Shown: positions 1-34,370 of the stretch, piece by piece
Numbering within the stretch: position 1 is the first letter of the stretch
How the letters are laid out: the number at the start of each line of letters is the position of its first letter
Source: an uncultured Lewinella sp.
Lineage (GTDB): Bacteria > Bacteroidota > Bacteroidia > Chitinophagales > Saprospiraceae
Assembly: GCA_913056515.1 (NCBI GenBank)
Contig: CAJXMP010000011.1
Span: forward strand, 1 to 34,370
Reading direction: 5' to 3'
DNA length: 34,370 bases
Program-made: the position numbers and the translations under genes
Notes under the pieces: generated by a model
What the model was told of the DNA's origin: nothing
Database searches by the model: none
Seen by the model: the letters and a program-made list of their open reading frames with translations, nothing else

Positions 1-220
1 AAATGGGAAGGCCTGTCTCTGGATCTAGGACCACCATATTCCCCTTATTATAGTTTTTATCATCGATATAGATCACAGTAGTATTTTTAATTTCCTTCTG
101 CATCGACGCACTAATAAAGGTTGATTTTACATTACAGAAAGGCTCCTGTAATAAAAGATTATTATATTGAGACCCAGATTTGATCTTTGAAATCTGCTTA
201 ACGAATAGAAATCCAGACAT
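1..220 (-). CDS. Hypothetical protein, 5' part only
   Basis: The minus strand is open from an ATG at 220-218 to the window edge: 73 codons without a stop. The translation begins MSGFLFVKQISKIKSG and includes TTVIYIDDKNYNKGN. It has ordinary Bacteroidota composition, no signal peptide and no membrane segment. I do not recognise the family and the rest lies outside the window. It is divergent from uvrC with about 200 bases between the two starts. The start is the first ATG seen; no strong ribosome binding site supports it. The call rests on open frame and composition only. Confidence 0.55.
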   Translation of the reverse strand, partial: MSGFLFVKQISKIKSGSQYNNLLLQEPFCNVKSTFISASMQKEIKNTTVIYIDDKNYNKGNMVVLDPETGLPI

Positions 221-380
221 GGTGTTTGTTTAAGTTCTTCAAATAAATTTTCTCCGCTGTCAACAGCAATCTAATCTCGGCTTGTGGGAAAACTATTTGA
301 TTTTCTTGGAGTGGGTACTTTATAGGTACATATTATTCAAAATCTATAACAAAAGTAATACCTAAAAATTAGGATATTAG

Positions 381-407
381 TTGGACATCAGACATTTAGT
401 AATTTTG
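381..407 (+). promoter_or_regulatory. Predicted uvrC promoter (TTG N16 TAATTTTG)
   Basis: TAATTTTG at 400-407 is an exact match to the Bacteroidota -7 element TAnnTTTG, with a TTG at 381-383 in roughly the -33 place. The spacer of 16 is slightly shorter than the usual 17-23. Transcription would start around 413, leaving a very short leader before the ATG at 421. An inverted repeat, CCTAA-AAA-TTAGG, lies just upstream at 361-373. Confidence 0.55.
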
Positions 408-420
408 TATTCTCTTAGGT

Positions 421-2250
421 ATGACAATTAATGATTACAAGGCATTATTACCAAATATTCCAAGAGAACCTGGAGTATATAAGTACATTGATTCCGATGG
501 TGTAATCATATACGTGGGTAAAGCTAAAAACCTAAGGAATAGAATAGCTTCCTATTTTGGAGATAAAAAGCATCAAGCGAATAAGACCAGAATTATGGTA
601 AAGCAAGCTCAGAAGTTAGAGTTTGTTATTGTGGAAACAGAGACTGATGCCTTACTGCTGGAAAACACCCTCATCAAGAAGCTGCAACCTCGATATAATG
701 TTAGTTTAAAAGATGGGAAAAGCTATTCCTATATTTGCATCAAGAAAGAGCGTTTTCCAAGGGTCTTTATTACGCGCAAAGTCATCCGAGATGGCTCCAC
801 TTATTTTGGTCCTTACACTTCAAAAGCAAGAATAAAGATTTTACTCGACCTCATCAAGGTACTTTTCCCCTTGCGCACCTGCTCCTACAATCTTTCAGAT
901 GAACTGATTCAGTCTGGTAAATATAAATTATGCTTGGAATACCACATTAAGAATTGTAAAGGTCCTTGTACTGGACTGGAGGCTGTAGAAGATTATGATG
1001 AAAAGATAGAGCAAATCAAAAATATCTTAAAAGGTAATTTCGGGCATGTAAAACGGCATTTTACAGAAAAGATGCGCGTACATGCAGAGCAATTAGAGTT
1101 TGAGCAAGCTCAATCTATCAAAGAAAAATTAGTTGCCTTTGAAGATTACCAAGGTAAATCTATGGTGGTTAGTCAAACCATTCAAGATGTGGATGTCTTC
1201 TCTATTGAAAGCACTGAAGATGTCGCCTTTGTCAATTATATAAAGATCATTAACGGCGCAATTATCAATACCTATACCCAAGAGGTAGTCAAGAATTTGG
1301 AGGAAGAAGATTTGGATATCTTAACCTTCACCATTCCAGAAATCCGAAGTCGCTTTAATTCCATGTCTAAAGAAATTCTGGTTCCTTTTGAAGTCTTTTT
1401 CAAAGAAGATGATGTGCAAGTGACTGTTCCAAAAATTGGGGAAAAGAAAAAGCTGATTGAACTGTCTGAAAAGAATGTGCGCTATTTCATATTGAAACAG
1501 CAGAAGGATCAAGCAACAAGGGTTAAAAAGCAAACGCATACCGAACGGATACTTAAAACACTACAAAGTGATCTGCAAATGGATGAGGTACCCCTGCATA
1601 TAGAATGTTTCGATAATTCCAATTTTCAAGGTGCCTTTCCTGTTTCGTCTTGTGTGGTATTTAAAAATGCTAAACCATCCAAAAAGGATTACAGACATTT
1701 CAATGTTAAGACAGTAGAAGGACCAAACGACTTTGCCTCTATGGAAGAAGTGGTTTACCGCAGGTACAAACGGCTTGTGGAAGAAGATGAATCCTTGCCT
1801 CAATTAGTCATTATCGATGGCGGAAAGGGGCAATTGAGCTCTTCCATGAAAGCCATCAAAAAGTTGGGTCTAGAAAACAAAATGACCGTAATTGGAATAG
1901 CCAAACGCTTAGAGGAGATCTTTTTCCCTGGAGATTCAATTCCGCTCTATATCAATAAAAAGTCTGAATCTCTAAAGTTGATTCAACATGCCAGAAATGA
2001 GGCACACCGTTTTGCCATTACCTTTCACAGGGATAAACGCTCTAAAGACCTGACGCAGACTGAGCTAACCAGCATCCCTGGGGTAGGGGCTAAGACGGCT
2101 GATAAATTATTGACTCATTTTGGATCCGTTAAACAAATCAAGAAAGCGCTAGTTAGTGATTTAACCGATGTCATAGGGACATCCTTAGCTGTTAAAATTC
2201 ATACCTATTTTAAGGATGCTGTTGATCAAGAATCTGCTGATAAACCTTAA
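421..2250 (+). CDS. uvrC: UvrABC excinuclease subunit C
   Basis: UvrC makes the 3' and 5' incisions around bulky DNA lesions after UvrA and UvrB have located damage. The N-terminal GIY-YIG nuclease is seen at residues 18-41 (GVY at 18-20, YVG at 31-33, followed by KAKNLRNR). A cysteine cluster (CLEYHIKNCKGPC) follows near residue 180, then a UVR UvrB-binding helix near 215-250. The C-terminal RNase H-like nuclease has D398 in FDNSN, D466 in IIDGGKGQ and H529 in NEAHRF, consistent with its catalytic triad. A helix-hairpin-helix (IPGVGAKTADKLL) is near 552-566. At 609 aa it is full length. It stands alone, and its last 41 bases overlap the end of the convergent glycosyltransferase gene, so no terminator fits between them. 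Confidence 0.97.
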   Translation: MTINDYKALLPNIPREPGVYKYIDSDGVIIYVGKAKNLRNRIASYFGDKKHQANKTRIMVKQAQKLEFVIVETETDALLLENTLIKKLQPRYNVSLKDGKSYSYICIKKERFPRVFITRKVIRDGSTYFGPYTSKARIKILLDLIKVLFPLRTCSYNLSDELIQSGKYKLCLEYHIKNCKGPCTGLEAVEDYDEKIEQIKNILKGNFGHVKRHFTEKMRVHAEQLEFEQAQSIKEKLVAFEDYQGKSMVVSQTIQDVDVFSIESTEDVAFVNYIKIINGAIINTYTQEVVKNLEEEDLDILTFTIPEIRSRFNSMSKEILVPFEVFFKEDDVQVTVPKIGEKKKLIELSEKNVRYFILKQQKDQATRVKKQTHTERILKTLQSDLQMDEVPLHIECFDNSNFQGAFPVSSCVVFKNAKPSKKDYRHFNVKTVEGPNDFASMEEVVYRRYKRLVEEDESLPQLVIIDGGKGQLSSSMKAIKKLGLENKMTVIGIAKRLEEIFFPGDSIPLYINKKSESLKLIQHARNEAHRFAITFHRDKRSKDLTQTELTSIPGVGAKTADKLLTHFGSVKQIKKALVSDLTDVIGTSLAVKIHTYFKDAVDQESADKP

Positions 2251-3322
2251 GGGTTTGCTCGGCAGTTTGTTCTTTAGTAAGCTGTTGTAGATGCTGGTTT
2301 GCACCTGCTATTAATTGCTGTACTAATGCTGGCTCCTCTAACAATCGAATAACCTGTTCTGCTAACTGACTAGGATTTTTGATTCCACCAACTAAGCCAG
2401 TTTGTTCATGAATGACCAATTCAGGTATGCCCCCTGCAGGCGTGCTCACTACAGGAACTTTTGCAGCAAAAGCATCTAAGATGGAGGTCCCTAGACCTTC
2501 TGTTTTTGAGGTAAACAAAAATACATCTGCATCAGATAAAACACTAGGTATATCCGATCTGAATCCAGTTAACTGTATGATTCCCTCTAAAGATAAGGCC
2601 CTAATTCTATCTTCAAGAGCATTTTTTTCTCCTTGATCCTTGCCTATGATCAAAGCTCGTGCATCTGGATAATTAGCATGAATTAGGGCTATAGTTTCTA
2701 CAAAAGTGATTTGGTCCTTGTGGTCAGCAAGAGCACCTACATTGACAATAAGTGGTTGCTTGGATGATATATTATACGCTTCTCTTAGCTTATTCGAAGA
2801 TGGATTGGACCATTTACTTAAATCAATACCAGAGTATACAGTAGAGACTAGATCGGGATTTGGAATATCTTGAAGTACTATGGATCTGATTTCGTTGGAT
2901 ACACAAAGAATTCGCTTAACTGCGGGATCGCTGTATTTACGTAGCGAAAATTGATTTTTGCTGATAGGGAAATCGACTCTTCTAGACACCACCAAAGGAA
3001 CATGCATTCCAAAAAATCGAGTGGCTAATATGGCAAAACTATGTGCATGACTATCGTGGGTATGAATAAGATTGATCTGGTTCTTTTGGACTGTTTGAGC
3101 TAATTTTCTAGCTACTAGTGGATTGACGGAAAACCCTTTTTTGAAGGGGATGGTCTGAAATCCTTTTGCATCGGCATATTGGTGGAATGCCCCATTTTTG
3201 ATACAAAAAACGGCTTGTTGAATGTTTTTTTGACTCAACTCCTCCATCAAGTAGGCCACTTGTTGCTCTCCTCCCCTCCAGGTGGATGCAGTAGAGATAT
3301 GTAAAATGTTGAGCTTATTCAT
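2210..3322 (-). CDS. GT4-family glycosyltransferase
   Basis: This is a retaining GT-B glycosyltransferase, likely transferring a sugar from a nucleotide-sugar donor onto a lipid-linked or LPS-type acceptor at the inner membrane. The N-terminal half begins with an ILHIST strand and a glycine turn (WRGGEQQ), and has the HTHDSHAHS segment at 87-95. The C-terminal donor-binding half has the family pattern EGLGTSILDAFA (E275 onward) followed by PVVSTPAGGIPE. Length, 370 aa, is normal. Its ATG lies inside the last codons of the upstream glycosyltransferase (8-base overlap), indicating translational coupling in a cysQ-GT2-GT4 operon. Its 3' end overlaps uvrC by 41 bases on the opposite strand. The sugar and acceptor cannot be told from sequence. 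Confidence 0.9.
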   Translation of the reverse strand: MNKLNILHISTASTWRGGEQQVAYLMEELSQKNIQQAVFCIKNGAFHQYADAKGFQTIPFKKGFSVNPLVARKLAQTVQKNQINLIHTHDSHAHSFAILATRFFGMHVPLVVSRRVDFPISKNQFSLRKYSDPAVKRILCVSNEIRSIVLQDIPNPDLVSTVYSGIDLSKWSNPSSNKLREAYNISSKQPLIVNVGALADHKDQITFVETIALIHANYPDARALIIGKDQGEKNALEDRIRALSLEGIIQLTGFRSDIPSVLSDADVFLFTSKTEGLGTSILDAFAAKVPVVSTPAGGIPELVIHEQTGLVGGIKNPSQLAEQVIRLLEEPALVQQLIAGANQHLQQLTKEQTAEQTLKVYQQILDQQHP

Positions 3323-4073
3323 TTTTTGTTTTTAGATAGGAACGCAGTAATCGGTATTTCGTATGTACCAGGTAGGCATTTCTTTTACTGATGATCCAAC
3401 CAGCTTTTCCATCAAGGAAACCTAGTTTCAATACCAGAGTTCTAAAGAATCTGAAACCTGGTGCTAGGTATAGTTTTGCCCAAGAGGGTTTTTTACCCTT
3501 ATGGAATAATTCTTGGGCTGACAGTTCAGCATATTTGTTTAGTCTTTGCCAATGATCATCGAGTGATTTGTAGGAGTAGTGTTCTAATAAGCCTTTTAGG
3601 TTTTTTACTTTAGTCTGCTCAGGCAGGAAAAGGGTTTCGTGAACAAAGTCACCCTGCCAATAGATTTGGCTTTTGTTAAAAACTCGGATCTTTCTATCTG
3701 GAAACCAACCGGAGTGTTTGATCCACTGCCCACAATAGTTGGTGATTCTGTTTAAAGTATAAACGGTATCATCTTCTAAAGTCAATTCTTTTAATTCCTG
3801 TTGGAGTGCTGGCGTTAATACTTCATCGGCATCAATAGATAGTATCCAATCCGCAGTAGTTTGAGTATGTCCAAAATTTTTGGTCGCAGCATACCCTTTC
3901 CAATCGGTTTCAATGACCTGAGCTCCTAGGGATTTAGCTAAAGGAATAGTTTGATCAGTAGAGCCAGAATCAATCACTAATACTTCCGATGTAACAGGAA
4001 GTATACTTGTGATACATCTTTCGATATTAGTCTCCTCGTTTTTAGTGATGATTACTGCGGCTAACTGTTTCAT
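3315..4073 (-). CDS. GT2-family glycosyltransferase, WaaE/KdtX-like
   Basis: An inverting GT-A glycosyltransferase of family 2. The Rossmann-like start VIITKNEETNIERC and VIDSGSTDQT (34-42) bind the nucleotide sugar. The metal-binding DxD is SIDADE, with D81 and D83. The layout, including a basic C-terminal part ending near KYRLLRSYLKTKNE, resembles the LPS-core beta-glucosyltransferase group (WaaE/KdtX type), at 252 aa. No clear transmembrane helix is visible, so it probably works at the inner face of the membrane. It starts four bases after the cysQ stop and overlaps the next glycosyltransferase by eight bases. The exact sugar is unknown; the WaaE resemblance is from general pattern only. 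Confidence 0.88.
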   Translation of the reverse strand: MKQLAAVIITKNEETNIERCITSILPVTSEVLVIDSGSTDQTIPLAKSLGAQVIETDWKGYAATKNFGHTQTTADWILSIDADEVLTPALQQELKELTLEDDTVYTLNRITNYCGQWIKHSGWFPDRKIRVFNKSQIYWQGDFVHETLFLPEQTKVKNLKGLLEHYSYKSLDDHWQRLNKYAELSAQELFHKGKKPSWAKLYLAPGFRFFRTLVLKLGFLDGKAGWIISKRNAYLVHTKYRLLRSYLKTKNE

Positions 4074-4077
4074 TGCT

Positions 4078-4860
4078 TTAGTTGATTTGATTGCCTTTAG
4101 CTATGAAGAATGGATTCAATAAATCTGCTTTATTATATCGCATGGGACTACCATCTTGTTGAGTAACCGATCCACCTGCTTCCTCTAAGATAATCTGTGC
4201 AGCTGCAGTATCCCATTCCATAGTAGGAGCTAATCGGGGATAGATATGCGCTTCGTTTTGAGCAATAGTTAGAAATTTCAGGGAAGATCCACGAGCTATA
4301 AATTCGGGATCCTGATACTGTTGAACAAAAGCCTGTGTTGCTTCACTCATGTGGGATCTAGAGCATACAAATTTGAGTCCTGAATCCGAGCTTTGGAACG
4401 CATGGGCTTCTAGTTTGAGATGATCCCCAGTTGGACTAAATTGGAATGCACCTTCATTTTTTATACCATAGAAACACGCACCAGTCACGGGTATGTACAC
4501 TACTCCTAGAATGACAGTTTGATTTTCTACCAATGCAATATTTACAGTAAAGTCTCCATTCCTTTTGATGAATTCCTTAGTGCCGTCTAAGGGATCTACC
4601 AGCCAGCATCTAGTCCAGGTTTTTCTTTCTTCGTAGGATATCTGTTTGTTCTCTTCCGAGATGATCGGATATTTTGATTCGAGTTTATTTAAATGAAAAC
4701 AAATGATTTCATTAGACTTTTGATCGGCTATGGTTAGAGGCGATTGATCTGCTTTATTGACGACCTCAACATCAGATACATGGTCGTAAATTTCCATTAT
4801 AGCATGTCCAGCTTGAATAGCAATTCTGCAAACCTGTTCGGCTAGCGCTTGAAGAGTCAT
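4078..4860 (-). CDS. cysQ: 3'(2'),5'-bisphosphate nucleotidase CysQ
   Basis: CysQ removes a phosphate from 3'-phosphoadenosine 5'-phosphate, a by-product of sulfate activation and sulfotransfer, using magnesium. Inositol-monophosphatase-fold motifs are clear: the acidic pair E69-E70 in IISEEN, DPLDGTKEF at 89-97 and EWDTAAAQIILEEAGG at 215-230. I place the start at 4860 (MTLQALAEQVCR, 260 aa). A further in-frame ATG at 4899 would lie inside the hairpin terminator of the neighbouring gene and would add an uncharacteristic N-terminus. It is the first gene of an operon with two glycosyltransferases. Other members of the fold, such as inositol monophosphatase, are less likely given the SEEN and DPLDGTKEF forms. 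Confidence 0.92.
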   Translation of the reverse strand: MTLQALAEQVCRIAIQAGHAIMEIYDHVSDVEVVNKADQSPLTIADQKSNEIICFHLNKLESKYPIISEENKQISYEERKTWTRCWLVDPLDGTKEFIKRNGDFTVNIALVENQTVILGVVYIPVTGACFYGIKNEGAFQFSPTGDHLKLEAHAFQSSDSGLKFVCSRSHMSEATQAFVQQYQDPEFIARGSSLKFLTIAQNEAHIYPRLAPTMEWDTAAAQIILEEAGGSVTQQDGSPMRYNKADLLNPFFIAKGNQIN

Positions 4861-4880
4861 TTTTTTCTTTGCAAAATACA

Positions 4881-4915
4881 AAAAAGGTGCTTTAAACATT
4901 TAAAGCACCTTTTTT
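4881..4915 (-). terminator. Intrinsic terminator of the HMA/TonB operon
   Basis: AAAAAGGTGCTTTAAA at 4881-4896 pairs with TTTAAAGCACCTTTTT at 4899-4914 around a tiny loop. Read leftward it ends in a run of T and lies directly after the HMA gene stop at 4917. The same A/T arms let it work in both directions. It sits between that operon and the chosen cysQ start. Confidence 0.8.
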
Positions 4916-4916
4916 C

Positions 4917-5252
4917 TTATTTGTGATCATGTCCACCGAGTTGACAACAGGGTGGTAGATTGTCATATGCCTTTTGGTTGGCTTTCACATCATCAGCCTG
5001 ATAACCTACTGACGCTACTTTTTGACGAATGGCATCTAAAGTGATTTTAGACATATCGTACTTCACTCTCAATTTTTTGGAAGTAACATCCAATTCTGCA
5101 GTTTCAATACCATCTAAGCTATTTACAGCTTTTTCAATAGTTTGCTTACACATACCACATTGAGCTGTTGTAACAATTTTAGCCTTTTTGGTTTGACCAA
5201 AGCTCAAGCTAGCAACAAGCATAAGGCCAAATAATAATCCTAATTTTTTCAT
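4917..5252 (-). CDS. Secreted heavy-metal-associated (HMA) domain protein
   Basis: A small periplasmic metal-binding protein of the copper-chaperone type. Residues 1-19 are a signal peptide (MKKLGLLFGLMLVASLSFGQ). The HMA ferredoxin-like fold follows, with the metal-binding CxxC formed by C32 and C35 in AQCGMCKQTIE, then the VGYQADDVK strand. The C-terminus adds PPCC (C102, C103) and GGHDHK, a second possible soft-metal site not part of the core domain. The 111 aa length fits the secreted Bacteroidota type. It follows the TonB receptor by seven bases and ends at a terminator, so both are likely one transcript. Copper is the best guess; zinc, silver or mercury cannot be excluded. Confidence 0.88.
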   Translation of the reverse strand: MKKLGLLFGLMLVASLSFGQTKKAKIVTTAQCGMCKQTIEKAVNSLDGIETAELDVTSKKLRVKYDMSKITLDAIRQKVASVGYQADDVKANQKAYDNLPPCCQLGGHDHK

Positions 5253-5259
5253 ATTCTGT

Positions 5260-7515
5260 TTATTTAATAATCCAACGCATACCTACATAAGCTCTTATCC
5301 CTAATGTAGGTGCATAGATCTGTGATGCATTAAAATAATTACTGAACGGATTCTCGAAGTCAATAATGGCATTTTTTTGAGTGAAATTAGTCAAGTTTTC
5401 ACCTCCAATATAGGCTTCGAATTTATCCGTGAATTTCTTATTAATATGGATGTTAATCAATTGAAAGGCTGGCGTTTCGCCTGTGAATGGGTCCATATTG
5501 ATTTCTTCTGATACGCCATTCATCGAGGCAAACCTTTGTTTACCCACTAATTGAGTACTTAGATTAAAATCCCAAATTTCTCTATTACTAGTATACTCTA
5601 AAGTTATTAGACCTCTATTCTTAGCGAAAAGCGGAGGTGTTCTAAGTCCATTCTCGAAACCAACTTCATAGTGATTAAACTTATAGGCTCCACGAAGTCT
5701 CAAGTTTTTGTTGAGCTCTAGATTAGCCATCACTAGGAAGTATAGAGAACGAGTTTCATCTAATTGATTGTAAAAATGAACTTCATTATACGCTTGCTCC
5801 ATATCCAAAACAATTTTGTTTTGGAAAATACTGTAGTATGCATCAGCATTAATGACAAAAGTTCTCCCTTTTAAATTGATTTCATTAGTGAAGTTAGCTC
5901 CTATATTCCATGCTTCTTCCATATCTAAGTCCTCATCAATATAGAAACTAGCATTAGTAGCTAATAATCCTACGTTTTCAGAGAAAATATAAGGTGTCTT
6001 GTATCCTTTCCCAGCGTTAAGACGGATGACTGACTTCTCGTTGAAATTATATTTCATACTTACTCTTGGACTTATAAGTAGCCCATATAAATTATGTTGA
6101 TCCACTCTTAGTCCTGCAATAAGGCCAGCATGCTCTAAGAATGAACCTTTATCATTTGTTGAATAAGTAATGGTCTCTGAATCTGATGGTTCAAACTTAT
6201 CCTTAAAGGTTGTTGAAAAATCAAAAAACACCCCAGCTTGTTGTTCATTTAAGTCATAATCCAGATCCATTAAAGTACTATTCAGATTAGAATAGGTGGC
6301 TGAAAATCCAGTCGATATTTTTGAATTTGGTCCTGGCTTACTAATAAACATAAAGTTTCCATAAGCATAGTCTTGTTGACCTGTTCTAGGTCTCAGCCTA
6401 CCATAGCTTTCATTCAAATTATGTCGAGTTAAATTATAAATGAATCCTATGGATTTTTCTGGGTCCTCAAATCCTACATATCCAACTTTTCCAAATAAGT
6501 CTAATCTTTCATTATCTAAATCAACTAGATAAGGATCAGCTAATCCCATGTTGACTTGCCCAGAAAGTGTTTGACTATTGATATAGTGGAAATTGAGCTG
6601 AGATTTTAAATAGTTACCTCTATAGAAAATCCGGTATAATCCATTCAGATTAGTTTTCTGAGGAGTGTCCAAGAATAGATCGGCATTACCGTCTGTTTGG
6701 TTTCTGTTTCCTGAAGCATGTAGTAATGCCCCCATACTCCACTTGTCTGTCATTGGATAATTCAAATGAAGATTGGCCTCCATTCTTCCGTAGGAATTGA
6801 TGAAAGTATTCAAGAAAACTTTATCATCTTCCCAAGGCTTTGCCAATTCAAAGTTGATTTGACCAGCAATATTATCAAATCCATTTTCAACGGTACCAAT
6901 ACCTTTACTCAGTTGAATGCCTTTTACCCATGTTCCAGGATAGTAATCAAAAAGTTGAGAAGAACCCAAACCTTTGGCTAAAGGTCTTTTCTCCGCTAAT
7001 AATTGGGTATAAGCGCCACTTAGCCCTAGCATTTTGACTTCTTTCGCACCAGTAACAGCATCTGAATAACTGACATCAACGGTACCATTCGTTTCAAAAC
7101 TTTCTGCAAGTGAACAGCAGGCAGCTTTTCTTAACTCACCTTCACCAATGAATTCAATATTAGCCGTTTGTAAGGTGGATACATAATTATCACCTCTACC
7201 ATCTCTAACTTCAAATTCTTGTAATTGAGTATTAGATGATAAGCTAATAACTAGGTCCGTTCCTTCGGTAACTTTTTCTTCAAAATTATTAAAGCCTACA
7301 AAACTAACGACAAGGGTATCTGACTCTTCAGATAGACTTAGTTCAAAGGTGCCATCAAAGGCTACAGTTCCTGTGTTGGTGTTTTTCCAATGAATAGTTG
7401 CTCCAGGTAAGAGTTCACCTGATTCATCTACAACTTTCCCAGCAATGTAATCTACTTGTGCCATTAGGGAGCCAAAACTAAGACTCATCAAAATGGCGAT
7501 AATATATCGTTTCAT
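5260..7515 (-). CDS. TonB-dependent receptor with carboxypeptidase-regulatory-like domain, metal-associated type
   Basis: An outer-membrane 22-strand barrel that imports a ligand using TonB energy. A signal peptide (1-19) is followed by a CarboxypepD_reg-like beta-sandwich (about 22-95: IAGKVVDESGELLPGATI), a plug domain (about 100-225) and a barrel to an aromatic C-terminal strand ending in RWIIK. The plug contains an adjacent cysteine pair, C133-C134 in RKAACCSLAESFETN. I recall this feature from receptors encoded beside HMA proteins, which would point to a metal such as copper rather than a glycan. No SusD partner is present. The gene lies between a Cys/His-rich protein and the HMA protein, all leftward. 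Length of 751 aa is typical for this receptor group. Confidence 0.9.
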   Translation of the reverse strand: MKRYIIAILMSLSFGSLMAQVDYIAGKVVDESGELLPGATIHWKNTNTGTVAFDGTFELSLSEESDTLVVSFVGFNNFEEKVTEGTDLVISLSSNTQLQEFEVRDGRGDNYVSTLQTANIEFIGEGELRKAACCSLAESFETNGTVDVSYSDAVTGAKEVKMLGLSGAYTQLLAEKRPLAKGLGSSQLFDYYPGTWVKGIQLSKGIGTVENGFDNIAGQINFELAKPWEDDKVFLNTFINSYGRMEANLHLNYPMTDKWSMGALLHASGNRNQTDGNADLFLDTPQKTNLNGLYRIFYRGNYLKSQLNFHYINSQTLSGQVNMGLADPYLVDLDNERLDLFGKVGYVGFEDPEKSIGFIYNLTRHNLNESYGRLRPRTGQQDYAYGNFMFISKPGPNSKISTGFSATYSNLNSTLMDLDYDLNEQQAGVFFDFSTTFKDKFEPSDSETITYSTNDKGSFLEHAGLIAGLRVDQHNLYGLLISPRVSMKYNFNEKSVIRLNAGKGYKTPYIFSENVGLLATNASFYIDEDLDMEEAWNIGANFTNEINLKGRTFVINADAYYSIFQNKIVLDMEQAYNEVHFYNQLDETRSLYFLVMANLELNKNLRLRGAYKFNHYEVGFENGLRTPPLFAKNRGLITLEYTSNREIWDFNLSTQLVGKQRFASMNGVSEEINMDPFTGETPAFQLINIHINKKFTDKFEAYIGGENLTNFTQKNAIIDFENPFSNYFNASQIYAPTLGIRAYVGMRWIIK

Positions 7516-7547
7516 GATTGTGTTTAAATTCCTAAAATAATGTCTAG

Positions 7548-7568
7548 CCTTCTACAAGGGTAGGAAGG
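7548..7568 (-). other. Small hairpin between the Cys-rich gene and the TonB gene
   Basis: CCTTCTAC at 7548-7555 can pair with GTAGGAAGG at 7560-7568 with one bulged G. There is no T-run after it, so it is not a good terminator. It may affect mRNA processing between the two genes, or be chance. Confidence 0.25.
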
Positions 7569-7599
7569 CGGGATTTATGAGATTGACATTAGTTGAAAT

Positions 7600-8058
7600 C
7601 TAACACAAGTATTGTTGGATAAAGGCCTGTGTATGCCTTCGTATAGGGTGGCTATTATGATCAAAGTCAATTTGACTATGATTAGATAGCTTAGCACTAA
7701 GCATATTTGGTATGTGATAAATAGGTGAAAGTACCTTAACGAACAGGAAATCATCTAGTCTGAATTCAGACTTCTCAATGATCTCTTTAGCCAAATCGAG
7801 TTGTAGAAAGGTAATTTCTTTCTTTTCACATGGTTCACCAGCCGGTGCATTAGTGCAGCTTTTTTGAGTCGAACAACAAGCGCTGCTCATCGCGCAAGAA
7901 GCTTGTTCATCTTCCATATGACCGAAAGCCATATGTAGATGAGAAGAGCTTTCTTTTTTACAATGACAGTATACATCATACAATAGAACACCTACCTGGC
8001 TGAAAGAAATACTTCCAACAAGAGCAATGATCAATGTATGTTGTATAAATCTAATCAT
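7600..8058 (-). CDS. Small Cys/His/Met-rich membrane or secreted protein
   Basis: A 152 aa protein with a hydrophobic N-terminus (about 6-27) that is a signal peptide or anchor. It is followed by YCHC (C31, C33), a His/Met stretch HLHMAFGHMED and a cysteine cluster (C55, C61-C62, C68, C77). This resembles the short Bacteroidota proteins called HYC_CC_PP after their motifs, which often sit beside metal-related TonB receptors; I cannot confirm membership without a search. A role in sensing or holding copper-like metal at the periplasmic face is inference from the ligands and from the receptor 84 bases downstream. It probably begins the transcript: an exact TAnnTTTG lies four bases before its ATG. 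The C-terminal third is basic and without a known motif. Confidence 0.7.
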   Translation of the reverse strand: MIRFIQHTLIIALVGSISFSQVGVLLYDVYCHCKKESSSHLHMAFGHMEDEQASCAMSSACCSTQKSCTNAPAGEPCEKKEITFLQLDLAKEIIEKSEFRLDDFLFVKVLSPIYHIPNMLSAKLSNHSQIDFDHNSHPIRRHTQAFIQQYLC

Positions 8059-8062
8059 AGTA

Positions 8063-8070
8063 CAAAAATA
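8063..8070 (-). promoter_or_regulatory. Predicted -7 element TATTTTTG of the metal locus
   Basis: On the minus strand TATTTTTG (8070 to 8063) matches TAnnTTTG exactly and ends four bases before the ATG at 8058, so the transcript would have almost no leader. A TTG at the usual -33 distance is not evident; that place is taken by the terminator of the TlpA gene. Confidence 0.5.
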
Positions 8071-8073
8071 CAG

Positions 8074-8099
8074 AAAAAAGCAAGGGGACGCTAGTCCCC
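8074..8099 (-). terminator. Intrinsic terminator after the TlpA-like gene
   Basis: Read leftward, GGGGAC (8099-8094), the loop TAGC and GTCCCC (8089-8084) form a perfect six-pair stem followed by TTGCTTTTTT. It starts seven bases after the TlpA gene stop. Confidence 0.75.
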
Positions 8100-8105
8100 C
8101 TCATT

Positions 8106-8606
8106 TTATTGTTTAGAGTACTTTTCAAGGTACTTTTCTAATTCTTCTTCATCTCCAGGATTGTAGCTACTATGCGTATATACAATATTCCCTTTTTTAT
8201 CTACTAAGAAAGTCTGTGGAATAAAGTTGAAATTAAAGGCATTTTCCATCTCTGCTTGCTCAGCAGAAAGGATGGTATACTCCCAACCTTTAGATTCCAC
8301 CATCGGACCCACTTGTGCCATATTTCTTCTAGTATCAATAGTGATGGCTACTAACTCCGCATTATAGTCATTTTGCCAATCTTCATATAGATAAGAAATA
8401 GCGTCCAGTTCATTTTGGCAAGGCTTACACCAAGTTGCCCAGAAGCTAATTATCGTTAACTTATCATCCGGTTGACCATAAGTATCTAATAGGTTGATGG
8501 TTTTCCCATTTAATGTTTTAGCATTCGCACTTGGAAGCTTCTTTTGTGCAAAAGCAACTAAAGCAAAAAGACTCAAAGCAACAGTAAGACAATATCTAAG
8601 TTTCAT
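8106..8606 (-). CDS. TlpA-family periplasmic thiol-disulfide oxidoreductase
   Basis: A secreted thioredoxin-fold protein that probably reduces or exchanges disulfides in envelope proteins. Residues 1-20 form a signal peptide (LSLFALVAFA). The AhpC/TSA-Redoxin-like core starts near 30 and has the active site WCKPC (C60, C63) and the cis-proline P130 in NFIPQTFLVD. At 166 aa it is a single-domain member, without the N-terminal DUF4369 domain found in many Bacteroidota relatives. It is alone on its transcript, with an exact TAnnTTTG promoter element upstream and a terminator downstream. It is divergent from a DUF6029 gene and an Omp28-like gene whose products also carry cysteine pairs. Confidence 0.92.
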   Translation of the reverse strand: MKLRYCLTVALSLFALVAFAQKKLPSANAKTLNGKTINLLDTYGQPDDKLTIISFWATWCKPCQNELDAISYLYEDWQNDYNAELVAITIDTRRNMAQVGPMVESKGWEYTILSAEQAEMENAFNFNFIPQTFLVDKKGNIVYTHSSYNPGDEEELEKYLEKYSKQ

Positions 8607-8626
8607 GGCTTATATTATTTTTATTT

Positions 8627-8634
8627 CAAAAGTA
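8627..8634 (-). promoter_or_regulatory. Predicted -7 element TACTTTTG of the TlpA-like gene
   Basis: On the minus strand TACTTTTG matches TAnnTTTG exactly, 20 bases before the ATG at 8606. A TTTG occurs 13 bases upstream of it, closer than the usual -33 spacing, so only the -7 part is convincing. Confidence 0.45.
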
Positions 8635-8732
8635 CCTACAAGAAATGCAAAAAAGAAAATTTAATTGCGTGGATTGTAGAATATTTAACATGAATAAAAG
8701 ATAATTAAGGGATTTTTTCAGAATACTTTAAC

Positions 8733-8762
8733 TTGTTGCCAATTTTACAACATATGAATTTG
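8733..8762 (+). promoter_or_regulatory. Predicted promoter of the DUF6029 gene (TTG N19 TGAATTTG)
   Basis: TTG at 8733-8735 and TGAATTTG at 8755-8762 are separated by 19 bases, a canonical Bacteroidota spacing, with one mismatch in the -7 element. This puts transcription start near 8769 and argues for translation from the ATG at 8784 rather than from upstream in-frame starts. Confidence 0.4.
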
Positions 8763-8783
8763 CACATCAAAAATATAAGGTTA

Positions 8784-10457
8784 ATGAAACGCGCAATTCT
8801 TTTTTTATTGGTTTTGAGTTGTTCGATGGGAATAACTGCGCAAAATGACGGTGGAAGACTAAGTGGGAAACTACACATCAACGCAAATGTCTTTTTAAGA
8901 GATTCTTTAATTGGAGCTTCTAATACGCCACAATTTGATCATCAATTCTTCGGGTCTGAATCCTGGATGAATTTGAATTATTCGAACTGGGGATTTGATT
9001 TTGGGATTCGATTCGATTTTTTCCAGAATTCAAACTTACGTAATCCAAGAGCATCCTATTCTGGCGAAGGAATTGGACTGTGGTATGTTCGAAAGAAAAT
9101 CGATAATCTGGATTTTACCGTAGGTTATTTTTATGATCAGATTGGTTCGGGAATAATTTATCGCTCTTATGAAGAACGTGGTTTACCCATTGATAATGCA
9201 CTATACGGTATTAGAGGCATTTATTCCATTAATGAGGATTGGAGTTTGAAAGCATTTTCTGGAAAGCAAAAACAATTATTTACTTCCTATGAATCTTTGA
9301 TATCAGGTGTGAATCTAGATGGATTCTACATGCCAAACGAAGAGAAGAATTTAACCTTTGCACCCGGACTAGGCTTTGTTAAACGGACCTTAGATGATAA
9401 TTCAATGAATGCTTTGGTCGCGTCCCTTGGTGATTATCTGCCAGAGGATTTGTTCATTCCAACCTATAATGCTTACGCCTTTACTTTTTATAACACTTTG
9501 ACTGCAGGGAAATTCAACTGGTATGTTGAAGGAGCCTACAAGACACAGGATAATATTGTGGATTTGGAAGGAGAGCGTGTTTCTAAATTCACTGGAGATA
9601 CGATTGTAGGTTCTCAATTCGTAGGGGAAGAAGGAACGGTATTTTACTCTTCAATATCCTATGCGAATAAAGGCTGGGGACTTTCCCTAGAAGGCAAGCG
9701 TACGGAAAATTTTGGATTCAGAACCCGCCCACAAGAGACTTTGAATAACGGTTTGGTAAACTTTTTACCGCCTATGGCAAGAACGCATACTTATCGACTC
9801 CTAGCAAGATATGCACCTGCCACTCAGGATAAAGGAGAACTAGCATTGAAAGCGGATATACGTTACGCGCCATCTCGAAAAATGTTGTTTAATGCCAGTT
9901 ATTCGCATATCGTCACTTTAGACAATGCTCCACTTTACGATGAGTTTTATTTTGAATATACTTATAAACCCAAACGAACATTCAAGTTGACTACTGGTTT
10001 GCAGATGCAAACCTATAACCAAGAAGTCTTTGAGTTCAAACCAGGTGTGCCAATTGTTGAAACTTTTACGCCTTTTGTGGATGTATTCTACAAGTTGAGT
10101 AAAAAGCGCTCAGTAAGATTCGAGGGTCAATACATGATTACAGGTGAAGACAAAGGAGTCAAACATGATTTTGGAGATTGGATCTATGGGGGATTAGAGT
10201 ATAATTTCTCGAACAAATTCTCCATTTCTTTGACGGATATGTTCAATGTTGCTCCAGGTAAAAATTCACCAACTGATGATTCTGGTGAAAAATTGGCCAT
10301 CCACTATCCAAGGTTTGATGTGTTTTACATCAAGGGGCCAACACGCGTATCCATCGGGTATGTTAAACAGGTTCAAGGGATAGTATGTTCTGGAGGCGTA
10401 TGCCGTCTAGAACCCGCCTTCAGTGGTGTGCGAGCGAATTTAACTACAAGCTTTTAA
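8784..10457 (+). CDS. DUF6029 family outer-membrane beta-barrel protein
   Basis: A predicted outer-membrane barrel of a Bacteroidota-specific family of unknown function. The chosen start gives a signal peptide (MKRAILFLLVLSCSMGITAQ). Alternating aromatic/hydrophobic strands fill the rest, with features such as GYFYDQIGSGIIYRSYEERGL near 125-147. The C-terminus has VCSGGVC (C535, C540) and a terminal aromatic strand ending TTSF. No TonB plug is present. An open frame begins at 8733, but the predicted promoter and signal peptide favour 8784, giving 557 aa. The gene is followed after four bases by an Omp28-like lipoprotein gene and faces a TlpA gene. The family assignment is from memory of its sequence pattern. 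Confidence 0.8.
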   Translation: MKRAILFLLVLSCSMGITAQNDGGRLSGKLHINANVFLRDSLIGASNTPQFDHQFFGSESWMNLNYSNWGFDFGIRFDFFQNSNLRNPRASYSGEGIGLWYVRKKIDNLDFTVGYFYDQIGSGIIYRSYEERGLPIDNALYGIRGIYSINEDWSLKAFSGKQKQLFTSYESLISGVNLDGFYMPNEEKNLTFAPGLGFVKRTLDDNSMNALVASLGDYLPEDLFIPTYNAYAFTFYNTLTAGKFNWYVEGAYKTQDNIVDLEGERVSKFTGDTIVGSQFVGEEGTVFYSSISYANKGWGLSLEGKRTENFGFRTRPQETLNNGLVNFLPPMARTHTYRLLARYAPATQDKGELALKADIRYAPSRKMLFNASYSHIVTLDNAPLYDEFYFEYTYKPKRTFKLTTGLQMQTYNQEVFEFKPGVPIVETFTPFVDVFYKLSKKRSVRFEGQYMITGEDKGVKHDFGDWIYGGLEYNFSNKFSISLTDMFNVAPGKNSPTDDSGEKLAIHYPRFDVFYIKGPTRVSIGYVKQVQGIVCSGGVCRLEPAFSGVRANLTTSF

Positions 10458-10461
10458 AATA

Positions 10462-11298
10462 ATGATGATGAAAAACAAACTCTTTCTAATTGTATTACTA
10501 GCAGCCTTCAGCTTTGGCTGTGAAGAGATTCCGCCAGTGGTAGGAATGGATATGACACCTATTGATCCTACGGAGGAACAAGTGAAGAATGTATTGATTG
10601 AAGAATATACTGGTGTGCAATGTGTGAATTGTCCAGCAGGAGCTGCTTTAATTGATGGAATGAAACAGCAATATGGGAGCAGATTGGTTCCAATTGCAGT
10701 ACATGCAGGAGGATTTGCTTTTCCAATTTCAGGCGCTTCAACACAAGTATTTTTTAATACAAGTACAAATGCTTACATGAATTTTGTAGGTACACCATTG
10801 GCCTATCCAGCTGCTAATGTTGATCGCAAACTATTTGATAGTCAATTAGATATTATACAAGGTGCCAGTGATTGGGCTGCATCCGTTGCGGAACGTTTAG
10901 AAGAAGAATTACTGGTAGAAGTATTTATCACTTCAGAATACGATGATAGTAATAGGACAGCGAATGTAACGGTAGATTTAAATCCATTAGCTAGTGTAGA
11001 CCATGAAGATTTAATTCTAACGGTTGTCTTGTTAGAGGATGGCATTGTTGATGCACAAATAACACCTGATGGTACAGAACTAGATTATGTGCATAAACAT
11101 GTACTAAGAGATTTCTTTACATCTACGAATGGAAATTCAATTGCACCCTTACAGGTGGGTAATGTGGTCAGTAATGAGTTTTCTTTAGTATTAAACGAAG
11201 ATTTTGTGGCTGAAAACTGTGAAGTAGTAGCCTTTGTAAGTAGGGGAGGCGCAGATAAAGAGGTCTTTCAAGTCAATGCAGTTCATTTGACTGAATAA
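10462..11298 (+). CDS. Omp28-related outer-membrane lipoprotein with CxxC
   Basis: A lipoprotein: the signal segment MMMKNKLFLIVLLAAFSFGC has its lipobox cysteine at C20. The mature part opens with a thioredoxin-like strand-helix, VLIEEYTGVQCVNCPAGAAL, whose CVNC (C54, C57) is a redox-type CxxC. This matches the Omp28 family first known from Porphyromonas gingivalis. The second half (about 150-278) looks like a beta-sandwich. Length, 278 aa, is normal. Function is unproven in the family; here a thiol role is suggested by CxxC and the nearby TlpA gene. Three consecutive ATG codons at 10462, 10465 and 10468 make the exact start ambiguous. Co-transcription with the DUF6029 gene is likely, ended by the strong hairpin at 11312. 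Confidence 0.87.
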   Translation: MMMKNKLFLIVLLAAFSFGCEEIPPVVGMDMTPIDPTEEQVKNVLIEEYTGVQCVNCPAGAALIDGMKQQYGSRLVPIAVHAGGFAFPISGASTQVFFNTSTNAYMNFVGTPLAYPAANVDRKLFDSQLDIIQGASDWAASVAERLEEELLVEVFITSEYDDSNRTANVTVDLNPLASVDHEDLILTVVLLEDGIVDAQITPDGTELDYVHKHVLRDFFTSTNGNSIAPLQVGNVVSNEFSLVLNEDFVAENCEVVAFVSRGGADKEVFQVNAVHLTE

Positions 11299-11311
11299 AG
11301 GAAAGCAGAAT

Positions 11312-11362
11312 AAAAAAATGGGGCGTATGCATGAAAACAAATTGCATACGCCCCATTTTTTT
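11312..11362 (+). terminator. Strong intrinsic terminator after the Omp28-like gene
   Basis: The arms 11312-11331 and 11343-11362 are perfect inverted repeats of 20 bases with core ATGGGGCGTATGCA, an 11-base loop and a seven-T run. With seven A on the other side it could also act leftward. Confidence 0.92.
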
Positions 11363-11404
11363 ATATTCTTGCTGTCTAATACCAATTAAACCATCAGAAA
11401 ATTA

Positions 11405-11412
11405 TATTTTTG
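11405..11412 (+). promoter_or_regulatory. Predicted -7 element TATTTTTG of pheT
   Basis: An exact TAnnTTTG match 59 bases before the pheT ATG. No TTG stands at the expected upstream distance, so the -33 part is missing or divergent. Confidence 0.45.
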
Positions 11413-11433
11413 GCTTCTAAAATAGACCAATTT

Positions 11434-11450
11434 ATCCTCTTCTAGAGGAT
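11434..11450 (+). promoter_or_regulatory. Leader hairpin upstream of pheT
   Basis: ATCCTCT, loop TCT and AGAGGAT form a perfect seven-pair stem in the predicted leader of pheT, 20 bases before the ATG. No T-run follows, so this is not an attenuator terminator. No leader peptide rich in phenylalanine is seen. An effect on translation is possible but unproven. Confidence 0.35.
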
Positions 11451-11470
11451 TCTAATTAATACAGGAATAC

Positions 11471-13909
11471 ATGAAAGTTTCACTAAGTTGGCTAAAAAGC
11501 TACTTGAATCTAGATATGCCTGCTGAAGAGATAGGAGATATCCTTACAGACATAGGTTTGGAGGTTGAAGGGATGGAAGAAGTGGAGAGTGTACCCGGTG
11601 GATTGAAAGGGCTCGTGATAGGGGAGGTAAAGACCTGTGAGCGTCATCCAAACGCAGACAAATTAAGTTTAACAACAGTTGATGTTGGTGGAGAGGAAGA
11701 TCTTCAGATAGTCTGTGGCGCACCCAATGTGGCTGCAGGACAAAAAGTAGTCGTGGCTACCGTTGGTACCCTGTTGTATCCTACATCAGGAGAGCCTTTT
11801 AAGATAAAAAAAGGTAAAATCAGAGGTGAAGTGTCCATGGGGATGATTTGTGCAGAGGATGAAATAGGATTGGGAACTAGCCATGCTGGCATTATGGTGC
11901 TTCCTGCTGAAGTAAAAGCAGGTACCCTGGCTTCCGCTTACTTTGATTTGGAATCGGATATCGTTTATGAAATCGGATTAACACCAAATAGGTCTGATGC
12001 GACTTGTCATATGGGCGTAGCTAAAGATTTAGCAGCAAGCCTAAGAATCAATAATGGATTTACAGGCAAGGTGAACTTGCCGGATGTTTCTGAATTTAAA
12101 GCAGGATCTAAGGCTGTTATCCCAGTGACTATAGAACAAGCTGATGCTTGTCCTAGGTATGCCGGCGTGCTTATTGAGGGATTAGAGGTGAAAGAATCTC
12201 CAGATTGGTTGAAACAGCGATTGAATAGTATTGGGATTAAATCTACTAATAATGTGGTGGATGTAACCAACTTTATCTTGCATGATATGGGTCAGCCCTT
12301 ACATGCTTTTGATTTAGATAAGATTGGAGGAGGGGCTATTCGTGTTAAAACGGTAGACGCTGGTACGGAGTTTGTTGCACTAGATGAATCCGTAATTAAA
12401 CTTCGAGGGGACGACCTAATGATCTGTGATGCCAATGGAAAAGGCATGTGTATTGCAGGTGTGTACGGCGGTCTAAATAGTGGTGTTAGTGATACTACAA
12501 CAAGTATTTTCTTAGAGTCGGCGCATTTCAACGCAGGATATGTCAGGGTAAGTAGTATGAAACACAACTTGCGCACAGATGCTGCTAAGGTTTTTGAAAA
12601 AGGGTCTGATCCGAATATAGCGGTACATGCTTTAAAGCGCGCGGCTATTTTGATCACGGAAGTAGCTGGAGGTGAGGTTTCATCTGAAATTTTTGATCAT
12701 TATCCGGAAACCATTCAGCCTGTTGAAATTAGTTTGACTTATAAGTATATCAATCAACTTATTGGAACCAACATTCCAGAGGAGCAAATTCACCAAATCA
12801 TGGATGCGCTTGAAATGGATGTGACGACCAAAACTGCAGATGGATTTACGGTTAAGATACCTACTAACAAAGCTGATGTGACCAGACCAGCTGATGTTGC
12901 AGAGGAAATTTTGAGAATTTACGGCTTGAATAATGTGCCTATGCCAGCTGATTTTAAGATGGCAGTAAATGTTGGAAAACATCCAGATCCAAGAAAGGTA
13001 CAAGCGGAGATAGCATCTCTATTAGTAGGAAATGGTTTCAATGAAATCATGGGGGTCAGCCTGAAGATGTCTGAAGTGTATAAATCTGTTTTGCCTTACC
13101 AAGATGAAGAATTGGTTTATGTGAATAATACTTCTAATGTTACACATGATATCATGCGACCAGATATGTTGATTTCTGGTTTGATGGCTGTGGAGCATAA
13201 TCAGAATAGGCAGCATGCTGATTTGAGTTTATTCGAATTTGGAAGATCATACCGTAAAGAGGAGGACCAATTTATTGAGAAGCAGCACCTGAGCTTGTTT
13301 ATGACGGGTATGCGCAGTAGTGAAAGTTGGTTAAATCCAAAGCAGACTAAAGTTGATGTATATAGCTTGAAAGCAGTAGTTGATCACTTGCTTAACAGAT
13401 TTGGCTTAAGTAATCTTCAAGAGACTGCTTATTCGGATGAAACATATGCCTTTGCTTTGCGTTATCATAGAGGACCTCAAGTGTTAGCTACATTTGGAAT
13501 GGTTCAACCAAAGATTGCAAAGGCAATGGGTATTAAGTCTGAAGTTTTCTATGCTGATTTGAATTGGAAAGCACTGATTAAGACCCTTAAAAAGCAGAAA
13601 ATTCACTTTGAGCCGATGTCAAAATTTCCATCAGTTCGAAGAGATTTAGCTTTAGTTATTGAAAATTCTGTAAAATTTAGTGATATTGTACAGATAGCAA
13701 AGAAGCAAGGAAAGAAGCTTTTGAAGTCTGTCAACCTTTTTGATGTTTATCGAAGCGAGGAACAGCTTGGACCGGATAAGAAATCATACGCAGTTAGTTT
13801 TGTGTTTGAGGATCCGACCAAAACCTTAAAAGATAAAGAAATCACAAAGCTCATGGATAATTTAATGAAGGATTACGAAACTAAATTATCTGCACAGATT
13901 AGAAGTTAA
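11471..13909 (+). CDS. pheT: Phenylalanine--tRNA ligase beta subunit
   Basis: The beta chain of the alpha2-beta2 phenylalanyl-tRNA synthetase, which binds tRNA-Phe and edits mischarged Tyr-tRNA-Phe. Visible domains are an N-terminal B1 part (MKVSLSWLKSYLNLD), an EMAP/OB tRNA-binding domain (about 40-155: GLVIGEVKTCERHPNADKLS), the B3/B4 editing domain (about 215-395), the B5 domain (about 405-475), the synthetase-like core, and the FDX-ACB anticodon-binding domain (about 718-811: KFPSVRRDLALVIE). Length of 812 aa matches Bacteroidota PheT. The alpha subunit gene is not in the window, as is common in this phylum. AGGA lies eight bases before the ATG. It heads a cluster with a coiled-coil gene, zapA and rny. 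Confidence 0.97.
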   Translation: MKVSLSWLKSYLNLDMPAEEIGDILTDIGLEVEGMEEVESVPGGLKGLVIGEVKTCERHPNADKLSLTTVDVGGEEDLQIVCGAPNVAAGQKVVVATVGTLLYPTSGEPFKIKKGKIRGEVSMGMICAEDEIGLGTSHAGIMVLPAEVKAGTLASAYFDLESDIVYEIGLTPNRSDATCHMGVAKDLAASLRINNGFTGKVNLPDVSEFKAGSKAVIPVTIEQADACPRYAGVLIEGLEVKESPDWLKQRLNSIGIKSTNNVVDVTNFILHDMGQPLHAFDLDKIGGGAIRVKTVDAGTEFVALDESVIKLRGDDLMICDANGKGMCIAGVYGGLNSGVSDTTTSIFLESAHFNAGYVRVSSMKHNLRTDAAKVFEKGSDPNIAVHALKRAAILITEVAGGEVSSEIFDHYPETIQPVEISLTYKYINQLIGTNIPEEQIHQIMDALEMDVTTKTADGFTVKIPTNKADVTRPADVAEEILRIYGLNNVPMPADFKMAVNVGKHPDPRKVQAEIASLLVGNGFNEIMGVSLKMSEVYKSVLPYQDEELVYVNNTSNVTHDIMRPDMLISGLMAVEHNQNRQHADLSLFEFGRSYRKEEDQFIEKQHLSLFMTGMRSSESWLNPKQTKVDVYSLKAVVDHLLNRFGLSNLQETAYSDETYAFALRYHRGPQVLATFGMVQPKIAKAMGIKSEVFYADLNWKALIKTLKKQKIHFEPMSKFPSVRRDLALVIENSVKFSDIVQIAKKQGKKLLKSVNLFDVYRSEEQLGPDKKSYAVSFVFEDPTKTLKDKEITKLMDNLMKDYETKLSAQIRS

Positions 13910-13937
13910 TTGATTTGCTTTGCATACATTAGAGGAT

Positions 13938-14234
13938 ATGCAAATAGACCAAAGAGTATCAGATATATATAAAAAAGTCCTGCGATTGGCAGAGCAGAAA
14001 GAGTATTATCATAAACTCTGCTTGCAGCTGCAGGCCAACAATAAAGAACTTACTGAAAAGCTGTATGAGCGAGAAAATGCTTTTCAGGATATTTTGGAAA
14101 AACTGGAAGAAGCGGAAGATAGATTTAGGAGTAAAACAGAAAGTGACCCGAAAGAAAAAGCTCAGCTTAAGAAAAAATTAGAGCAACACGTTAAGGATAT
14201 TGACGATTGCATAGATTGGTTAAAAAATATCTAA
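13938..14234 (+). CDS. Small coiled-coil protein before zapA
   Basis: A 98 aa, highly charged, almost wholly helical protein with no signal peptide or membrane segment. Heptad-like spacing runs from VSDIYKKVLRLAEQKE through LTEKLYERENAFQDILEKLEEAE, then a hinge (SKTESDPKEK), a second helix and a C-terminal IDDCIDWLKNI. A gene of this sort is regularly found between pheT and zapA in Bacteroidota and is annotated only as hypothetical. I chose the ATG at 13938, which has AGAGGAT close upstream, over a TTG-started extension at 13920. It lies 28 bases after pheT and 10 bases before zapA, so co-expression with zapA is likely. A role with ZapA at the division ring, like ZapB in proteobacteria, is inference. 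Confidence 0.85.
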   Translation: MQIDQRVSDIYKKVLRLAEQKEYYHKLCLQLQANNKELTEKLYERENAFQDILEKLEEAEDRFRSKTESDPKEKAQLKKKLEQHVKDIDDCIDWLKNI

Positions 14235-14244
14235 ATAGGCATAA

Positions 14245-14535
14245 ATGGATACTTCAGTTAAGGATAAAATGGATATTCAAATACTGGATAGGACTTACCC
14301 TATTGAGGTGTCGCCTGATAATAGAGCAGCCTTAGAGCTGGTGGTTAGTGATCTGAATCAAAAGCTGAACTTGTTTAAAAGCAAATATTCTAATAAGGAT
14401 AAACAGGATAGCCTAGCAATGGTGGCCTTACAATTGGCCGTAGAACTCTCTGAATTTCAGCAGGAGTTCGAAGCTGTGGCAGAAGCAGAACACCTGCTTA
14501 ATAAACTGAATGACGCTTTAGACCAAGTGGTTTAA
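14245..14535 (+). CDS. zapA: Cell division protein ZapA
   Basis: ZapA binds FtsZ and bundles its filaments at mid-cell. The 96 aa sequence has the family layout: an N-terminal globular beta part (MDIQILDRTYPIEVSPDNRAALELVVSDLNQ broken by short turns) and a long C-terminal helix for dimer or tetramer formation (DSLAMVALQLAVELSEFQQEFE onward). There is an alternative start at residue 9 (ATG, MDIQIL); both are plausible. It lies downstream of pheT and the coiled-coil gene and upstream of rny, an order conserved in Bacteroidota. Confidence 0.9.
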   Translation: MDTSVKDKMDIQILDRTYPIEVSPDNRAALELVVSDLNQKLNLFKSKYSNKDKQDSLAMVALQLAVELSEFQQEFEAVAEAEHLLNKLNDALDQVV

Positions 14536-14596
14536 TTTTATTTACTTCCTTTCTTTTTCGTTTGTTCCCATTATATAAATACTAAATCTTAGTAGA

Positions 14597-16285
14597 ATGG
14601 AACAACCTATGATAATGGGTATAGTAGGAGGACTTTTTGCAGGAGTCGTTATAGCCTACTTTGTAGTGAAGTCACTGATGAGTAAAGGCAATAATTCGAA
14701 GATTTCTGAGATGAATGCCAAGTCCGACCTTATCATCAAAGAAGCAAAATTATCTGCTGACCGAATCCTAAATGAGGCTAATAATAAGGCGGATCAAATC
14801 CGATCAAAGTCAGAATCGGAAAATGAACGCATCAAGCAAAAGAAGATTCAGGAAGCCAAGGATAAGTTTGCTCGTATGAAGAGCCAATACGAGACGGAGA
14901 AAACACAACGTCTATTGGATCTAAAAGAACGTGAAATGGAGCTTAAAGCTCTAGATAAAGAGTGGAAGAGTAAAGAGGATAAATACCAGTCTAAAATGCA
15001 AGGTCTAGACAATAGAAAGAATGATCTAGATCAGGTGGAAGCTGAATTAAAAGCTGTTCGAGAGAATTTAGACAAACAATTGAAGATTGTAGCGAAGCGT
15101 AAAGAAGAGCTAGATCGCTCTCACTCGGAGCACATTAAGGCATTAGAAACTGTCGCTCGCTTGAGTGAAGAAGAAGCTAAGGAGCAATTATTGGAACAGG
15201 TGAAGGCTAAGGCGGAGACAGATGCTATGGCTATCATTAAAGATACCGTATCGCAAGCTAAGGCAACAGCTAATAAAGACGCGAAGAAAATCATCATTCA
15301 GACTATCCAACGTATGGGTGCTGAATATACCATTGAAAATACCGTATCCGTATTTAACCTAGATTCGGACGACCTTAAAGGTCAAATCATCGGTAGGGAA
15401 GGACGTAATATTAGAGCTTTAGAAGCTGCTACTGGTGCTGAAATCGTGGTGGATGATACGCCTGAAGCAATCGTGATTTCCTCTTTTGATCCAGTTAGAA
15501 GAGAGGTGGCTAGATTGTCCTTGAAGCGATTAGTAGCCGATGGTCGTATTCACCCTGCCAGAATTGAAGAGATCGTTGCTAAGACGAAAAAGCAATTGGA
15601 AGAGCAAATTATCGAAATAGGGGAACGTACAGTAATCGACCTAGATATCCATGGATTGAATCCATACTTGGTAAAAATGGTAGGTAGAATGCGATTCAGA
15701 TCTTCTTATGGTCAGAACCTATTGAAGCACTCCATAGAAACGGCTAACCTTTGTTCCATCATGGCTGCAGAATTGGGCTTATCACCTAAACAGGCTAAGA
15801 TGGCTAAACGAGCAGGTTTATTACACGATATTGGTAAGGTATCGGAAGAAGAGACTGAATTGAGTCACGCGATTCTAGGTATGAAGTTGTGTGAAAAATA
15901 TAATGAGCATGCAGTAGTATGTAACGCAGTAGGTGCGCACCACGATGAAATCGAAATGAATAATATCATTTCTCCATTGGTACAAGCCTGTGATGCGATT
16001 TCAGGTGCTCGTCCAGGTGCGAGAAGAGAGATTCTTGAATCGTACTTGAAGCGTATTGGAGAGTTGGAAGAATTAGCTATGGGATATGATGGCGTTCAGA
16101 AGGCTTATGCTATGCAGGCAGGTAGAGAACTTCGCGTTATTGTAGAATCTGAAAAGGTTACTGATCAATATGCGGATGATTTAGCCTTTATTATATCAGA
16201 AAAGATTCAAACAGAGATGCAGTATCCGGGTCAAATCAAAGTTACAGTGATTCGGGAGAAACGAGCAGTCTCCTTTGCAAAATAA
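14597..16285 (+). CDS. rny: Ribonuclease Y
   Basis: A membrane-anchored endoribonuclease that starts mRNA decay. An N-terminal transmembrane helix (about 5-27: [19 protein letters not shown]) is followed by a long coiled coil (about 35-210). A KH RNA-binding domain has the [15 protein letters not shown] pattern near 255-270. The HD metal-dependent hydrolase domain has its HD pair at H410-D411 in LLHDIGK. Length of 562 aa is slightly longer than the usual 520 or so, the excess lying in the coiled coil. Sixty-one bases separate it from zapA, with no clear promoter, so it may be read from upstream. It ends at a bidirectional terminator shared with batD. Confidence 0.96.
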
Positions 16286-16286
16286 T

Positions 16287-16318
16287 AAAAAGGGCAACTC
16301 TACGGAGTTGCCCTTTTT
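16287..16318. terminator. Bidirectional terminator between rny and batD
   Basis: AAAAAGGGCAACTC and its complement GAGTTGCCCTTTTT enclose TACG, giving a C(UACG)G loop of the very stable UNCG type. T-runs on both strands let it end both convergent units. Confidence 0.92.
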
Positions 16319-18022
16319 TTATTCTAGCTTTTGTAATAGCTGAATGATAGATGCTATATGCGCCTCTAGGCTTTCTTCTAGCGGCATACCATAAGCCAGT
16401 AGTTCGTTAGACTTCAGCATAGTTTCCATTTGTTGAACTAAGTCTGCCTGCACCTTTTTTTCTTTTAATGTCTGAGTTACCGTTTGAATACTTTGAACGG
16501 TTTGATTATCGAGAAATCGTTCTGCCATGTAGGTGTATAATACCTGATTGATTTGTGTGAATAGTACGGTATTGGTTTGCTCTCCTTGTCCTAAGTCTTC
16601 TAATGCTTTTTTAGCCTTTTGGAAGGCCTTACTTTTTCTTTCCATGGCTTGTCGCTCTGCACCAAATGCCTGATCATAGCGGTCTTTATACCACAAGCTT
16701 CCTGTAAGTCCAAGTGGAAGTAAAAGGCAAAGCCAAAAACTCCAATGGGTACTCCAATTTTGGTTCATAGGCTTGAGCACTGCAGGTAGTTCGACAGTCA
16801 TTATTTCCAGCTCATCGCTGAGTGATTGTTGCTGTGGTACTTGGCCGATATTAAGTCCCAGTCCTTGTTTAACATCGAGTTGAAGACTCAAGGTGTTGGA
16901 GTTTAAATAATCCATAGAATCTGGAGAGAAGTAACATACATCAATAGGTACTTCGTATGTTCCAACTTTTAATGGCGTAATTAAGTATTCATAGATGACT
17001 TGATTAATCATAGTGCCATTTCTGTATTCAACCTTATCCTCTTGGATGATTTTTGGAGGAAAAACTTCAAAGGAGTCTGGTTCTAAGGCTAAATCAGGGG
17101 CCTTAATATTTTTGATATCTCCATTTCCTTCTACTTTTAATCGCACCTTGACTATATCGTCTGTGCTAAGGGTAGTATTTTCCGTTTCCCATTGAAAGCT
17201 ATAGTCTCCAACTCCTCCAGTAAATGTTCTAGGTTCTGGATTGGGTAAAGGCAATATCTCTACATCAAATCTAGCAGAACTATTGGTGATTGTTTTACCC
17301 GAATTATTGAAAAATCCGTAGCGATCATTTTGATTGACTACATTGTAGGCAATCGTAGAGGATGGAATTTCAAGTGTCCCAGATTGATGTGGATATAGGT
17401 ATTTTCGTTCTACTACATAGCTCGTATATCTAATATCTTCAATGAACAAATCCTCTTTATAGTAGTAATTGGAATTTTCTACAAAGAAACCTTCAAAAGA
17501 AGGCGGAACGGTTATTCGTTGCCCTGTTTTTTGGTAAGGGAAAGGCACATATAATTTGTATTCGAGAGGGATGACCTCTCCTAAGTAAAACGTGTCTTTG
17601 GGGATTTCAGCCCTAAAGAACGGCTGGCCACTTTCTTGAGTACTTGCTTTAGCTTCTACAATGTCAAAAGTTAAATTCTTGGTACTTAATCTTTTATTGG
17701 TTACCCGCACTGAAGCAGTACTAATAAAGCCTCGTCCTGGCTTAAGCGGCACTAAGGTATAGACCCATCTAAAACTCTGACTGGCTTTTCCATTGATGTT
17801 TTGATATTCTGAACGAGTGGACGGCCCTGATACGCTAAATCCTTTAAATTGTGGTGGTGCAAAATCACCCCCTCTTCCTCCATAAAGTACAAAGGAAACA
17901 TTGAAGGGTTGGCCAACTACAAGAGGACCTTTCATAGAAGAAATGACCTCAAAATTCTGAGCCAACACTTGGTTAGTCAAGAGAAAAAATAGTATACCAG
18001 TCAACCAGTTAATCTTCATCAC
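16319..18022 (-). CDS. batD: BatD family protein
   Basis: BatD belongs to the Bat (Bacteroides aerotolerance) complex, thought to act at the inner membrane and periplasm in stress tolerance; its biochemical role is unsettled. A signal peptide (MKINWLTGILFFLLTNQVLAQ after the first Met) precedes repeated beta-sandwich modules with typical BatD phrases (GPLVVGQPFNVSFVL, YTLVPLKPGRG, FYLGEVIPLEYKLY). One transmembrane helix (about 430-446: SFWLCLLLPLGLTGSLWY) and a helical cytosolic tail follow. Length of 567 aa is normal. It is last in the moxR-DUF58-membrane protein-batA-batB-batC-batD operon, 50 bases after batC, and ends at the terminator shared with rny. Confidence 0.9.
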   Translation of the reverse strand: MMKINWLTGILFFLLTNQVLAQNFEVISSMKGPLVVGQPFNVSFVLYGGRGGDFAPPQFKGFSVSGPSTRSEYQNINGKASQSFRWVYTLVPLKPGRGFISTASVRVTNKRLSTKNLTFDIVEAKASTQESGQPFFRAEIPKDTFYLGEVIPLEYKLYVPFPYQKTGQRITVPPSFEGFFVENSNYYYKEDLFIEDIRYTSYVVERKYLYPHQSGTLEIPSSTIAYNVVNQNDRYGFFNNSGKTITNSSARFDVEILPLPNPEPRTFTGGVGDYSFQWETENTTLSTDDIVKVRLKVEGNGDIKNIKAPDLALEPDSFEVFPPKIIQEDKVEYRNGTMINQVIYEYLITPLKVGTYEVPIDVCYFSPDSMDYLNSNTLSLQLDVKQGLGLNIGQVPQQQSLSDELEIMTVELPAVLKPMNQNWSTHWSFWLCLLLPLGLTGSLWYKDRYDQAFGAERQAMERKSKAFQKAKKALEDLGQGEQTNTVLFTQINQVLYTYMAERFLDNQTVQSIQTVTQTLKEKKVQADLVQQMETMLKSNELLAYGMPLEESLEAHIASIIQLLQKLE

Positions 18023-18072
18023 TTGTATTTAATTCATGCTATACCCTACACATCCATTTTACAAGATATGTA

Positions 18073-18798
18073 TTACCAATCTTTTAGAATTTTTTTATTT
18101 GATTTTTTGCCCTTCATTTTCTCTTGCATGCGTTCTTCCTCGCGCTGTATCATTTCAAGCAGCTTATCAACTTCCTCTTTACTCATCTTTTCATCAGAAG
18201 CTTGTGCTTGTTGTTGTTTCTCTTCTTGTTCTTCTTGCTGACTAGATTGCTGTTCTTGCTCCTGTTCTTGATTTTCCTGATCCTGCTCCTCTTGCTCTTG
18301 GTTATTCTGTTCTTGCTCCTGTTCCTGTTCCTGTTCTTGTTGCTCTTGCTGCTGTTGTTCTTGAATCCGAAGCTGTTTGAGGGTATTCATATAATTTTCT
18401 CTCGCTTCTGTATCCGTTGGATTGATTCGGATAGTGGATTTATAGTTGTCTAGTGCATTTTTGAGGTCACCTTGTTGATAGAGCGCATTAGCCTTATTGT
18501 AGAGTGCATTAGATCGAATCTCTTCCGTTGAACTGGCAGCAGCTGCTTCATCAAAATATTTTGCGGCTTCTTCAAATTTACCTTGATTGTAGGCCGCATT
18601 TCCTAGGTTAAAAAGGGCTTGTACATCAGGGCTTAATGACTTAGCTTTTCTATAACCTGATTCAGCTGATTCAAAATCCTGATTCTTGTATGCCTCGTCA
18701 GCATCTCTGAGTAACATATGCCTACTTTGCGCCATACCAACTTGGGTAGTGCAACTCATCAGCAATAGTATTATTAATGGCTTAAGCTTCATAATCAT
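18073..18798 (-). CDS. batC: BatC-like tetratricopeptide protein with Gln/Glu-rich tail
   Basis: A 241 aa TPR protein of the Bat system. The N-terminus is a signal peptide, possibly a lipoprotein signal with C16 in LLLMSC. TPR helices cover about 27-140 (FESAESGYRKAKSLSP, ALFNLGNAAYNQGKFEEAAKYF, ALYNKANALYQQGDLKNALDNY). Residues 146-199 are almost only Gln and Glu with some Asn and Asp. The C-terminus ends KKILKDW, a tryptophan-ending tail typical of BatC proteins. Its ATG shares one base with the batB stop (TAATG), implying translational coupling. TPRs suggest a scaffold for the von Willebrand domain partners BatA and BatB. Confidence 0.88.
   Translation of the reverse strand: MIMKLKPLIILLLMSCTTQVGMAQSRHMLLRDADEAYKNQDFESAESGYRKAKSLSPDVQALFNLGNAAYNQGKFEEAAKYFDEAAAASSTEEIRSNALYNKANALYQQGDLKNALDNYKSTIRINPTDTEARENYMNTLKQLRIQEQQQQEQQEQEQEQEQEQNNQEQEEQDQENQEQEQEQQSSQQEEQEEKQQQAQASDEKMSKEEVDKLLEMIQREEERMQEKMKGKKSNKKILKDW
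18202..18363 (-). repeat. Gln/Glu low-complexity coding tract in batC
   Basis: About 54 codons of CAG/CAA and GAG/GAA in short irregular units, such as repeats of CAGGAACAGGAG on the coding strand. The tract is prone to slippage in multiples of six bases, so its length likely varies among strains without breaking the frame. Confidence 0.85.
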
Positions 18799-19805
18799 TA
18801 GGATTTAGATGGGCGATTTCTAAGTAATAATTCGATCACTAAAAGCAGTATTCCTAAACCTAGGAAATACTGAAAATAGCTATAATAATCCGTATAAATA
18901 CGTTGCTCCATTTCAGATTTTTCTAGTTGATTGAGTTGATCTGCAATTTGTTGAGCTAAGTTCCTTTCTCCTGTGTATGGGAATAATTGTCCACCGCCCG
19001 TTTGGGCTAATTCACTCAAGAAGGCTAGGTTGATTTTGGTTTGAACCAAATTACCCGCTTGATCTCGTTTGAAATCTCGATTTCCATTGAAAAACATGGG
19101 TATATATCCTCCACCTTCTGTTCCAATACCTACGGCATAAATCTTCATGCCTAAATCATTCAATCTTTGTGCCTCTTCAAGTGCATTTTCATCGTGATAC
19201 TCCCCATCTGTTATAGTGAGTAAAACTTTAGCCGCTTGAGTTTCTTCAATGAAGGTTTGTTCTGCCAGTGAAAGCATAGTGCCAAACTCTGTACCTTGTG
19301 TGCTGGCTAAACTTGGTTTGGCAGCATTAATAAAGGTATTAAAGGCGCCATAGTCTGTAGTTAACGGCATTTGTACATAAGCATTTCCAGCAAAAAGAAT
19401 CAAGCCAATCCTATTGCCTCTCATAGCTTGAACCAGTTCTATGGCCAACTTTTTAGCTCTTTCTAATCGATTTGGACTAAGGTCCTCTGCTAACATAGAG
19501 TTCGATATATCTAGCGCTATGATTAAATCAATCGCTTCTCTTTTGACGGTCTCTTTTTTGGATCCTAGTTGTGGGTTGGTCAGCGCAACTACCAAAAGGA
19601 GTAGGCTTATTAGCAAAAGAGCTTGCCTAGTGCGAGTTAGGATTGGTGCAGGGAGTTTTAATGCTGTTCTTAAGCGTTGAACATTTCCAAGCTTAGCCAA
19701 CTTCACTTCCTGTTGCCGCCTATTGAACAAGAACAATAAGGCCACAAGGAAAACAATTCCAATTAAGTATATATAGTTTATATGTTCAAACTGAAACATC
19801 TCCAT
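18798..19805 (-). CDS. batB: BatB, von Willebrand factor A domain membrane protein
   Basis: An inner-membrane protein of 335 aa with N-terminal transmembrane helices (about 11-28 and 60-77), a VWA domain, and a C-terminal helix (about 311-328). The metal-ion-dependent adhesion site is intact: D99-I-S101-N-S103, with T in MPLTTDYG and the ITDGEYHD loop. It probably binds a protein partner through a divalent metal. One-base stop/start overlaps (TAATG) tie it to batA before and batC after. The assignment as B rather than A rests on order and on the shorter lead-in; the two are paralogues. Confidence 0.9.
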   Translation of the reverse strand: MEMFQFEHINYIYLIGIVFLVALLFLFNRRQQEVKLAKLGNVQRLRTALKLPAPILTRTRQALLLISLLLLVVALTNPQLGSKKETVKREAIDLIIALDISNSMLAEDLSPNRLERAKKLAIELVQAMRGNRIGLILFAGNAYVQMPLTTDYGAFNTFINAAKPSLASTQGTEFGTMLSLAEQTFIEETQAAKVLLTITDGEYHDENALEEAQRLNDLGMKIYAVGIGTEGGGYIPMFFNGNRDFKRDQAGNLVQTKINLAFLSELAQTGGGQLFPYTGERNLAQQIADQLNQLEKSEMEQRIYTDYYSYFQYFLGLGILLLVIELLLRNRPSKS

Positions 19806-20818
19806 TAGCTAAAACTTCTAAGGATACTAAAATCTAAAAGTATGTTCAAGACGATTAATCCAAGGCCAATTAATAAAAATGGTCTGAAAAAATCGGACTT
19901 GTGTTGTATGACCGTAACATCCATCACCGTCTTTTCTAGTTTATTGATGTTGTCATAAATGGACAACAAACTTTCGATATTGGTTGCTCTAAAATATAGC
20001 CCACCAGTTGTCAAAGCCATTTCCTGTAGTAAATCTTCATCTATCACTACTCGGGTAGGGCCCATTACAATATTTCCATAGCGATCTATTCCTGTTGGTC
20101 CTTCTGCTATTCCATCCGTTCCCACTCCAATGGTATATACTCGGATACCTAATTCTTTGGCAAGGGTAGTGGCAAGTTTGGGGTCAATATATCCTGCATT
20201 GTTTTCTCCATCGGTAAGAAGGATAACAATCTTACTTTTGGCATCACTATCTTTCAATCGATTTAATGCACTGGCTAATCCCATCCCAATAGCGGTACCC
20301 TGACTTTCAAACATATTGATGTTCAAATTTCGAACAAAGTCTTTTAAGACATTATGATCACTTGTCAAGGGACACTGTGTAAAGGCATCACCAGAGAAAA
20401 TGCTTAAACCAATTCGATCAAAAGGTCTTTTTTCAATGAAATCAAGTGCTACCTGTTTACTAGCCTCCAATCTATTGGGCTCAAAGTCCTTTGCTAACAT
20501 AGAAATGGACAAGTCCATGGTCAAAAAGATATCAATACCCTCTGCTTTGATTTCTTCTTCTTTTTCAATCTCTTGAGGCCTAGCAAGTGCAACTATGAGC
20601 AGTAGCAGGGCAAGTATTATGGAGTAGGGCTGGATGATTTTGAGCCATACCTTCCAATTTTTGGGCGCCTGTTTCCTGGATACACCTGGAAGCCCAAGCA
20701 TCACCCCATACTGTTTTTCTTTTCTTAGGTAATAAACCAAAAGAAGTGGTAAGGCAAGGATAAGGAGCAGAAACCATGGATCCTCAAACTGATAATTAGA
20801 GAGAAAAAGGAGCATCAT
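19805..20818 (-). CDS. batA: BatA, von Willebrand factor A domain membrane protein
   Basis: A 337 aa paralogue of BatB with the same plan: transmembrane helices at about 14-30 and 63-80, a VWA domain with MIDAS residues D102-L-S104-I-S106 and the TDGENNAG loop, and a C-terminal transmembrane helix (about 312-330). The extended loop after VGTDGIAEGPTGIDRYGN is typical of BatA. Its ATG overlaps the stop of the preceding gene by four bases (ATGA), and its own stop overlaps the batB start by one. It very likely acts as a membrane complex with BatB and the TPR protein BatC. Confidence 0.92.
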   Translation of the reverse strand: MMLLFLSNYQFEDPWFLLLILALPLLLVYYLRKEKQYGVMLGLPGVSRKQAPKNWKVWLKIIQPYSIILALLLLIVALARPQEIEKEEEIKAEGIDIFLTMDLSISMLAKDFEPNRLEASKQVALDFIEKRPFDRIGLSIFSGDAFTQCPLTSDHNVLKDFVRNLNINMFESQGTAIGMGLASALNRLKDSDAKSKIVILLTDGENNAGYIDPKLATTLAKELGIRVYTIGVGTDGIAEGPTGIDRYGNIVMGPTRVVIDEDLLQEMALTTGGLYFRATNIESLLSIYDNINKLEKTVMDVTVIQHKSDFFRPFLLIGLGLIVLNILLDFSILRSFS

Positions 20819-22194
20819 GATGTTGCATTTTGAGGGTTTTCCAATACAGTATATTCAAACCTTACAGTAGATGGATCTTTAAGTAGTATATGACCTGTAC
20901 CTAGTATTTTTTTACCTTGAATGATATCCAACAAAATGGAAGGCACAAGGGTAAAAGCAAACAAAGGATGAAGTAGAATAAAGATCAACATGCCCAAAAT
21001 ACCTGCCTGATTTAGAATGCTTCCTACCTTATTGTACAAGCTAAAAAAGTTACTTAAGCCTTTTTGATGCCAAAGTATGATAGGAGTGGGTAAGCTTATT
21101 TTTGCAATATCCGATTTGATAAATGGAAATTGGAAAGACCAATGAACGAGCTGAACAGTACTAGATGTATCTCCGTAAGCTCTTGTTTCCAATAAAATCT
21201 GTTGGAGTTCTGGAATAGCACCAAGAAGTACCTCTCGTTCTAAACCTGCCTCAATGGCCACTTGTAAGATTTCATCTGATTGACTTAAAACAAAGGATTG
21301 CTCCTGCTCTTCCACCGTAAGGTCAATGATTTTGCCTACTAAAGATCGGACCTGCTGATGAAAGTCAGCTGATCCCTGTTGTCCAGCATACTTGATTAGT
21401 TCAACTTCAGGCAATACTTCAAGCAGATTTGATTTTAATTCAGTAGGAATATCTTGAATAGGTTCAATCATTTGAATAAAAACTTGATTCCCTACTTCAA
21501 GTACGGATATATCGAAACGGGCAGATAAGTACCTTCTTAGAATCAAGGATAATTCCGTTTGATAGGCAGATTGCTCTCCTTTTTCAAGGAGCTCCATTTG
21601 GTCGAGTGCGCGTAAAGCCTCCATTGCAATAATGTGTGCCGGTCTTTTTAGTGCAGCAGCTGGAGGATCAAGTATATGATTACTTTGCTTGTTGCGTTTA
21701 TACACATACCAAATGACAAAGCCCAAGGTCAGGAGCATCAGAACAAAATACACGATGGGAAGATAATCCTCCAATGTTTCTGGTTCTTCTATAATTGGTT
21801 TAATGTCTGCCAATTGAGTACTATCGGGTAACTGTAGATCACCTACCATCAGATTATGTGGATTGGAAGTAAAGATTTGATCTCCTATGTTTACTTCAAA
21901 TGCAGGAATCACATATTGTCCGCTGTCCCAAGCAATCAGATCCCAAGTTTTTTCGTAATAAGCTTCTTCTAGTTTCCAATCTTGTTCATTCAGCAGTTCT
22001 AGATTAGCATCTAGGGTGAGCGGTGTAAATTGAATGGAATTAGTATCCGTAGAACTAACTCTTAGGGTCAAGGCATTACTCGTTCCAACTTCTACAGCTC
22101 TACTTTCTAATATGGAGGATACCTGCCCCGATAAATCCATACTACTGAATAGCAGCAGGACGAATGACCATATACTTATTGTCCAGTTCTGCAT
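20815..22194 (-). CDS. Membrane protein of the Bat operon (between DUF58 and batA), with C-terminal extension
   Basis: A 459 aa protein in the place where Bacteroidota Bat operons carry a poorly characterised membrane protein. The start at 22194 (MQNWTISIWSFVLLLFSS, a signal peptide) begins one base after the DUF58 stop; an in-frame ATG at 22248 would intrude 53 bases into that gene. After a periplasmic beta domain come a transmembrane helix (about 146-167: IVYFVLMLLTLGFVIWYVYKR) and a cytosolic helical part (RRYLSARFDISVLEV, then VELIKYAGQQGS) resembling DUF4381-type proteins. Residues from about 285 on add a further domain with a hydrophobic hairpin (GILGMLIFILLHPLFAFTLV) and a charged end. 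I do not recognise that extension. Confidence 0.75.
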   Translation of the reverse strand: MQNWTISIWSFVLLLFSSMDLSGQVSSILESRAVEVGTSNALTLRVSSTDTNSIQFTPLTLDANLELLNEQDWKLEEAYYEKTWDLIAWDSGQYVIPAFEVNIGDQIFTSNPHNLMVGDLQLPDSTQLADIKPIIEEPETLEDYLPIVYFVLMLLTLGFVIWYVYKRNKQSNHILDPPAAALKRPAHIIAMEALRALDQMELLEKGEQSAYQTELSLILRRYLSARFDISVLEVGNQVFIQMIEPIQDIPTELKSNLLEVLPEVELIKYAGQQGSADFHQQVRSLVGKIIDLTVEEQEQSFVLSQSDEILQVAIEAGLEREVLLGAIPELQQILLETRAYGDTSSTVQLVHWSFQFPFIKSDIAKISLPTPIILWHQKGLSNFFSLYNKVGSILNQAGILGMLIFILLHPLFAFTLVPSILLDIIQGKKILGTGHILLKDPSTVRFEYTVLENPQNATS

Positions 22195-22195
22195 A

Positions 22196-23065
22196 TTAGG
22201 AAGCTCTTTTTTTGAAGAATGCCAATAGGGTTTTGACATAGGAATCATCTGTTTTAATATCCATCCAGGATGCTCCGATCCGTGTAAAGGTCTGCTTAAT
22301 GGAGGCTATCCTATCATTAAAAACACTCGAGTAATGTGCTTGAAATTGACTCGAATTGGAATCAATCCATTGGATAGAACCCGATTCAGGATCTCGAACA
22401 GGTATTAGCCCTGCTGCAGGAAAAGTAGATTCTAGGTGGTCGTATACATGTACACCTATGATATCATGTCGCTTTTTAGCTATTCGTAGTGGTGTCTCAA
22501 ATGCTGGACTTTGGAAATCAGAAATCAAAAAGGAGATACTTCTTTTTTTAATCACATTATTGAAATACTCCAAAGCGACCGCAATATTCGTTCCTTTATG
22601 AACAGGCTCTATATGAAGCAACTCCCGAATAATCATCAGGATATGTTGTTTACCTTTTTGAGGCGGAATAAATTTTTCTATTTGATCACTGAAGAAGATT
22701 ACCCCAACTTTATCATTGTTTTGTATGGCAGAGAAAGATAAAACCGCGGCAAGCTCAGTGATAAGTTCTCTTTTACTTTGTTCTCCAGAACCAAAAAAGG
22801 AAGATGCTGAAATGTCTATCATCAACATAACGGTTAGCTCCCGTTCTTCTTCAAAGACTTTTACAAAAGGGTCGTTCGTCCTGGCAGTAACATTCCAATC
22901 AATATTACGCACATCGTCACCAAATTGGTAGGCACGCACTTCACTAAAAGACATACCTTTTCCTTTAAAGGCAGAATGGTATTCACCTGAAAATAAGTGT
23001 TTACTGATACCTTTAGTCTTAATTTCTATTCGCCGTACTTTTTTTAAGAGTTCTTGAGTCTCCAT
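22196..23065 (-). CDS. DUF58 domain protein of the Bat operon
   Basis: A soluble 289 aa protein with a DUF58 domain, distantly related to VWA folds. The defining motif RAYQFGDDVRNIDW is at 44-57, and a VWA-like strand MLMIDISASSFFGSG follows near 79-93. Such proteins pair with MoxR ATPases, which are thought to remodel or activate VWA-containing partners. It lies eight bases after moxR and one base before the next gene. No signal peptide or membrane helix is present, so it acts in the cytosol. Confidence 0.93.
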   Translation of the reverse strand: METQELLKKVRRIEIKTKGISKHLFSGEYHSAFKGKGMSFSEVRAYQFGDDVRNIDWNVTARTNDPFVKVFEEERELTVMLMIDISASSFFGSGEQSKRELITELAAVLSFSAIQNNDKVGVIFFSDQIEKFIPPQKGKQHILMIIRELLHIEPVHKGTNIAVALEYFNNVIKKRSISFLISDFQSPAFETPLRIAKKRHDIIGVHVYDHLESTFPAAGLIPVRDPESGSIQWIDSNSSQFQAHYSSVFNDRIASIKQTFTRIGASWMDIKTDDSYVKTLLAFFKKRAS

Positions 23066-23073
23066 AGAAAAAA

Positions 23074-24069
23074 TTAAAGCACCACAATTTTATCAAGAAT
23101 ACGTCCAATTAAGCTCTCTACCGAGACTTGCTGTGCCTCCGCTTCATAGTTCAGTCCAATTCGGTGTCTTAGAACATCTGTTGCAATGGCTCTCACATCT
23201 TCTGGAATTACAAAGCCTCTTCTATTGATGAAGGCTTGTGCTTTGGCTGCTTTAGCTAAGTTGATGGATGCCCTTGGAGAGCCTCCATACTCTACGAAGT
23301 CAGCTATATCGGATAGTCCTGCAGACTTAGGATCACGCGTTGCAAAAACTAGATCAATGATGTATTGCTCTATTTTTTCATCCATAAAAATCTGCTGCAC
23401 AGATTTACGGGCCTGCAGAATTTGTTCTTTACTGATCAATGGACTGACTTGTCCAAAGTCCTTTTGATTTAAATTTCTTCGGATGATTTCACGTTCTTCT
23501 TCCTTGTTTGGATAGCCAATGCTCACCTTTAGCATAAAACGATCTGTTTGAGCTTCAGGTAGCGGATATGTTCCTTCTTGTTCAATGGGATTTTGGGTCG
23601 CTAAAACTAAAAAGGGTTCTTCCAGTGGGAAGGTAGTTCCTCCAATCGTTACTTGCCTTTCTTGCATAGCTTCTAGTAATGCAGATTGGACCTTAGCGGG
23701 TGCTCTATTGATTTCATCTGCCAAAATGAAATTGGCAAATACTGGGCCTTTTTTTACGGAAAAATCTCCTTTGCCCGGATTGTAAATCATGGTACCTATG
23801 ATGTCAGCGGGTAAAAGATCTGGCGTGAATTGAATTCTATTGAAATCAGCATTAACAGCTGTCGATAGGGTCTTAATGGCTAAAGTCTTTGCAAGACCAG
23901 GTAGACCTTCCAATAGGATATGTCCTTTAGCTAAAAGTCCAGTCAGTAGTCTATCAATCATTAAGGGTTGACCTACAATGACTTTAGCGGTTTCTTTTTT
24001 GAGGTCTTCTATGAAAGCGGAGTCAATTTGAATTTGTTGGTTCAAAGCCTGGATGTCCATTCCCTGCAT
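23074..24069 (-). CDS. moxR: MoxR-family AAA+ ATPase
   Basis: A cytosolic AAA+ ATPase of 331 aa. Walker A is GLPGLAKT at 55-62. Walker B is FILADEIN with D118-E119, followed by RAPAKVQSALLEAMQE. Sensor 1 is the LATQNPIEQEGTYPLPEAQTDRF region and the lid domain follows. It is first in the Bat operon and probably acts as a chaperone for the VWA proteins BatA and BatB together with the DUF58 protein. Two possible starts (MQGM or MDIQ) lie nine bases apart. No clear TAnnTTTG was found directly before it; the upstream 170 bases also hold the divergent promoter of the next gene. Confidence 0.94.
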   Translation of the reverse strand: MQGMDIQALNQQIQIDSAFIEDLKKETAKVIVGQPLMIDRLLTGLLAKGHILLEGLPGLAKTLAIKTLSTAVNADFNRIQFTPDLLPADIIGTMIYNPGKGDFSVKKGPVFANFILADEINRAPAKVQSALLEAMQERQVTIGGTTFPLEEPFLVLATQNPIEQEGTYPLPEAQTDRFMLKVSIGYPNKEEEREIIRRNLNQKDFGQVSPLISKEQILQARKSVQQIFMDEKIEQYIIDLVFATRDPKSAGLSDIADFVEYGGSPRASINLAKAAKAQAFINRRGFVIPEDVRAIATDVLRHRIGLNYEAEAQQVSVESLIGRILDKIVVL

Positions 24070-24156
24070 GGTTTTCTTTTTTGATGAATTGTATACACTT
24101 AGCCTAAATAAAGAGGCTAAAAAAAGGAAAAAGGTTTAAAGGGGAGAAAAATAAAT

Positions 24157-24164
24157 TAATTTTG
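24157..24164 (+). promoter_or_regulatory. Predicted -7 element TAATTTTG
   Basis: An exact TAnnTTTG match 78 bases before the ATG at 24243. Transcription would start near 24170, after the TTG at 24162 where a longer reading frame could begin, which argues against that longer frame. Confidence 0.5.
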
Positions 24165-24242
24165 TCATTAATACCAAAAGCAAAGGCTACATTTCTAGCA
24201 TTATGCATAGGTTTAAATAGATATCTACAAAAGAAGAACAAT

Positions 24243-24911
24243 ATGAAAGGAAGGTATATTATCCTTTTGGTGATTTTTAGCTTGAATCAAATTGGATTTG
24301 CACAAACCTTGCAACCTGGGACGGATTTCGCTATCGTTGTTAGTCTAGCTACTAAGTTTAATAAGTCTACCTACATGGAGGATAAACTGGCAGCTGGTGG
24401 CTTGAGTGAAAAAGACCAACTGTTCTATGAAAACACCCTAGAGGAAATCAGTGGAATGGTAGATCAACAAGAAACCTACATCAAAACAGCTTTTGCAGCA
24501 CGTTACATGACTAATCAAGTGTATTTTATATATGATTACATGCTGAAGGCGGATCAAAAGGACGATTTGTTTTTGATCGATTTAAAAGGGCAGCAATTGA
24601 AACTTTCGGATTTGGGTAGTTTGCCCGTGCTTTTTGTTCGTTCAGGAGATTTTTCTCCAACATTTTTAACGGAGGAATCTTTAAGGATTTTGAATAATCA
24701 GTTCGAACCTGCAAGTGCTCCTTTGGGTATGTTCAAAACTATAAAGGTGCGAGGGAATGCTTTATTTGCGTTAAAAAAGCCAGCGGATCAATGGGCAAGA
24801 AGTGTAGCGTATTTTCAAGAACACCTCAACACTGTTTTTTCAAGTAAGACCACTAGTGCTCAAGCTCAAGAATCCTTATTTTTTACTGATTTTCCAACTC
24901 CTCAAAACTAA
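24243..24911 (+). CDS. Secreted protein of unknown function
   Basis: A 222 aa protein with a clear signal peptide (MKGRYIILLVIFSLNQIGFAQ). The mature part is mixed helical and beta, with phrases such as QETYIKTAFAARYMTNQVYF and DLGSLPVLFVRSGDFSPTFL. It has no cysteine, no recognised motif and no membrane segment, and I do not recognise the family. The chosen ATG gives the signal peptide; a TTG 81 bases earlier adds residues before it. It is divergent from moxR and its last 29 bases overlap the end of the convergent lipoprotein gene. A soluble periplasmic protein is the most that can be said. Confidence 0.7.
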   Translation: MKGRYIILLVIFSLNQIGFAQTLQPGTDFAIVVSLATKFNKSTYMEDKLAAGGLSEKDQLFYENTLEEISGMVDQQETYIKTAFAARYMTNQVYFIYDYMLKADQKDDLFLIDLKGQQLKLSDLGSLPVLFVRSGDFSPTFLTEESLRILNNQFEPASAPLGMFKTIKVRGNALFALKKPADQWARSVAYFQEHLNTVFSSKTTSAQAQESLFFTDFPTPQN

Positions 24912-25248
24912 GCGAATCAAATAGAGGATCTAGCTTGGAGGTATCTGTAAACTCTAATATTTCAGGAAGGCCTGGTCTGCCTACTCGGTCTGGTTTAGGT
25001 ATAGTGTCGAGCCTTTTTCTAGCATCATCTAATAAGATGGAGTCTACGATCAGATTAGCTTTTGAAAAAAATTCACGTTGACACTTTTCTGCACTAGTCA
25101 TTTGATACTCCACGATTCGTTGATCAATATGCTCTTGCATCAATTCCTCCTGAACACGCTGACGTTCTAGATTCCTATCCTTTCTAGAGGTACAAGACCA
25201 CGCGATAGGACCAATCACTACAATGATCCACAAATATCTATTCTTCAT
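24883..25248 (-). CDS. Small lipoprotein, distal gene of the lptB operon
   Basis: A 121 aa lipoprotein: [19 protein letters not shown] has the lipobox IAWSC with C19, followed by a basic, helical region. A segment EKC, then 11 residues, then VDSIL (near 55-71) matches the same arrangement in the lipoprotein encoded just upstream (C, 11 residues, VDSIL), so the two look like paralogues. Both then have a basic helix and a Lys-Pro. It overlaps the upstream gene by 11 bases and the convergent secreted-protein gene by 29. Function is unknown. Location in an lptB operon suggests a role in the outer membrane or LPS path, but this is inference. Confidence 0.75.
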   Translation of the reverse strand: MKNRYLWIIVVIGPIAWSCTSRKDRNLERQRVQEELMQEHIDQRIVEYQMTSAEKCQREFFSKANLIVDSILLDDARKRLDTIPKPDRVGRPGLPEILEFTDTSKLDPLFDSLSFEELENQ

Positions 25249-25504
25249 TTGTAGGCTTTTTGGATCGCTCTATTTGAGCTTTGATTTTAGCTCTGCGAAG
25301 ATTAAGAATAGAATCTACTACCTGATCTAAATGCTCTTCCTCCAGTAATTTGCATAGGCTATCCTGCTCAGTTGTGAGCATAGGGATTTGTTCTTTATAA
25401 ATACTATCTGCAATACGCCTATTATTCAAGCGAAGCTTTGGCGCTGGTGGTTCAGAACAAGCCACTAACAAAAAGAATATGGGTAGACATTTAATCCAAT
25501 TCAT
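25238..25504 (-). CDS. Small lipoprotein directly after lptB
   Basis: An 88 aa lipoprotein: [16 protein letters not shown] has the lipobox LLVAC with C16. The mature chain is helical and charged, with DSLC, 11 residues and VDSIL, then a basic stretch ending KKPTNEE. It resembles the next protein in the operon and may be its paralogue. The ATG overlaps the lptB stop by four bases (ATGA), and its end overlaps the next gene by 11, so all three are translationally coupled. I do not recognise a named family. Confidence 0.78.
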
Positions 25505-26256
25505 GATTCGCTTGGGTCGATTTGAATATCTTTCCGTTTGAGCTCAAAGTTTTGACCAAGATACACCCGACGTACTTGCTCATCTGCTGCTAATTCCTCA
25601 GCTGTTCCCGCTTTAAGAATATTCCCTTCAAACATCAAATAAGCCCGATCTGTAATGGAAAGTGTCTCTTGTACATTATGATCCGTGATTAAGATGCCAA
25701 TATCCTTAGTTCTTAGTTTAGCCACAATGTATTGGATATCTTCTACCGCGATCGGATCAATTCCCGCAAAGGGTTCATCGAGTAAAATGAAGTTAGGTGA
25801 AGTAGCTAGCGCTCTGGCTATTTCTGTTCTTCTTCGTTCTCCACCGGATAAAGAATTACCCAAGTTTTTTCGAACTTTTTCCAATCTAAACTCGCTGATT
25901 AGGGACTCTAGCTTTTCTTTTTGCTCTTCCTTAGATAGGGTGGTCATTTCTAATACCGCCATGATATTATCCTCTACAGACAACCTTCTAAATACACTAG
26001 GTTCCTGTGGCAGATAACCGATTCCTTTTTGAGCCCGTTGGTACATAGGTAAGGAGGTGATTTCTTCTTGATCTAGAAAAACGCTACCTCCATTGGGTTT
26101 CACAAAACCAACTACCATGTAAAACGAAGTAGTTTTCCCCGCTCCATTAGGTCCAAGTAGACCAACGATTTCACCCTTTTTCACCTCTAAAGAAACACCC
26201 TTTACGACTGTTCTTTTGCCATATACTTTGACTAATTCTTCTGCTCTTAGGATCAT
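25501..26256 (-). CDS. lptB: LPS export ABC transporter ATP-binding protein LptB
   Basis: LptB powers extraction of LPS from the inner membrane by the LptB2FG transporter. Walker A is GPNGAGKT at 35-42. The helical segment [17 protein letters not shown] is diagnostic of LptB. The signature is LSGGE at 136-140, Walker B is FILLDE at 156-161 and the H-loop is ITDHN near 189. Length of 251 aa is normal. LptF, LptG, LptC and LptA genes are not in the window. It follows an Ig-like lipoprotein gene by 11 bases and overlaps a small lipoprotein gene by four. Confidence 0.94.
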
Positions 26257-26267
26257 ATCTCTTTGCT

Positions 26268-27896
26268 TTATTCCCAGTTGATAATGGATTCAACCTCCCA
26301 ATTCTCTCTAAGCTTTTCTATGGTAAATATACGCCTTTTTTCAGCATGTAACTTCTGGTCATAATTCCCCGTATCCCACTGTCCATTTTTGTTCTTGTCT
26401 TCAATCAATACCAAGGTATAGTCTCCTGGAAACATTGGACTGATGGTTTTAGTGAAGGTACTGCTTTGATTGATTTCAAAGGATGCTATGACATCATCCT
26501 TGAGTTGTAAAGATGCAAAATAGTTCAGCGTGCTATCTAAGCTATTGATGGATAGAGTCAGACCGGATAACACATCGGCTGTTGCAAAGTCGTATCTGAT
26601 TTTCAGACTGTCTTGCCTTTTCTCATGCATAGTAGTGAAACTCCCAGGCAAAAACTGTAGGATTTTGGTTTTAAAGGTATCCTTAGGCAGCTTAATCCAA
26701 AAATTTCTTGGGTCGAGTGGATCAGGTCTAGCTAGGGATATGCTATCAATAAAAATACTATCTGCATATACGTGCGCCATAAAGGTATCCGTCATCATAA
26801 CAGGTTCTTCGAAGCGTAATTGAAGACTATCGCCAGGTAATAATTTGGCCTTGGTCATATTGGTGTTTGGTCGATCTATCTGATGTCTTTCCAAGTCGAA
26901 ACTTTTATCTGCTGTAGATAGATAAAAGGTATCCATAAAACTCGGGTGATCTAAGATGACTTGGACAGAGGTATCTCCTTTAGGATTATACCAAATTTGG
27001 AGTTGGTCTTCCTCTAAGATATACTCCATGTCTTGGTAACGATCAATCGATATAGTTAGACTATCTGGTACTCTATTGAATGTGAAAGTAGCAAGGCCCT
27101 TCGTTTTGATATCTTTTTCTATGATTCTAAGTTCTTGTACTTCTTGGAACATATCGAGTTGGATAGGCTGAAAGAAGCTATCTGTTAATACAACTGCGCT
27201 ATCAATAAATCCTATGAGTTCACTCTCCAAATCGAATAAGTAATTGACATTCTTATCTACTAGGGCAATTAATTTAAAAGTATCTGCTCGGAGGTTTCTG
27301 AAATGATAAAAACCTTGATTGTTGGTTTTAGTGAAGTAAAACGGCTTTTCGGTGCGAACTACGGAATCTTGTAAGGAGGTATATAACATGACCAAAGCCT
27401 TATCAACCGGTTCATTGGAAAATGCATCCAACACCTGCCCTTTTAATTCCAATGAATCAATATAGTCGCCTGTTGAAAAGACATAACGGAGATCATAAAC
27501 ATTACCTTCTGTGTAGTCTTTAATAGCGTTTCCAAAGTTGATGCTGTAGGTTACATCGTCCTTTAGTATTTCCTCTTCTGCAAATTTGAAGATGACCGTT
27601 TTGAATTTTTTTAGTTCTACGTCGAAGTTATAATCTAGGGGAGGAGTGATAATGACTTGCTCCGCTGGGCTTTGTAAGTTGAGAAATTCATCGAAGGTGA
27701 AAAAGAGGTCTTGCTTTTCAAATCTAATGACCTCATTGGGACTAGATAAAAGGGTATCAAGTACTGGAGGAATAGTGTCTCTCGGACCTCCAGTTGGATT
27801 GACTATTTGAGCACAGGAGGAGCTACTTAGTCCTAGGGATAAGTACCAAAGTAAACTAAGGAGGGTAGAACAAATAGCCAAAAGTTTTTTTCCCAT
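26268..27896 (-). CDS. Ig-like domain (Big_5-type) envelope lipoprotein
   Basis: A 542 aa predicted lipoprotein, with a long signal segment and lipobox-like SSSSC at C28. The mature start [15 protein letters not shown] is typical of Bacteroidota Big_5/SbsA Ig-like proteins. The Ig-like domain spans about 38-140 ([23 protein letters not shown] broken by turns). A carboxypeptidase-regulatory-like domain follows (about 152-230: [21 protein letters not shown]). The C-terminal beta region has [12 protein letters not shown]. The family is widespread and uncharacterised. It leads the operon with lptB and two small lipoproteins, suggesting an outer-membrane task. An exact TAnnTTTG sits four bases before the ATG. 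Confidence 0.83.
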
Positions 27897-27900
27897 GATG

Positions 27901-27908
27901 CAAAGGTA
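27901..27908 (-). promoter_or_regulatory. Predicted -7 element TACCTTTG of the Ig-like/lptB operon
   Basis: On the minus strand TACCTTTG matches TAnnTTTG exactly and ends four bases before the ATG at 27896, so the transcript is predicted to be leaderless or nearly so. No TTG was seen at the normal -33 distance. Only 38 bases separate this gene from xerD, so readthrough from xerD is also possible. Confidence 0.45.
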
Positions 27909-27934
27909 AGTTCTTTCTAGGATAATGCTTTATC

Positions 27935-28843
27935 TTATTTTTTCTTGTTTAAAGGGTGGAAACTTAACATGGTTTCTTTGAGATAACTTTGATCGATATG
28001 GGTATATATCTCAGTGGTTAAAATAGATTCATGCCCCAGCATTTGTTGAACGGCTCTTAAGTCTGCACCTCCTTCTATTAAATGCGTAGCGAAACTGTGT
28101 CTAAAGGTGTGCGGAGAAACATTCTTGCGGATGCCCGCTTGATTTGTTTGGTTTTTGACTATGTTGAATATCATTACACGCGTTAGTCGAGCGCCTCTCC
28201 GATTCAGAAAGACATGGTCTCTGAAGGCATCTTTGATCGTCAATTGCGAGCGGTAGTGTTTGATATAATACTTGATCTGTGTGATAGCTTCTTCTCCAAT
28301 AGGAACTAGTCGTTCTTTATCCCCTTTACCAATCACGCGGATAAAGCCAAGATCAAAGATGAGGTTGGATATTTTTAATTCAATGAGCTCACTGACCCTT
28401 AGTCCAGAAGCGTATAGGGTTTCTAGGATAGCTCGATTTCTGTGTCCGAGTGGATCAGATAAGTCAACACTTTCTATTATGGATTGTACTTCTTCAATAC
28501 TTAATACTTCTGGAATTTTTTGTGGGAGTTTAGGACTCTCAATTAACTCCAATGGATTAGTTGTGATTAATTTTTCTACTAATAAGTATTTATAAAATGC
28601 TTTGAAGGAGGACAACATGCGGGCTTGAGTCCTTTCCGATAAGCCTATTTGGTTGATTGCTGTGATGAATTCAAGAATATCTGTACGTTGGATTTGAATA
28701 GGATTGATGGGCTGTTTTCGCTTGGTAAAAAAAGCCTGTAATTGTCTCATATCCTTTTCGTAAGCCAAAAGGGTGTTTTTGCTCATACCTCTTTCTAACA
28801 TGAGATAATCTACAAAACCAGTAATAAGACTATTCCAATCCAT
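27935..28843 (-). CDS. xerD: Site-specific tyrosine recombinase XerD
   Basis: XerD resolves chromosome dimers at dif with its partner XerC. The N-terminal SAM-like core-binding domain spans about 1-90 (MSKNTLLAYEKDMRQL). Catalytic residues are all present: R149 in ASGLRVSEL, K173 in GKGDKER, H245 and R248 in PHTFRHSFATHL, H271 in LGHESI and the nucleophile Y280 in TEIYTHI. Length of 302 aa and the ending HIDQSYLKETM fit housekeeping XerD, not a mobile-element integrase; no attachment site or cargo lies beside it. XerC would be elsewhere. Confidence 0.93.
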   Translation of the reverse strand: MDWNSLITGFVDYLMLERGMSKNTLLAYEKDMRQLQAFFTKRKQPINPIQIQRTDILEFITAINQIGLSERTQARMLSSFKAFYKYLLVEKLITTNPLELIESPKLPQKIPEVLSIEEVQSIIESVDLSDPLGHRNRAILETLYASGLRVSELIELKISNLIFDLGFIRVIGKGDKERLVPIGEEAITQIKYYIKHYRSQLTIKDAFRDHVFLNRRGARLTRVMIFNIVKNQTNQAGIRKNVSPHTFRHSFATHLIEGGADLRAVQQMLGHESILTTEIYTHIDQSYLKETMLSFHPLNKKK

Positions 28844-29183
28844 GTAATTTTATATTGTTATAAATATAATATTTCCCTAAATTTAGGAAAGTGTCAGCTC
28901 AGCTCGTAATGATTATAGGTATAGCTGGCATCTAATGGATGGCCTTTTAGTCACTATTAGCTATCTGCTGTTTTATGTGTCAAGTGTCATAAATGCCTTA
29001 ATCTGAGCTAGAAGAACTTCGAATCAAGTTGATGTAGTTTTCAGATTCTGTTTTAATACTTGAACTTAAAGTGCATAACGAAGAATTTATCGATTCCGTT
29101 TGTTTATACACTTAAAAAATGGAAGAAGGTATAAATCTCAGCAGACTATATTATTTTGTAATAATAACAGACCAATAAACAAT
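28844..29183. other. Intergenic region between xerD and the HhH membrane protein
   Basis: About 340 bases with no convincing gene. It holds both divergent promoters. A perfect 12-base palindrome CCTAAATTTAGG lies at 28876-28887, 33 bases before the xerD ATG, and could be an operator. TATTTTG at 29153-29159, one base short of TAnnTTTG, may be the promoter of the rightward gene. No tRNA or known RNA fold was recognised. Confidence 0.5.
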
Positions 29184-30299
29184 ATGAATATTGAATCTTT
29201 GAAACAATTTCTAGCAGGAATTTCAGCTCAAGAGAGTGTCTTTTTCCTAGGGTTTTTGGCCGGAGCCTTTTTAATTGGATTTATTCTAGCTTGGGTGATT
29301 TGGGGGAGTCGTTCTAGAAAGTACAGAAAGTTGATGGCCCAAAAAGATTCAGCCCTTAGTGAAACTGAAATAGAGGACATGCGACATACCCTGACGGAGC
29401 GGGAAAAGTTGATTGAGGAATTTGATGCAGAGTTGAAAGCTTTAAAGCTTAAACAAAATTCAAGTATCGAAGATCAAGCAGTCATTGAGGCATTAAAACG
29501 GGATAATAGTGGCCTTTTAGCACAAATCAAAACCTTGAAGGGAGAGATTCAAGCGATGGAGCAAGAGCAGGCATCTACTAATGAATCAGGGGATGCAGCG
29601 ACTATAAGTAATCAATTAGATGCTCGCTTGGCACAGATTGAGGAAAAATTGAGTGCTATTCAACTAGGCACACCTGAGCAAGAGCAGCTCTCGACCTCAA
29701 ATGAAGCAGCTGAGACTAATCCAAGCCCACTCGAAGATGACGGGCAGCACATATCGGATGCCAAACAGTTGGTATTAAGCAGCTTGGGTACCACTATTCC
29801 GAAGGCTACTGCGGATGATAGGGATGATTTAAAACTGATCAATGGAATTGGTCCTTTCCTAGAACAACAGTTGAATGATATTGGGTTTTACACCTTTAGT
29901 CAACTAGCTGCATTAGATAAACCAACGGGTAAAGCATTAGCTGTTACCATTGGATATTTACCAGAACGGGTAGCAAAAGATGGTTGGGTGCGTCAGGCTA
30001 GACATTTTAATGTGCTCAAGCAAGAGGATCCAAATGCTTTAAAACGTATCGCAGAGTATCCAACAGATATTACAGATCTACAAATTTTTAAAGGTATTGG
30101 CAGTAAGGAAGAAGATGTATTGAAATCAAATGGTTATCATAATTGGGAGGATATAGCACAGGCAGGCTTTGACGATGTCAATAAATTATTGGGTGAATTG
30201 TTAGAAAGTAAATTCACTTCAACGCTTTCCCAGCAAGCTCAAATGGCGGTAGAAGGGAAGTGGGAAAAATTGAAGGCTTTTCAAGACTTTTTAAACTAA
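29184..30299 (+). CDS. Membrane-anchored coiled-coil protein with two helix-hairpin-helix modules
   Basis: A 371 aa protein with one N-terminal transmembrane helix (about 18-40: FFLGFLAGAFLIGFILAWVIWG) and then a charged coiled coil (about 50-155). A flexible acidic stretch follows, then two helix-hairpin-helix-like modules: LINGIGPFLEQQLNDIGFYTF near 216 and IFKGIGSKEEDVLKSNGYHNW near 301. The modules resemble those of ribosomal L21/DUF4332-type proteins that bind nucleic acid or self-associate. The family is common in Bacteroidota and unassigned. I take the ATG at 29184; an in-frame TTG at 29100 would add 28 residues without support. It ends at a bidirectional terminator. Confidence 0.8.
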   Translation: MNIESLKQFLAGISAQESVFFLGFLAGAFLIGFILAWVIWGSRSRKYRKLMAQKDSALSETEIEDMRHTLTEREKLIEEFDAELKALKLKQNSSIEDQAVIEALKRDNSGLLAQIKTLKGEIQAMEQEQASTNESGDAATISNQLDARLAQIEEKLSAIQLGTPEQEQLSTSNEAAETNPSPLEDDGQHISDAKQLVLSSLGTTIPKATADDRDDLKLINGIGPFLEQQLNDIGFYTFSQLAALDKPTGKALAVTIGYLPERVAKDGWVRQARHFNVLKQEDPNALKRIAEYPTDITDLQIFKGIGSKEEDVLKSNGYHNWEDIAQAGFDDVNKLLGELLESKFTSTLSQQAQMAVEGKWEKLKAFQDFLN

Positions 30300-30300
30300 A

Positions 30301-30330
30301 AAAAGCAGCCCTGGTTTTAGGGCTGCTTTT
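30301..30330. terminator. Bidirectional terminator
   Basis: AAAAGCAGCCCT and AGGGCTGCTTTT form a perfect 12-pair stem with loop GGTTTT and T-runs on both sides. It ends the HhH gene rightward and the MscS gene leftward. Confidence 0.92.
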
Positions 30331-30331
30331 T

Positions 30332-31198
30332 TTATTTATCTAAAAAGACGGTGCTAGATGGCATGTATAATTTAATTTCTGTTTTATCTAATACCTCAAT
30401 GATTTTAAAATTCAAGATTTCTCTAATTTCCTGTTCCTTAGGATAGGAATGCGTATTGATCGGAAATTCACACATCATCTCAAGATAGGATTCATTGATC
30501 TCGGTGAATCGGAAAGCCACTATTTTGTGGATGATTTCTGGAATACTATCCGTAAAGGTTTTTAATTCCGTTCTTAGTGCTTCCATCTGTGCTTTAGAGG
30601 TTGCACAATCCATCTTTAGAGATACTTTGTATAATCTAAACGTTCTTGCGCCCAGGTTATTGATGGTTGAATTTGCAACAATGCCATTTGGAATGGTGAT
30701 AATAGTCGAATCTGATGTTTTTATACGAGTGGATCTAAAACCAACTTCTACAATGATGCCCATAAAGTTAGGTCCTTTAACTAGGTCACCTATTTGAAAA
30801 GGTTTATCAATGAATATCATAACTGATCCAAGTAAGTTTTTAACCGTTTCTTGGGCCGCAAGTGCTATGGCTAGACCTCCAATAGATACACCTGCTAGTA
30901 AAGCTGTGGTGTTAACCCCAGCTAGGTTAAGGATATGGATTAATGCTAAAGAGATAACAACTACCTTGATGAATTTATCCAATAGAGGCACCAGTTGATC
31001 ATCCATGGAATTATCTGTTTTTTCAGTATAATTCACAAAGAGCTGCACAATTACATTGATTAATTGAAGAACAATAAACAAAAAGATTATTGCTGAAACG
31101 ATATTGAATGTGGTAGTTACCTTTTCAGCTATATATAGCTTGAGTTGAAGCATCGGGAGTACCAATCTTAAAAATTGGATTAAGATTAAATAACTCAT
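30332..31198 (-). CDS. MscS-family mechanosensitive channel
   Basis: A small-conductance mechanosensitive channel protein that releases solutes during hypo-osmotic shock. Transmembrane helices lie at about 34-55 and 72-95. The pore helix TM3 is VNTTALLAGVSIGGLAIALAAQ followed by ETVKNLLGSVMIFIDKPFQIGD, the MscS signature, then the beta domain and an alpha/beta C-terminus. At 288 aa it is near E. coli MscS size. The ATG at 31198 is used; a TTG lies one codon upstream, and the frame stays open for 16 further codons (to a TAA at 31252-31250) whose translation, LTRLPKL just before the start, looks protein-like. The N-terminus may thus be longer in relatives. Confidence 0.92.
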   Translation of the reverse strand: MSYLILIQFLRLVLPMLQLKLYIAEKVTTTFNIVSAIIFLFIVLQLINVIVQLFVNYTEKTDNSMDDQLVPLLDKFIKVVVISLALIHILNLAGVNTTALLAGVSIGGLAIALAAQETVKNLLGSVMIFIDKPFQIGDLVKGPNFMGIIVEVGFRSTRIKTSDSTIITIPNGIVANSTINNLGARTFRLYKVSLKMDCATSKAQMEALRTELKTFTDSIPEIIHKIVAFRFTEINESYLEMMCEFPINTHSYPKEQEIREILNFKIIEVLDKTEIKLYMPSSTVFLDK

Positions 31199-31283
31199 CA
31201 ACTTGGGCAGTCGGGTAAGGTATTTTCTATTATCGGAGTCTTTTTTAGTTTATAGAGCGGTCTTAAAGTCCTTATTGTTTTGC

Positions 31284-31323
31284 TAAAAACTCCTATTGTC
31301 CTGTTAAATGGGAGTAGTTTTTA
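31284..31323 (+). other. Terminator-like hairpin without a gene
   Basis: TAAAAACTCCTATT (31284-31297) can pair with the region 31307-31323 with a three-base bulge, and is followed by TTTATC. It lies between the divergent MscS and GIN-domain genes, where no rightward gene ends. It could close a small RNA or be a remnant. Confidence 0.3.
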
Positions 31324-31408
31324 TTTATCATATTCTTAAATACTTGTTGGCTATTTGCACTTTTCCTTTCTTAGGTATTATATGTTATTAACCAATCAAA
31401 TGATAGAC

Positions 31409-32134
31409 ATGAAATACTTGCAGGGAAAAGTTTTTGCTACTATTTTATTAGGAATGGCCTCTTGTGTGCCAGATGATACCAATATTTTCGGATGTCGGCA
31501 GCCGGCAGGATTGTTAATTGAAGATGCCTTTTTTATGGGGGATTTCGATGGTATTAAGGTGAGTCATGATGAAACAGTAGTCATTACTCAAGGACCCTTG
31601 TTTTCCGTTGTAGTGGAGGCGCCAGAAAGCATCATGCAAGTCATTGATCTGGATAATGATAATGGCACCTTAGTTTTAAGTTATGATGAATGTGTGACGC
31701 GAACGGATGATGTACGATTGCTAGTAACTCTGCCAGAATTGAAATGTATTGATGCACGTGGTGATATTCGTGTAGTGAGTACCAATGTAATTGTTGGGAA
31801 TAAAATCAATATTGATACTAGAGGGGATATTACTATGGATCTAGCATTGGATATGGATGAGATTGATATAGACGCTAGAGGAGATTCGAACATATTATTA
31901 GAGGGGCTGTGTGATGAGTTGGATATTAAGGTAACAGGTGATGCACATGTAGAGGCTTTTGATTTGACTGCATTATTTGCGGATGTGGTAGTCAGAGATG
32001 GTGCTGCCTTATTCTTAACGGTTTTGGAGTCTCTTAATGTAAAGATTACAGGTGATGGGGAGGTGTTCTTCAAGGGAGATCCAATGATAAGCGCCGATAT
32101 TACAGGTGATGGTCATTTGGTTGATGCAAATTAG
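31409..32134 (+). CDS. GIN-domain (DUF2807) lipoprotein
   Basis: A 241 aa lipoprotein whose signal segment MKYLQGKVFATILLGMASC has lipobox GMASC at C19. The rest is a DUF2807/GIN head domain, a right-handed beta-helix seen by repeated short strands with Gly-Asp turns (DARGDIRV, DTRGDITM, DARGDSNI, VTGDAHVE) and the typical end ITGDGEVFFKGDP followed by ISADITGDGHLVDAN. The family is called putative auto-transporter adhesin head; function is unproven. I prefer ATG 31409; the frame is open from 31355 and another ATG is at 31400. It is monocistronic, ended by the terminator at 32163. Confidence 0.88.
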   Translation: MKYLQGKVFATILLGMASCVPDDTNIFGCRQPAGLLIEDAFFMGDFDGIKVSHDETVVITQGPLFSVVVEAPESIMQVIDLDNDNGTLVLSYDECVTRTDDVRLLVTLPELKCIDARGDIRVVSTNVIVGNKINIDTRGDITMDLALDMDEIDIDARGDSNILLEGLCDELDIKVTGDAHVEAFDLTALFADVVVRDGAALFLTVLESLNVKITGDGEVFFKGDPMISADITGDGHLVDAN

Positions 32135-32162
32135 GGATAAAATATATACCTATATGATTGAA

Positions 32163-32197
32163 AAAGGTCTGACTACGCTGTGGTCGGGCCTTTATTA
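32163..32197 (+). terminator. Intrinsic terminator after the GIN-domain gene
   Basis: A 14-pair stem with several G-U pairs, from AAAGGTCTGACTAC (32163-32176), loop GCT and GTGGTCGGGCCTTT (32180-32193), followed by ATTA. It lies 28 bases past the stop at 32134. Confidence 0.75.
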
Positions 32198-32496
32198 ATA
32201 ATTATGTCAGCTATGTGCTTGTCCGTAGGGCTACAATTAGTTTATAATGAAGATAATAGTGGCTGAAAACTAGACTTTTAGCACTAAATCAAAATAATTA
32301 GTAAATTGTAATAGCTTTTTATAAAGCGCTAATAGCAAGTTTTGGTGGCTGAAAACGGTACATGTATATCGAAAAGCTACTGAAAAAAAGAAACAGCTCT
32401 TCATTTTTATGGAGGGCTGTTGTCTATTTAGTTGATTTTCACTTTGGTAAATATTTACTTTTTGTCTAATTTATGCAATAGCTAAAAGGCAAAATC
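32198..32496. other. Non-coding stretch with a hairpin and a short direct repeat
   Basis: No gene was found. GTGGCTGAAAAC occurs at 32259-32270 and again at 32345-32356. ACAGCTCTTCAT (32393-32404), loop TTTT and ATGGAGGGCTGT (32409-32420) form a 12-pair stem. On the minus strand it is followed by TTCTTTTTTT, so it resembles a leftward terminator, although no leftward gene is seen to its right. This may be decayed coding DNA. Confidence 0.45.
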
Positions 32497-32778
32497 ATGA
32501 AGTACTTAGTCTTGTACTTTTTGCTTGTTCAGTAGTAGGATTAGATTGTGTTTCGTTGAATCCGGATTCTTCTCGAACCTATTTAATTCGAGTGGTTGAT
32601 TTGTTGATTGCGGATAATAAAATCAAGGAAGGACTGATCCATCTTTGCACCTAATACGAATTTGACACTGTATGGTCGAAGTAAGCGAGTAAAGGGACAG
32701 ATTGTGTGTAATGATTTTGTTGATTTGACTGGAGGGCTTGATGCTAATGAGGACTTTTTGGGTACGCTAGTACCATAA
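32497..32778 (+). pseudogene. Frameshifted small lipoprotein gene
   Basis: An ATG at 32497 opens MKYLVLYF, then two TAG codons follow in frame. Shifting the frame near 32520 restores a lipoprotein signal end and mature start, ACSVVGLDCVSLNPDSSRTY, which runs to a TAA near 32653. A second shift back to the first frame near there continues APNTNLTLYGRSK and RVKGQIVCNDFVDLTGGLDA to the TAA at 32776-32778. The pieces read as one lipoprotein of roughly 90 residues broken by two indels. I do not recognise the family. Decay is the simplest reading; sequencing error is possible, but two nearby errors are less likely. Confidence 0.5.
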
Positions 32779-32813
32779 TGATGATAAATATTATACTAAC
32801 TAAAAATTAAAAC

Positions 32814-33353
32814 ATGAGAATTTTACCATTTTTGACAATCCTACTGTTTGTTTCGTGTGATCAATCAGCAACTGTGGACCAATCAGCAGATGCAGCGCCT
32901 ACGGTGATTGGTTATGAGATGAATGATGAAAACAAAAGAGTTGATATTGTTGCAGGGGAGATGGCTTCCACAGAAGTGGTCAGCGCTTTCTTTGATGCTT
33001 ACAATAATGCAGATTTGGAGGCTGTAAGTACTATGGAGCATGAAGATGTTAAGTATTACACACCATCTGGTGCAGTCATTGAAGGAAGAGATGCGCATTT
33101 GGAGATGGCCAAAGAATTTTTTGCTGCTAATGAAAATCCACACTGGAATATTAAATGGTCTATGTCAGCAGATGTAAATTTTGTAGCAAAGGATGTAGAA
33201 AACTGGGTAACTTCCGGTGTTGAAATGTCTTTTGGCCCCGATTCTGCTAGAACTACGGTCAATCGTGTAGTAGATTTGATGATAGTCGATGGAATGGTCA
33301 AGATGGGTTATATCTATCAGCGCACCTTGGCTGAATCAGAACAAAATAATTAA
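32814..33353 (+). CDS. NTF2/SnoaL-like lipoprotein
   Basis: A 179 aa lipoprotein with lipobox FVSC (C15) in MRILPFLTILLFVSC. After a short linker rich in Ala, Asp and Ser, a nuclear-transport-factor-2-like domain begins at STEVVSAFFDAYNNADLEAV, followed by EDVKYYTPSGAVIEGRDAHL and ending MVKMGYIYQRT, a typical cone-shaped fold that binds small hydrophobic ligands or carries an enzyme site. Catalytic function cannot be assigned. It is monocistronic, with a strong terminator eight bases after the stop. No clear promoter consensus was found upstream. Confidence 0.82.
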   Translation: MRILPFLTILLFVSCDQSATVDQSADAAPTVIGYEMNDENKRVDIVAGEMASTEVVSAFFDAYNNADLEAVSTMEHEDVKYYTPSGAVIEGRDAHLEMAKEFFAANENPHWNIKWSMSADVNFVAKDVENWVTSGVEMSFGPDSARTTVNRVVDLMIVDGMVKMGYIYQRTLAESEQNN

Positions 33354-33360
33354 GGAATAT

Positions 33361-33391
33361 AAAAAGGCCATGTTGTTACATGGCCTTTTTT
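33361..33391 (+). terminator. Intrinsic terminator after the NTF2-like gene
   Basis: AAAAAGGCCATGT and ACATGGCCTTTTT form a perfect 13-pair stem with loop TGTT and a six-T run. Confidence 0.92.
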
Positions 33392-33541
33392 AGTACATCT
33401 GAGAGGCTTAGAGGTGGCTGAGCTGATGTAGGAGGATATGCCTAGTAAATAGATAGTTACACCAAAATCTTAACATCAAATTGATTGTCAGGTGGTTACA
33501 ATTTATTATTTTAGGTTACTTGATAGATACAACTTAATACT

Positions 33542-34370
33542 ATGAACCGCCTGACATACCTATTCTTATTCCTCGCATCTATAGGATTTGCTCAAACGCC
33601 TATTACAGATGCTAATTTCAATGAAGCTATTACTATATGCCTATCTACTAATCCTGTAGATGGTCTGTGCTATGACTCTGAGTTTGGTGCTATGCCTGAT
33701 TGGGACGTGAGTAGTGTTACAAGTATGAGCCAAGCTTTTTATAACAAAGAATTCTTTAATGCGGATATTTCAGCTTGGGATGTAGGTAACGTAACAGATA
33801 TGGAAGCCATGTTTTTTAACGCGTCCAATTTCAATCAGGATATAGGCGCCTGGAATGTTGGAAATGTAACTGACATGGTTGGTATGTTTGGAAATACGCT
33901 TTTCAATCAAGATATAGGTGGCTGGGATGTAGGCAATGTAACTACAATGAGGAGCATGTTTAGGAATACGCCCTTCAATCAAGATATAGGTGGCTGGGAC
34001 GTAAGTAATGTAACAAATATGAAACAAATGTTTGACGATGCCTCTACTTTTGATCAAGACATAAATGCTTGGGATGTAGGCAATGTAACAAATATGGTAA
34101 GTATGTTTAATGATGCATCTTCTTTTAATCAAGACATAGGTGGCTGGGATGTTGGGAATGTTACAACTATGCTTCTAATGTTTAGTGATGCATCTTCTTT
34201 TGATCAAGACATAGGTGGCTGGGATGTAGGCAATGTAACAACTATGGGAGGTATGTTTAATGATGCATCTTCCTTCAATCAAGATATAGGTGGCTGGGAT
34301 GTTAGCAATGTAACAGATATGGGAAGTATGTTTAATAACGCATCTGCTTTCAATCAAGACATAGGTGGTT
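33542..34370 (+). CDS. BspA-like (DUF285) repeat surface protein, 5' part
   Basis: The first 276 codons of a secreted protein cut by the window edge. [18 protein letters not shown] is a signal peptide and a short lead with two Cys follows. From 33701 on, nine repeats of 25 (twice 24) residues follow the pattern W-D-V-x-N-V-T-x-M-x-x-M-F-x-x-A-x-x-F-N-Q-D-I-x-x, the DUF285/BspA leucine-rich-like repeat first noted in mycoplasma and Bacteroidota surface proteins. Such proteins in Bacteroidota often end with a T9SS sorting domain, which would be outside the window. The role is probably adhesion or surface display. The preceding 184 bases hold only the terminator of the last gene and a likely promoter. 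Confidence 0.9.
33701..34369 (+). repeat. Tandem 75-bp coding repeats (DUF285)
   Basis: Nine units, seven of 75 bases and two of 72, continue past the window edge. The later units (from about 34070) share long near-identical DNA, such as GATGCATCTTC and AATCAAGACATAGG, so expansion was recent. Units three and four have lost one codon each in frame. Confidence 0.93.

Follow-up and report, generated by a model that had tools for sequence, protein, structure and literature searches.

The two short exported proteins encoded directly after lptB in this DNA of an uncultured Lewinella sp., here called P1 and P2, are a real and so far unannotated protein pair with a wide occurrence in the order. As a whole, they are best explained as ancient paralogues that would act together as a pair, a reading to which we give a probability of about 0.55. 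If it is right, P1 and P2 form a conserved envelope pair of the order, left without a family model because each protein is short and divergent; with one inner cysteine each, they would also make a simple, testable object for the study of how the Bacteroidota periplasm is organized.

The window, that is the whole stretch of 34 370 nucleotides that was analysed, carries lptB, P1 and P2 in this order on the minus strand, with overlaps of 4 and 11 bases (Table 1). The initial annotation had described lptB followed by two small lipoproteins, with these overlaps, and the coordinates confirm the order and the overlaps. LptB scores 373.7 bits against NCBIfam TIGR04406 (cut-off 240; E = 3.1e-112), and its nearest named relatives, with 83% identity, are titled Saprospiraceae. 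An Ig-like protein (Big_5; 26268–27896, minus strand) lies upstream of lptB. On the other side, a convergent gene for a secreted-like protein of 222 residues (24243–24911, plus strand) shares 29 bases with the 3′ end of P2; Pfam and NCBIfam gave no match for this protein. The order xerD-like gene, Ig-like protein, lptB, P1, P2 is found again in loci L096 and L097, where the xerD-like gene and the relatives of the Ig-like protein are named from their sequences. The window also contains, past a convergent gene, what we take from its sequence to be a moxR-like gene.

Table 1. Positions in the window of the three genes and of the sites discussed in P1 and P2.
Feature	Position	Strand	Remarks
lptB, LPS export ABC transporter ATP-binding protein, 251 aa	25501..26256	-	First of the three genes; TIGR04406
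P1, short, presumably helical lipoprotein, 88 aa	25238..25504	-	Lipobox LVAC, one inner Cys, three D-S-hydrophobic sequons
P1 predicted lipid-attachment Cys16	25457..25459	-	Invariant in alignment A1
P1 inner Cys51	25352..25354	-	Invariant in alignments A1 and A3
P1 core sequon D64-S65-I66	25307..25315	-	D[ST][AILMTV] in 34/34 family members
P2, longer helical exported protein/lipoprotein, 121 aa	24883..25248	-	One inner Cys, Pro/Lys-Arg tail with terminal P-L-F motif
P2 predicted lipid-attachment Cys19, lipobox AWSC (atypical)	25192..25194	-	
P2 inner Cys56	25081..25083	-	Invariant in alignments A2 and A4
P2 core sequon D69-S70-I71	25036..25044	-	D[ST][AILMTV] in 34/35 homologues
P2 tail, Pro/Lys/Arg-rich linker and terminal P-L-F segment, about residues 83–119	24892..25002	-	

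Homologues were collected with iterated profiles over loci from 60 related genomes, an LptB search and extra stretches. With weak matches included (E up to 1), P2 was matched in 42 and P1 in 39 of the 60 genomes. This first collection comprises 34 P1 and 35 P2 members, 69 distinct frames in all; 33 of the P1 and 31 of the P2 enter alignments A1 and A2, respectively. The motif C-x11-xD[ST] is present in 34/34 P1 and 35/35 P2, and a recount over the distinct frames gave 69/69. The Cys-x11-VDSIL that had been noticed in both window proteins is indeed there (starting at Cys51 of P1 and Cys56 of P2), and its conservation in homologues makes chance unlikely. The invariant columns include C16, C51, D64 and S65 in A1 and C56 and D69 in A2, and the inner cysteine is the sole cysteine of the mature chain in nearly all members (33/34 P1 and 34/35 P2). 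All 34 P1 members have a lipobox cysteine (32 by pattern, two more by eye), which qualifies P1 as a lipoprotein. In P2 it is present in about 24 of the 35 homologues (22 by pattern, corrected by eye), and same-genus orthologues of the window P2 carry the lipoboxes LSSC and LHAC. The view that both are lipoproteins thus fits the lipoprotein-like N-terminal signals of both window proteins, but for P2 it is weakened by the atypical AWSC and by the 11/35 homologues that lack the lipid cysteine. Likewise, the basic helix followed by Lys-Pro is seen in both window proteins (..SKKPTNEE in P1, ..IPKPDR.. in P2), but Lys-Pro is a family feature of P2 only.

A second set, made up of L059 from a Saprospiraceae genome and 30 loci from other families of the order (31 in total), extends these observations. 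Both genes occur in 29 loci, 28 of which belong to those other families, with P1 before P2 on the same strand, although the adjacency is biased in L312–L331, which were picked for close P1/P2 hits; L030 and L059 also belong to the first collection. The remaining two loci, L198 and L199, are those of genome G076, in which P1 and P2 lie apart. The full motif, with D[ST] at the same spacing, is present in 23/30 P1 and 20/30 P2 of this set, and in the seven P1 and ten P2 printed without it the cysteine persists, as judged by eye. The cysteine is better conserved than the D-S site.

Neither P1 nor P2 has a Pfam or NCBIfam match above the curated cut-offs. Scans of 33 P1 and 31 P2 members with both libraries returned stray matches only, in one to three members each: EIAV_Rev, PRK04239, the SA0632 lipoprotein, BamM, BamJ, LptM, PspA and others, whose scores as shown are far under the cut-offs and which we rejected as signal-peptide or helix noise. 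PDB profile searches with P1 and P2 reached a best E value of 0.04, and the titles and abstract openings of the top-ranked open-access entries held no description of the pair.

Whether the two families are related was addressed by profile–profile comparison, which had been proposed beforehand. Pairwise BLASTP of P1 and P2 is not significant (E = 0.12). Comparison of A1 with A2 by hhalign shows significant similarity: the probability is 97.2 (E = 3e-11) with signal peptides and, once these are removed, 88.6 (E = 2.6e-6). The reversed control gave E = 0.066, and none of 200 column permutations reached the P1–P2 profile score. This control replaces an earlier one, with maxima near 130, that was not reproduced. 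When Cys, Asp and Ser were masked the profile score fell from 33.4 to 16.0 (E = 0.013), with 44 columns still aligned; most of the similarity is therefore concentrated in these three residues' columns. Relative to the cysteine, hydrophobic positions are common to P1 and P2 at −19, −15, −11, −8, +8, +12, +15 and +16. The register is not identical, −4 being hydrophobic in P1 only and +4/+5 mainly in P2. The cysteine lies 27–32° from the hydrophobic face and the sequon serine 99–172° away from it, in a fit that includes the Cys and Ser columns. An iterated search also pulled each family into the other, which we do not count as evidence of paralogy.

A single gene in another family of the class (genome G392, same class as the window; L304:1501–2142) encodes both halves as one lipoprotein of 213 residues, with C-x11-VDS in the first half and C-x11-ADS in the second; three PGRK motifs are seen at its end. 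The N-terminal part scores 30.7 bits with the P1 profile and 15.8 with that of P2, and the C-terminal part 44.1 bits with P2 and 25.4 with P1. In a search around G392 the fusion was found in one of 60 genomes, G392 itself included. Because alignment A5 set rows of P2 against the P1 half, the fusion was modelled by itself, as a single sequence, with poor confidence (mean pLDDT 62.7, pTM 0.35); the model has helices at 29–82 and 115–154. We estimate from it that the acidic linker, of about 32 residues, would be long enough for a parallel arrangement of the two halves. A frame of 812 residues in G295/G308 (genus g74) that looked like a fusion of P1 is not one: a stop codon separates P1 from its neighbour, which from its sequence we take to be a cyclophilin-like HEAT-repeat protein.

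It must be asked at this stage whether the two families are in fact unrelated small helical lipoproteins, alike through a coiled-coil-like form and a sequon that is general in the phylum. Exported proteins of Bacteroidota are described as O-glycosylated at D(S/T)(A/I/L/V/M/T) (PMC8729774; PMC12871550). The VDSI of both P1 and P2 fits this sequon, of which each protein has three in its mature, exported region, the further ones lying at D33 and D48 in P1 and at D81 and D111 in P2. In the window and the loci taken as Saprospiraceae, with crude protein classes and P2 copies left in, the sequon was observed 114 times in 30 predicted lipoproteins against 31 expected (3.7-fold); for 101 secreted-like proteins the enrichment is 2.2-fold and for 203 cytosolic-like ones 1.5-fold, and over the three classes the reversed motif gave 0.8, 1.0 and 1.9, respectively. 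The shared VDSIL is thus probably a glycosylation site, as predicted from its sequence, and as such it says little by itself about ancestry. This reading of the motif, the BLASTP result and the loss of most of the profile score on masking all favour unrelated proteins. Against them stand the 11-residue spacing, exact in every member of the first collection, the conserved single cysteine, the largely common hydrophobic register, the 44 columns over which the masked profiles still align and the score that each family also obtains with the half of the fusion assigned to the other. We consider independent origins doubtful, and P1 and P2 are probably ancient duplicates. The initial annotation had suggested duplication from the shared form and the tight coupling to LPS export. 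As far as VDSIL is concerned the argument from form is weak, the sequon being the simpler reading, but a duplicated, uncharacterized envelope pair is supported by the profile comparison, the largely shared register and the natural fusion, with no convincing known family. If the reading as a sequon is right, the xDSI/L that is conspicuous in small Bacteroidota lipoproteins should be read as a glycosylation site before it is taken as evidence of kinship. P1 and P2 resemble known substrates of this O-glycosylation in their D-S/T-hydrophobic sequons; unlike these, their glycosylation is predicted from sequence, and it would not explain the strict cysteine or the pairing of the genes.

The occurrence of the pair was followed in the family taken as Saprospiraceae (f1) and the order taken as Chitinophagales, both assigned from titles. 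Among 87 Saprospiraceae genomes of an order-wide sample, 83 have both P1 and P2, three have neither and one (G282) has only a weak P2 match (3.5e-4). This co-occurrence is partly trivial, since nearly every genome has both genes and a search would overlook divergent copies of the two at once. P1 and P2 are adjacent in 75 of the 83 genomes, and the eight exceptions all belong to genus g74. Outside this sample, genome G013 carries its lptB-linked P1 on one contig and its P2 on another. It also holds, besides these genes of Saprospiraceae type, a second P1–P2 pair of the type found in other families, whose P2 has three GKK motifs (L059:1459–2228).

The link to lptB is looser. In 49 of 80 Saprospiraceae genomes, representing 34 genera, P1 directly follows lptB, with at most about 130 bases between the two hits; in the other 31, from nine genera, lptB does not adjoin P1, and genus g19 is in both groups. 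The denominator is 80 instead of 83 because the LptB of G133, G155 and G175 was unplaced. Adjacency of lptB to P1 or P2 was found in none of 29 genomes of other families: in 26 the genes are on different draft contigs and in three on the same contig at least 36 kb apart. These 29 genomes were picked by eye for having P1 or P2 together with LptB rows, and several of their P1/P2 rows, with E values of about 1e-6, may not be true members. Conversely, of 80 named lptB loci at least 20 have P1 downstream, a lower bound as several loci end shortly after lptB (e.g. L212); 19 also have P2, L211 ending before it. The 20 are titled Saprospiraceae, Portibacter lacus or unresolved Bacteroidia, Bacteroidota or Chitinophagales, and none of them is titled Flavobacteriales, Flavobacterium or Chitinophaga. 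The gene order lptB–P1–P2 is therefore common to many genera of the family without being required. The P1–P2 pair is conserved more than its link to lptB, which looks like a local arrangement. The survey of lptB neighbourhoods, likewise proposed beforehand, hence found the linkage kept in many related genomes but not in all, and the tight coupling to LPS export that had been suggested is supported only in part, with lptB next to P1 in the 49 genomes but not in the remaining 31 or in any of the 29 of other families.

These data bear on the possibility that the pair is a dedicated accessory of LPS export, aiding the assembly or the oxidative maturation of LptB2FG, LptA and LptD as LptM does for LptD in Escherichia coli. 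The co-directional, overlapping genes directly after lptB, the recurrence of this order in Saprospiraceae genomes and named lptB loci, and the conserved cysteine are what one would expect of such an accessory. Yet P1 or P2 is kept where lptB is elsewhere, in 31/80 Saprospiraceae genomes and in all 29 others (mostly drafts, with the genes on different contigs). Genome G020 keeps the pair by a gene that we take from its sequence to be moxR-like, with lptB elsewhere, so the lptB link may be inherited gene order. LptM (YifL) of Enterobacteriaceae is comparable as a small lipoprotein tied to LPS export, with a disulfide theme in that it promotes disulfide formation in LptD. It is about 6 kDa and carries PF13627 (PMC10567701), a domain with no match in P1 or P2, nor in any of 33 P1 and 31 P2 members at E = 0.01; the NCBIfam LptM model matches one of 33 P1 (E = 0.0087), at the level of the other stray matches. 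We find a dedicated accessory quite improbable: a dedicated LPS-export role is unlikely, and what points to a possible specific role is the operon alone. A tether or spacer between the outer membrane and the cell wall, whose basic tails would bind peptidoglycan or another polyanion, has to be weighed as well. It would be a counterpart of Braun's lipoprotein Lpp, a small lipidated helix that oligomerizes. P1 and P2 would likewise be small helices, mostly lipidated, that associate, and their small size, the long helix and the Pro/Lys linker of P2 suit this role. So do the ends of P2 tails outside Saprospiraceae (L312–L331, L199–L210), where two to four, mostly three, basic-glycine copies are seen, in letters that vary by lineage (NRPGA, TGKK, DRPG, DKMGG, RGGA), a pattern suggestive of concerted evolution of the copies. 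A short motif in two to four copies was counted in 30 of the 31 tails of the second set, the fusion included, although some of the counted repeats sit in the Pro/Thr-rich linker instead of the basic-glycine motif. By shuffling, without correction, only 11 of the 31 tails show a significant count. The Saprospiraceae tails moreover mostly lack such repeats (one copy in 18, two in 14 and three in one of 33; none by eye in the window) and have no conserved terminal lysine. Unlike Lpp, P1 and P2 are two probable paralogues with an inner cysteine and a Pro/Lys tail, and the Lpp family is absent from their Pfam and NCBIfam matches. A tether of this kind appears rather improbable.

We thus return to P1 and P2 as paralogues acting as a pair. 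The AlphaFold2 model of P2 (31 rows; mean pLDDT 91.1) is a single helix over residues 3–81, signal included, followed by coil with a four-residue helical turn at 115–118. Such a lone amphipathic helix implies a partner, and P1 is the obvious one given its matching register, its single cysteine and its similar distance from the lipid anchor: lipid and inner cysteines are 33–39 residues apart in P1 and 27–39 residues apart in 27 of the 29 P2 that have an earlier cysteine. A P1–P2 heterodimer is probable on these grounds, and a disulfide between the inner cysteines is plausible; the near-universal single mature cysteine, its nearness to the hydrophobic face and its like distance from the anchor in both proteins are consistent with such pairing. 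In the arrangement we propose, the two helices would run next to each other, parallel and in register, and at about 35 residues from the membrane anchor a Cys51–Cys56 disulfide could lock them together. D-S-hydrophobic sites on the outer face would carry the general O-glycan of Bacteroidota. Since the lipid cysteine is absent in 11 of 35 P2, P1 may anchor the pair, its lipid keeping both at the membrane even where P2 has lost its own. The P2 tail, which has one to six KP/RP dipeptides across the family and has P-hydrophobic-hydrophobic near its end in 30/35 members of the first collection, would extend into the periplasm or to a partner, and we think that it binds a periplasmic or cell-wall component more likely than an Lpt protein. 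In many Saprospiraceae lptB would share the operon and yet stand outside the P1–P2 unit. A further elaboration is speculative: an order-wide module, a parallel, lipidated heterodimer that is disulfide-locked and O-glycosylated, would dock a periplasmic or cell-wall partner by tail motifs differing by lineage (basic-glycine repeats or the P-L-F of Saprospiraceae) and would have been drawn into the lptB operon in Saprospiraceae, where it may assist LPS export in a redox-sensitive manner.

Other small lipoproteins were seen in the course of this analysis. In other Bacteroidia, five loci (L294:1164–1824, L295:1171–1803, L296:1501–2176, L297:1501–1908 and L298:1501–1929) encode D-S-I/L-rich small lipoproteins, in pairs in three of the five, most of them with K-P linkers and basic-glycine tails. 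They resemble P1 and P2 in combining short and longer lipoproteins with a D-S-I/L-rich helix, a K-P linker and a basic-glycine tail, but those read have no inner cysteine and their link to P1/P2 consists of weak profile hits; they are possibly distant relatives. Finally, EGF-like, cysteine-rich small lipoproteins (CKDVVC..NGVC..G.CDC) are encoded near the P1–P2 pair or its relatives at L193:3563–4066, L202:3986–5163, L203:3629–4144, L206:4018–4524 and L297:2598–3083.
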